NCBI RefSeq assembly: GCF_025698545.1
Contig: NC_068571.1
Coordinates: 47,711,733 to 47,775,732, forward strand
Direction of reading: 5' to 3'
Length of the DNA: 64,000 nucleotides
From: Gossypium raimondii
Taxonomy: Eukaryota; Streptophyta; Magnoliopsida; Malvales; Malvaceae
Below, piece after piece: positions 1-64,000 of the stretch. The notes beneath the pieces are model-generated. The model was given only the letters and a program-made list of their open reading frames with translations. It was not told where the DNA came from and made no database searches. Positions within the stretch are counted from its first letter, which is position 1. The number at the start of each line of letters is the position of its first letter. The translations under genes were made by a program, and so were the position numbers.

Positions 1-188
1 CAGGGTATTGTGTAATTACATTTTGGTTTCATATAATTCTATTTCCATTCCAAATCAGTGTAAAAACTAAAAAGTAAATGGTTAATATGCTACTAAAACT
101 AGGTTAAAGGTTTTCTGGTTGCAAAATGGAGGGATGCTCCAAGGAACAAGTTTTTATTCATTATCTTATGACCATCTCTTTTTTTCAG

Positions 189-1078
189 GATTGCAGAGCT
201 TAACTCAAGTGTCTTCCATTTCAACCATAGATGCTGGAGGAAATGTGCATTCTGGAGCACTCCCTCCTTGGCTTGAAGCTGCTGATCAGACTTTGCTAAA
301 CAATCAAGTAAAGCCGGCTTTAAGTAGTTTTATTTCATCAAACAAGTCACAGAAATCCCGTAAGTTGAACCCAAAAAGGGTTGGGGCTGCTTGGGCTGAA
401 AAGAGAAAGATGGAGCTGGAGAAAGAGAAGAGAGGGGAGATTGTTGAGAGTGATTGTGATGCTAACTGGCTTCCTAATTTTGGTAGAGTTTGGCAGTCAG
501 GTAGCAGAAAGGAATCTAGAAAAGAATTTGATATTGAAAAACATAAGTTCCTCAAGGTTGAAAGCCATTCTGAGATGCCAGTTAAGATACAGCCTTACAT
601 CAGTAAACGAATGGTAAGCACACATCTTCATATACCATGTCATTCTCAAGGCTAGTGTCTCAATAGATAGAAATGTGATTATGAAATGTGCTCTATTCTG
701 CGCTCTCACTTATGCCATCAGTTTGTTTGATTTTCATCAGGGTAAAATAACATGGATTATTTATAAAAGTGCAGAAATTATGGCAGTAAAAAAGTCGGCC
801 AAAGTGGTCTTTGAGTTATCTTGTCAGCAACAGAAGGGTCTGTTTGTAGAATGTCATTAGGTTGCTTAGAATTGCAACTATTAACTGCATCTTGATGATT
901 GACTTTAGTTTGAGTATTTGCTAGGAAGAAACTTTCTTCTTGTTAAAAGGATAGATGCAACTAACTAGCTCTGGTATTTAATGGCATTAATTTATGATTT
1001 CATTATGTATTATATTGGTTCTAAATTTATGCTGTTTACCTTTTCCCCTTTTGGCAGCGAAAAGATATTGGTGAATGA
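189..1078 (+). CDS. TTL: TITAN-like / CENATAC (CCDC84) homologue, C-terminal part
   Basis: This is the 3' end of a plus-strand gene that begins upstream of the window. Two exons are visible: 189-613 (after a pyrimidine-rich tract ending in CAG; first codon split) and 1058-1078, ending in TGA. The intron at 614-1057 starts GTAAGC, ends GCAG and is phase 0. The visible part is about 148 residues. It has PPWLEA near its start, a basic helical stretch (KRVGAAWAEKRKMELEKEK) and the signature NWLPNFGRVWQSGSRKESR. That last motif matches the conserved C-terminus of human CCDC84/CENATAC (NWLP.FGRVW..G) and plant TITAN-like. The family is nuclear, has N-terminal zinc fingers (outside this window), and in animals works with the U4atac/U6atac minor spliceosome. 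A role in minor-intron splicing here is inferred from homology. The visible reading frame is undamaged. Bases 1-188 are the preceding intron. Confidence 0.8.
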
Positions 1079-1347
1079 TGACTAGCAATTGCACAAAGGA
1101 AAGACAACTGCAGGGAAGCTGACGGTTGAATAATCAAGAAGTAAAGCTGACGGTTCAATAATCAAGAAGTATTCTTTTGTTTTACTCCTCTATGGTGAAT
1201 TGAAAGTTTCACAATGAGAAACTTCGAGGAAAGAGAAGAGTAGCTCATGGACTCACGGTGATTTCACCCCAAGATATTTAGCAACTGTAGCTATTCCATA
1301 ATTGTATTCTTATCACAACTCTGAAAATAGTGTATACTTTACAGCAT

Positions 1348-1353
1348 AATAAA
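1348..1353 (+). promoter_or_regulatory. Probable polyadenylation signal of the TITAN-like gene
   Basis: A canonical AATAAA lies 270 bases after the TGA at 1076-1078, in AT-rich 3'-UTR-like sequence and ahead of the first retrotransposon remnant. The position suits a plant near-upstream element. The signal is short and could occur by chance. Confidence 0.4.
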
Positions 1354-1849
1354 TAATTTTCCATTTCCCCTACTCTTTTACCTGTCTCACAAATGTATGT
1401 ATATCTGTGTTTCTGAAGCAACTAGATGTGTTGTTTTGGATTGGAACAATGGGTTGCGAGCTTTGGCACCCAGATTATACATAATTGGCAAAACCTTACC
1501 AAGTGCCATGTAATTGATAAGTACCCATAATTCATATATTTTGGATCCTTATTGCTTTTCATTGCTCCTCAAGTAAAATATCATGTTTTAGCTTCATTTG
1601 CATGTTTAGTGTCACATTTGCATATATTAGCATTTTTATCTAATCTTATATGATTTAGTATTATTAATTAATTTGGTGTTTCATGACTCTAATTAGGTGC
1701 ATATGAACTTGGGATGCAAGTTTGAGGACCGATGGAAGTGAAATGAATGAGCAAAACGCGAAGAATTAAAAGGAAAAGTGGGCTGCAGCTCAAAACCGTG
1801 GAGCCTCAGCCCTAGATCTGGAGTCGCGGCGCCAAATCTGGAGCCCTAG

Positions 1850-2665
1850 CCACCGCATATCATCCAAAAACAAACGGGCAAGCAGAAGTCTCTAACAAGG
1901 AAATCAAAACTATTCTCGAGAAAATGGTCTATCCAAATCAGGACTGTAGTTTGCGGCTCGTTGATGCATTATGGGCTTACCAGATGGTTTATAGAACTCC
2001 TATAAGTATGTCACCTTATCAGCTTATATTTGGCAACCCCTGTCACCTTCTTGTTGAACTAGAACACAGGGCATATTGAGTCATCAAGCATTGTAACATG
2101 AGGATGGATGAGGATAGTAAGCATCGGAAACTGCAATTGCAAGATCTAGAAGAAATTCGAAACGACGCCTATGAGAATTCGAGAATTTATAAGGATAAAA
2201 CAAAAGCCTTCCACGATCAAAGGTTTTCAGGAAAGATTTCTTGGTTAGACAAAAAGTTTTACTTTATAATTATCGTTTAAAATTATTTACTGGTAAATTG
2301 TGTTCTCAATGGGAAGGACCTTTTATAGTTACTAATGTCTCTCATGGTGCAGTGGACATAAAAGCTCCAAACAAGACCAAAATCTACAAGATTAATGGTC
2401 ATTGTTTAAGACCTTTCTATGAAGGTTTTCAGGAACATGATGTTGAGATCGCTAATCTTGAGATCCTTATCTACGTGACTTGATAGGGGCATTTTCTCTG
2501 GCCAAAGACGTTAAAGAAAATCACTTACGGAGAGGCAACTCCGAATTTTATTTTTGTTTTTCGCTTTGTTTTCATTTCCTTTTTCCCTTCTTTATATTTA
2601 TTTATTATTGTTGATTTTATTTTTTATTTCCTTTTTAATTTATTTTTATTTTAATTTTCGACTAG
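1850..2665 (+). mobile_element. Ty3/gypsy integrase C-terminal remnant (plus arm)
   Basis: A conceptual translation gives [16 protein letters not shown] followed by [21 protein letters not shown], the typical end of a Ty3/gypsy integrase core. A C-terminal chromodomain-like tail follows at 2241-2440 (QWEGPFIVTNVSHGAVDIK). A stop at about 2079 and a frame change near 2240 break the frame. No LTR or target-site duplication is clear. Its 3' half is repeated in inverted orientation at 2760-3535. Confidence 0.8.
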
Positions 2666-2759
2666 AGTTGGGGCACGGCTCTCCTGGTGTCAGGTTCTTG
2701 TCGAACTTTGATTTTTTTGATCGTTTGTCCTTCCATCGATGTCAATGGTTGTTCCTTAA

Positions 2760-3535
2760 CTCTAGTCGGAAAATAAAATATAAAAATAAATTAGAAAGGA
2801 GATAAAAATAAATAAAATCAAAGTGAAATGAAAGAGAAATACTGAAATGGAAACGAAGCAAAAAACGAAAATAAAATCTGAAGTTCTCAGATAGGTGCTT
2901 TTCTTTAATGTCTTTGGCTAGACGGAATGCCCCTATCAAGACTTGTAGATTAGGATCTTAAGATCAATGGTCTCAACATTGTGTTTCTCAAAACTTCCAT
3001 ACAAAGGTTTTAAACCTTGAAAATTTTGGTTTTATTTGGAGCTTTAATGTCCGCTGCATCATAAGGAGAGACATTAGGAACCACAAAAGTAAAACTTTCT
3101 GTCCAGTCTTTTTTGTAAACCTTTTGGTTGTGGAAGGCTTTGGTTTTGTACATATAAATTCTTGAATTTTTGGAGACGTCGTTTCAAGTTTCATCTAACT
3201 CTTGCAATTGCAGTCTCCCATCCTCATGTTACAATTCTTGATGACCCAATATGCCTTGTGTTTTAGCTAAATAGGAAGGTTACATGGTTTGCCAAATATT
3301 AGCTGGTAAGGGAACATACATATAAGAGTTTTATAGCCTTTTTTTTTTATTTGGATTGACTGCTCTTTTGAGAATAGTTTTGATTTCGTTGTTGGAGACT
3401 TCTGCTTGCCTGTTTGTTTGTGGATGATATGCCGTAGTCATATTTTTTGGTTAAAGCCTCTATCACTTTACTGCAAAAATGCGTACCTCAGTCACTAGTA
3501 AGAGCTCTTGGCATGTCGAACCTAGAAAAAATGTG
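2760..3535 (-). mobile_element. Ty3/gypsy integrase remnant (inverted arm)
   Basis: Read on the minus strand from about 3535, this encodes a decayed version of the segment at 1850-2665. It shows the integrase region around the catalytic Asp (SD.GTHFC), then the TNKQA..SLQQ region, then the same tail. The run ending in GATAGGGGCATT and the TTTTCGTTTTTTGC tract are shared with the plus arm. Several stops and an A-rich expansion near 3340 make it non-coding. With the plus arm it forms a large imperfect palindrome centred near 2715. Confidence 0.75.
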
Positions 3536-4800
3536 AGACTTTGACAAAATCTACAACTTTAGTCTCGTTAGTTCTGGTTGCCTTTGTTTCAACCTTCTAA
3601 ATTCGCAATGTTCACATTATTTGAAGTATGTGTAAGAGTCTGGAAACAAGGTGACTAAGAAAATGTCTTTTTTTGTCTTTTTCAAGAAAGTATTGCAGCC
3701 CTAATTTTAAGTCAAATAAACTTTATAAATAATATCTTTTAGACAAGAGAGAAGAGGAACTTCTTGTAGCTTTATTGTTTTTGGTGTTTTTCTTATTTTA
3801 TGACTTGTAAAGTAAATTTTGAAGTTTGATTGTATAAAGTTTGTGAGCTTGAATTGTTTCTAATTTTTATTCGTTGTTTAGCATTTGCATGTTTTTTTGA
3901 GTGAATTACAATTATTCAAGTTTGTTAAATATTTGACCGGTATTTGATAGTTTAGAATAATTGTCTTATCAATTAGAGGTTTAGTTGATTGATTGATTTT
4001 TAATATTTGTGACTTAATTGTATAATTTTTCATATTGTATTTTAAGATCATGTAGTGTGGGAATGCAATTTAACTTAAATAAATTCTGATTGTCTCTTTG
4101 TTGGTTAGAATTGAGCCTTTTTCGTTTTTAATGTTATTGATAAATTAAATCCTAGGGATCATTGTAAGGTTATTTGCCAATAAAGTAAGTTATTAATGAC
4201 GACCTTCTTGATTATCAAGAAGGTAAGAAGTGATTAGCTTAGTAAGCGATCGTTGACAACTATAACCGATTTATTTAAGAGTACTGAAAATTATTTTTAT
4301 ATTAGTGCTCAAACCCTTGAATCAAATGTAGATTTTGCTTAAACTAAAGTTTCATCTAATTGATTTTTCAAATTTTAATTATTGTTTTATTTTTTTGTAA
4401 GTTTTAATTTAGTTTTTTTTCCATTTTAGTTTTAATTTTAAGTTTTCTTTAGAAATATTTATTTTAATTGAAGGAATAAAATTATTATCCATCTCTATGA
4501 ATTCAACTATAAAATTTTATTTATTTGAGTTTTTTAATTTTTACGGCTTTCGACAATAATACAATATTCTTTCCTTTTTATCTAAATTTACACACATGAA
4601 AAAGAAAATGCAGCAGGGCAGACACTCTTCAATTCTGACTGACGGAGTGTGTCTATTGTTCTTCCTTTACACGGATGGACAACATCCAATTCGTCTGAAT
4701 TCCACTGTTAGCTATGCGGAGGGATAATTATGTTATTCATAGATGACATTCCATGTGGCACTCTGATTTTGGTTAGATATATTTCATGATGCTACTGATT
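3536..4800. other. AT-rich intergenic sequence
   Basis: I see no gene here. The sequence is long T- and A-rich runs with no sustained reading frame. It may hold further decayed retrotransposon sequence next to the inverted integrase remnant, but no domain is recognisable. Confidence 0.5.
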
Positions 4801-4826
4801 TCTGTTGCTGCAGAAAAAGAAGGCTA

Positions 4827-5608
4827 TTACTCTATCCGAACCGTCTCAGAAGAGCAAAACCTTGTATCATTCGATTGATTGGAGATCCGAAAGTTCCAGA
4901 ATCTTCCTTTAGCTGAAACCAAGTTCTCTTCGCAGAGGAATTCCCAAGAAAACCATTTTTCAATCGTCCGATGAACGTCGTGTACTACAACATCGGTCGT
5001 CTTCCCAGATCTTGCTAATATGCTAGCAGTGTAGATGGTTGACATCCTGCCTGGTGCTTCCGGTGCGTCCCCAATAGGTCCATCCACCACCACAACATCC
5101 CATTTAAGCTGATATACTTCTTGTGGTAAATTTCTCAATGCCAATTTGCAACTTGATTGCTGGAGCAGACTTGTACTCGGTGCACAAACAGGGTTTTCCC
5201 TGGCATGCTTGAGCAGCTTGTATGCCTTCTTAGCTGGTACCTGGTACTTAACTTTATAAACCCGAGTCCCATTAGAATCCGCTTTGTTTAGGCTTATCTT
5301 GTAACCCGTCTTCGAGAAAAACAGTGATGCTACGCAGCAGCTCGAGGTGAAGAATGTGAAGTAGTAGTAGTAGTAATTGCGATTTTAACTAATCTGAGAA
5401 TGGAAAGGCACGACAAGATGAAAACAAGCACCGGGAGTAATTTCTTTCCCGGAGATTTCATCCTTCTAGCCGCTCCATCCAATTTCGGGCCGGTACCTGA
5501 TGCCACAGTACTAGAAAACTGAACCGAAGGACTAACCGGAAGTGCACGAGACTGTGATTCTTCGGGAGGCATTTTCTTCCTTTTCGACCACCTTACAGCC
5601 ACTACCAT
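4827..5608 (-). pseudogene. DUF579 (IRX15 / glucuronoxylan methyltransferase-like) pseudogene
   Basis: The N-terminal piece (5608-5330, 92 aa) has a basic, Pro-rich head and one membrane segment (LLPVLVFILSCLSILRLV), as expected for a Golgi type II DUF579 protein. It runs into a stop. A different frame just downstream reads ITVFLEDG, and a third frame carries the C-terminal half: [59 protein letters not shown] and [20 protein letters not shown]. It ends at 4827. The segment of roughly 100 residues expected between the membrane anchor and VFLED, which carries the S-adenosylmethionine-binding core, is missing. A deletion plus at least one frameshift argue for a pseudogene, not a sequencing slip. 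Relatives act in xylan biosynthesis or methylate xylan or arabinogalactan glucuronic acid. Its neighbour is TITAN-like, as I recall for At4g24900/At4g24910. Confidence 0.85.
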
Positions 5609-5639
5609 AGCTTCCTCCTCCCAAGGTAATTATAAAATT

Positions 5640-6170
5640 TGGGGTTGTTATTATGTTATCGATCAGGAAGAAGACAACGGTTTTTTTGCTTTGGTTTCAA
5701 GTCAACTAGTATCAGCGGTTTCCCCCATTAAAGCTACAATCAATATAAAATAAGAAGCATTAAGATATGGCCATTTATATCAATTTGCATGAACTGACTC
5801 GAGGACAGACACGTTTAGGGCATTGTTTAATGTATTTTAATTGTTTTAGGCCTGTTAGGTATATAGTTTGTTACTTAAATCACTTTCATCCATTTCCCCT
5901 TTTACCCATTTGCTACAGTTGCGTTCTGTAAAGGTTTTCTGTTTATCGGAAGTATTTTCGCTGGAGCTCCCTTCATGGTCCGGAGTCGTATCGAGGCCCG
6001 AACCTTTCGGTGGCTTGAAGACCCGACCAGCCTCGGTTTGTATTGTGATCGAAGGTTGTTTTTGTTCTAATATTGGTACGTATTAGCTCTGGACTATTTT
6101 AGTGTACTGTTTCGAGTTTATTACTTTTTTTCTCTTTTTAATATTTCATATAACATATATCTATACTATA
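5640..6170. other. Intergenic sequence with a GC-richer island
   Basis: This stretch upstream of the DUF579 pseudogene is mostly AT-rich. An island at about 5930-6060 is distinctly richer in G and C and stays open on the plus strand (5868-6086, 72 aa). The predicted peptide matches no family I recognise, so no gene is called. Confidence 0.4.
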
Positions 6171-6176
6171 GATTAA

Positions 6177-7102
6177 GGCTGCATTTGTTTCATCAAAAAT
6201 AATCCACAGTCAATATTTTTTTGCATTTTCTATATTTATTTTATGGAAAATAGGTTGACCAACGAAAAACGATTTACAAGTCAATAATAAATAAGTTCTT
6301 TTCTTTATAAATTGATTTATTCTTTTGAAAAGCATTTTTAGAAAAGAGCTCATTTTTAGTAATTTTATTTTTATATAAAATTAACTTGAATCAAGTTTAA
6401 TGTTATTATAATAATAAAATTTTAATTTTAATTTTAAATATATTTAAAATATTAAAATAAAATATTATACTATTCAATATTACTAGACATACATATTTGA
6501 TTATTTATATTTGATAATATAATTAATAAATTATTTAATATTATAATTTTATTTTAGTAATAAATTTTAACAATAATAATTTTGAATTTTAAATTTCAAA
6601 TAGTATTGTTGAAAATTTATTTAGATTAATATATTAATAATATATCAATTTATAAATATTTAATAATAAATATTTTATAGTATAAAATATAAACATTTTA
6701 ATTATATAAATATGAATATTTGTTTAAATCATGATTAAATTCATTTATCCTTCAAACTCTAATGTGTCACTATCCACTTGCATATATGTAATATATATAA
6801 TTTAAATTTAAATTTAAATTTAAATTAGACATTGTTTACTATTAAGTTTATAATATGATATTGATTATTTATAAAATATTATATTATTATAAAATAAATT
6901 TTAATTGTCAAAAGGAAATGCTATTATAATATTTTGTAACAAATATATATGTTGTGTTTTGCTCACTAAGAAAAATTGCCAAACAACGAAAAATATTTTA
7001 TTTGAATTATCCAAATAATAGTAAGTATTAATTTTTCTTGAAAACCAATCTAATTTTTAGAAATTATATTTCGAATATGTTTTCAATGAAATAAATGGGG
7101 CC
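6177..7102. mobile_element. PIF/Harbinger (Tourist-like) MITE
   Basis: The ends form imperfect terminal inverted repeats: GGCTGCATTTGTTTCATC on the left, and GGCCCCATTTATTTCATT when the right end is reverse-complemented. Each side is flanked by TAA (6174-6176 and 7103-7105), the 3-bp target site typical of PIF/Harbinger insertions. The 926-bp interior is AT-rich and encodes no transposase. Confidence 0.65.
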
Positions 7103-7105
7103 TAA

Positions 7106-8747
7106 AGCGCAATTGAGTCTAACTCAAAAATTGCCAAAAGCCCATTTATTTTATTTTGAGAGCATATATCTTTTGTATTTTGATAAATATAGAAAAGTAT
7201 ATACACGATGAAAATCATGAGATTTGTACACATATTATCATACATTTTAGTATTTCAAATTTACCATTTCAACCATATATTTGGTTCTTATAATAAATTT
7301 TTTATAAACTTATTACATAAATGTGTGAGTGTAATAAAATCTATAGTATTTATAATTTTAGGTTTTTAATAAATAAATATATTTCATATACATGCTTCTT
7401 AGGTAAAGATGCTATTTATCACGATTTTAGAGTCATAAATTCCATGTTTATTTTATGATGAGATTTGCTTGATGGTTAAAAGATGTTCACCTTTTAGAAC
7501 ACATTTGAGTAAGCGGTAGGTCTTTATTTGAGCAACTCCTTTTAAACGTAGTGTGTAACTCTTCGAAAATTTGGAATTTAGTCCTTTACTTTCAGTTCTA
7601 AGAATTTAGTTTATCTACTTTTTAGATTTTAAAATTCAGGTACAATTGTTGACATTATTAATTTTTTAAAAAAAATTCAAGTTCATTGACTACCAAGTAA
7701 ATATTTTTTATTTCAAAATATTACATAAACAAATATAACAATATTAATAATTAAACTTAAAAGTTCATGAGATATTCAACATGTGAAACATAATTGATTG
7801 AAACAAATGGGATTAAGATCATTTAGGTAAAGTTTAGGAATGGATACAATAATGTGTGGTCCAAAACCAATTAGCTGTTTGATGCAGATTTTACATGTTT
7901 TTCCATAAAATGGATAAGGTGATGAAATAAAGAAAATTTTAATGGAATCAAAGCATCTCACAACAAAATACATGCATTATAAATTCCCAACATTATCCCT
8001 TCATATACAATTGTTCTTAGAAAATTAAAATAATTTATTCCCATATATATATATATATAATAATAACTTTTTCCAAATAGAAAAAATATTACTCGAATTT
8101 AAATATGAATATATATTAGTTTTAATATCATCAAATTTTAGTATGATAGTTGATTATAAAGATGTGGTTACAATAATTTTCATTAATAGAAAATCTAAAA
8201 TTTAAATTTGAATCAGAAATAAATAAAAATATGAATTCCTTAGGGCAAAAGGAAAGGTTGAAGGATTAAAGAAGATATAACTTCACCAAAAGTGAGAATG
8301 ACTCTTGTGTAAATATCAAATTTTAGCAGGGGCAAAATAGTTATTTTCAAGTGAGGAGTTTTTTGACAAAATTATTAAGGCGTCCTTGAACATGTGTATT
8401 GAATTTGAGCCAATGGTTTTACTCGATGAATACGGAATTAATATTGGCATTTAAATTAAGATAATTATATTTTTTAAAATATGGAATTTTGGCAATATAT
8501 TAATTATTAGATTTTGATGAAATTGAGATGAAATTACGGTGTTGGGATATTTTATTATTATTTTAAATATTCAATAATATATAAATATTAAAAAGAGTAT
8601 GAAGAATTTTCTTCATATTTCCCATACAAGAAACGTCCCATGCATGGAGAATGAAAAAAATCTCCACTAAAAACCTTTGATTTTTAAGTAAATTTCATGA
8701 GTAAATGGATGGAGGTGAGAGAAAGTTAAGAAAATAATAAATTTTTT
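7106..8747. other. AT-rich intergenic sequence
   Basis: No gene or defined element is visible. The stretch is low-complexity, with short (AT)n tracts near 8047-8060. No open frame resembles a protein. Confidence 0.5.
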
Positions 8748-9116
8748 GGTAAAAGTGTCATGAAAGTTTCTGTACTAAGAGTCAGATTGCATTTTGGCTC
8801 CTCTATTCAAAAAATAGGTAAATTAGTCCATTTATGTTAGATCAAAGAGCAAACTGATCATTCGGTTAAAATCTTCATCTATCTCTACTATTAAAAACTG
8901 ATCCATGTACGTCAACATGAAGTACACGTGGCACGTCATATGTCATTGTCTGATTATTCTATCAGTCACACTAATTTTTACCAATACAAAGGGATGAATT
9001 TTTTAACAGAAATGACTAATTTGCTTTTTGATCTAACATACTAATTTACCATTTTTAGTAGAAGGGGTAAAATGTAATCTGACTCCTAGTACAAAAACTT
9101 CTATGATACTTTTACC
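8748..9116. mobile_element. Foldback MITE, family A, full copy
   Basis: This is almost entirely an imperfect palindrome. The left half begins GGTAAAAGTGTCATGAAAG and the right half, reverse-complemented, begins GGTAAAAGTATCATAGAAG; similarity continues to the centre near 8930. Related copies lie at 24800-24996 (half), 37504-37808 and 42784-43142. No clear target-site duplication and no coding capacity are seen. Confidence 0.75.
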
Positions 9117-9295
9117 GATTCTTTTTCACTTCAGTGCAATGCAAGGATTTAATTATATTTAATAATTAAAATATATTAAATTACTTCACATAATTTTTTA
9201 AATTTAAAAGGATTTGCAAATGATATAACTAAAAAATTTTAAAAATATATTAAATAACTTTATAATATATACGATATACATATATATACACACAA

Positions 9296-12200
9296 ATATA
9301 TACACATATCAAAATTTTGGTCAAGCTTCTTCAAGTCGTCAAACAACTTGGATTTATCTCCTAGGCTAACAAGATTCATTCTGTATCATTTGGTATAAAA
9401 TTTGGGTGTTTTTAGTTGTTTTTCTTTATGCTAAAAATGTTATATGGGTGAAATTTTGTGCCGAAACTTTCTATATATGTTTTTTATAATATTAGAAGGC
9501 TCCAAACTAAATTTGGTGATTTTAGCACATCGAGAGCACCTTGAAGAAAAAATTCAAGTTGTTTTTAAAATTGTTTCGGTTTCTGCCAGGTAGTTTATTT
9601 TTATTGACCCTAGTCATATGTTTTTCATTTGTTTTAGCTTATTTTTGTCATATTACGCATTCTAACGCATTCTAACACATTCTTGTTTCTTGTGTTAATT
9701 GGTGCGAAAAGAGCCTTTCCTTCCTCCGTGCAACTCAGTTAATTTCTATTAAAGTCGAGCTTTTCTTTGGCTTCTTAGACGAATTCTATAAGAATACTAA
9801 GTTTGATTACTCTTTAAAATTTACAAGCGAGATTATCTTATTTTATTCTTTGCCTCATAGAATTGTTTTTTTTATTGCGAGTGCTAACGGCGAGGTTTGT
9901 TTTTACTTAAAATAGTTTTGTATTTAGTTTTTCTGATTTCATATTCTCATAATGATACACACATAGTATTGAAGAAGAGAATGATAAAACAACACTTACC
10001 TTTGAGACTCTTGCGAGAATGAATCACTAAAGTTCAAAGAGATGTTAGTGAGTGGAACTACAAGTTGAAAAATGATGTTGATGGTGATTATGAGCCAAGA
10101 CAATCATCTGATCGTAGTAAACAAGGTTCTCGTTCTCGCATTGAGAATTCAATTTCAATGGCAACGTAAAAATGTCAAATTTGCTACAAACTTGCATGAA
10201 CATGTTTTCAATGTAGCTTAACCTATTATTGTTCATGGAGATGTCAAGAAAGACATGGGTAAAATAGTCATAGCAAGTTCTAGGAGCTTGAATGACTTCT
10301 AGCGGAGCAAAGAGAACATCAAACAAAGTGCATGTTTTGTGATGCAAGGGATCACAAAGACACTACATGTCCAACAGTCTCAAAGATCTCTCGTTGGTTT
10401 TGAAATGCCATTAGTGTGGTTCAAAAGATCACAAGGGTTACCAATGTCCAATTCATTACCCACCCAACAATGAAAGTTGTGATGAAGAACATACGTATGA
10501 CATTGAGCTTATTGAAGAGACTTTTTCTAATGCTTTCGTTGAAGATGCAGTAGATATGTGTAAACAAGAGACTTCTAGTGCAACAATTTGTGAAGACAGT
10601 TTGTGTGACCCTATGCCTATTGTTGAGACTTCTTCCTTTACTATTGATATTTTTGAAGAAGAAAGTTGTGATAGTAACCTTAACAACTGAGAAGACATTG
10701 ATAATGAGGAAAGTTCACATCTAACCATGCCTTTGGAAGAGCTTGCCACGTTGAATCCTACCACAAGTTTGTCCCCTAACACATGCTATATTTAACGGCT
10801 AGTTTATACCTTCTTCAATGACACACAAGATTTGAGGATGAATCCTTTTGAGGAAAGAGGGGGTAAGATACGAGTCTAGGGCCTAAATTCCAACCCAAGA
10901 ACATGTTAGACTTAACTTTTTACAAGGCCCATTTTAGAAGCCTAAAAGATCATGAAAATTGAAGCCCAATTTTGGATGTGATAAATGCGTGGATGGAGTA
11001 AATTTTATTAACTTAAATTCACCAAAGTTGTTGTTTTTCAAGCCCAAAAGATTAATTGATTTGCAAAGAGTTTTTGGATGGGATCCAGATATTTTTGGGT
11101 TGAAATGTCTTCATATAGATCAAAGAGCTATCTATTAGCTTCAAAATGCACTTCGAATAACTCGATTTAGAGTCCGGAAGCTCAAGTTATGACCGTTTTA
11201 GTGAAGATTGAGCGAGCAGAATTTCTAAACGAGATTATTACGGATAGGGCTGTAAATGAACTGAGCTTGAATGAATGGACCTCTATTCATGTTTGTTTGT
11301 TTATTATTAAGCTTGTTCGTGTTTGGTGTATGTTCATTAAGAATTTCAAAATTTTTGTTCATGTTTGTTTATTTAAAATTATGTGTGTTCAAATCCGTTT
11401 GATTAAGTTAAACGAACATGCTCGTCAAACATGTTCATAAACATATAATTGAACATGTGAACATGTTCACATACAATATTCATGAATAATAATAAACAAA
11501 CAAACAATAAATAAACATATATAATTTTTTAGATATAAAATAATAATATTAATAATTATGTTATAATTACTAAAAAAATAAGCACACAACCCACAATAAA
11601 TTTATTAATTTATACCAATGGAACAATAAACGAGCTTTAAATGATTTATTAAATGAGTTTGCTCATGAACATAAAAGAGTTCGCGTTCAGTTTGTTTAAT
11701 AAACGAGCCTCAAAATCTTGTTCATATTCATTTATTTAGCTTTAATAAACGAACATAAACAAACAAAAACTAAACTATTCATTAATCGTTCATCGGACAC
11801 TCTATTCATTTACACCCCTAATTATGGGGAATTACAAGTTCTGAACATTAATTCAAGTTTAAATCATACTTGGTTTGTTTTTAAGCCTTAATTTTGACTA
11901 TACATGAGCTTAGGTTTTATATTTTGGTTGATTTTTTTATTCCGAATTTTAGGATATTTTTTTAGCATTTCCAATTGTGTAGAACTTCTATATTTCTTAG
12001 TCAACAATAAAGTTTAGTTCCACTAGAACTACTTGTTGTTTAGATTAATTAGAGTTTCACCATGCTTAGGAGATTTATTTTGATTAATGATTTCTTGTGA
12101 TATTTTTTTTAAAACTTATTTTCTTCTTGGTTTCTTCAAGAACCATGAGCATACACTTTTCGCCTTCCAATTTACTAGGGTTGGTCAGAACTACTTGTGA

Positions 12201-12465
12201 AGCTTGTTGAAGATTTGTCTTCAAAGATTTCTTAGGGAATCGCGTTTTTAACACAATCCGGTAGTTTTTTCTTTCCATCATCCATCTTATTTTCTAGTCT
12301 TTTATTTAATTTAATTGGTTTATTTTATTACTTCATTCGTTTTCACTCTAATTTAATTCGTTAATATAAAAAAAATTTGGTCAAACTTTTTTTATTCTCG
12401 AAACAACTTGGATTCATCTTCTGGTCAAGCTCTTAAAAAAATTCGTTCTCACATTTGGCATTTTA
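9296..12465 (+). mobile_element. Decayed Gag-only LTR retrotransposon (TR-GAG-like)
   Basis: From left to right: about 90 bp of a left LTR tail (9296-9390); a TTTGGTAT sequence that could be a decayed primer-binding site (9390-9400); a degenerate Gag region with two CCHC zinc knuckles (CMFCDARDHKDTTC near 10330, and CH.CGSKDHKGYQC near 10407, the latter containing a stop); a purine-rich tract (GAGGAAAGAGGGGG near 10850); and a right LTR from about 10868 to 12465. The two LTR tails share an AACAACTTGGATT motif. Only about 1.5 kb lies between the LTRs, with no protease, reverse transcriptase or integrase. It is therefore either a Gag-only non-autonomous element or an internally deleted one. The left LTR is mostly lost. 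Confidence 0.6.
11245..11820. mobile_element. hAT-type non-autonomous DNA transposon
   Basis: The terminal inverted repeats are TAGGGCTGTAAATGAA on the left and TAGGGGTGTAAATGAA on the right, reverse-complemented. Flanks of 8 bp, ATTACGGA (11237-11244) and ATTATGGG (11821-11828), match at 6 of 8 positions, as an aged hAT duplication would. The interior is rich in GTTCATG/GAACATG and AAACAAAC motifs and has no transposase. It sits inside the right LTR of the Gag-only element. Confidence 0.75.
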
Positions 12466-14233
12466 GTATTAATTTGTCTTCCTAAAATTCCATGTATAAT
12501 AAAAAACTATTACAATATTAAATCCACTTAATTAACTAATTAATTGCAAATCTAAGTTCTAATAGAAAAATCATTTGAAACCCACTTAGATTTTGATTTA
12601 ATAATAAAGTTAATACACTGAGTTTTTTTTTTTTTTGATTTCTCAAGCATCCGATGTGAGCCCGATAATTAATCCTCTGCATTTTATAGATCTATTAAGA
12701 GGGTAGATGTGTTAGGAGAAACTCTTGTCATCACACCTAACTCTTATGATTAATATACCGAGAATTTTGATGTTCCAAGTTCAAGTTGTAAAATTGGGAG
12801 GTTTTTATTTTTATTTTTATGAATAATTAATTTGGTAGTTGCTTGGAAATTCCTTATTTAGTTGTTTGGTGATTTGTGGTTGAGTTAATAAATTCCTTTA
12901 AAGAAAAATAGTGGAAGACTTGAATAATGAAGAATAGACTCAAACTTCTGTGTATCTTCCCATTAAAGAGGTATAGGAAGTTTTGTTTGTAGAAATTCAG
13001 AGACTGGAAAAAGGAGAATATTGGTTCATGGAATTGAAAATCATCTTATGACTTTGTTGCTCTTAGATGGAAAATGTCATTACTTTTCTCCTAATGATTT
13101 AATTTTCTTATGTAATAATGAAAAACTTGTTTTTGATTAAAATGTTATTAATTATATATTATATAATAAAATATATATTTATATATTACAATATTATCAA
13201 TAGCTACATATTACTAATAATATGTTATTTTGCTTATAACGAAATACATGATATAACCACATATTTTAATCATATGGTAGATTATAATGAACAATATTAA
13301 TAATTGTATAATATTTATTATATATTATGTTTATTAAAATTTAATTATGGCTAAGTTTAGTTAAATTATTAATGACTCATATTATATTATATTAATTATG
13401 TCTATAACATTAATTTTGGTATCATTAATAATAAGCAATACATATAAATCACTATATAATATCTTAGTTATCAAGAAAACCCTTCTAATCCATTACTAGA
13501 CAGATTCAATGTCAAGCTCTTGTATAACACATTCAAATCTTGTTTTCAAGAAGATTCTACTTCAATCTCAATTCACAAAGCATGGACTTTACTTCTCTGC
13601 TCATCTTGAATGTCTTCGTAAGCCTATCGGCTTGCAACCAACTTTTTCAATCGAGCCACTTCTTTTGAGTTAATGTCTCCATTACCCGTGATCAGTTCAC
13701 AACTCAAAAAGTGAAGTTACGTTTGAGGCTGGAGTTTTTATCCTTTTGGTTCAATCTACTTGTATTTTGAATTTTTATATTATGTTTTACATTTATTTCG
13801 GTTTTATTTGTATAGTTTCGTTATATTTTAAATTTTTATTTATTTATTTATGCAGGTTTACACGAGTCTTGAGCACAAAATTATCCACGACGCATCCGTA
13901 GTTCTTTAACTATGAATTTAAATTTTATTTTAGACATTTTAGTGGATTCGGCACTCATCCGTAAATCTTGAAATAGACAATTTTGTGAAGGGAGAGATTT
14001 TGGTTTGCTTGTCTCTTGTTTTTTTCGCATCTTAGAGGAGATTCTTTGACGTCACATTTATTATTTATAGCAAAGGATTATTACATGGTGAAAATCAACG
14101 GCAAGTGTTGATAAGTATACAATAATCATGGAGTTGAGTACCGTATATGAGACAGAAAGTAGGAACACAGAAGTTGGGTTTGAAGACAAATCCAGCGCGT
14201 CAACCTTATTCTTCAACATTTGAGCGTAACAAG
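12466..14233. other. Intergenic sequence containing a diverged copy of the later tandem repeat
   Basis: No gene is recognised. The part at 12825-13165 is annotated separately. The rest is AT-rich with poly-T runs. A somewhat more complex patch at 13490-13720 is not readable as a known protein. Confidence 0.5.
12825..13165. repeat. Diverged third copy of a segment of the 3-kb tandem repeat
   Basis: Shared runs include AATTTGGTAGTTGCTTGG, AATAATGAAGAATAGACTC, AGGAAGTTTTGTTTGTAGAA and GAGACTGGAAAAAGGAGAA, in the same order and orientation as at 18283-18660 and 21300-21680. Many substitutions and indels separate it from those two copies, so it predates their duplication. The two sets lie on either side of the P450 gene. 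Confidence 0.8.
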
Positions 14234-16652
14234 TTACGCTTGCTTTTCCAAAACACTAATGGTGAAACCGTCGGCAAATCCCAGAGTGGGTGCACGAACC
14301 ACATCTCCCCCCTTCATCTTTTTCCACCTAACCCAAATTTACATACTCTTTTATTCTCAATTTTATCATCTATATATGTACATATAGTTTCTTGCATAAC
14401 ATATTAATCAACATACCTGTACTTGGTTACCAAAACGTGTAAAAATATAGCCATCAGGACCTTGCTGAAATCTGCTCCCGCACATGTTCTATTGCCTCCT
14501 CCAAATGCCATGAAATTCTTTGCCGTCGCATTGCTTCCAATGTTCTTAAAAAAAGTAGAGGTTAATTGCTTATCAAACTCTTTTTTTATTTACATAGTTA
14601 CACAAGTAATTAAATACCTTCCATCTTGAAGGGTTGAAGGTAAGAGGATCTTCGAAAGCCTCAGGATTAAGCTGTAGGGCTGCAGGCACAACCATGATAG
14701 CCCAACCTTGTGGTATTATGTACCCTGACAAATTAAGAAAAGTTAAATATGCACACACATATAGAGAGAGAGATTTAATTAAACAATGTATATATGGTTA
14801 GTACTGTGTGTTAAAGAGATGATTACCATTGACATGAATGTCTTTTATAACCCTTCTTAAGATCCCAGGAGCAACATTTGCTAATCTAAGCGACTCATTG
14901 ATGACCTTATAAGCACAAAATTACATGAATTAATTATTAAACCTCACCCTTGATTCTTGATATATAAAACCTAAATCAAGGGAACAAATTAAAATTAATT
15001 AAAGAATATATGTATACAAGAGAGATTCACTTTCGTATCTTTTTGTACAATTCAATTGTTGAATTTAATATTTCATTAATATAAATAATACATGTCAAAT
15101 TTGATGCAAATTTAAAATTTCTAACCATTTGTTTTATGAAAGAAATTCCAACGGTTGAATATATATTTTAGATCGATACAATAGAGACATTGGATCAATT
15201 AAAAAATTTATATGCATGATATATATAATTATATCGATAGATTTAACGGTGTAATCATTATTTTTACACTAGTGTAAATGGATTCCCCTCGGCTGTATAT
15301 AAAGGGAGAGAGAGATGATATATATGACTAACGTTACGAGTAAAATGCATGGATTTGTAATCCTCCCATTCAAGTCCATCTTCAAGTCCAGGATTACAAT
15401 CTCTTCTTTTCTTATTAAGAATCTGCTCATGCTCCTCCTTGTCAAGAGTTAAAAAAAATATAAATTTACAGATAATGAATTATACAAGTATATAAATATA
15501 TATATATATAAGAAAAAAGAAAGAAAATATTAAATAATTATATATCTTGATTACTTACGTACCGTAAGTTGTTGTAGTAAAGAAGGATGGTCGGATAAAT
15601 ACTTGATGGCTAAGGCAATAGTGGAAGAAACAGTCTCAAAGCTAGCGAGGAGGATTCCAAAGAGAACATGAGTAGCAAATTCCTTTGTCAAGAATGATTC
15701 TGTCCTCATGTCTTCCACAATTTGGTCGAGAAAATCTGTTTTGCTAATTCGTCCACCTTCTCCCGAATTCAGTCTCTCTTCCACTAATTTACTTATAACT
15801 TGTATTACTTTTTGCTGCCTCTGCAATGTTTATATATAGATATTTTAATTCCGTTTTAAGAATACTAGTTTTCTTGAATGGCTTACCTTTTTACATCTGT
15901 AGAAAGCAGTACCGGGGATGCGTAAAGGAAATGCCATCAGTCCCTCCAAGAAGTTGGATAAGTTTAGGGCTATAGTATCTGACGATTTTTCTGGTTCGTA
16001 ACTAAGCATGTGCTTCGCAGTAAATTCAAATATCATCTGCAAATAATTGTTTATTAGAAAACTAGTGATTCAATGAAGAGAAAAATTAGTAAATATATTG
16101 AAAGAGACTTACTGCAGCAGTTTGGTCTTTGAGTTGTACCTCCGGCTGCTTAGCCCACTCCTGCAATCTTTGATTTATGGCACATTCTAGTTGAGGCAGC
16201 AGCCTGTGTTTAAGAGTCTCAACACCAAAGTGATTCAAAACAAGGTGCCTCAGATATTTGTGTACATAGCCACTTGCTGCTGTAGTATCTTGGCGAAGCA
16301 ATTTTGCGAAGGAATCCATGTACCACATCTCAACAAGTTTACCTTCTTGTTGAAACAAGAAACTATTGAAATCGGGATCCGCCGATATCACAATTGATCG
16401 ACCTGCTACACTTGTTTTGAACAGTGGACCATACCTACTCATTCTTTCCTTAAAAAAAGGATGGATGTCTATGGACCTGGCTGTGACAAGTAAACTGAGG
16501 GTCTCTCCCAGAAGTGGGAGTCCCATCGAACCTGGAGGCAGTGTTCCTTTACATTTAGGGTTCCTCCACCTATAGATCCACCTAATACTTATTACAAGCA
16601 AAGGAAACAAGAAAAGCCAAACAGACCTCACCATCATCTCCATCAAACTCAA
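14234..16652 (-). CDS. Cytochrome P450, CYP87A-like (CYP85 clan)
   Basis: Eight exons can be joined with GT-AG junctions and consistent phase: 16652-16113, 16036-15887, 15820-15563, 15437-15333, 14905-14827, 14724-14618, 14544-14417 and 14327-14234. Together they give 486 aa. An N-terminal membrane anchor (about residues 9-25) is followed by a proline-rich hinge (LPPGSMGLPLLGETL). Further motifs are the I-helix ASFET (289-293), the K-helix ESLR (355-358), FNPSRW (407-412) and the haem loop FGGGNRTCAG (427-436), with Cys434 as the iron ligand. The ASFET I-helix, exon pattern and overall sequence suggest CYP87A. The protein should sit in the ER membrane and oxidise a sterol, triterpenoid or similar lipid; the substrate cannot be read from sequence. 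Exon 4 uses a GTTAGT donor, which is needed to keep phase and replaces the usual Phe-Gln before VINE with Arg-Asn. Apart from that the gene appears intact. Confidence 0.9.
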
Positions 16653-16725
16653 CTCAAGTAGCTAAAAATATTTAAGAGGAAAACAAAGATCCAAGAGTGC
16701 AGATTAGCAGCCACATTGGGTTATT

Positions 16726-16734
16726 CTATTTATA
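16726..16734 (-). promoter_or_regulatory. TATA box of the P450 gene
   Basis: TATAAATAG on the minus strand lies 74-82 bases upstream of the ATG at 16652. This leaves a leader of about 40-50 bases, normal for a plant gene. Confidence 0.55.
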
Positions 16735-16739
16735 TGCTT

Positions 16740-17364
16740 CAATGTTCTGAGCTTAGTCCTAATTTATGTAGACTAACTCCATTCTCATTATGCTGAATGG
16801 TGGACATCTTCATTTCCACACATTCTTCTCAAACTTAAAATATATATTTTATAAAGAGAAGAGAATATATGAAATTATGATTTCACTTCATTCATTTCCA
16901 ATGAGGAGAATGACAAATCAAATTTTTCCTTCTCAATTATAAATACATAAATAAGAGAATAAATTTGGAGATTATAAAATTAAATGGAAATCTATTTATG
17001 GAAATATTTACAATAATATTTTAGTTATTATAATTTTAAAATAATTGATAGTTTTAAGAATAAATATCCATTTCTAAAAAAACTTGAAGCTTTTGAAATT
17101 TTTTTACACTAATACTAATATCTAAAATGATTTTTATAATTAAAATTTGATGATTAAATTGATAAATTCATTAAACTAAAACTTTTTATTTTCTGTAATG
17201 TGAAAATATAATTTAATGTAAAATAAAAAGTTTCAACTTATGATTTTTTTTCGATACAAGAGTTTTAATCAACGCTTCATTTAAGTTTCAACTTTTGTAA
17301 CGTCTCTATCTTCTTGACAAAAATTATTTAAAATTACATTTTAAAGTTTTGATGTATTTTCAAT
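16740..17364. other. P450 upstream region and AT-rich spacer
   Basis: No gene is visible. The sequence is AT-rich and leads into the tandem duplication that begins at 17365. Confidence 0.5.
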
Positions 17365-20300
17365 TTGATATTTAATAAGTTAATTAAGGAAAAATTGTTT
17401 AGCAATTTTATTTCAATAAAAGAAGTAGTCATGATTTATAAATAAAATGGAAAAATCAATTATATAGATTTTAAAAAGGTTAATATGTTTACAATTGTAA
17501 TGTTTAAACTTTATTGTTAATATTTCGCATATATATTTCGTTAATACATTTGAAATATCTTATACAACAATAAAAAATATTATATTTTAGTTCTCCTCGA
17601 ATTTAAGATCCCTTTTCCATCTCTTTTTTTTGTTATGGGATTTTTTTCTCATTTTGATAGTCTTTATTTATATTTATACACATTTCACTCCATTGCGATG
17701 CATGGATTTAATTTATATCTAATAATTAATATATATGCATATGCTCAAATATAGCGAAATTATTTTATGAACCCTTCCCAAGATATCATTCATGGTCTTT
17801 TTGTAATTATTTAATGACATTTCAATAATTTTTTTCATATCATTAAAACATAATTTTGGTAATTATTTTATCCTTGAACCCCAAATCTAGAATCCTGAAC
17901 CCTAATCCTAAACTCGAATTCCGAAACTTGAACCTTGAATCCTAAACTGATTCGGGATTTGGGTTTAGGATTCAATGTAAAAATGACCAAAATTATGTAT
18001 CAATTACATGGAAAAAATTGTTGAAATATTATTAAATAATTGAAAAGAGACCATGGATGATGTAGTGAGAAGAGTCCATAAAATAATTTCTCAGTATAAA
18101 TGTAATTATGAAAATAAGGAAAAAAAAAGGGAAAATTTCCTGGTTATATAGTTATATATACATTTTTTCTTCTTCTAGTTTTAATTTAATGAAAAGTGGT
18201 AAAGTGGCTTTGCATGCTTGCCTACTGAAATTTAATTTAATTAAGTGCTTTAATGAAAGTTGCTACTAAAATTTGGATGTAGTCATTAATTTGGTAGTTG
18301 CTTGGAAACTCCTTATTTAGCTGTTTGGTGACTTGTAGTTGAATCAACAAATTCCTTAGAAAAACAAAATAGTGGATGACTTTTGAATAATGAAGAATAG
18401 ACTCCAACTTCTTCATGTATAGGAAGTTTTGTTTGTAGAAATTGAGAGACTGGAAAAAGGAGAAAATGCAAAGGAAGAAAGAAGGTTGGTTCATGAAATG
18501 GAGGGAGTGGAAAAGCTTTCCAAAATCATCTTATGACTTTCTTACTCTTACATGCCAAATCTCATTACTTTTCTCCTAATAATTTAATTTTCATATGTAA
18601 TAATGAAAAAAATTTGGTTTACCAAAAATTATTTTTGATTAATTATATATTATAACTAGTTTTTTTATCCGTGTGATGTATGGGAAAATCGTTGTTTTAA
18701 AATCTTTGAATTTTATATAATTATAAATATTAATTTGTAATAGATTGTAAAGTTTAAAACATGTATCGCATAAGCTGATTGAGTCTTACCTCAGTTGCCA
18801 TCGGTATTATTGCCAATGTAAGAGAATGTGGGTTCGAGTGTGTTGAGACGCATTATCCTTCCTATTCAAGGGTTGAGACAAAATTGAAATGAGGTAAATT
18901 GCTAAAGGGTTTATAAAGGTAATAATCCATTTTAATCCTAAGCTACCTATTATATAAAACTATCCAATATCATATAATAATAATTAAACATTTTAAATAA
19001 TAATGAAAATCATACTCTCTTTTTGTGATGGAAAGTGATAATAACTATTACATTATTAATAAATAAATAAATTCATACATTATAGATTAGGTTGCCAATA
19101 TAGTGATATAATCTTTTTATATATGCATATATATTATTAATCTCACACATTTATTTTTTATTAATTATAAAACAAAATCTTATTTATATATAAAATATAT
19201 ATTTATTTAATAAAAAATTTAGATTTTATTATTTTTAATTTTTCCAATTATATTATTTATAACTTTATTAATTAGAAATTATTAATATATTATGTTATAT
19301 TTAAGTAGTTATTTTAAAAGATATGAAGAAATTAATTAATATTACTTTTATTATTATCACATAATAATACTAATAAATTATTATTTTAATATCAATTTAG
19401 TAATATAATCAATCATTCTCGCCAATTCAAAAAAGTTAAACTCATGTTTTATATATAAATATATAGATGATACTCGACTCCAAAATGATTTCTTTCCCAA
19501 CCCACCCCGAAATTTTAAGTAGTGTTTTATAGTATATTAAATTTTACAAAACTAAACCAAATATGTATTATAAAATATTAAAAATTATGAAACTGTAATT
19601 AGATATGTAAAAAAGAAAAGTATAAAATTAAAAAGTTTAAATAAAAAATTGAAAAAAGAGAGCAATTTTAATAAATATGTCTCAAATCCATCTAATCCAA
19701 CTTCGAAAATTGAAACCTGATGGTTCAATTTTCTTTACAAGGGCTTCTTTTTCTACTGAACATCAATGCGAAACATGCATACAGTGTTAACAAAAATGAA
19801 GAATCCAGAGACCCAACATAATCATTTTTAGAAGAATTAAGGCAGAACTGCACGTTAAATATGATTTGGACCAAAGTCATATGGCGTGGCAGCAAGATAT
19901 TGTTTTAGCTGAGCTAAAAATGAGTTAAAAGGGCTTGTTTTTAAAACAAGTTACTATAGAAGTGTCATCAAATTCAAGGTAGCTTTTCTTTTTCCCATAA
20001 ACAATACCAACACAACTGCATTCATAAATCAGTAAGCACCAAAGCATAAATTCCCCAGTAGATCACCTGAGTTCCACGCGTTTTCCGCACCATCCACCGT
20101 ACGATATCGGACCCATGATTTTAGGTTAGCTGCAGAAAAGCAACAAAACTTTAGACAATGGCCGGCAAGAAACCGAGATCAATGAACAGCTCATAGTGAC
20201 AACAGCTACAATACCAAGAGGCTTATAAGTGACAACAGCTGCAAAACGTACTCCTGAAAACCCGGACTTGGCATTTTCCGGTACCAAAAGGAAAATATTC

Positions 20301-20407
20301 CTTAAACACTAGCACGATCCACTTCACTATCACAGGTAGATAGCGACAATATATCAACAATTCAAACCGAATCACTATACTGAAATGAATAAAACAACCA
20401 AAGCTAG
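17365..20407. repeat. 3-kb direct tandem duplication, copy 1
   Basis: This 3043-bp unit starts TTGATATTTAATAAG and ends ACCAAAGCTAG. It is followed immediately by copy 2, which has the same start and end. The right end (about 20040-20407) duplicates the terminal exon of the neighbouring NF-YC gene: a minus-strand acceptor ending CTGCAG at 20130, then C and TAA at 20126-20129. The rest is AT-rich non-coding DNA. An 85-aa minus-strand frame (18494-18237) is repeated at 21517-21260 but resembles no protein. Confidence 0.95.
18785..18850 (+). repeat. Possible tRNA-derived (SINE-like) fragment
   Basis: TTACCTCAGTTGCCATCGG resembles a tRNA A box, and GTGGGTTCGAGTG about 30 bases later resembles a B box. 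The same occurs in copy 2 near 21804-21868. There is no poly-A tail or clear body, so this is weak. Confidence 0.3.
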
Positions 20408-23400
20408 TTGATATTTAATAAGTTAATTAAGGAAAAATTGTTTAGCAATTTTATTTCAATAAAAGAAGTAGTCATGATTTATAAATAAAATGGAAAAATC
20501 AATTATATAGATTTTAAAAAGGTTAATATGTTTACAATTGTAATGTTTAAACTTTATTGTTAATATTTCGCATATATATTTCGTTAATACATTTCTTATA
20601 CAACAATAAAAAATATTATATTTTAGTTCTCCTCGAATTTAAGATCCTTTTCCATCTCTTTTTTTGTTATGGGATTTTTTTCTCATTTTGATAGTCTTTA
20701 TTTATATTTATACATTTCACTCCATTGCGATGCATGGATTTAATTTATATCTAATAATTAATATATATGCATATGCTCAAATATAGCGAAATTATTTTAT
20801 GAACCCTTCCAAGATATCATTCATGGTCTTTTGTAATTATTTAATGACATTTCAATAATTTTTTCATATCATTAAAACATAATTTTGGTAATTATTTTAT
20901 CCTTGAACCCCAAATCTAGAATCCGAACCCTAATCCTAAACTCAATTCGAAACTTGAACCTTGAATCCTAAAGCGATTCGGGATTTGGGTTTAGGATTCA
21001 ATGTAAAATGACCAAAATTATGTATCAATTACATGGAAAAATTGTTGAAATATTATTAAATAATTGAAAAGAGACCATGGATGATGTAGTGAGAAGAGTC
21101 CATAAAATAATTTCTCAAGATAAATGTAATTATGAAAATAAGGAAAAAAAAGGAAAATTTCCTGGTTATATAGTTATATATACATTTTTTTCTTCTTCTA
21201 GTTTTAATTTAATGAAAAGTGGTAAAGTGGCTTTGCATGCTTGCCTACTGAAATTTAATTTAATTAAGTGCTTTAATGAAAGTTGCTACTAAAATTTGGA
21301 TGTAGTCATTAATTTGGTAGTTGCTTGGAAACTCCTTATTTAGCTGTTTGGTGACTTGTAGTTGAATCAACAAATTCCTTAGAAAAACAAAATAGTGGAT
21401 GACTTTTGAATAATGAAGAATAGACTCCAACTTCTTCATGTATAGGAAGTTTTGTTTGTAGAAATTGAGAGACTGGAAAAAGGAGAAAATGCAAAGGAAG
21501 AAAGAAGGTTGGTTCATGAAATGGAGGGAGTGGAAAAGCTTTCCAAAATCATCTTATGACTTTCTTACTCTTACATGCCAAATCTCATTACTTTTCTCCT
21601 AATAATTTAATTTTCATATGTAATAATGAAAAAATTTGGTTTACCAAAAATTATTTTGATTAATTATATATTATAACTAGTTTTTTATCCGTGTGATGTA
21701 TGGGAAAATCGTTGTTTTAAAATCTTTGAATTTTATATAATTATAAATATTAATTTGTAATAGATTGTAAAGTTTAAAACATGTATCGCATAAGTGATTG
21801 AGTCTTACCTCATTGCCATCAGTATTATTGCCAATGTAAGAGAATGTGGGTTCGAGTGTGTTGAGACGCATTATCCTTCCTATTCAAGGGTTGAGACAAA
21901 ATTGAAATGAGGTAAATTGCTAAAGGGTTTATAAAGGTAATAATCCATTTTAATCCTAAGCTACCTATTATATAAAACTATCCAATATCATATAATAATA
22001 ATTAAACATTTTAAATAATAATGAAAATCATACTCTCTTTTTGTGATGGAAAGTGATAATAACTATTACATTATTAATAAATAAATAAATTCATACATTA
22101 TAGATTAGGTTGCCAATATAGTGATATAATCTTTTTATATATGCATATATATTATTAATCTCACACATTTATTTTTATTAATTATAAAACAAAATCTTAT
22201 TTATATATAAAATATATATTTATTTAATAAAAAATTTAGATTTTATTATTTTTAATTTTTCCAATTATATTATTTATAACTTTATTAATTAGAAATTATT
22301 AATATATTATGTTATATTTAAGTAGTTATTTTAAAAGATATGAAGAAATTAATTAATATTACTTTTATTATTATCACATAATAATACTAATAAATTATTA
22401 TTTTAATATCAATTTAGTAATATAATCAATCATTCTCGCCAATTCAAAAAAGTTAAACTCATGTTTTATATATAAATATATAGATGATACTCGACTCCAA
22501 AATGATTTCTTTCCCAACCCACCCCGAAATTTTAAGTAGTGTTTTATAGTATATTAAATTTTACAAAACTAAACCAAATATGTATTATAAAATATTAAAA
22601 ATTATGAAACTGTAATTAGATATGTAAAAAAGAAAAGTATAAAATTAAAAAGTTTAAATAAAAAAATTGAAAAAAAGAGAGCAATTTTAATAAATATGTC
22701 TCAAATCCATCTAACCCAACTTCGAAAATTGAAACCTGATGGTTCAATTTTCTTTACAAGGGCTTCTTTTTCTACTGAACATCAATGCGAAACATGCATA
22801 CAGTGTTAACAAAAATGAAGAATCCAGAGACCCAACATAATCATTTTTAGAAGAATTAAGGCAGAACTGCACGTTAAATATGATTTGGACCAAAGTCATA
22901 TGGCGTGGCAGCAAGATATTGTTTTAGCTGAGCTAAAATGAGTTAAAAGGGCTTGTTTTAAAACAAGTTACTATAGAAGTGTCATCAAATTCAAGGTAGC
23001 TTTTCTTTTCCCATAAACAATACCAACACAACTGCATTCATAAATCAGTAAGCACCAAAGCATAAATTCCCCAGTAGATCACCTGAGTTCCACGCGTTTT
23101 CCGCACCATCCACCGTACGATATCGGACCCATGATTTTAGGTTAGCTGCAGAAAAGCAACAAAACTTTAGACAATGGCCGGCAAGAAACCGAGATCAATG
23201 AACAGCTCATAGTGACAACAGCTACAATACCAAGAGGCTTATAAGTGACAACAGCTGCAAAACGTACTCCTGAAAACCCGGACTTGGCATTTTCCGGTAC
23301 CAAAAGGAAAATATTCCTTAAACACTAGCACGATCCACTTCACTATCACAGGTAGATAGCGACAATATATCAACAATTCAAACCGAATCACTATACTGAA

Positions 23401-23423
23401 ATGAATAAAACAACCAAAGCTAG
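20408..23423. repeat. 3-kb direct tandem duplication, copy 2
   Basis: This 3016-bp unit is nearly identical to copy 1 throughout. The differences I could see are mostly one-base length changes in short homopolymers, plus a 7-bp indel (copy 1 has GAAATAT after CATTT near 17551). The right end carries the terminal exon used in the NF-YC gene model (stop at 23142-23144). The right flank continues into the NF-YC intron. Confidence 0.95.
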
Positions 23424-26400
23424 GAAAAAGATGAATGCATATTAGCTGGTCTTAGAACATGCCCTTGTTAAAATGCACTATAGTGGTCTTTCAGAAAAGT
23501 TTGCATGGATGAAAATGAACAATTCAAGATTCTCGTCTTTCGTTCGAGGTTTTAAGTAAAATCATGCTTAGACGGTGTTTGAATCTGCAAAATCCTATTG
23601 CATATGATCAAAAGGAAGTCTAGAATGCAATGCAAAAATGAAACTTTAACAAAAATGCAAGTGCTTAGGATGCAAAAATGTCAAAAATAAGGGTAAATTG
23701 CACTAGTAGTCACTCAACTATTAGTAAATTACTTTTTTGATCACCTAACTATAAAAAGTTACAAAATAGTCACCTAACTACTAGTAAAATGTCTTTTTTG
23801 GTCACCCAACTATGAAAAGTTACAAAATGATATCTAACTATTTAATTTTGTCTTTTTTTGTTACCAGCTGTTAATAGTTGTAGCTTTTAAAGTTGGCATA
23901 ATAGCAATTTTAACTCTCAACATTTATATATTATGTCAATTTAGTCTTGATTCTAAAAATCTAACCTCGACATTTACACAAAATAATAATTTGGCCTTTT
24001 TGCAATTTTTCTTTTCTTTGACCCTTTCACATAGCTAAAAAACAAAATTATCGGCTAAAAAATGAAAACACCAAAAATCTAGGATAATAATTTTCATCTT
24101 TTCTCATTCTTTTAAAATTAACTTTAAATGTCACAAAGAAAAGCAAAATTGCAATAAAATAAAAACAAAAAATCAAATTACACAATGTGTAAATGTTGAG
24201 GTTAATTTTTTAAAATCAATACCAAATTGACATAATTTATAAATGTTTATTATGCCAATTTTAGAAGCTGATACCATTAGCTAGCAGATAACCAAAAAAA
24301 CAAAATTATATAGTTTGGTGACCATTTTGTAACTTTTCATAGTTGTGTGATCAAAAAGGGTTTATTAATAGTTAAGTGATCATTTTATGACTTTTCATAG
24401 TTGAGTAACTAAAAACGAAATTTATTAATAGTTGAGTGACTACTAGTATAGTTTATCTTAAAAATAAACCAAACCAATGAAATCATTAACTAGACATCCT
24501 GGTTGCTACATGGATAAGGGGAAAGATTATATGTTTACTTCAAAGGAAGCAACTATGTTACTCGAAGTCGGGTGTAAACTTTGGACATGAATATGTGTTT
24601 TATATGAGTTTGGCCACACTCAAGCAAAATGAAGAGTCGAGCCAAACACAAGTGACGATTCGGAAGAAACGGAATGGGAAAATAACCGGATAAGGAACCA
24701 ACCAGCAATTCAAGGACTACATGCATACCAGCCCATTTTCATTAGGAACTAAATGACTGAAAATGGAAAATATGATGCTGGTTCCAAGCCATAACACAAG
24801 TGACACATGACGTGCCACATGCATCTTATGTTGATATACAGAGACCAGTTTTTACAAGTAGAATTAAGTAAAACTTTTAACAGACAGACTAGCTTACTCT
24901 TCAATCTAATGTACAGGGACTACTTAGCCCATTTTTTAGTCGAGGAGGCAAAATACAATCCGACTCCTAATACAATACCTCCATGGTACTTTTACTCATT
25001 ACCATCACTACATAACTATCATATCACTTAAAGGCTAAGTTCAATAAGGTGGGAAAAAAATGCAGTTTTACATTTAAATCTAGCAAATTCAATCAATAAA
25101 AATGGAACCTTCATACCATAACCATCAAACAAAATGCAAATATGGCATTAAACCAGTACTTGGAATGGGGAAATGGTTTAGAAAAGACTAAAAGGGAACC
25201 AGCTCCTTTGACTAAAGTTCAAAGCATTGGTATCTAATTCAACACTATTCAAGCAAAATGTTCCTTATCCTACAATATTGCAAGAGTTTAAGAAAAATAA
25301 CATAATTTTGAATGGAATCAATGGCTAAAAAAGGAAAGCAAAACTTTAATCAATAAACAAACCCAGAAATTGAAAATTCTTAAAGATGATAATAGAGTTT
25401 AAGGGGAAAAAAAACTAAATTTTGAGTGGAACCAATGACTAAAAGGGCAAAAACAACCAAAATTTTAATTAAAAAATAAACCCAGAAATTGAAAGGTTAA
25501 AATATGCTATTAGTCCCTGTATTTTGATAAAATTGAAATGTAGTCCAAATTAAGCTTCTACTTTACTTTTTATTTACAAGTCTCAATCCAATCATATACT
25601 TGTTAATATTTTTTGTTAAAATTTGTTAACTTGACGTATTAGTTATACTGCTTTATTCATCGTGTTAAATTAACAATTTTTTTATTAAAATAATTATAAT
25701 AATTGAATTAAGATTTTTAAATTGAAAAAAGTAGGAGGATTGAAATTTTAATAAGTGACTAAATAAACTATAGGACTAACAACATATTTTACCAAATTGA
25801 AAATTCTCAAAATTAAGGGAAAAAAGAACATACCCTTGACCGTCAAGATTCCCTTGACCACCGGTAACTCCACTTCCATACGAGCCATCATCAGTTCCCG
25901 CCGTCTGCCAAACACTCTGCCAAGCCTGAGAAGGTGGCTGACCGTAAATACCTCCGGTGGGATCGACGGCAGGCCGGCCAATCATCATCCCACCAGGACC
26001 ACCAGCAGCAGGTTGACCCATAGGGGGATAAAAGTAAGGTACCCCACTGGCGGTAGCCCCAACCATCGGAGCCAAACCAGTTTCATCCTTGATCTCATCC
26101 CTAGGCACAATATCTACCAAGAAATCGAAAATGTCGGTCCTCGTAATAGCCGCAGCGATGTCGTTTTTCTGAAGTGTCCGTCGCTTGTTTTCCTCGGCGT
26201 GAAGCCAAGAACGGATAGTGAGTTCCAAAATGAAAAGCTCACAAGCTTTGGCGAAGAGAATGGGAGCCTCGGCGGAGATCATACGGACGTCTTCGTCGGC
26301 TTTCATTATCTTCTTAATGCGAGCTAATGGGAGTTGGTGGTTCTTAAAATCGTTAACTTGCTCGATTTCTTGGCGTTGGTATGACCAAAACATTTGGAGC

Positions 26401-26531
26401 TGTTGCTGTTGTTGTTGAAGGAGGTGGTGGAAAGGAGGCGCGGTTGCTGTGGCGGATGAAGGAGGGGTAATGGCGGATGTGGGAGGCTGAGGTGGGTATG
26501 GGGTGGATTGAGTTTGCTGGTTACTGTCCAT
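23142..26531 (-). CDS. NF-YC: Nuclear transcription factor Y subunit C (NF-YC1/4 type)
   Basis: Exon 1 (26531-25834) encodes 232 residues plus two bases (GG). The intron begins GTATGT at 25833. A fitting acceptor, CTGCAG, lies at 23146. The terminal exon adds C, completing Gly233, then TAA (23144-23142). The predicted end is NLDGQG, identical to the end I recall for Arabidopsis NF-YC1 and NF-YC4. A Q-rich segment (39-44) precedes the histone-fold domain at about 60-150 ([57 protein letters not shown]). A Gly/Pro-rich tail follows. The protein pairs with NF-YB and NF-YA to bind CCAAT boxes in the nucleus, and also with CONSTANS-like factors. The intron holds two MITEs and a foldback half-copy. 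A second copy of the terminal exon lies in the other tandem repeat (acceptor at 20130). Confidence 0.93.
23691..24458. mobile_element. Mutator-like MITE in the NF-YC intron
   Basis: Long terminal inverted repeats share CTAGTAGTCACTCAACTATT and continue with repeated GTTACAAAATG..TAACTAT blocks for over 100 bp. The 9-bp flanks CAAAAATAA (23682-23690) and TAAAAATAA (24459-24467) differ at one base, the duplication length typical of Mutator-like elements. There is no transposase. Confidence 0.75.
24800..24996. mobile_element. Half copy of foldback MITE family A
   Basis: This matches the right half of the element at 8748-9116: GACGTGCCACATG at the centre, then AATCTAATGTACAGGGA, AATCCGACTCCTAATAC and an end in TACTTTTAC. 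The left half is absent. It lies in the NF-YC intron. Confidence 0.65.
25495..25793. mobile_element. MITE with perfect 9-bp target duplication (family B)
   Basis: The ends are GGTTAAAATATG and CATATTTTACC, with matching inner repeats (CTATTAGTCCCTGTA / TATAGGACTAACAA). AAATTGAAA flanks both sides (25486-25494 and 25794-25802). The 299-bp element ends 40 bp from the NF-YC exon 1 splice donor. A second family member is at 40562-40912. Confidence 0.85.
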
Positions 26532-26649
26532 TGGCTGGTGAACAAATGGCGGGAGATGGGGATGTGGCGGTGGTGATCGTGGTGGTGGTGGCGGCGGTGG
26601 ATATTTTTAAGGGTCAGATATGGATGGGATAAGGTACAGCGGCCATTGC

Positions 26650-27127
26650 ATTTTGCGCTGGCTTTGTTTATTATTATTATTTTCCAAAATAAAAATAAAA
26701 ATATTATTTATGAATTATTACTTATCTGTATAAAAAAAAATCTTATTTATCTAAATTTGGTACCACCATCAACCCAACAACAGTCGATAATTCTTTAAAA
26801 ATATATTTTGAAATAAATTTAGTAAAAACTAAAACAAAAATCAATTTAGTCAATATTATTTTGGGTGGAATTTTAATGAATTAATTAATAGTTTGAAGAA
26901 GTTGGTCCAACTTATTTCTCTACGAATTAAGATTTAAATAAACAAATTCACAATTCATTTTATTAATAAAATTACTTATTTACCAAATCTTTAATAATTA
27001 AATATCCCTAATTAATTAATTATATATCATTGTCAACTTTATAGATTTGGTTTTGACTCACAATGCCATGTAAGCATTAGGATTCTTATTAATTGCTCGA
27101 TGCCACCTCATCATCAATTAACCTCAT
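26650..27127. other. Upstream region of NF-YC, AT-rich
   Basis: After the GC-rich leader (26532-26610, with many GGTGGTGG repeats on the plus strand) the sequence turns AT-rich. I see no gene and no secure core promoter. Confidence 0.4.
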
Positions 27128-27569
27128 TTTAGACCCTTTCCTTCCATAAACTATGAATTTAATCCTTATATTTTAATTTGATTAATTTTAATTTAAGCAT
27201 TAATTTTCAATTTTATTTAACTACTATTTACTACTGTTTCATGCCTAAAGTTATAGATTTAATCCATATTTTTCAATTGGATTATTTATTAGTCCTTTTA
27301 AAACTTTAATCTTAACGTAAACGAACAGTCTTTAAATTCATAGCTGTCTCTTTTTTTAATAATATATAAAAATAACAAGTTAATATGGTGCTATATATAT
27401 GATACACTTATAATATGTTTGTCAGATCAGATTTTAAAATTAAAAACTTTACAAATTCAACTGTTATTATCTGGTCAGTTTTAAAATTCATAAAGTACAA
27501 AGATTAAAATGACCAAATTAAAATATATAAACTAAATCTATAATTTATGCATAGTGCAAGGACTAATGG
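27128..27569. mobile_element. Probable MITE with long imperfect inverted ends
   Basis: The left end reads TTTAGACCCTTTCCTTCCAT and on through TATGAATTTAATCC..TTTTAATTTGATTAATTTTAA. The reverse complement of the right end follows the same order (TTAGTCCTTG, AGATTTAGT, TTTTAATTTGG). No target duplication was found, so the boundaries are approximate. Confidence 0.5.
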
Positions 27570-28188
27570 CAGAAATCAACCTTTTTTAATGAGAGGCAAC
27601 AGCATAATGATAACAAAAAGAAAAGAGTTAATTGCATAAAACATCATCAAACTCTTATCAAATTTTAAATTGGTCACGTTTCAATTCAACTGAAAATTCC
27701 AATACTAAAAGACATAATGAGATTCAATTCAAGTTTTAAACTTTTCCAAGAAAAGCAAACATTTTGAAGGAAAATTTGTGGTTTTTAACTTTAGAACAAA
27801 GAAAAGGCAGCTCCTGGATGAAATTTCATCACCAGGTGTTGCAAAAAAAATTAGTCCTTTCAAATAAAAAAAAAAGCTGTTATGATCTTTAGGACGTTTC
27901 TTCAGATTGGTATAGATATATATATACCTGAGTTGAACTCGGTTTTTTGAAGAAGACCCTATTAGCTTTGAACTGAGTTTCATTGTCCACTCATTTCCAG
28001 CTTCCTCAATTTCCATTGTGTATGTATACAAGACTATGAACATTGTGACTTTCTTGGACTTTCAATATCCTTCGATTTAACGAATCCGTATTCGCCAGTA
28101 TCTTCTTCCCAAGGATTCGGACATAAAATTGTTGAATCCTTGTAAATTTCCACTTCGATAAATTTCTCTATTCATTCAAAATTGTTTC

Positions 28189-30480
28189 CTACGTTTCCCG
28201 TTTTCTTCGTTGTCGTCTACCATAAACAAGCATTTGGGGTTTCTTATTTTTGTTTTCTTCGATGAAGGCTTGTCCAGCAGATTCTACTTTCGTTTCCTGA
28301 ACTGTTTCGGTCATCACCTCCATTTCTTTCACTTGAGCTTCGGTTAATACCTTAAGAAGTTCCAATGGAGTAGCTGCAGGATCGAGCTCCAAGCAACCCT
28401 TTGGAGTATTTAGAGCTTCTTGGCCTGTGAACAAATATGAAGGGACCTGATGAGAAAACCGAAACAACTCTTCTCTTGGAATCATCCGTGTTTTACTTTG
28501 TTCAAAATGCTTCCTAAACACTGTCTTGAACCCAGGCACCTTAACAAGTGGTACAACAGCAACACCCTTTTGTTCATTGTAATCTTCGAGAACCTCAACC
28601 ATGTCGTATCTGTGTATCACTTCATCAGGTGTAAGTTCATTCCAATCAGCAGACCAGTTCCTATAAAGAGCCCAAACATCTCCCTTCCTTGGATATATTT
28701 GGATTGCTCCTTTCCGGCCTTTCGACCACTTCACTTTGTGCGAAAACGAGTTAAGAGACTTATTAACTTCATATTTGCCTATCCAGAAATCCCCACTAGT
28801 TTTGTAAAAGCCCGAACCAATCCAGTTTAACGGAGCTAGTTCTGCATTGCTTTTAGAATTAAGCCAACTCATCCGTATTTTGAACGGTTTTAATGATATC
28901 ACACCATGAATCATTGCATAATAACGAGGCATCCCATCATCATCATCATAAGCAGCCCAAACCTGGTTCTCACCGAATGACTTTTCAGTACGATCCTGAT
29001 CAAAATCATGAAAATCGGGATCTGGAACATTCATGGACATTGGATCAGGTTCCTCTGTAGCAGGATCAAGATCGGTATCAACAGAGCAAGACATTTTGGG
29101 CTGAACACTAGACTTGATATCAACAAACTCCACAGATTTGTGTGCATCGGGTTTCATAGTCAAAGCACCTGTTTCATTTCCTTCATTGTTACCACTAAAG
29201 CCCTCGTCGAATGCCTTTGGTTTATCCGAAGCAGCTGATTGAGAAGTCAGCTTCCATGAATTTAGTTTCTTGTTGATTTCTTTCTTAGCCAATTCCATCA
29301 AAATATTCCGTATTTCCAGTGGCGAAGGCTGCTTTATGCTATTAGTTCTAGAGATTCCGGCATTATTTTCGAAACTGCTAACCCCTTCATTTCCCATGGC
29401 CGAGTGATTTCCCATCTTGGTCTCATCTATGCGCCTCCTCTTGGGTCTATGTTTCTTTCCTGCAAAACTAGAAACCGAAGCTGAAGATCCCATACCTAAA
29501 CCTGCATCAGTTTTCTGGGAAGGGTGACATTTCATGTGCAAGCTTTCCTTTATCGTGATATCGGCCTTTGTTTCTTTGTGTCCACGCTTTAATGTTTCGC
29601 TAGCTGCATTAGCAACACCAGTAGCTTGAGTGGTCGAAGTCAGTTGAGACACATTTATGTTACTTCCCGAACTAGGGAACTGGCCTTTCCGGGAAATTTT
29701 TGTAGATGAACCAGAAAATCTTGCTTGTCCCTTATTATGAACCTGGCGAAACTTCATGAAGTCGGAAAATGAAGTATATTTGCTACTGCTGTTTATAGCT
29801 GGGGCAGGTGTTTCAACAGCAAAAAAGGGTGTACGACAGTTGATACAAGGAAGATTTAAGTTGATGTAAACCCGAGAGTACTCGAAATGCATCTTACAAG
29901 AGTTGCAGGTTGTCCAAAAGGTATCGATTCTCGCTGAGCGAGGAGTAGGCTTAGAATAAGTAGCACCATTCCTACCACTGGTGTTCGAAATATTCTCATT
30001 GGTGAAATTTTGGGAAAAACCGTTACGACCAGTTGTCGTTGATGACGATGGTTTCACATGTGAAACATTAGTATAACTGCCCCTTAAGTTCCGTTTCTGG
30101 TCATAAGCAATTCTCTTCACTTTATCAGACAGCAAATTCCAAGCTTCAGATAGAATTTTGAAAGCCCCATCTGCACCAACGGATTTATTTTTGTCGGGAT
30201 GAAGAACGAGAGCTAGCTTCCTGTAATGTTTCCGAATGGTATCCTCATCAGCAAATGGTTGAACAGCAAGCACCCGGTACCAGTCAACTTCTCCATTGAT
30301 CTTTTTATCTGCAGATATGTACACGTCGAGAGTTGCAAGCAACTGAGAAAGACCATCAAGCTCAGGATACAAGTTTTGAGCCTTCAACGCAAATCTTTTG
30401 GCCCCAAAAACGTCCATCTCCGCAAGTTTTTTCTCGGCAAGCTCTTTAGCTCTAATGGCCTCATCTTTGTTACATTCCAT
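28189..30480 (-). CDS. J-domain (DnaJ) protein with C-terminal DUF3444
   Basis: This is one uninterrupted coding exon of 763 aa. An N-terminal helical region (1-60) is followed by a J domain at about 66-130 (VDWYRVLAVQP, HYRKLALVLHPDKN with the HPD triad at 94-96, AFKILSEAWNLLSD). A zinc-ribbon-like segment lies near 187-222 (FWTTCNSCKMHFEY and LPCINCRTPFFAVE, four cysteines). A low-complexity Ser-rich middle with basic nuclear-localisation-like runs (KKHRPKRRRI) comes next. The DUF3444 domain in the last third includes NQVWAAYDDDDGMPRYYAMI and GDVWALYRNWS. The HPD triad should stimulate Hsp70 ATPase. DUF3444 function is not established, and nuclear location is inferred from the basic run. 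The start is the first in-frame ATG. A 5'-UTR intron at about 30490-31860 is likely but not proven. Confidence 0.92.
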   Translation of the reverse strand: MECNKDEAIRAKELAEKKLAEMDVFGAKRFALKAQNLYPELDGLSQLLATLDVYISADKKINGEVDWYRVLAVQPFADEDTIRKHYRKLALVLHPDKNKSVGADGAFKILSEAWNLLSDKVKRIAYDQKRNLRGSYTNVSHVKPSSSTTTGRNGFSQNFTNENISNTSGRNGATYSKPTPRSARIDTFWTTCNSCKMHFEYSRVYINLNLPCINCRTPFFAVETPAPAINSSSKYTSFSDFMKFRQVHNKGQARFSGSSTKISRKGQFPSSGSNINVSQLTSTTQATGVANAASETLKRGHKETKADITIKESLHMKCHPSQKTDAGLGMGSSASVSSFAGKKHRPKRRRIDETKMGNHSAMGNEGVSSFENNAGISRTNSIKQPSPLEIRNILMELAKKEINKKLNSWKLTSQSAASDKPKAFDEGFSGNNEGNETGALTMKPDAHKSVEFVDIKSSVQPKMSCSVDTDLDPATEEPDPMSMNVPDPDFHDFDQDRTEKSFGENQVWAAYDDDDGMPRYYAMIHGVISLKPFKIRMSWLNSKSNAELAPLNWIGSGFYKTSGDFWIGKYEVNKSLNSFSHKVKWSKGRKGAIQIYPRKGDVWALYRNWSADWNELTPDEVIHRYDMVEVLEDYNEQKGVAVVPLVKVPGFKTVFRKHFEQSKTRMIPREELFRFSHQVPSYLFTGQEALNTPKGCLELDPAATPLELLKVLTEAQVKEMEVMTETVQETKVESAGQAFIEENKNKKPQMLVYGRRQRRKRET

Positions 30481-31955
30481 CTCTGCCTATAGCTAACAGT
30501 TGCTCTGTCCTTCTTCAGTTCATTAACTGATTTGTCATTGAACACGATATTAGAACAGATTCTAACATTAAAAGATATAATCTAAATCCTCCAATGCATT
30601 ACAAGACCAAAAATGGAAAATAATGAAACCGAGATTAGGCAGTTTGCAACTCAAGGATACATAAAGCAATAACAATGAAAGCTTCTCGAGATTAATCAAA
30701 CTCCATATATTCCAAAAACCCGAAAATGAGACAATAGTGACTGAAATAATAAAAATACCAGAGAAAGTGAATCCATTCAAACTCAACTCGGGCTTTACAG
30801 ATTCGAAAACAACACATTGCAAGTAACAGATACAAACAAAAAGCTATACCGATATCAATCAAATTCCAGAAACTCTTTATCAGGGAATCTATTTGCTAAA
30901 GTACACGGGAAAGTAACTCATTTAAGAGTCAATGAAATCGAATATTGAACTTCCAAAAGAAGCACACAACAGATTTGGAAACAAATGTGTCTCAGAAAAT
31001 GCTTTTCAACCAAGAAACTACTGAAAAAGGAAAAAAACAAGTGCGGGAAGGCAATTCATCGATAAGTCAATGAACTTCAGTACCGAATTCTTGAAATAAC
31101 TAAAACAGATTCTGAAACAACGAACTGCATAACCGAAATAACAAACAAAGCACACGAAGGTCATTCACTAAAACTAAAGAGACTAGAGTACTGAAATTTC
31201 AAATAAACTAATCATTTATTAGTTTTTTCGGTACCCTCCATGTCTGTTTTAGTTCCATGTTCGGGGTTTATGAAAAATGAATTGCTAAAAATGTCCTTAA
31301 TCCGAGGATTCATCAACTGAACTAAGAAAAACATGAGCTGGAGGTCATTTGTTTTACATCGTAACATACTAGGAGTACTGAAACTAAGAAACAATCATAA
31401 ATGCTTTCAAAAAGAACACATTGCAGAGAATGTGATCACAAATGCTATAATGTTAATACTTACTGAAAATAATCTATCAAGTCACAGATTCTAATGGATA
31501 TTTGCAAATTCCTCAGAAAATTCTTCCATAAACCAAACGCCATTAAACCCAATCCACATTGAATGAACGAATACAATCTAAATACAAAATTCAACAAAAG
31601 AAATTAAAAAAAAAAAAAAGAAAAGAATGAAGTTCATCGGTTAACTTGATTTCTGCCAAAAAAAGAAAAACAAAGAAACCGATAATTCCAATACAGTGAT
31701 TGAGATTAGTTAACACATTTTGCCTTAATTCAGTAATTAATTTATTCTGATTAAAACCCAAAAAAAATTCTTTATCAGAAGTAAACAATTCAATCAATGG
31801 CTTTAATAAGAATTCGTAAAAGAGTATACTAAAAAACAAGCAAAAAAGTGGGAAATAAATTACCCATTTAACAGGGAAAATTCAATCTGAGAGACGCCAT
31901 TGAAGAATCCCCAGTTTCAATTTTGATTTTCTTTGCCTACTTTTTACCTGAAAGA
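30481..31955 (-). other. Probable 5' leader and leader intron of the J-domain gene
   Basis: There is no coding gene. Candidate acceptors end TTAG and ATAG just before the ATG at 30480. A candidate donor, GGGTAATTT, lies near 31863 on the minus strand. The proposed first exon near 31860-31925 contains a short upstream frame (ATG GCG TCT..TAA, 10 codons, about 31870-31902). Splicing here is inference only. Confidence 0.35.
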
Positions 31956-33454
31956 TTAAAATACATTTAAATAAATAAAAATCCCCAAAACCTGAATTTT
32001 GAGAATTTTCTTAATAATACAAAAAAATTATTTAATGGGGAATTTTTAAAAATGATATTTTCTATTTATTTATATAGGCATAAACCTAACCTTTTATATA
32101 TGGTAAAACCCTAACTATGGTTGATTTTAACTCTGGTTAATAGACACATTGCCAGTTAGCTAAAATGAGCAAGTAAAATTTTAATTAGTAGATATCCTCA
32201 TTTATTTTTTAATGTGGTATTTAATTATGTTATGAAAAATTATTAACTCGAATTTATCCATGAATAATGTATGATTATTTGATATATATTAAAATATTTA
32301 ACTATAAAAATATAAAAAATTATTTCTTAGATTACAAGTAATGTTGTTTTAGGGTCCATTAGCATCATTTACATGTATTTACAAACTTTCCTTGTAGGAC
32401 AAATTTCTTTGGATTTTGTTCTAAAATGAAGAATCCAACTCTTATATTAGGTTAGCACTTTGTTTCCAAGTGTTAGACACATGTTTTCATCATAATTTTA
32501 TATATCTTCGTTATTTTTGGTGAAAATGTGAAATTAATCTTTTATTTGAACAGCACAATTTATTTAAGTATTGTTTTTTTACTCAGATTTATGAGGCATT
32601 AATCTATTATTGCTTGAAGTAAGAAACTGACATTCTACTATGATCTCTGCAACATATTTGCTCAAGTTGACAAGGATCAGCAATGTTCTTAAATAGTCTA
32701 CAATGGCTCCTCCTTGCAACTTAATTTTGGGACTTTATATAAAGTTGGCACGTACATGCTTTTAGTCCGATAATCAATGATTAAGTTTAACGGCATCGCG
32801 ATGATACAAAGTATCGGTTTCAATGTTCAAGTGTGGGAGTATCAATGAAACAGGAATCATCATCTTAGAGAGGAATAGTGAGCATTGGTTTAAAAATCGA
32901 CCATCGAAGGTCAGCGTGTTTCTTGACATAATAGTCATATATATATATATATACACACATAGAACCAGGAGGGCTTAACAGGGGTGAGTAAATTATACAA
33001 AGCACCAAATGAAATAATTTAGATAATTCAGAAGTTAAAGTTGGCACAATATTTCAGTGTGCAACATATCTGAATCTAGTTAACATGATGTTCACATATC
33101 TATCAGCAATATCACTGAGGAAATTAAAAACACCGACAAACTATACGATTATGCTTGTATCATTTAGTTTATATATATATATATATATATTTGAAGGATT
33201 TAATGGATATCAATATGTTACAATTTGCTAAATAATTGAATATAAACAATAATTTTAAAGAAACAGTTAAATGTTGGTAACGGATAGTCTAAATTAGTTT
33301 AAATTAGCTCATTATCTTTGGCTTGGTTTTATTAACATCTTACAAAGTTAATTAAAGAATCGGATAAAATTTTTGGTATTCAGTAATTATATTAGACCCC
33401 ATAAATCAGAGGACAAAACATTTTTAATGTTGTTTTATGATAATAATAAAAACG
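31956..33454. other. AT-rich intergenic sequence with microsatellites
   Basis: No gene is visible. (AT)n tracts occur at 32937-32952 and 33171-33190. Short open frames here are low-complexity and resemble no protein. Confidence 0.5.
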
Positions 33455-33895
33455 GCCTCTTCGATTTCTCTCAATTTTGATATTTGATAAATTAATCTCT
33501 CTCAAAAAAAAATTGGAGCAATTTAATTCATTTCTATTTCAAATGTGAGTAACTTAAGGGCAATTAATTACGACGATTATGTTTTTATATCAATTATACA
33601 TTATTTTGATTGGTAAAATAACAAATTTAAATCTCAATGTTCATATATTTTGTCTAACTGTTCACAGAATGTGTAAATGTTCTTGACTAAATTTGTTAAA
33701 CCAATACTAAATTGACAAAATATGTAAATATTAAGACTAAATTTGTTATTATATCAAAATAAATTATGAACAATTGAGGAAAATTATTAACAACGTAGTG
33801 ATTAATTGTTCTTAGTTACTTACTTTCGAAATTGGTGTTTTTTATAGAGATTAATTTGCTCAATATCGAAATTAAAAGAGGAGAGAGATCCTTTC
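33455..33895. mobile_element. Probable MITE upstream of tRNA-Ser
   Basis: The left end (TTTCTCTCAATTTTGATATT then AAATTAATCTCTCTC) matches the reverse complement of the right end (TCTCTCCTCTTTTAATTTCG then AAATTAATCTCTATA). Further matching blocks (AAGGGCAATTAATTACGACG) follow inward. The boundaries are approximate and no target duplication was found. Confidence 0.55.
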
Positions 33896-33960
33896 ACCTT
33901 GTATTTTCCTATACATTATAACGGTTAAGTAAAATAATTTCAAGCAGATAGGCAACACTT

Positions 33961-34042
33961 GTCGATATGTCCGAGTGGTTAAGGAGACAGACTTGAAATC
34001 TGTTGGGCTCTGCCCGCGCAGGTTCGAACCCTGCTGTCGACG
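33961..34042 (+). tRNA. trnS-UGA: tRNA-Ser (anticodon UGA)
   Basis: The acceptor stem GTCGATA pairs with TGTCGAC, and the discriminator base is G. The D arm has GAGTGGTTAAGG, the anticodon stem is ACAGA/TCTGT with loop CTTGAAA (anticodon TGA), and the T arm is GCAGGTTCGAACCCTGC. The long variable arm (TGGGCTCTGCCCGC) is the class II feature of serine and leucine tRNAs. There is no intron and no encoded CCA. A CAA start-like motif lies just upstream and a T6 terminator just downstream. Confidence 0.95.
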
Positions 34043-34045
34043 TCC

Positions 34046-34051
34046 TTTTTT
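34046..34051 (+). terminator. RNA polymerase III terminator of tRNA-Ser
   Basis: A run of six T begins four bases after the discriminator base of the tRNA. That is a standard Pol III stop signal. Confidence 0.75.
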
Positions 34052-34215
34052 ATATTTTACAAATTTTGAGCCCCAAAAATGGCTTCAAATTTGACGTTTA
34101 GGGCTCTAACCCAGATATATTTTTCATTCATGCACTTGGGGAAATCCTCCATTTTATATTTTATCGGCTCCAAACAGAAAATCAATAGCAAAGTCAGAAA
34201 CCCTTGGTTGATAAA

Positions 34216-36417
34216 ATGGAAGAAAATCCCACAGTAAGTCCTACAACAACACCAACAAACAGCGGCAACAAAACGACGCAGGAACTTGCATCAGAGGGTC
34301 TAAAACATCTAGAAGAAACCATTGAAGCTGCTTTTCAAATCCTCTCTTCCATGAACGACGAGCTTTGCAACCCTGCCTTATGGTCCACCAATCCTACTAC
34401 TAATAACACTACTACTAATACTGCTGGACCTAACGGTTCTTCTCTCTCCAACGGCGTCGTTTTAGGAAACGGTGATTCGTCGTCCGACGGTGGACATCAC
34501 TTGGAGATGGGTGGAATTGGAGGTAGTGGCAATGGTGCGCTCGATGAAGCTCGCCTTAGGTATAAGAACTCCGTCGCTGCTCTTCGCACTGTGCTCACCG
34601 CCATTCCCAATTCTCAGAAGGTATTGAAAGAAAATTTTAGGGTTTTTTTGGTTAAAATTTCTGTATTTTGCGCAAGTTCTGAATTTAGTCCTTATACTTT
34701 TGTTTAATAATTTTAGTCCTTATACTTTTCAAATTGGTCAATCTTAATCGAATTTTAAAATTTTAGTCTGATCTAAATAGTAATAATTAAATTCATTTAT
34801 TTAAGTTCAATTACTAGAGCGTACGGATATAGATTTAGTCTATATTCTCTAATTTAATCTTTCCATGTTTATATACCTTTCAAATTTTGAAATAATTTTT
34901 AGTGAGTAATATGTTTGCCACATCAATTTTGGAAATAGGAAAATTTAGGATTGAAATTTTAAAATTTAAAAAGTACAGGGACTAAAAATAACTAAATTAA
35001 AGTACAGCACTAAAATTCACAACTTTCGCAAAGTATGGGGACTAATAGGTAGAATTTAACCCTTAATTTTAGCTCTAATTAAGACTTGTAATTGTTATGT
35101 AGGAATCATGGGTTTGTTAAAATTTCAAATTTTTGTTATTTGAATATGAATTTGATTCTGCGGTTTTTTTAATTGGTATTTAAATAGGCAAAAGCATTTG
35201 AAACGGGTTCAACGGCGACTAGTCCTGCAGATGAAGCTGATATTGAAAAGCTGGAAGAAGAAGCCTCGAATCTCAGGAAGGTAATTTTGCAGTGAAATTT
35301 TCATAATTTTATAGTCTTTTTGAAGTTATGCATTTCATAATTTAGGGCTGTAATCGAGCTGAATTCAGCTTGAATGGTGATAAGTGATATCCTCAAACTT
35401 GTAGCTTGAGCTTGATTGGGTATTGTTTTCTAAGCTAGAGCTTGGCTTGAGATATAATTTAACTACTCAAGCTCAACTTGATTAAGCTCATTTACTTGAT
35501 TACCGTACTTGAGCTTGAGCTTGAGCTCGAATTAAGCTCTTGATTTTGAATATTTAAATATATATTTATTAAAAGTAAAAAATTCAATTAGGCTCATGAG
35601 TGGTTCGAATCAAGTATCAAGATGCTTGAATTTTACTCTTTCAATAGCTGAAGCTCGACTTGAAGCTGGTGGTTTGATAATAGGCTTGAGCTCGAATGAG
35701 TATCAGTTTCTAAGCTAGAGCTTGGCTTGAGATATAATCTAACTACTCAAGCTCGACTTGATTAAGCTCTCATTTACTTGATTACCATAGCTCAAATTAA
35801 GCTTTTGCGTATTTGAGTTTGAATATTTAAATATATATTAAAAGTAAAGAATTTGATTAGGTTCATGAGCAGTTCGAATTGGGTATCAAGTTGCTTGAAT
35901 TCTACTCGTTTGATAGCTAGAGTTGCTTGAGTTTGACTCAATAATTATCGAATTGAATTCAATTTTTTTTCAAGTTGAACTCAAGTAGCTTGTGATCAAA
36001 AGTCTCTTGCTTATACCCTTTGAAGAATTGTGGTAATACCATTCGCTCCTTAAAATGGGCCTGGATTTGGGTTTCTGTGATGCATACTCTTATGTCACCC
36101 AGACTCGGATGAGTATCGAATATGGTTTTCCCTTTTTTATTTTTTTGCATATATCTCTCTAGAACTCGAATGCCTATTTCTTGTATCCGTTATCTGCTTA
36201 CTCCGGTAAACATTGTCCAAAACATGTCAAACACTAGTATTTCAAGGAAAATGCAGGTTAACGCCCCATATTTAATGCCTGTAAAAATGCAACTAATCCG
36301 GTATCTGTTTTCTTGTAGGAGCTTGCAAACAAGAATCTATACATAAAGCGTCTAATAGATCAACTACGGGAGCTTATTACGGATGTATCGACTTGGCAAA
36401 GTCCTTGTTCCATGTAA
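34216..36417 (+). CDS. MED30: Mediator complex subunit 30
   Basis: Three exons (34216-34620, 35188-35280, 36319-36417), all joined in phase 0 with GT-AG junctions, give 198 aa. The start is the ATG at 34216; the frame is open back to 34204, but that codon is TTG. Conserved blocks are [89 protein letters not shown] and the C-terminal STWQSPCSM, as I recall for Arabidopsis MED30. A Thr/Asn/Gly-rich linker (about 55-100) separates the first two. MED30 belongs to the Mediator head/middle and bridges transcription factors to RNA polymerase II in the nucleus. The C-terminus is a predicted coiled coil. Intron 1 holds a MITE and intron 2 a hAT-like fragment. The protein looks complete. Confidence 0.95.
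34650..35062. mobile_element. MITE in MED30 intron 1
   Basis: The left end has GGTTAAAATTTCTGTA and GCGCAAGTTCTGAATTTAGT. The reverse complement of the right end has GGTTAAATTCTACC and GCGAAAGTTGTGAATTTTAG. Inner blocks (AGTCCTTATACTTT / AAAGTACAGGGACTA) also pair. It starts 30 bp after the exon 1 donor. No clear target duplication was seen. Confidence 0.65.
35344..35960. mobile_element. hAT-like fragment with internal tandem duplication in MED30 intron 2
   Basis: The start AGGGCTGTAATCGAGCTGAA resembles hAT-type ends. The body is rich in GCTTGAGCTCGA. A block of about 278 bp containing CTAAGCTAGAGCTTGGCTTG occurs twice (near 35432 and 35710). No matching right terminal repeat is visible, so the element is probably truncated. 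Related pieces lie at 36600-36850 and 61928-62110. Confidence 0.55.
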
Positions 36418-37126
36418 AGTTTGGACGATAAAACTGACTTATCTCAGTTGCCGAAAAGAGTGCCCTAGGAGGTAAATATGAAACCAGATATCTACATTGA
36501 ATGATGATGATATGGTTTACTTGGAGGAAAATTACCTTTTATAGGTGCTATTTGTGTTATTTGATGATAGTGCTTAAGAGTTTGAATGAGACATGACACA
36601 TATACTCACAAGTTACTTAAGTTTGACTACAAAAAAGATCGAGTTCAGCTCGATCATTATCAAGTTGGGCTTGAGATTGCTTTGTGGAACTAATCAAATT
36701 CGAGTATCCTAATGCTTTATTCAATCAGCTTCTTTTGATTGTTTTGTTTTCTTATTTTGTATTAGAACTTGAGCTCGAAGTCGAGTCCGATCATTGGGTA
36801 TCGGCTTTCAACTTGTGCTTGAGCTTTTTATAGCTTGAACTCAATTTATTTATTTTTCTTTTAGTTTCTTGTAATTGAATTTGTGTATATGCTTCAACCG
36901 AATCTGTAATGAATCCAAAAATTACCCAATTTCTCAGAAACTGAATAGGACAATATAATACATGATTCAAACACACTTATTTCACTAAAATACTATTGTT
37001 TTATTGCATATTACTTTGACAAATTTTAATTGAGAACATCCATTTTTTTTTCTAAAACCTGTAAGAAAATTTAGAGGGTTGATAGATAAAATACAGAAGA
37101 GGACCGAGGTTTTCGAGTTCAACCAG
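36418..37126. other. Spacer between convergent MED30 and phospholipase C genes
   Basis: The two genes converge here, so this holds both 3' UTRs. A hAT-like fragment rich in TTGAGCTCGA lies near 36600-36850. No other gene is seen. Confidence 0.5.
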
Positions 37127-39987
37127 TTACGGATTCGAAGATCTCGTTGTAAGCGATGATCGCATATCTACAATGGCGGATTCGGCAGCTCCCAACTTGA
37201 GGGCCTCTTTACTTGCTCGTATGAACCGGGAAACGGCCCCTTTGGTGTACTCATGAGCTTCTTTCACCGTCATTTTCTTGCTCATCTCATCGGGAAAACT
37301 GCTCAAGAAATGGTCACCGTTAAGAACAGCAGCTAGTTGAACAACCTCACTTTGAAACTCAGACAGAGCAGCATCTTCTTTTGCTTCAGTTGTCCTCAAA
37401 GGTACAACATCTGACAATGTTTCTGCAATAGATTCAGATGAAACAGCTTACATACATGGTCTTATTATTACATATTCTCTTAGGAATTTTTAAGGTTTTT
37501 CTAGGTAAAAGAATCATGAGGCCTCTGTATTAAGTTAGATTGCATTTTGTTCCGTTTACTCAAAAAAGTTGACAAATTAATCTCTCTATATTAGATTAAA
37601 GAGCAAATTGGTCATTTCTATTGAAAATTGATGCGACGGACGAAAAATTAAGTAGTGACATATGACTTACTATGTGTATTTCATATTGATGTACACGGAT
37701 CAGTTTTTAACAGCAAAATTGAATGAAATTTTTAAAAGACTGATCAGTTTGCTTTTTAATCTAATGTACAAAGATTAATTTGTTTATTTTTGAATAGAGG
37801 GGTCAAATACCTGGACAATCAGTTCTTGGGGAAGTTAAGTGGGAAACAACATCTTCAAAAGTGCCGGCCCAAGCATCTCTGTGAGTTAAGAAATTGGAAG
37901 AAAGGTTGAAGATTTTCTTTATTGTTGCAGGGATTGATGAGTGCTCAAATTCTGAGTTTGGTGTTGGTCCTTTTGGACCACTTATCACTACAACAAAAAC
38001 ATAAAACAAAGCAATGAGTTTATTTATTACGAATTCAAGAATATCGAACTTAGGGAATGTCAACGTGACAACATGAATTGACTGATTACATTTTATTTCT
38101 ACGAAATAAGGAAAGAGTTGTAGGTGAGGAGATTCAATTTCAAGACCTATTCTTAAGAGTAAGAGTATAAACCAATCAAACTAAGCTTTCGGTTTGAAGT
38201 AGCATATGTTCCTACTAACATTAATTTTAACATTTCTTTTCTTAATTCAAAGAAGCCTCGACTTTGGAATAGGAGAAAAAGTTGCAAGCAATCATAACGT
38301 ATATTGCAGTTTTAAGAAATGAATTTAGATTTAAATCCTGGAGTTACCATGAACCCTGAAGAAATTAGTCTTTATGGGTCGTAAAATAAGAACCAATTAA
38401 ATATTAACATGTTCTTTTTGTTTTGAAAGAAGTAATATTAACATGTCACGTTAGCTTATTGTTACACCATTAACAACAATTAACGATTTAATGATTAAAA
38501 TGTTACAATATAATAACGTATATGACTAAAATACAACTTAACAAAAGTATAATTTACCCCAAGTAAAATTACAAACAGTTTAAAAATGTCATATGAACCG
38601 ACCAAACTAAGCTCTATATCCAAAGTAACATGTTTCTAATAACATACCAAAAAAAAAAAAAAAAAGCGCAGAACTAATGGTCAAAATCGGTGGAGTCATA
38701 CTAATAAAGACTGTTTTGCAAGAAAATCAACCAAATCGCAATTTGTCAAAATCAAACCATGCATGAAAAACACAGAATCTATCTTTGAAATCTTAATGTT
38801 GTCATATGACAAAAGAAAGTCAGCAACAAGTGGTTCAATTGCACTTTTAACCCCTCTTAAACGTAAACAATTCAAACATAAAAAAAACTGCAATTTTGAC
38901 CCTTTGAAAATTAAATAATTCAAAACTTACCAGTGCCTTTCTTGATCCAAGGAGAGACCATAATAGTAGGAACACGAACACCAAGTCTATCAAACTTGAA
39001 GAAAGAAGGAGCAGGACCAGTGTTCCCATCAGGGTTTGGAACATTAACAAATGGTGTCTTAACATGATCATAAAACCCACCATGTTCATCATAAGTAATC
39101 ACCAACAACGTTTCGTTCCATTGAGGGCTTGCCCTCAATGTCTCATACACTTCTTTGACCAACTTTTGACCATTAGCCACATCATGTGATGGATGATCAT
39201 CATTAGCAGGTAACCCTTTAAGATCAAAATACCTTGGTTCAATCACACTCAAGCTAGGTAACTTGCCATTCAAGGCATCTTTTTTAAACTTCAAATCAAA
39301 TTGATGGAACTTAAACACATATTTGAGTTTCCTAAGGTTTCTATAAAACAAAGTTGTGGGTATATTTTGGAAATAAACCCCAAAATCTTTACCATTTTCA
39401 TGAAGTGAATCAAAGATTGTTTTTTGAGGGTACCCTTGCGCTAATTGTTTTTTGACATGGCTAGTTGAACCATGGGAAGTAGCTGAATAAACAAAGAGTC
39501 TATTAGGTTGTGTTGGACCAGGGATTGATGAAAACCAACGATCAAACACAGCAAATTCTTTAACTAATGATGCATAAATAGGGACAGCTTCTGGTTTGAA
39601 ACCTTTCATGACTGTTTCAGACATGTTTGGGGAGATTGAGAAGGCCTGTTCTACAAAACCAGACATGGAAGGGAATGAGGAGGGAGTTGAACCAAATACC
39701 TGTTGTTCAACAGCTTCAAAAGAATGACCTGGATCTGGATCTACGAACTGAGCATCATTAGTGAAACAAACGGATTTTGGGTTTGGGGTTTTGGTTGAAA
39801 TGGGGTTACATTCATTACCAGTTACACCATTGATGGTTGGGTTTATGCCTTGTTTCATCCAACCAACCATGTGATCAAAGGATCTGTTTTCCATTACCAA
39901 AACCACTATTGTCTTAATGGGTGACTCTTGGGATACTACAAATGGTAAGATAAACAGCAAGAAAATGAAGGAAAATGAGCGCTCCAT
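37127..39987 (-). CDS. NPC: Non-specific phospholipase C (phosphoesterase family)
   Basis: Three exons (39987-38931, 37987-37811, 37422-37127; phase 1 at both introns) give 509 aa, a normal NPC length. A signal peptide is visible (about 1-19, [16 protein letters not shown]). The phosphoesterase signatures are [12 protein letters not shown] (ENRSFDH at 33-39), [38 protein letters not shown] and [12 protein letters not shown], followed by [16 protein letters not shown]. Exon 2 continues with [18 protein letters not shown] and DAWAGTF. NPCs cleave phosphatidylcholine and related lipids, or galactolipids, to diacylglycerol in membrane or secretory compartments. The signal peptide and lack of a long C-terminal extension fit the NPC1/NPC2/NPC6 group; I lean to NPC6 because of the nearby NF-YC gene. 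Intron 2 is mostly a foldback MITE that reaches the splice donor. Confidence 0.93.
37504..37808. mobile_element. Foldback MITE family A copy in phospholipase C intron 2
   Basis: The left end GGTAAAAGAATCATGAGG and inner AGTTAGATTGCATTTTG match the elements at 8748 and 42784. The right arm (GATTAATTTGTTTATTTTTG) stops within a few bases of the exon at 37811 and lacks about 45 terminal bases present in the other copies. Confidence 0.75.
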
Positions 39988-40028
39988 TGAAGAAAAAGAT
40001 TGGGTTTTTTCTTTTCCCTTTTTGGGTC

Positions 40029-40036
40029 TTTATATA
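40029..40036 (-). promoter_or_regulatory. Candidate TATA box of the phospholipase C gene
   Basis: TATATAAA on the minus strand lies 42-49 bases upstream of the ATG at 39987, which would give a very short leader. An alternative TATATAAAG lies near 40288-40296. Either could serve; the sequence does not decide. Confidence 0.35.
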
Positions 40037-40561
40037 GTGGATTTTCTAGGAATCCAAACACCTTGAAAACTCTTATCCTATAATGGAAAACAAAGTGAAT
40101 GATATTTTTTTAAAATAAAAGAAAACTTGATTGAGAATTCAATATATTATTAGACAAAGACAGTAACTTTAGTTGGATTATTTTCAGAGTAAAGAAGGAA
40201 TGCAAGAAATTTAAAATAATTTAGATACAAAATGACACACACACCCACAGAAGGAAAAAGAAGGTTCTGGGTTTTTTTTTTGGTGTTCTTTATATAATGA
40301 TGAATGCTTTTTAAAGAATAAAAATTAAATAAAAAACAACAAAAACGGAAAAATAATAAAGTGGAGGAGCCAGAGAAAGTAACATATGGAATTAAATATG
40401 GAATCTGGTTTTTTTACTAAATTTTATTAGTATTTTTTCAATATTTTAATACGCTTTAGCGTCTTTCGAACTAAATTCTCTTACATTGACAATAATCTTT
40501 CATGCCAATCGAGTTAAGATTCAATCTGAAATTTTATTAGTACAGATATCATTTTATTATT

Positions 40562-40912
40562 GGTTAAAATATGTTGTTAGTCCTTCTACTTGTATAGAGT
40601 TTGAAATTTAGTTTTGTATTTATAAAACTAAAAATTTAATCAGATATATTTTTAATTAAAAACCTAATCCAATCATTATGTCATTAATAGTTTTATCAAA
40701 ATTTGCCAATTTATCATATTTATTTTGGTTAGTGATATGCGAGTAGCTTAACTAAGTTTTCAAATTGACAAATTTTAATAGAAAATAGTTACGATTTAAA
40801 TGGTTGGGTTAAATTTTTAAAATAAAAAAGGTAGAATTTTTTTTACTTTTTAAATATAGGGATTAAATCTTAAATTTAGTCAAAGTACAATGACTAATAA
40901 TATATTTTAAAT
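40562..40912. mobile_element. MITE with perfect 9-bp target duplication (family B, second copy)
   Basis: The left end is GGTTAAAATATGTTGTTAGT; the reverse complement of the right end begins ATTTAAAATATATTATTAGT. TTTATTATT flanks both sides (40553-40561 and 40913-40921). The 351-bp element has no coding sequence and is related to 25495-25793. Confidence 0.8.
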
Positions 40913-40921
40913 TTTATTATT

Positions 40922-42783
40922 TTTAAGCTACAAGTATTTGATTAATAATTACCATTTAAATTAATTATTATAGACACTAAATAAATAATTTAACAATTTA
41001 AGCCAAATCAAACTAAGGTGTTGTTTGATAAATTGAAAATTAAATGTTAAAAGATATTTTTGAAAAATCAAGTACTAAATTTAAGTTATAAAATTTGTTA
41101 TTGTATTACTTAAAATTAAGTACAAAATATAATTAGACTGTTTGATAAATGTAAACTTTAAATTTTAAATTATGAAAATTGTTTATATTATATTGAAAAT
41201 ACATTTCATATTATTTTAAAAATCAAATTTTAGAACTGAAGTTTTTAAACGATAATAGTAATGTTAAAAGAGATAAAATAAAATAATTAAAAATATTATA
41301 CATTCAGTTTATCATTTGGTTTTATTATAAAATATTTTAAAAATTAAATTATTTTTAGAGTTAAAATAAAAAATTAAATTATTAAATATGGTAATTTTCA
41401 GTTAATATTAATTTTGGGTTCAACGAGTTTTTTCTTAAAAATGAATTTATCGTTTTAATTGTTGTATTATAAATTATTAAAGTTATAAAGAAATGTTAAA
41501 ACTTTTGTCTAATGTGAAAACAGAAAAACAAAGAATATCAAATGTAATTTATTATTTTATTTATAGAAATATTAGAGGTAGACAATGAAAATTGTGCTGG
41601 CAGTGCCAAGATTTTCTATTTTAAACTTAAAATAAATATCTCTAATTACAATTTGCTCATATAACTATAATAAAAATAAATCAATAAACTATTTCCCAAA
41701 AACATTATAAATTTAAAATATTCTTAATTAGAAAAACAACAACATAATTTCTGTACTTTTTTCCTTTTATAGAAATAATTATAAATAAAAATCCTTTTAT
41801 TTTTAATCTTAAAATCTAAAAATTTTGAAATTTCATTTATATGAAAAACAAATATTATTAACAAAACCCATGATGAAAAAGTTGAAAAATTAGAGTGGTG
41901 TATTGAGATGGCAATTTGGAGTAAAAGTAGTACAGTGTTCCTTATGTCGTGAGTTAGATTATATTTTATTTTTATTAAAAAGTAGATAAACTAATTTTGT
42001 ATATTAGTATGAGATATACATGGCACCTCACGTGTTATTATTTAATTATTTTGTGAATCACTTCAATCTTTAGCGGTACAAATAGATGAATATTGCAGAG
42101 TTAGAGTAAATACGGATAAATATTTGGATTTAAATTTCAAATTAAAAAAAAGTGATAAAAGAAAATGGTTTGCCACTACTTTGCATTTACAAAAGAAATG
42201 TTCAATCAACCGGATTTATTGCACTATTAACATGTGAACTATACCTAATCTAATCATTACTTAATAAATAATTTAAAGATCAAATTGCGTGCAAGGTTTT
42301 TGTATTTTGTATTTTGTATTTTGGTAGATTTAGTCCTTTTGTTTTCTAAAGTCAAATATTTAAGGAATTTGAGGTGGCTCACTTTTTAAAAATATACAAT
42401 TTTGTATAATTAGATATATATATATATATATATCATATATTTTCTTCTTTTTTTCCTTTCTAAATGTGTAAAAAGAATATATATATATATATATATATAA
42501 ACATTAATCACATCAAATTATTTGACAAAATTAATAAGGATTTTAAATTGAAAACATAATTCGAAAAATAAAAAGATGGAAAATGATTAAATTATAATGA
42601 AAGAAATGATAAAATACAAGATTTTGATGAAAAGTTATAATAATCCAAAGGTTTGAAGTAAGAAAAAGAGCATATAATATGAAAGTAGATGTTGTAGACA
42701 ATTGGATACAGATAAGTTGAAAAAGGCAGCGTGTCTGGTCCTAAATGGATCTAGTCTTCATCAAGATAAGCATGCTTTTGAGT
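40922..42783. other. AT-rich intergenic sequence with microsatellites
   Basis: No gene is visible. (AT)n tracts occur at 42414-42432 and 42478-42498, and a short TGTATTT repeat near 42298-42322. A stretch starting GGTGTTGTTTGATAAATTG at 41018 may be another MITE, but its right end is unclear. Confidence 0.5.
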
Positions 42784-43142
42784 GGTGAAATTACTATGGA
42801 GGTCCCTTTATTAAAGTTAGATTGCATTTTGTTTCTTCTACTCAAAAAATGACCAAATCAGTCTTTCTACATTACATCAAAGAGTAATCTGATCCTTTTG
42901 TTAAAAGTTCCATCTGTTTTTATTATTAAAAACTGCTCATGAAGTACATGTGGCGCGCCATGTGTATCTGTCTATTATGTCGTCTGTCACACCAATTTTT
43001 AGCATACAAATGGATAAAATTTTTAGTAGAAATGACTAATTTACTCTTTAATATGATGTACAATGATTGATTTACCCATTTAAGTAAAAATGGTAAAATG
43101 CAATCTAACTCTTAATACAAGGGCCTCAATGATACTTTTACC
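42784..43142. mobile_element. Foldback MITE family A, full copy
   Basis: The left end GGTGAAATTACTATGGAGG pairs with the reverse complement of the right end, GGTAAAAGTATCATTGAGG. Pairing continues through TTAGATTGCATTTTG to a centre near 42955 (TGGCGCGCCATG). No clear target duplication and no coding sequence are seen. Confidence 0.75.
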
Positions 43143-43868
43143 ACAGCTCATCAATACTAATTAATTGCAATTTTAAAATTCTCATAGCTTCAATCTTATT
43201 AAATGAAAGATTTATGGCTTAGATTCACATTAAGTAGATAGTATTTCTTTTATAAATCACAAGTGTTTTCATCCGTTTTATGGTTAGAGTATAGTCCTAT
43301 TTGAACCGAGGGTGGTATTCAAGTCTTGATGAGTATTTTTATTTTATTGTATATTTATAATTTTTATGTATATAATAAATATGTGAATATGCTATATATT
43401 AAATATTTGTCTAAGTTAATGTCACAAGTCAATTGGGTACCATTTTAATTGGGTAATGATGAAAATACTCTTAATTTATAAAATAAAGTATATTATTTTA
43501 AGTGTATTTTTATCATTTTATATCTACACATAATAAAATTTTAACTAGCCTTTGTAGTTTTCAATGTTTAAACTTCACCATTCAAATTTATTATTTTATC
43601 AACTTTTTATAAATATATTTGTAACGTACCCACAACATAAATGTGTCATAATCTAATTATATATTATAATTTTATAATATTAAATTGAGTGTTTCATAAT
43701 TAAAATGAATTAGCATAAAACATTGTGTATATTTTTTTATATAGGGATAATATAAATTTTGGCTCTTGAATTTGGTAATTAGATCTATTTTGGTCATTCA
43801 ATTTGGCAATTAAATTCATTTTTGGCCATTGAACTTAAATTCTATCAAGATTTGATGATGTGACCAAT

Positions 43869-45542
43869 TGTGATAGCCCGAAATAGGGCCTAATCGAAAC
43901 AGTGGTTTCGTAACCACAAATCCGAAGTGAAATAGTTTAATTTTATAAATTTTTATTAATTACCGATTGATTGAAATATTGTGTGAAAATATGGATAGGA
44001 AATTTTAATGATTTAGTGCCTAATTGAATTTTTAGGACTAAATTGAGAAAAAATGCAAAGTGTGTCTAATTAGTGATTAAATGACTTAATTGAATTATTG
44101 CATGAAATTGGAAGTGTTTATGTGGCAAATAGACCATAAATTAGTGTTATGGACACATAAGGGTAATTCTAGAAAAAATATCTAAGTAAATGGGTCAAGG
44201 GCATTTTTTGTCAAAATTGAATAAAAGACAAAATAAGATGAAAATAAGTGTTCATCTTCTTCAAAATTGGAGCTTGCTGCCAAAAATTCCATGTTACCAT
44301 AGCTAGGGTTCTTGATTTTTCTAACCTCAATTGTAAGTGATTTCTTGCCCCGTTTTTAATTATTTTCGAATTTTTATGCTTATCGAGGCTTGAATTTCAT
44401 GTTTCTACGATTTATTTTAAATGGAATTAAAGTTTAAAAATTGACCCATTCCTGATATAGTTGTAATTTGACGAGTGATGTTAGATAATGAATGTTTGAA
44501 GTGTTAATTATGAGTTTTACTAGATAAATTTCGATAAAAATGTTGAAAAATGACTAAATTGTGAAAGATAGTAAAGTGTGCATAAAGTTGTGATTTTGTG
44601 AAATTGAGGGCTGATATGAGCATGAAATATGATTTAGTGAGGTTTGAAATTTAATAAATTTAGTTAATTTTATTTTACGAGCTTTGGGATGAAAGTGTAA
44701 TTTTAAAAGTTATGGGAAAAATGTAAATTTGTCAAAATATTGTGTATGAATTGTATTTGAATGAAATGTTGATAAAATATATTAAATTGTGTTAATATAG
44801 ATCAAGAAAGAAGAAATAGTGGAAGTGATTGGGGAAAAGAGAAGGTTATCGACTAATTTACGAAAATAGTCGTTTTGCATCCGAGGTAAGTTACGTGTAA
44901 ATAATAGCAATATATTTTTATAAATTGTGAATTATATTTGATATGTGAATTAATATTGAATGTGGAAGGAAAATTGTTCATTAATTATTCAAGTGATAAA
45001 GTGTTTAAAATAAAGTGTTAAGTGTAAATTCCCGGTTGAACTTAGGAATAGAAGTGGATACAAGTGACATGTCACTAGAGACCAGTGTTACTGATGTTAC
45101 TGATGAGTCCCGGTCTGGGTGATCTAGCATGTGTTGCAGGCACCTGACAGCTTGTATGAGCAAGCCCATGGACATTTCCAGTGTTATTGATCAATGGTAG
45201 CTTCGGCTACAATTCAGTGGTAGCTATGGCTGCATATCAGTGGTAGCTTCTGCTACATATCAGTGTGGCACTTATGTGCTAATTCTCTACGTATCCATGT
45301 ATATTCTGAGTGTAGTTTCAGAAGATATATGAGTCTAGTTTCAGGGAAAATTTACGGATTTAAATTTCGAGTTTCGTAACTCGAGTTATAATTAAATTAG
45401 TGACAGTCGCGCAGGTGGACAATTTTGTTGTGAATAGTGAAATTAATTCTAAAAGCAAATTTTTATGCTCCGAACTAGTAAGTTAAGTTAGATAACGCCT
45501 CATGCTCGACTCCGGCAACGGTCTCGGGTAAGGGGTGTTACA
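43869..45542. mobile_element. Solo LTR (1674 bp) with CCAAT target duplication
   Basis: It starts TGTGATAGCCC and ends GGGGTGTTACA, the TG..CA ends of an LTR. CCAAT flanks both sides (43864-43868 and 45543-45547). There is no internal region, so it is probably the product of LTR-LTR recombination. A 23-bp tandem motif (CAGTGGTAGCT..GCTAC) repeats three times at 45192-45260. The end style resembles the LTR that starts at 62118. Confidence 0.9.
45192..45260 (+). repeat. Three-unit 23-bp tandem repeat inside the solo LTR
   Basis: The units start at 45192, 45215 and 45238, each near CAGTGGTAGCTTCGGCTAC, and a partial fourth follows at 45261. TAGCTTCGGCTA within the unit is a small hairpin. Confidence 0.8.
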
Positions 45543-46113
45543 CCAATGCTATTGGAACATGGTTGAATCGGAGAAATTGATAACTGATTGATATAATGAC
45601 TCAAACAAAAGGGTTGAACTGGTTGACTCAACGACTTGAAATTAGTAAAAATTGACAGTTGAATAGGGTGAACCTGTTTAATATTTTTATTTTTATTTTT
45701 ATTTTTTAAGTATTTCTATGAATTTTGTAGTTATTTATTTAATTATTGTTGGTCTGACAATCAAATCAATTGAATTGAGAATCGGTGGTCTTACCTGTTC
45801 AACTAATGATTCGATTATTAAAATGTTGTATGTGACACTATGAGATTGTACACATCATCACCTAAATATTTATATAAAATTTTTAATTTTCAAGTGATGA
45901 TGATGTGGAATAATGTCAGAGGGCCACATTATCAAAATTTTATATTTTTCAAGTTCATAGATCAAAATAGATCTATCTGTTAAGTTCAAGTGACAAAATG
46001 GATAAAAAAAATGTATAAGTACAAGAATGAATCTAATTACTAAGATTAGGGGGTGAAAATTATATTATCCCTTTTATATATACATTGTCATCCCTATGAC
46101 ACAAATCATAAAA

Positions 46114-47489
46114 GGTAAACTACACAAATAGTCACCCAACTATGCTTGCATTCTTGTTTTGGTCACCAAACTTTAAAATTTTTCAATATAGGTACTGATG
46201 TTTGAGTTCATTCCTGTTTTGGTCTCCTGATAACGAAAAGCCTTTTCTCTAACCAGTATAATAACACATTTAGTCCTGAATACTTACATATTCTATCAAT
46301 TTGATCCTGATTCTAAATAATTCAATAATCTTAACTCTTCACACTTACAAATTCTATCAATTTGATCCTTATACTTCTTAATCAAAGCTTTCAAAATTAA
46401 AAAAAAATGCATTTCACATCTATAAATTTGTAAAACCAAAAAGAAAAAATTTGTCTCAACTAACAAGCCATTTTCCGAGCCAATTTTAATACCAATAAGC
46501 TTATCTTGAAACTTTATTTCCTTTTCTTTTTTTCATTAATTTTATTCTAAATATAATATTTTATAACCCTTCGTTTGATAAAATTTTGGCTAAAGAAAAT
46601 AGAAAAGCCTTTAAAAAACTTTAGATTTATCTTCTTGTTAACAGTATGATATTTCCTTCAAGGTACATAAAAATAGTTATCGAAGTTGGTTCTTGAAATT
46701 GAAAAATAAATCTAGAGTTAAAAAATATAACTTTGAAAAATTCAATTGTTCAATCAATTTTATATAATAAAAATTATGAACATTTAATTTTTCATGAGAA
46801 AAAACGTGAAAGAAATAATTGAATTTCATTTTATTACATTGATAATAAATTTTCTAATTTTATAAATTGATTAAGAGATTATTATGTGAACTAATTATTT
46901 TTAATTATTTGTTTTCAATTTTAAATCAACAATAAGCAATATGTATTACTAATAATCGATTTAGTGCCAAATCATTTACCAAATTAATTAAAAACTAGAA
47001 TTATGCTAGTCGAGTGAAAAATTATTTTTAAAAATATTAAATTATTTATATAATTTTATTATATAATATACTTTTAAATTTATATTTTCTATTATTTTTA
47101 ATGGCGCTTAGTTAATTTCTAACACTAACTTCTAAAAGAAAAGGGTTATGTACCGAATTAAAACAATTAATAAGAGTGGAATGCCTCTGTTTTAAATATT
47201 GAAATCTTTGATTAGGAAGTTTGAAGATCAAATTGAGAGAATTTGTAAATGTGAAGGGCTAAATTTATTGAATTATTTAGAATTAGAACCAATTTGATAG
47301 AACAAGCAAGAATTTAGGACTAAATATGTTATTATGCGAGTTAGACAAAGACTTTCTGTTATCAATGTAATGGCGGGTGACCAAAATAGGAACGAATTCA
47401 AACATTAGTGCCTAAATTAAAAATTTTAAAATTGGGTGACTAAAACAGGAATGTGACCATAATTGGGCTACTATTTGTACAATTTACCC
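46114..47489. mobile_element. Long MITE or non-autonomous Mutator-like element
   Basis: The left end GGTAAACTACACAAATAGTC pairs with the reverse complement of the right end, GGTAAATTGTACAAATAGTA. Inner blocks match too (GTCACCAAACTTTAAAATTT / AAATTTTAAAATTGGGTGAC). The interior of about 1.4 kb is AT-rich and not coding. No exact target duplication was found. Confidence 0.6.
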
Positions 47490-47903
47490 AAAAAATTACA
47501 AGAAAGAACAAAAAAAAATCACAGAACTTATACATTTCATCATCTAGGTGCTTTGGAGCTTAGGGACCAAGGAAATTGTTCTTTTCGTTTTATTTTAATT
47601 AAAATGTAGCACATAGACCCAAGAACAGGGTGAGAGTGTGAGTGTGACCCACAAACCGACAGTTTTGGGAACTTTAAGCCATTTTTGAAGCCTCTACACT
47701 TCCAAGTTTCAACTCTTTCAACCCCATATCCCAAACTTCTTTCCTTTTCCTTTTTTGAATTATTATTTGTGTCACAAAGTCTTCCATTCATACCTTAATT
47801 TCATCTCAATTTTTAATATTTTTATTAAATTTCTAACACATCAATTTTACACTAATTAAATTCTCTTGTTAATCGAGTTGAGTTTAATATATGAATCAAA
47901 TTT

Positions 47904-47943
<40 letters not shown>

Positions 47944-48694
47944 ACTTAAATTCAACTTACTGATAAAATTACTGTTATACCCTTATCAATTTACAAATAT
48001 TCTAAACAATCCTATATACAAAACAGCCGTAGGTGATTCTCTATAAACCTTACGTAACCCATAAACAGCCCGTTATGCACTCTCATTGGACTACCAAAGC
48101 AAAACCAACTCGTAAATATTGCTTGGTTCACAAATTTGTGTTTGTTGTTGGCATTGTGAAGGTGAAAATGAACCCACACTTCGAAATTGTTTCTTTCCTG
48201 AAGTCTTATTTTCGGTTCAATTAATTTATCTGATTTAATTGAATAAATTATTAAAAACTATAAAAATATATTTTAAAAGAAACAGAAAAAATCAATTCAA
48301 TCGGTTTACAAGCCAACCAATCTAATCTCTTATTTTAGATCATTACCCTTATCAATTTTTAATCCAACCGATATTCGATCTGTGTCAACCTTTATAATAG
48401 AGGGAATCCAAACATTGAAATCTGAAACAAACGACTGCTATCACATAATAAATTATATTTTATACATTGTAATTTCACCCTTCATTAAAGGGGGGAGACA
48501 GCCACACAGCTCAACCTTGTAAACTAAGCAACAAGCATTCCCCCCCGCTAAAAATAAATTGATATCTTAATTTGTATAGACCCCCAAAAATTAAGGAAAA
48601 TAAAATCAAACATAAAAGGAATTTGGGCATTCAATCCTAAAGAAATTCATTGCATTGTTCTTCATATATATATATTGGAAGTTTTTTAAGAATG
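47490..48694. other. Intergenic sequence and 3' flank of CBSCBSPB
   Basis: It includes an (AT)n microsatellite (47907-47942) and a minus-strand 83-aa frame (47791-47540) of unknown nature that I do not call a gene. A fragment with TTCAATTAATTTATCTG.. near 48210-48320 resembles sequence at 56770-56830. The last 200 bases are probably 3' UTR. Confidence 0.45.
47907..47942. repeat. (AT)n microsatellite
   Basis: About 18 uninterrupted AT dinucleotides. Confidence 0.95.
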
Positions 48695-51600
48695 CTAATT
48701 ACCGGCTTTCCTCAAGTATGCTAATAAGCTCAGCCCAGCAACAACGGCTGCCCCTGCGGCAACGGTGTTGCATGCCGTATTCCATGCATCGGAGTTCGCA
48801 TAATCCATGCATCCTGAACCCGAGCCCCTTCGACGATGATCTTTCGTTCCCGAATAATCTAAATGTAATCTTAAACCCTGCACAAAGCATTGATAAGATG
48901 TCTTCTAAACTTAATCGAACTATAAAAAAACCAATGAAGTTTTTTATTACTATCATATCAGGTTTAAGTTTCAAAACAATATGTGATATATAATGTTTAA
49001 AGTACCTGGAAAGTCCCTGTTTTATAGGGACTGGATCAATTTAGTCCCTGTACTATTAAAAAGAATCAAATAAATCCAAATTCTAACAGTGTTAACATTA
49101 CTGCATAGAAATGTCTTGACAATTATTTTTCTCAATTGCAGTTCAATTCTAAACAAAAAATTTCATTTGCAAAATCATAAAAACTTTTAAAATGTTAACT
49201 CCGTTAAACAATAAATGATATTTTTTAAACAATAAATGTAAACTCTATTCCAATTTGGCTTTATTTGATTCATTTTAATAGTATAAGGACTAAATTGATC
49301 TATTTAGTAATAGACTAATTTGATCAAGTCCCTACAATAAAGGGACCACTTAGGTACCTTCACCTATATATAATAATAGCAGCAAAAGAACAGTTTCCTG
49401 TGCTTCCAGACATGCTAAGCTGCAGATTTTCATGTATTGGATCGAATCTGTAAAAGATAGGTTCAGTAAACGGAAATTCACTGAAAATCAGTCTTTGTGA
49501 GATAGTCAAGATTGTACCAAATAGTACTGAATTTCAAACATTGTAATGTAAGGGTTCTTGTCACGACCCATCAACCGTTAAAGTACTCTCATTCTTTGGA
49601 TCGTGAATATATAAGCCGGCGTTGTTCCCTCTGGGCACCCCATAGATCCTTCAAGGCTTTGTTACCATTGTTACAAAGTGAAATCCTATATGGGCAGGGC
49701 TTGAGTTTGAGAACTTAGAGAGGCACACCTTCGGGTGACAAAACTTTTTAGGACAAGTGGGTGCCCAAATGAGACAATATCGGCTTATGGGCAGAACACA
49801 CGGTTACATGACCCAAGAAGATCAGAGTACCTAATCAGTTGGCGGGTCCTGACAAGTTCTACTATTGGCTTTGCCCTATAAACGAAAGATCAAGTAACCC
49901 ATGAATCCAACAATTTGGTTTATAATAATTCATGAAGTAAATTATCATATTTTTTCCCAATCCAAATAAGAAGAAAAAGAAAAAACTAAAATGTGAAAAT
50001 ATCCAAATACACTAATGCCAGATGCCACCAATATCGGTTGCAGCTTGACCTGTATTCAACATGGATTTCTATCGGAAAACTATTGTTTTGAATCTAATCA
50101 AGTTTTTTTACACTAGAGGGTTATATGTTTGAGGCTTACATGATAGAACCAACTTGTGACCAGGCAATAAGCAAATATATTCAAAAATTTCACGTGCCAA
50201 CTAGATCAATCACGCAATCACAAGTTAGGAAAATCCAAGAAGTGGTCATGCTTCAAAGGAAAGATTATATCGCTCCAATTGAAGAATCTCGTGTTAGATA
50301 CTTTCAGAACTTGTACCACTGAATCAATGTTTCGCTCCAACGTGATCTTTTCTGATTTTTACATTACATAGGCATGCTCCACCAAACTAGTATTTTCGCC
50401 CCAGCAAAATCCTTTTTGATTTTTGTGTTATTCAAGCATGCTCCGACAGGGTTCTAAGTCAATGGAGGAGTACCATAAGGAGATGGGGGTAGCCTTCATA
50501 CGGGCTAATGTAGAGAAGGACCATGAGGCAACCATGACTCGATTCTCATGTGGGTTAAGTTAAACCAAGAGATAGCTAACATTGTGGAGTTGCAGCATTA
50601 TGTCGAACTCGAGGATATGATGATATGACAATGAAGGTGGAGAGGCAACTCAAAAGGGACCAAACCACTAAACTTGAAGCCACAGGTTCTGGTTCAAGAT
50701 GGCACCAAGTTGGGGTAAATCTGATGATGACAAGCCTACTTCAAGGCCCAAAGGAAATACAGATCAAGGCAGAGGCAATACCAACAATAACAATCAAGGT
50801 ACCGATTCTTTCGAAACTAATTGACTTCAATATTTTACATGTTTTCGGTGCTAGGGAACAAGACATATAGCATCCCAATGTCTGAATAAAAAGGGAATGA
50901 TCTTGAGGAATGATGAGACAATTGAAACCAATGAGGATAGTGGAAGTGACTCTGCACCCTTGTCCAGAGAAGGAAAGGACGTTGAGTGTGCTGTTGTTGG
51001 AGACAATTTGATGGTTGAGCGAGCTTTGAGTCTCTAAGCGAAGAAAAAAGACAAAGGGGAGCAGCACAATAATCTCCTTCATACTCGGTGTCATTTCAAA
51101 GATATGATATTATATGATAATTGATGGTGGTAGTTGTATCAATATTGCCAGTACTACCTTGGTTGAGAAACTAGGATTGAATTATCTTCGTTGAATATGC
51201 TAATTTTGTTCTTTGCGTTATTCAAGCACACTCTAGCGGATCAGTCTTTGCTCTAGCAGCACCAACATTGTAATTGATCAGTGGAGCAAAATAAGATCTC
51301 CACTCCCACAATCGACATTTTAGTTATCTTGTTTTTTTCAATTAAACATTTAATTGGACTTACGTTATTATTAAGTTACGCTTAAAGGCTTTTGAGAAGA
51401 AACCCTAGTTTTATTTTAAATAAGAATGAATCAAATTTGAATACTAAATTAAAAATAGAAGTTTCTCATCTTCATCTTAGGTGAACTCCTGCAATTCCAA
51501 TGGGGAAACCTTGTGAATTTCAATCTCTTGGCTATAAGGAAAGGATCAATAATCCGAAATCTTTCAAACCTATTTTTGGACGATCCAAGGATTGATTTCC

Positions 51601-54600
51601 AATTATTGTTATCGGGTTTCATGACAAATGTTCGAGGTTCATATCATTTTCCCCTATAATTAAGAGTCATATAATGCTAGCCATTTCTAAAGTAAATTCC
51701 ACTGTTAAATGTTCTATCAGGTATACATATAGATAATCAGAGTTCAATCATACCTTCAAACCAACTGATTTTGCATGCTCCACGGCCACTTGAAGATCAT
51801 TGTCCGATGCCAATACAACTTTGTCATGGTCTTCATCTTCATACTGCATAATAAACCCACCAATTAGTATAAATTTCAGGGAGAACATATTTGAAACCCA
51901 TGTAATCATAAAAAAAACTAATAATAATTCTAAAGTTATACCAGGATTTGAGGCACACTATCTCTATCTCTGTCATCCCCTAACCTCTGAAGGACTGCAG
52001 TTATTAGATCCGTCAAACTACGTGTATCTGTATCCAACAATAATGAGCAAAAAGCCTATTAAATGCAATTTTGTAGACAAAATAATAGGTATAAATGCAT
52101 GGTATACTACACTCAACTTGAGGATTTAATATACTACACTCAACTTGAGGATTTAGGTTCCTGAATTTTAATTTGACATAATTCAGCCCTCCCACTATTA
52201 TTAATATTATGCTTTAATCCAAATCACTAACCCCATTAAAAATTTCATTAGTTGACTGATGCATAAGTAAAAAAAAAAAAAACCAAAATTCCTTATCCAT
52301 TTAAAATGTGAAATTATGGTTATCAAAATATTTACTTTTTACTAATTTGTCATTTAAAAATTCTAACTCAATCTCATGATTTGGATTTTAAAGAAAACTT
52401 CATAACCGAATAATGGAGTCTTTTAAGAGTGTTAGTGGTTTGGAAAAGACAAAACATTAATAATAGTAGGATAATCAAATTATGCCAAATTAAAGTATAA
52501 AGAACTAAATTTACAAGTTAATATTTGTACAGAGACAAAAACCATAACTTGAAAAAAAGAAAAACGAACGATCAATTATTTTCATGAAGTTAGTGTCATT
52601 AACAAATTAACTTGCCAAGAAATGTTTTGTTTAGGTTGCATATTTTGACGGGTGAAAAGACAAGCAACACTTGCATAAGAACCTCATGCAAAAGAAAAGA
52701 CCATATATTCATGGAGGTGCCTAGCTTATGAGTAGAAATAGTAACATACCAGATGTAAATCTATGCATTCGGCCCATTCTATCTTGTATTTTGAAACCAA
52801 ATGTAAATGGAAAATTGGATGAAGGATAGGGAAGTGATCTCTCTGTCTCTGCTGCTTCAGAAGCTAACTTCAATGAACTATAACTGAAACATTGCTGTCA
52901 ATAAGTTAGTAAAACAGTAATGGAACAAAGCACAACTATATAAACAGAGCAACATCAACATAAAAAACCTTCTTGTCTCATCCTCATCTTCAATGGGAGG
53001 TAAGGCCATTGCAGAATCCCAAAATTTCTGCACCATTGTTGAGGCAGCCTCATTATTGACTCCAAAATTTTTCCCAACCTAGTGATTGTAGAAATTTATA
53101 AGATCATAAGAAAAACATATTGATTCCCTAACGAAATAGGAAAAGAAAATAATAATCTTAGAATTCACAAAAACAAGTTTGTTACGTGCTTGGGAGTAAC
53201 AAGTTTTCTCCAAACTGTGTTGCACGTGTATTACTTACAACATAATGTTATATACTTATATGTAAGAAAATAATGAATTTGAAAATCATAATCTACAACT
53301 ACTTAACATTTAAAGCGCAAGGAAGCTTTATTTATGCAAGTAAAAAGATGGATTTCTATTACATTTCGTTATTGTTTTGCTATTCTTCATTCTTGTTTAT
53401 CAGGAACATTTCCTTTTAATAAAAGAATTTAAGGTAAATACGCAAATAGATACACAAAAATTAGTCAATATTTGATTTAAAAGAAAACTATCAAGCAACA
53501 AAAATATACTGTATTAATCAAGGAGTTCAATATTTTATTTAATAGCAACATAAATAAAAATTAGTCAAGATTTTAATTTATAAGAAATCATAAATTAATC
53601 AAAAGATTAATTTAAAATTTTCCAAAGATATGCCTTTCACTATTTGCAGTTTTGGAATTCATCCTTTTAGATATAGTATAAAGAGATAGATTGTTTGTAC
53701 ACTACAAGATTTATTTACTTTAAGAACACCTTAACCTTAGACTGATACTCACTTGACTTACTGTAGCAACAGCGGCATGAGTAACTTCGATCACATCAAC
53801 AATAGAAACTAGTTCTCCATCTGCATCTAACAACAGAAACTTATTGAGGACCGGTATGATGCACGTAGAAAACTATATTCTTTGCAAGGTAGCAACTCAT
53901 ATCACCTCTATCTAGCACAGGTAGGTGTAAAAAGTTGCCATCATGCATGGTATGCAAAGCAGAAACAATTGGTGTGTCAAGTGTTGCACATTCTGGGTTA
54001 GGAGTCATAACCTATACATCAAATCAACAGCAAAATGACTAGAACTCAAGAATGTGCTTATCATAGAGGTCAAATATGATAAACTGCTACTGGTATATAA
54101 GGTTAAGCCTTAAGAACAAAACTTTGCTGACATAAAAGAGGGGGAGAATCCAAGAGGCAAAAACCTGTTCCACTGAAGTGGTCTCTGGAGGCAGATTTTG
54201 TGCTATTACCCGCATTAATATATCCTTTGATCTGTCAGAAATTCAGAATAATAAGTCAGAGTATACATCAATGGAGATTGTAACAAGTAAAATAATAAAA
54301 GCTGAAGTGACAATGCTCCTTCCTTCACTCCCTCAACTACACATGGAAAATTGTTGAATTGCAATTTGATTCAAAAGAGACTCACGTTAGAATCCCCCGG
54401 GGTTTATTTTCAACAAGCACAACTGCAGAGTTTATTCGACATTCTTGCATCTTTTTTGTAGTCGTTAAAACTGTGTCATCTGGTGAAACTATTACAATCC
54501 TGACAGAAAGGCATCATATTAAGCAAAGTTACTCAAAAATGCCATAAAGGACCAAATAAATCTACATTAAAAAGAAAAAAGAAAAGTATTACCTACTTTG

Positions 54601-56064
54601 GATTGTCTGCAATTATTGTAGACAGTGAGGGCCTGAACATTTGCTCTCGAAGTGTCTCAATGAATGTATTCTGACCTGCATATCACCTCAAAAGGCAGCA
54701 TAGACTTAGAAATGTTAAAAGTGGTCAGCTGATAGCTAAACTATAAAAACAAAAACGATTAATACAAGGACCAACAATAAGCAGAAAAGGCACAAAAAGA
54801 CAACTATTGAAGATAAAAGATAAAACTATCTACCAACCAGAGAAAGATGTTCCCCAGTTCTTTTCTACACCTTCAACAGCAGCAGCAATAGCTTTTCCCT
54901 TTTCAGCTGCCCTTTCCATTCGAGCAATAGCATCATACAGACACTTAGCTATATCAAGCAAAGCAATGACCTCCCCATTCTGTACAACAGGCAAGTGTCT
55001 AAATTTTCCTGTTTAGAATGATATCAAAACAATATTAGAGGGTAAGAAAAAGTAAATTATATCACATCAAAGGGTGGTTGTCAACCACAAAACCCAACCT
55101 TGCACCATCTTCTGGAGTGCCTCCACAGCAAGAGTATCAGAAAGAACAAATACCGGGTTCTTTGTCATTACTTTAGAAACTGGTGTTTCCTCCATATTAA
55201 GCTCCCGAGCAATCACTCTTGTTACTATGTCCTGCAGGAATGAAGAATCAATAAATAAGAGACATGATAATTATCATAGTTCATAAAGAATAAATTTGTA
55301 AGCATAAAGAACGTTCTTCACGCCAACACGAAATCCAAAATGCCTGAGAGAGCAAGGTGGAAGATATCATATCAGAGTAAAGAAACTAGTTCATGTAGTT
55401 ATCTCCACTTGTTTTGAGATTGAAATAAAGGGAATTTGTTATAGTCTGGAAGGATTTAAGCCATACCTTGTCCGTGAGAATCCCGCAAAGCAATGCATTA
55501 GAATCAGTAAGCAATAAAGCATCAACCTTACGAGCAGCCATCCTCCGGCAGGCCTCATAAATGGTGGTACTTTCTGGTACCGTTAAGGCCTTTGAGAGCC
55601 TCAACTTCTTCACAGTACGCTCTCCAGCAAGTCCCCTTTCCACAAGCAAGTTGAAACAAAAAAATTCATTGCTATTTTTTACTTTTTCAAGATGAAATAT
55701 TACAATGATTAGCATATTTAAACATTTTTCATCACTAATTTCCCAGAATGTATACATTTCAGAACATGAATTTTCACAAAATATTACCGTCTGAAACTAT
55801 CAATCCATTAAAATTAAAATTCAATCATTCATTATAACTTTAACGCTTCTTCATCCAAAATTATTAGAAATTCAAATCAAAACAGTATTTTCTTAAAAAT
55901 TGTGAAAAAAAAAACGAAATGAAATGAAAAACTTACGTAGGACGAGGAGATGGTAAGAGTTTCCGTACAGAATCGGAACGTCCATTCTCCAATGCTTTTC
56001 TCCTCGCTGATGAAAAGCTTGACCTTGAAATATTCCGCCTCGGCGAACCGCTGTAACTTGTCAT
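48695..56064 (-). CDS. CBSCBSPB: CBS-domain and PB1-domain protein (CBSCBSPB), one apparent frameshift
   Basis: Fourteen exons fit: 56064-55937, 55635-55467, 55231-55099, 55009-54838, 54675-54597, 54499-54386, 54231-54165, 54011-53906, 53820-53762, 53078-52969, 52883-52750, 52027-51942, 51843-51754 and 48877-48695. Phases agree everywhere except exon 4, which is one base too long (172 bp). A run of four A at 54960-54963, where the family needs three, causes a shift and a stop at 54956-54954. Apart from this the product is about 542 aa. It has a Ser/Arg-rich head, four CBS motifs in two pairs (LRLSKALTVPESTTIYEACR; VMTPNPECATLDTPIVSAL), a PB1 domain (GRMHRFTSDTRSLTDLITAV to YEDEDHDKVVLASDND) and a C-terminal membrane segment (AAGAAVVAGLSLLAYL). 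CBS pairs usually sense adenosyl nucleotides and PB1 mediates partner binding; the actual role is not known. Intron 13 (2.9 kb) contains retrotransposon Gag sequence. Confidence 0.9.
49000..49360. mobile_element. MITE in the last CBSCBSPB intron
   Basis: The left end AGTACCTGGAAAGTCCCTG pairs with the reverse complement of the right end, GGTACCTAAGTGGTCCCTT. GATCAATTTAGTCC..TACTATTAAAA is present in both arms. The 360-bp element is non-coding, and target duplication is unclear. Confidence 0.7.
50125..51200 (+). mobile_element. Ty3/gypsy Gag-protease remnant in the CBSCBSPB intron
   Basis: On the plus strand, opposite to the host gene, the translation shows EEYHKEMGVAFIRANVEKD, then a frame-shifted IANIVELQHYVELEDM and MTMKVERQLKRDQTTK, then a zinc-knuckle remnant (GTRHIASQC). 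A protease-like region near 51110 (ISYDN.WW..YQYCQY with stops) follows. Several stops and frame changes make it inactive. No LTRs were identified. Confidence 0.75.
52110..52545. mobile_element. MITE in CBSCBSPB intron 11
   Basis: The left arm (ACTTGAGGATTTAGGTTCCT, AATTTGACATAATTCAG, ACTATTATTAATATT) pairs with the reverse complement of the right arm (ACTTGTAAATTTAGTTCTT, AATTTGGCATAATTTGA, ACTATTATTAATGTT). A 24-bp direct repeat TACTACACTCAACTTGAGG.. is found at 52106 and 52132. It is non-coding. Confidence 0.65.
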
Positions 56065-57362
56065 CTTCAAACCCTTTTACACGCATTGAATTTCCAACTT
56101 TTCTCATGTGAAAAAACGGGAATTAAAAAAAAAACATACTAATTAAATTACATTAAAAACTAACCAGAATGAGAAGCTTATTTGATTTTCAATTCCAATC
56201 GAACCTTTAAAATTTCAGGTTGATTTATTGATTAAACGAAAATGAGATGAGGTGAAGCGGCAAAATCAAAAGATTCAGGAAGAAAAAATTAGAAAAAAAA
56301 AATGAGGACTCTCGGGTTCAAAAAAAGCGCGGGGAAGTGTTTAGAATTAAAAAGAAAGGAAAATCGTCGTCGGTCGGGAAAATTGGATTTTTCCCGGAAA
56401 ATGCACCGGGCGGAAAAAAGAAAGAAAAACGAATTGGACGATGATTATAAGAATGAGAAAGGTAGGGAAGGGAAACCAATGAGATTTGCCACGTGGGAAT
56501 TATTTTTAACTGAAATTCCTCCCATTTTACGGGAATATTGTGAGGTTTTCCAATTTTCGCAAAAGGAGGGAATTGAATTTTCAATTTTATGATCGGAATA
56601 ATAACAATAATAGAATATAGTTAATTTTACGTTGCAAGATATCTATATACCTCCCTCTTGATTCTGAAGATAATATCAACCCCCTTGGCTCTACTACTAT
56701 CTAAAGTTAGAGCTAAGGTTTTTAGAATTGAATCGTTGATTTAACCAATTAGATAATTGGTTATCGATCTAATTAGTTTTGTTCAATTCAATTAAATAAA
56801 TTATTAAAAAATAGAGAAATCAGTTCAAATGTTAGTTTGTATTGGTTTATGGATCAATCGATTCAACCCCTTATCCTAAACTGATACCCTAATTGATTAT
56901 CGATCTAACCAATTTGACTGACCAGTCCGTTTTGAAAGCAGTGGCTAGGATTGATTTAAATAAATTGAATTAACTTCCACAATCGGTGCCTTAATAAATT
57001 TAGCCGAATCCAAAGAGTATATAAGTTGAACGACTTAAGGACCTGGGAGTTCAAACAAAGCCACGAATGAACTTGTATTATCAGTCACGAGAGCCGACAT
57101 CAAACAATGGATTTTGTTGATAAATAAGAGCAATAAAAATGCTACCACTTTGTGCCTTTGCGATGATGTCCTTGCATTTGACTGAATAGAAAATTGAAGA
57201 AGAAAAAGAAATAAAATTATCCAAAATTTGAAAAATAGTCAATTCAATTCCTTGAAAACAAAACATACCCACTTCATTCATTCATTCAACCTAATTTTAA
57301 GTCTAACGACTTTAAAAAAAAAGTTTGGATTTGCTTCAACAATGGAACAAAAAAACGAATTA
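56065..57362. other. Upstream region of CBSCBSPB and intergenic sequence
   Basis: It contains the presumed promoter and leader of CBSCBSPB. A plus-strand 96-aa Lys/Arg-rich frame (56302-56592) falls in this region and looks accidental. At 56700-56945 there is a possible MITE with AATTGGTTATCGATCTAA and TTATCGATCTAACCAATT blocks. Confidence 0.45.
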
Positions 57363-57744
57363 ATTGTTGTTGGCACCATTTTTTTGATAAAACGGGGTCG
57401 ACTTGGATTTTGAAAATGAAAACGAAAATGGGAGTCACCACCAATCCTTTTTGATAAGGTGTGATCGGGTCACCTTGAAAAGTAGTTGTTTTTAGTAAAC
57501 AATTTGATTTTATTAAAACAACAATTTTGGTCCACGAAATTTAGAAAAAACAGGTTCAGGAGTCGGTTATGCACGAGGAAGGATTAACAACCTCGATACG
57601 CCCAAAATTGGTACCTAGTTGATTAGTTAAAATCTTAATGTCGAAAATTGAAAATTTTGAATAGATTTGAAATACGATCCTTTATTTAAAAAAAAACTTA
57701 TATAAAACAAGTTATTTGTTAAGACCCTCTCATCTTGGAAAGAG

Positions 57745-58150
57745 AAAATGTCATACCTAATGAGTTAGGACATGATATTTCACTTCCTCGAAAATGAGCT
57801 TGTCCAAAAAAACTCGTGTAATAAAATTTAAAAGGATATTCAATTGTTTCAGTCAAATGAAGAAATCGCAACCCAATATGTTAGGGCACAATTTCTCAAA
57901 ATTCTAAACATTGAATATTACCTTTATTATTTATTTATTTTTTAGAAAAATCCTCATCTCAAGAAAACAACGTGTCATATCCAATGCGTTAAGACACAAC
58001 GTATTGAATTCCCGATAATGAGCTTTTATTTACGTTATTTTTTATTTTAAAGAGCACTCGATTATTTAGATTCATCGAAGAAAATTGGAACCCAATACGT
58101 TAGGGCTCAATTCTCTCGAAGATCTCAAATACCGAGTATTGCTTTTAATT
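57745..58150. repeat. Four roughly 110-bp tandem units within the large LTR
   Basis: A core CCAATACGTTAGGGCACAA-type motif appears at 57759, 57875, 57983 and 58094, so spacing is 116, 108 and 111 bases. Alternate units are more alike, giving a higher-order period of about 224 bases. Confidence 0.75.
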
Positions 58151-58460
58151 TTGAAATTTTCCTCTTTGACGAATCCGAGTAAAAAATAGATGTAACGTAA
58201 TTACAATGATGATAATGTAAATAAAACAATACAAGCTAGGGCTATAAAGTAAAATAAATAAAAAGACAAACTAATATAGTACACCATAGCAAACATACAA
58301 ACAATAAAATTAAAGCATTCATTCCAAATAATGTGAATACAAATAAAGAAATAGACGAAGAAAATGAATAAGATTATGTAAATGTAAAAGATACATACAT
58401 ATGTATACATTTAAAATTATTATATATAAAATGTAAATAAGCAAATGCATACATATATGC

Positions 58461-58463
<3 letters not shown>

Positions 58464-58497
<34 letters not shown>
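58464..58497. repeat. (TA)n microsatellite region
   Basis: About 17 TA dinucleotides lie within a wider TATA/TATG-rich region (about 58390-58760). The open frames that cross this region are low-complexity. Confidence 0.9.
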
Positions 58498-58501
<4 letters not shown>

Positions 58502-59006
58502 GTGTACAAAAGTATGTTTTATATACATGTATTTATAAAAATAAGCATGCGTATATAGATATATATAAATGTGCAAATATATGTATATAAAAATTATAGA
58601 ATATAAAAAATATATGTATGTATATATTCATGAAAATAAAATATGTGTATATATATATATATATATATAGATATGTATGTAAAATATAAAAATATATATA
58701 TGAGCATGTATGTATATATATATAAGGTTTTTAAAATAATATGTGTACACATATATTATGAAAATGTATATATAACTAGATTTGAAATAAAAATCGTATG
58801 AATGAATGAATAATTATAATAATAATGAGGTAAGTAATAACAATAAATAAAATAATAGTAATAATATTTAAAACTAATAATAATAGTAAAAATAATGATA
58901 TTGTTAAAATTAATTAATTAATAGCAAAAATAATAAAAAATGATTAATTTGAACTTAAAACAGAACTTCGGGGGCAAATCCGCAAACATTAAAGGGGAAG
59001 GACTCC

Positions 59007-60333
59007 TGATACGAGTCACAAAGGCCTTAGATGCATACACAAAAGAACGAGAAAATCAAGAATCAGTTTCTTGTTTTCAAGAAAATCAAGAAACCGAATC
59101 TTGGCCCAATCTTGCTGTTTGGAACGATTTCAAGAATTCAGAAAATCAAGATTTCAAATCTTGGAAATCTTGGTCCAAGAAACCGAATCTTGCAGCCAAA
59201 GCGCATTGGATCTCCGTTACGAGCATCAACGGATTAATTTCAGTCGGAGATAGACTACAAGCCCAAGTTCTTGAAGCCAATGCCCAATAAGAGATTCCAA
59301 GCTCAACAAAGAAGTCTACCCATACTTAGTTAAAAATCATGCCAAAATGTCAAATGGCCCAATTTGTAAACATTTTAATTGTTTAATTTAATTTTTAGGC
59401 TTTAGGAATATTACATGTTAAATTCGGCCCAAAACAGCCCATTTGAGTGCATGGCCGAATTTTCCCTTTATTTTTATTAATTAGGTTTAATTTTTTAAGT
59501 TTACTAATGAGATTAGGATTAGTTTGAGGCCTAAATAAGTGATGGCCGGCCACCCCTTGTACACACTTCTCAATTATATTGAAAATTTCAGATTTGTTTA
59601 AGTGCAGAATTCACTTTGAGTTTTTCTCCAAGAATTCTCTCTTGAGTCTTCTTTAGAAGTTGTTTTAACAATCTTTTGATTGTGGGAGCTATCTTCAACC
59701 TTCTTCTTGCCATTGATATTCTTTGGAGGGGAGATTAGAGCCGTTTGAAGGAAGTTGTGGAATCTTTCGGGATTTCAAGGCTTCTTAGGACTTATCTTTT
59801 AATTTATTGCTGTCAATTTTTTTCTTTTAAATTATGCTTGTGTCGATTTTATTTAATCACTTTGTTTGTTGTTCTTGTTGCGTTTCAGGCATTCCAAATC
59901 ATTCCAAATCTGATTCACCCTCTTCTTTACTAAAGATCGGATCGCCTCTTTTGTTCTTGGCAGCAAAATTCATTCAAAATCCCTAAATTCCTTGTTCTTG
60001 TCGATTTCTTCTTTTCAGATTTGGGTTGTTTTGATTGCTGGAATTTTGGGGAAATTTAACTTGCTGTTTGTGTCTTTCTTTTCAGATTTGGCAGATTGGA
60101 GTATTCTTTGGGGTTCAATTACATGTTCTTGATTCCCCAAGAACCTTTATTAACACTTATTCCTATTCTCAATTTGATTCTTTGCTGGTTTGGGGATTTT
60201 TATTTTAGATCTGGAAATTCAAAGTTCTAATCTTTTAATTTCTGTTTCGTTTCAGATCTGTTCGTTTAGAGCCTCGTAGGAGTTTTCTCGTGACTTGGCA
60301 ACTCGATCTTAGTCCGCGCACAACCCTCTATCA
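59007..60333. mobile_element. Nested solo LTR with ACTCC target duplication
   Basis: It starts TGATACGAGTCAC and ends AACCCTCTATCA. ACTCC flanks both sides (59002-59006 and 60334-60338). The element is 1327 bp with no internal region. Its start (GATACGAGTC) also occurs at the right LTR of the Gag-only element near 10868, suggesting related families. The 116-aa plus-strand frame at 58940-59290 crosses its left border and is not a gene. Confidence 0.88.
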
Positions 60334-61511
60334 ACTCCTTTGAACGTGTGCATAACATAGAGGGACTGGAAGGGAAATTTTCCCTTCTCCTCCAAAACGG
60401 CGTCGTTCACATAGGACTAAATTGAAATCGGAAATAAATTCAAGGGGAAATTTTAAAAATATAAAAAAAACTGATCGAGAAAAAATTAAAAAAATGGAGG
60501 GGCTAGAAGCGCAATTTGCCCCTTCGTAAGAAAACACGCGGGTCCTGTAGCAGGTCGGGTCGGTCCGGGTCGGCTAACCTTAAACGACGCCGTTTTGGGT
60601 GTTCTGGCGCTAAGCCAAAACGGCACCGTTTTGCACCCCTATAAATTTCAAAATTTTCAAAAAAAAATTCATTTTCCCTTCTTTCATAAAAAAACTTCAA
60701 ACACTCTCTCAACTCCCCCTTTCTCCCCAGAAACCGGCCAAGCTCCGGCCAAGGAACCGATCATCGGCCATGCCGCTACAGATATCTGATGGTGAAAAGT
60801 TCAAAGGTCAGATTTTTTTTGTATATATATTTGTATACTCTTTTCTTAAAATAAAACAAATGTTATTTTATATAAATATTTCGAAAGATGAAATTAAAGG
60901 AAAACTAAAAAAAAATAAAGTAAAAATAAAAGTAAAAAAATGGAAAAAGAAAGAGAACTCAAGAGCAAAACGAAAAATCACCTCTGAAGAAAGTTTTATT
61001 TCTTTTTATTTTTGTTGAATCCGTTTTCTAAAAAAGGGCCGGCCATTTTTACAAACTTTCTATGGCTTTTATAGCCATTTTTTTACATATTTTATTCTTT
61101 CTTTTTGCTTGTTGGTGTTTTTCTTCTGCCTTTGCAGGGAGTTGGTGGCCGGTGGAAGAGAGCAGGTGAGCGGCGATGAGACAGTGGCGGCTGACAGAGA
61201 GCCCTAGGTGCAGCACACCTAGGGTTTGGAATTTTTTTTCTGATTTGAGTTTCTGGGCTAGGGTTAGACTTGGGCTAGGGACTTTGGGCCTGTTACTTGG
61301 GTTGGTCAGTTTGGGTTTTTACTGGGCTCAGGGTAAATTGGGTTGTACAATTGTCATTGAAAGATATAAAGTTTTCAACCATTTGAAGTATAAGGAAAAC
61401 AATGTATATGAGATTATTTAGTTTAGTAATAAGCATGGATTTTTTAAAATTGTTTTTATTTCTAATTTACACACAGTGCATTCAATTATATTTTCATGTA
61501 AAAATAAGACA

Positions 61512-61736
61512 ACATTAGGTAACGTGTAAATATTGAGAGCTAATTTTTTTATAAATTAAGACTAAATTGACACAATATATAATGTTGAGTGTTAAAGTTG
61601 CTATTATGCCGATTTTAAAAGTTGACGCATTGTTTTAGCCATTTAATGGTTGGGACCAAAAAAGAAAAAATCAAATAGTTGCGTGACCGAAAAAGAAAGT
61701 TACTAATATTTAGATGACTACCAATATAGTTTACCC
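61512..61736. mobile_element. Truncated Mutator-like MITE
   Basis: GTGTAAATATTGAG, TAAATTGACACAAT, TTGCTATTATGCC and the end CAATATAGTTTACCC match the right half of the element at 23691-24458. The left half is missing. Confidence 0.55.
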
Positions 61737-61809
61737 ATATTAAAAACTAATTATTTTTAAATAAAATAATAATTCGGTCTAGATATTTAAAATCAAAATT
61801 GTTAACCAC

Positions 61810-61925
61810 GAGTTGTGGCATAGTGGTAATTCACCTTTTTCTTTAACCATATGGTCAGGGTTCTATCCCTACTCATAGAAATGAAGCATATTTCATGGCC
61901 AATTGTTTTGTTCTTTAGAGATCTC
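61810..61925 (+). mobile_element. Probable tRNA-derived SINE
   Basis: TGGCATAGTGGTAATTCA matches an RNA polymerase III A box, and GGTTCTATCCC, about 40 bases later, matches a B box. A short unrelated tail follows. This is the layout of a plant SINE head. No poly-A tail or target duplication was confirmed. Confidence 0.55.
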
Positions 61926-61927
61926 TT

Positions 61928-62110
61928 AAGGGTGTAATCGAGTTGAGTTGAGTCCAAATACTATCCAGCTCAAGCTCAACTCAAATTCAAAACTCAGTAC
62001 TTGACTTGAGCTCGATTGAATATCTATTTTCAAGCTTTGACAAATTAAGCTCGTTTCTTTATTTTTACACTTAAACTCAAACTTGAACTCAATTTGATAA
62101 TTAAGTTAAG
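61928..62110. mobile_element. hAT-like fragment
   Basis: It starts AAGGGTGTAATCGAGTTGAG and has several TTGAGCTCGA blocks. It is similar to the fragment in MED30 intron 2 (35344 onward). The right end is cut by the LTR at 62118. Confidence 0.5.
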
Positions 62111-62117
62111 GGTTAAT

Positions 62118-63470
62118 TGTAACAACCCGATAGTCACTGGTGTCGGAAAGTGTATTTTTGAGACTCCGTTATCGTAAATCAGATTCGTAAATATTTAATA
62201 AAAATCTTTACGAAGCTAGTTGTGTAGTTAACTAGGTTTTGGTTAGGTGAATTTGCTTGAATTAAGAGTAATTAGGTAAAAAGACTAAATTGCATAAAGG
62301 GTGAAAGTTGAATTATAGATTAAAGAAAATTAAAGGGACTAAATAAGCAATTATGCCAATAATCATAATTGAGGCATAATATTTTAAAACTTAAAAGTTA
62401 AAATATATTATAATATTATATCTAAATTATTAAGTATATATATTACATTATATATTATAATAAGTAAATATAATAAATAAAAGAAACAAAAAGAAATAGA
62501 AAGAAACAGGATACAAACGAAACAGGGAGAAAAAGAAAGAAAAGAAAAAGGGAAAGAAAGGAAGGAGAAATTAGGGTTTTAAAGTTCAAAGTTCAATTAG
62601 TTAGTCAATTTAATCCCTTTTGCTTGTAATTTTTATGTTTTGGAATCTCGGTATTAAATATTACCTGACCCATGTCAAAATTTTAGAAATTATTGAGTTT
62701 TTAAGCAATGTCTTTGTTGAATAATTTTAGTATTAGGGATTAAATTGATAGATTTTAAGTTAGAAATGAAAAAGGATTGAATTGTAGAATAAATTGTAAA
62801 ATTTGAGTAATATGGACTAAATTGTGAAAGTTTTTAAATTTATGGATTTAAGTGAAATTAGGAATTAAATTTAGTTTAAAGTGGAATTTGTATGAAAATA
62901 TAAGATTAATTGTAAAGAAATAAAGTTAGTCTCGGTTTAGGGACTAAATTGGAATTTAAGTAAACATTGAGTAAAAATTTAAAATATTAAATATGAGATT
63001 GAATTGTGTTGTATTGATGAATTTTAATTGTTTTAATTCCGTAGCTAACATCATATCGAAACCCTCGATTAAAAAGGGAAAAGATAAAGTCGACGAGGAA
63101 TAGTTCGGAATTTTCGGTTTGTATTTTTATAATCTGAAACTAGTTATTAATTGTAGTAAATTTTATTTAATGTATATGGTAAGTGTTGAGGTAAGTAAAT
63201 GATATTTTGATACTTGATTGAATGAATTGAATTAGTAGATATATATATTGAATGGATTGATTTTTGAATCGAAATGAATATATGAGTAATAATGTGATTA
63301 TATGAAAAATCAGCATTGGATATTGATTATATCTGAAATGTGAGATTAAACCTTATTAACTGTATCGGGTTGAGTCGGATATAGATGGCATGTCATAGGA
63401 TTGGAAGAGTTTAGGGGTTTCTTCGACTTTGAGTCGATGAGACACTGGGTGTCAAATTATTACCTCGAAT
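62118..63470. mobile_element. LTR retrotransposon end, interrupted and leaving the window
   Basis: It begins TGTAACAACCCG, an LTR-like start. The arrangement of short motifs (ATAGATGGCATGTCATAGG near 63380, GTCGACGAGG near 63090) recalls the solo LTR at 43869-45542 (AAGTGACATGTCACTAG). It is broken at 63471 by another insertion. The other end is not in view, so solo or full-length status is unknown. Confidence 0.55.
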
Positions 63471-64000
63471 TAGAGGTGCTCATGGGCTGGGCCGGGCTCA
63501 ACTAAAAATCCAGGCCCATTTACTAGGCCTGGGCCTAGAAAATGGGCCTAAAATTTTGTCCAAGCCCGACCCGGATAAAAATTCTAAAACTCGGCCCTGA
63601 CTCGGCCCGCTCGTATTAATTTTTATATTATTTTTATATAATTTTTAAATATATATAATACATCAAAAATACTAAAAATATCAAAATAAATATTTCCTAA
63701 CAAATTGAAAATAAATTTTAAAAAATATGTAGACTTAAATAACACTAAGATAAATACAACTTAACAAGCAAATGTCTCTAAAATAATAACAATATTAACA
63801 AAAGGGTTTAAAATAATAACAAAATTAATAATAAAATAAGTTTTATATAGTATCCAAATAATAACAATAAAATAGTAGCAACATAATTGTAAAATGGTAG
63901 CAAAATAGGGAGAAAACAACAAGAAAATAACATTAAAAAAATAGATTTTTTTGTCTTTTAGTGAATTCGGGCTGGGCCCTGGCCAAAAATACCTTACCTG
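63471..64000. mobile_element. hAT-type non-autonomous element, right end outside the window
   Basis: It begins TAGAGGTGCTCATGGGC and is rich in GGGCCTGGGCC-type motifs near the end, followed by AT-rich sequence, as in hAT-type MITEs of plants. The 8 bases before it are CCTCGAAT; the other copy of the duplication would lie beyond the window. It sits within the LTR from 62118. Confidence 0.6.

Follow-up and report, generated by a model that had tools for sequence, protein, structure and literature searches.

Does the NF-YC gene of Gossypium raimondii end in one terminal exon, or can it choose between two? The question is raised by a 64-kb stretch of genome assembly (64,000 nucleotides, hereafter the window) that lies 47.7 Mb along a 53.5-Mb sequence, one of 281 in an assembly totaling 750.8 Mb. 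There, a 3-kb unit stands twice in direct succession beyond NF-YC exon 1, and an earlier note on this DNA proposed that exon 1 can be joined to a terminal exon in either copy. We examined what the two units share, how they differ, and what kind of event would leave such differences.

NF-YC and its two candidate terminal exons

NF-YC exon 1 holds the whole coding sequence except for the stop codon and the final base of the last codon (Table 1). The protein that it encodes matches the Pfam families CBFD_NFYB_HMF (PF00808; E = 1.7e-16) and Histone (E = 3.5e-18), and its best PDB match is 7c9o_C, nuclear transcription factor Y subunit C-2 (E = 2.7e-52). On the minus strand, each unit presents the same splice acceptor followed by C and TAA, and the two sequences are identical, as the earlier note had stated. 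Its other structural predictions were borne out as well: spliced translation through either acceptor gives the same 233-amino-acid NF-YC protein, ending in GNLDGQG and the stop, and the predicted introns of about 2.7 and 5.7 kb measure 2688 nt with the proximal (unit 2) acceptor and 5704 nt with the distal (unit 1) acceptor. The claim that both units carry the same 3' UTR stands as far as its presence goes, but the copies are not quite identical, having one-base length differences at 19916, 19938, and 19989, all within ~220 nt after the acceptor. Further differences between the units at 19643, 19652, and 19696 would also fall in the 3' UTR if it extends that far. The first 520 nt after the acceptor (517 in unit 2) contain no AATAAA and a single ATTAAA, ~455 nt past the acceptor.

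Table 1. Coordinates of the repeat units and of the NF-YC features (positions in the window; exon and intron limits predicted from splice signals)
Feature	Position	Strand	Description
Unit 1	17365-20407	no strand	3043-nt copy on the far side from exon 1; its terminal exon would be an orphan in a real duplication
Unit 2	20408-23423	no strand	3016-nt copy on the exon 1 side; the shorter one in 22 of 25 length differences
Unit junction	20407..20408	no strand	no N, no filler, no shared breakpoint base; suspected contig join
NF-YC exon 1	25834..26531	minus	ATG at 26531 to putative donor CAAGG/GTATGT
NF-YC intron, proximal (unit 2) acceptor	23146..25833	minus	2688 nt, predicted
Proximal terminal exon start	23142..23145	minus	C at 23145, TAA at 23144-23142, after acceptor TTTTCTGCAG
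Distal terminal exon start	20126..20129	minus	C at 20129, TAA at 20128-20126, after identical acceptor TTTTCTGCAG

The letters thus hold what an alternative last exon calls for, namely, two acceptors (at 23145 and 20129), each with a stop and a 3' UTR behind it. Even if both units were real, an even use of the two acceptors would be unlikely, because unit 2 restores the intron end, the acceptor, the stop, and the 3' region ahead of unit 1; the proximal exon would be the one expected in transcripts.

The surroundings of the units hold two further features. Inside the predicted NF-YC intron lies an imperfect inverted repeat (23694-24455) that contains tandem repeats of 58-61 nt, and a minus-strand open reading frame for the N-terminal part of a cytochrome P450 (16086-16661) has upstream sequence that runs into unit 1. 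A known RNA gene was considered for the region and rejected: ARAGORN, run with bacterial settings, reported no tRNA in 15000-27000, and no Rfam family matched at its gathering score in 16000-27000.

The tandem units and their junction

The two units form a direct, head-to-tail tandem in which 3007 of 3046 alignment columns are identical, and the 3-kb tandem repeat described in the earlier note is confirmed in the assembly. Such a repeat is far beyond chance. A repeat scan of the 64 kb (seed 16, minimum length 120) found no further tandem pair and one other direct repeat family, at 13037, which is dispersed and diverged. When we searched the 750.8-Mb assembly with a single 316-nt query from around the acceptor, the best candidates comprised two matches, units 1 and 2 themselves, and included neither a third nor an unduplicated copy elsewhere.

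Zero bases separate the units, and the window is free of N. Comparison of the flanks at the unit breakpoints found no base common to either side, and for lack of shared sequence we rejected an origin by recombination between flanking repeats. A gapless sequence with a clean junction is what would be expected if the plant had in fact undergone a tandem duplication very recently, by non-homologous joining of breaks. The identity of the acceptor and the stop in the two terminal exons, as well as the exact match to unit 1 over the initial 186 bases of unit 2, agrees with such an event. We consider this history possible, at somewhat better than one chance in four. It would predict that the proximal, unit 2 acceptor and its 3' end are mainly used, giving an ordinary transcript, while unit 1 would keep a dormant orphan exon.

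Kind and sidedness of the differences between the units

The units differ at 31 places, 25 of them indels and 6 substitutions. Unit 1 is the longer copy at 22 of the 25 length differences and unit 2 at 3 (P = 1.6e-4 against symmetry). One-base differences account for 22 of the 25, and 15 of these 22 fall in homopolymers of 4 or more (length taken from the longer copy), which make up 16% of unit 1. Four of the six substitutions form two adjacent pairs, and either pair might instead represent one insertion and one deletion.

The kind of difference is unlike that seen elsewhere in the window. Six repeat pairs within it show 122 substitutions to 15 gaps, against 6 to 25 for the units (Fisher P = 4e-14), a comparison of kind and not of age, as these pairs are older and have diverged far beyond the units; three of them, all from one element (23694-24455), overlap, and one is an inverted repeat inside unit 1. 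As a weak control, six nearby coding open reading frames, selected because they are open, read through 107 homopolymers of 4 or more; unit 1 contains 110 such homopolymers, and 15 one-base differences touch these.

The spectrum and the sidedness of the differences bear on two further readings. According to the first, the duplication is real and older, its copies have since mutated, and both terminal exons serve as alternative last exons, a view with which the two intact acceptors and the same stop behind each would agree. Mutation over time should, however, have left a spectrum like that of the older repeats, and should not have been one-sided; in addition, a proximal copy met first with the same signals would presumably leave the distal copy rarely reached. 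The second reading, a heterotype false duplication, holds that two alleles of a heterozygous plant were set end to end. It would produce the same tandem geometry, and alleles are the main source of false duplications, sequencing errors being a minor one (PMC9516828). Alleles should nonetheless differ mostly by substitutions, with changes on both sides, in place of the 25 indels to 6 substitutions and the strong lean toward a shorter unit 2 observed here. We rejected both readings on the difference spectrum and the sidedness, and regard the older duplication and the joined alleles as equally and highly improbable.

The differences are also unevenly placed. After merging of adjacent substitutions there are 29 events, 16 of which lie within 17551-18163 of unit 1 (20594-21185 of unit 2, the part of that unit near the junction), and none beyond 19989 in unit 1. 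Clustering as dense in a 620-base window was reached by 14 and 19 of 10,000 random placements in two runs, with the window size having been picked after the data were seen; the result varies with that size, since the observed maxima were reached in 706 of 10,000 placements for 300 bases and in 1578 of 10,000 for 1000 bases. The clustering near the junction is therefore only suggestive.

Diverged relatives of parts of the unit served as outgroups to indicate which unit departs from the older state. A short dispersed element of ~100 bases lies at 18770-18880 (21790-21900 in unit 2); it may be SINE-like. The matches listed for it number 41, the units supplying 2 and the others being 80-86% identical (40 scored of 1024 first-look candidates), and they are spread over all of the sequences C1-C13, plus C184. 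With the units left out, all 28 fetched copies have the unit 1 length at site 18794, and 26 of 28 agree with unit 1 in the base at site 18803. At site 18775, all 6 covering copies have the unit 1 length (22 of the 28 do not cover it). Scored as a whole, 26 of 28 copies align better with unit 1, 1 is a tie, and 1 aligns better with unit 2, counts that carry a slight bias from the use of unit 1 as the query that retrieved them.

A second comparison is internal to the unit. At 17749-18097 lies an inverted repeat, perhaps a MITE-like element, whose arms of 119 nt are 81% complementary and 111 nt apart. Both arms in unit 2 are one base short, in homopolymers that correspond to each other. The other arm gives the unit 1 length as the older one at 17777 and 17798; the arms give no direction at 17829 and 18012, where the two arms of a unit change together, or at 17979, and they split on 18094-18095. 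On these comparisons, the change is placed in unit 2 at the four clearly resolved length sites (17777, 17798, 18775, and 18794). At other sites, a small preference for unit 2 comes from the diverged copy at 13037, which aligns with a score of 158 to unit 2 versus 153 to unit 1 and sides with unit 2 in its gaps at 18606, 18632, and 18660, where the alignment is poor.

Origin of the second unit

The repeat is present in the assembly, and its differences are mostly indels that shorten one copy. An imbalance of 22 to 3, mostly in homopolymers, suggests that the consensus of one copy rests on few reads. Mutation and context-dependent sequencing bias should treat identical neighbors alike, and errors at the thin end of a contig would not; for this reason, we favor a false duplication over mutation. 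Specifically, the tandem is probably a homotype false duplication in the assembly, in which case NF-YC would have one terminal exon. Two contigs covering the same 3 kb, or else two such assembly-graph branches, would have been set end to end and left unmerged, the left contig ending at 20407 and the right one beginning at 20408. If the start of the right-hand contig rested on few reads, its consensus would have lost bases, mostly in homopolymers. The true gene would then consist of exon 1, a single ~2.7-kb intron, and one terminal exon carrying C, TAA, and the 3' UTR. Several elements of this account are inferred: a contig boundary at the junction, thin coverage beside it, the method of sequencing, and the presence of only one unit in the plant.

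As described in PMC8081667, homotype false duplications sit at contig boundaries and appear as tandem sequence of differing consensus quality, with a gap. A gap usually separates false duplications, and wrong gap filling sometimes joins them (PMC9516828).

Several observations speak against this explanation: the junction has no N, unit 2 is exact over its initial 186 bases, which adjoin the suspected contig end, three length differences run the opposite way, with unit 2 the longer copy, and the diverged copy at 13037 leans to unit 2. That sequencing errors are a minor source of false duplications (PMC9516828) also counts against it. Slippage in homopolymers is, moreover, a real mutational process as well. 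The very recent duplication introduced above can accommodate these points, provided that consensus errors were left unevenly in its copies. Equal coverage should nevertheless spread errors and mutations evenly over both units, yet unit 2 is the shorter one in 22 of the 25 cases; the substitutions are few, though a very recent event would give that too. A spare NF-YC terminal exon, together with a doubling of the sequence that lies upstream of the P450 gene, might be confined to this accession and is the less probable outcome, with a chance that we would put well short of even. Returning to the false duplication, the second terminal exon of NF-YC is probably not real, and the claim that the plant truly has two such exons went unsupported, given 25 indels to 6 substitutions and their one-sidedness.

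Should the tandem be an artifact, a spurious alternative last exon would enter the annotation of this assembly, and the spacing between NF-YC and the P450 gene would be overstated by 3 kb. A real tandem would amount to a minor structural variant of recent origin and modest interest; its UTR copies could be distinguished only where they differ, for example at 19916, 19938, and 19989, and those differences may themselves be errors. The sidedness of length differences between adjacent copies offers a cheap, read-free hint of assembly errors.

How does this locus compare with known systems? Like those of plant NF-YC genes, its protein has the NF-YC histone-fold core, and we saw nothing unusual in it; its GNLDGQG end resembles that of Arabidopsis NF-YC4. 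With alternative last exons, the locus shares two acceptors with a stop and a 3' UTR behind each; it differs in that the exons are near-identical copies, so that neither the protein nor the UTR content would differ, and use of the distal exon is putative. With homotype false duplications, it shares adjacent, near-identical units; one of them may also carry errors of a sequencing type. Long reads are usually longer than 3 kb, which sets this case apart from the usual homotype false duplication. The units also lack a gap between them, a feature that is usual in false duplications but not obligatory (PMC9516828).
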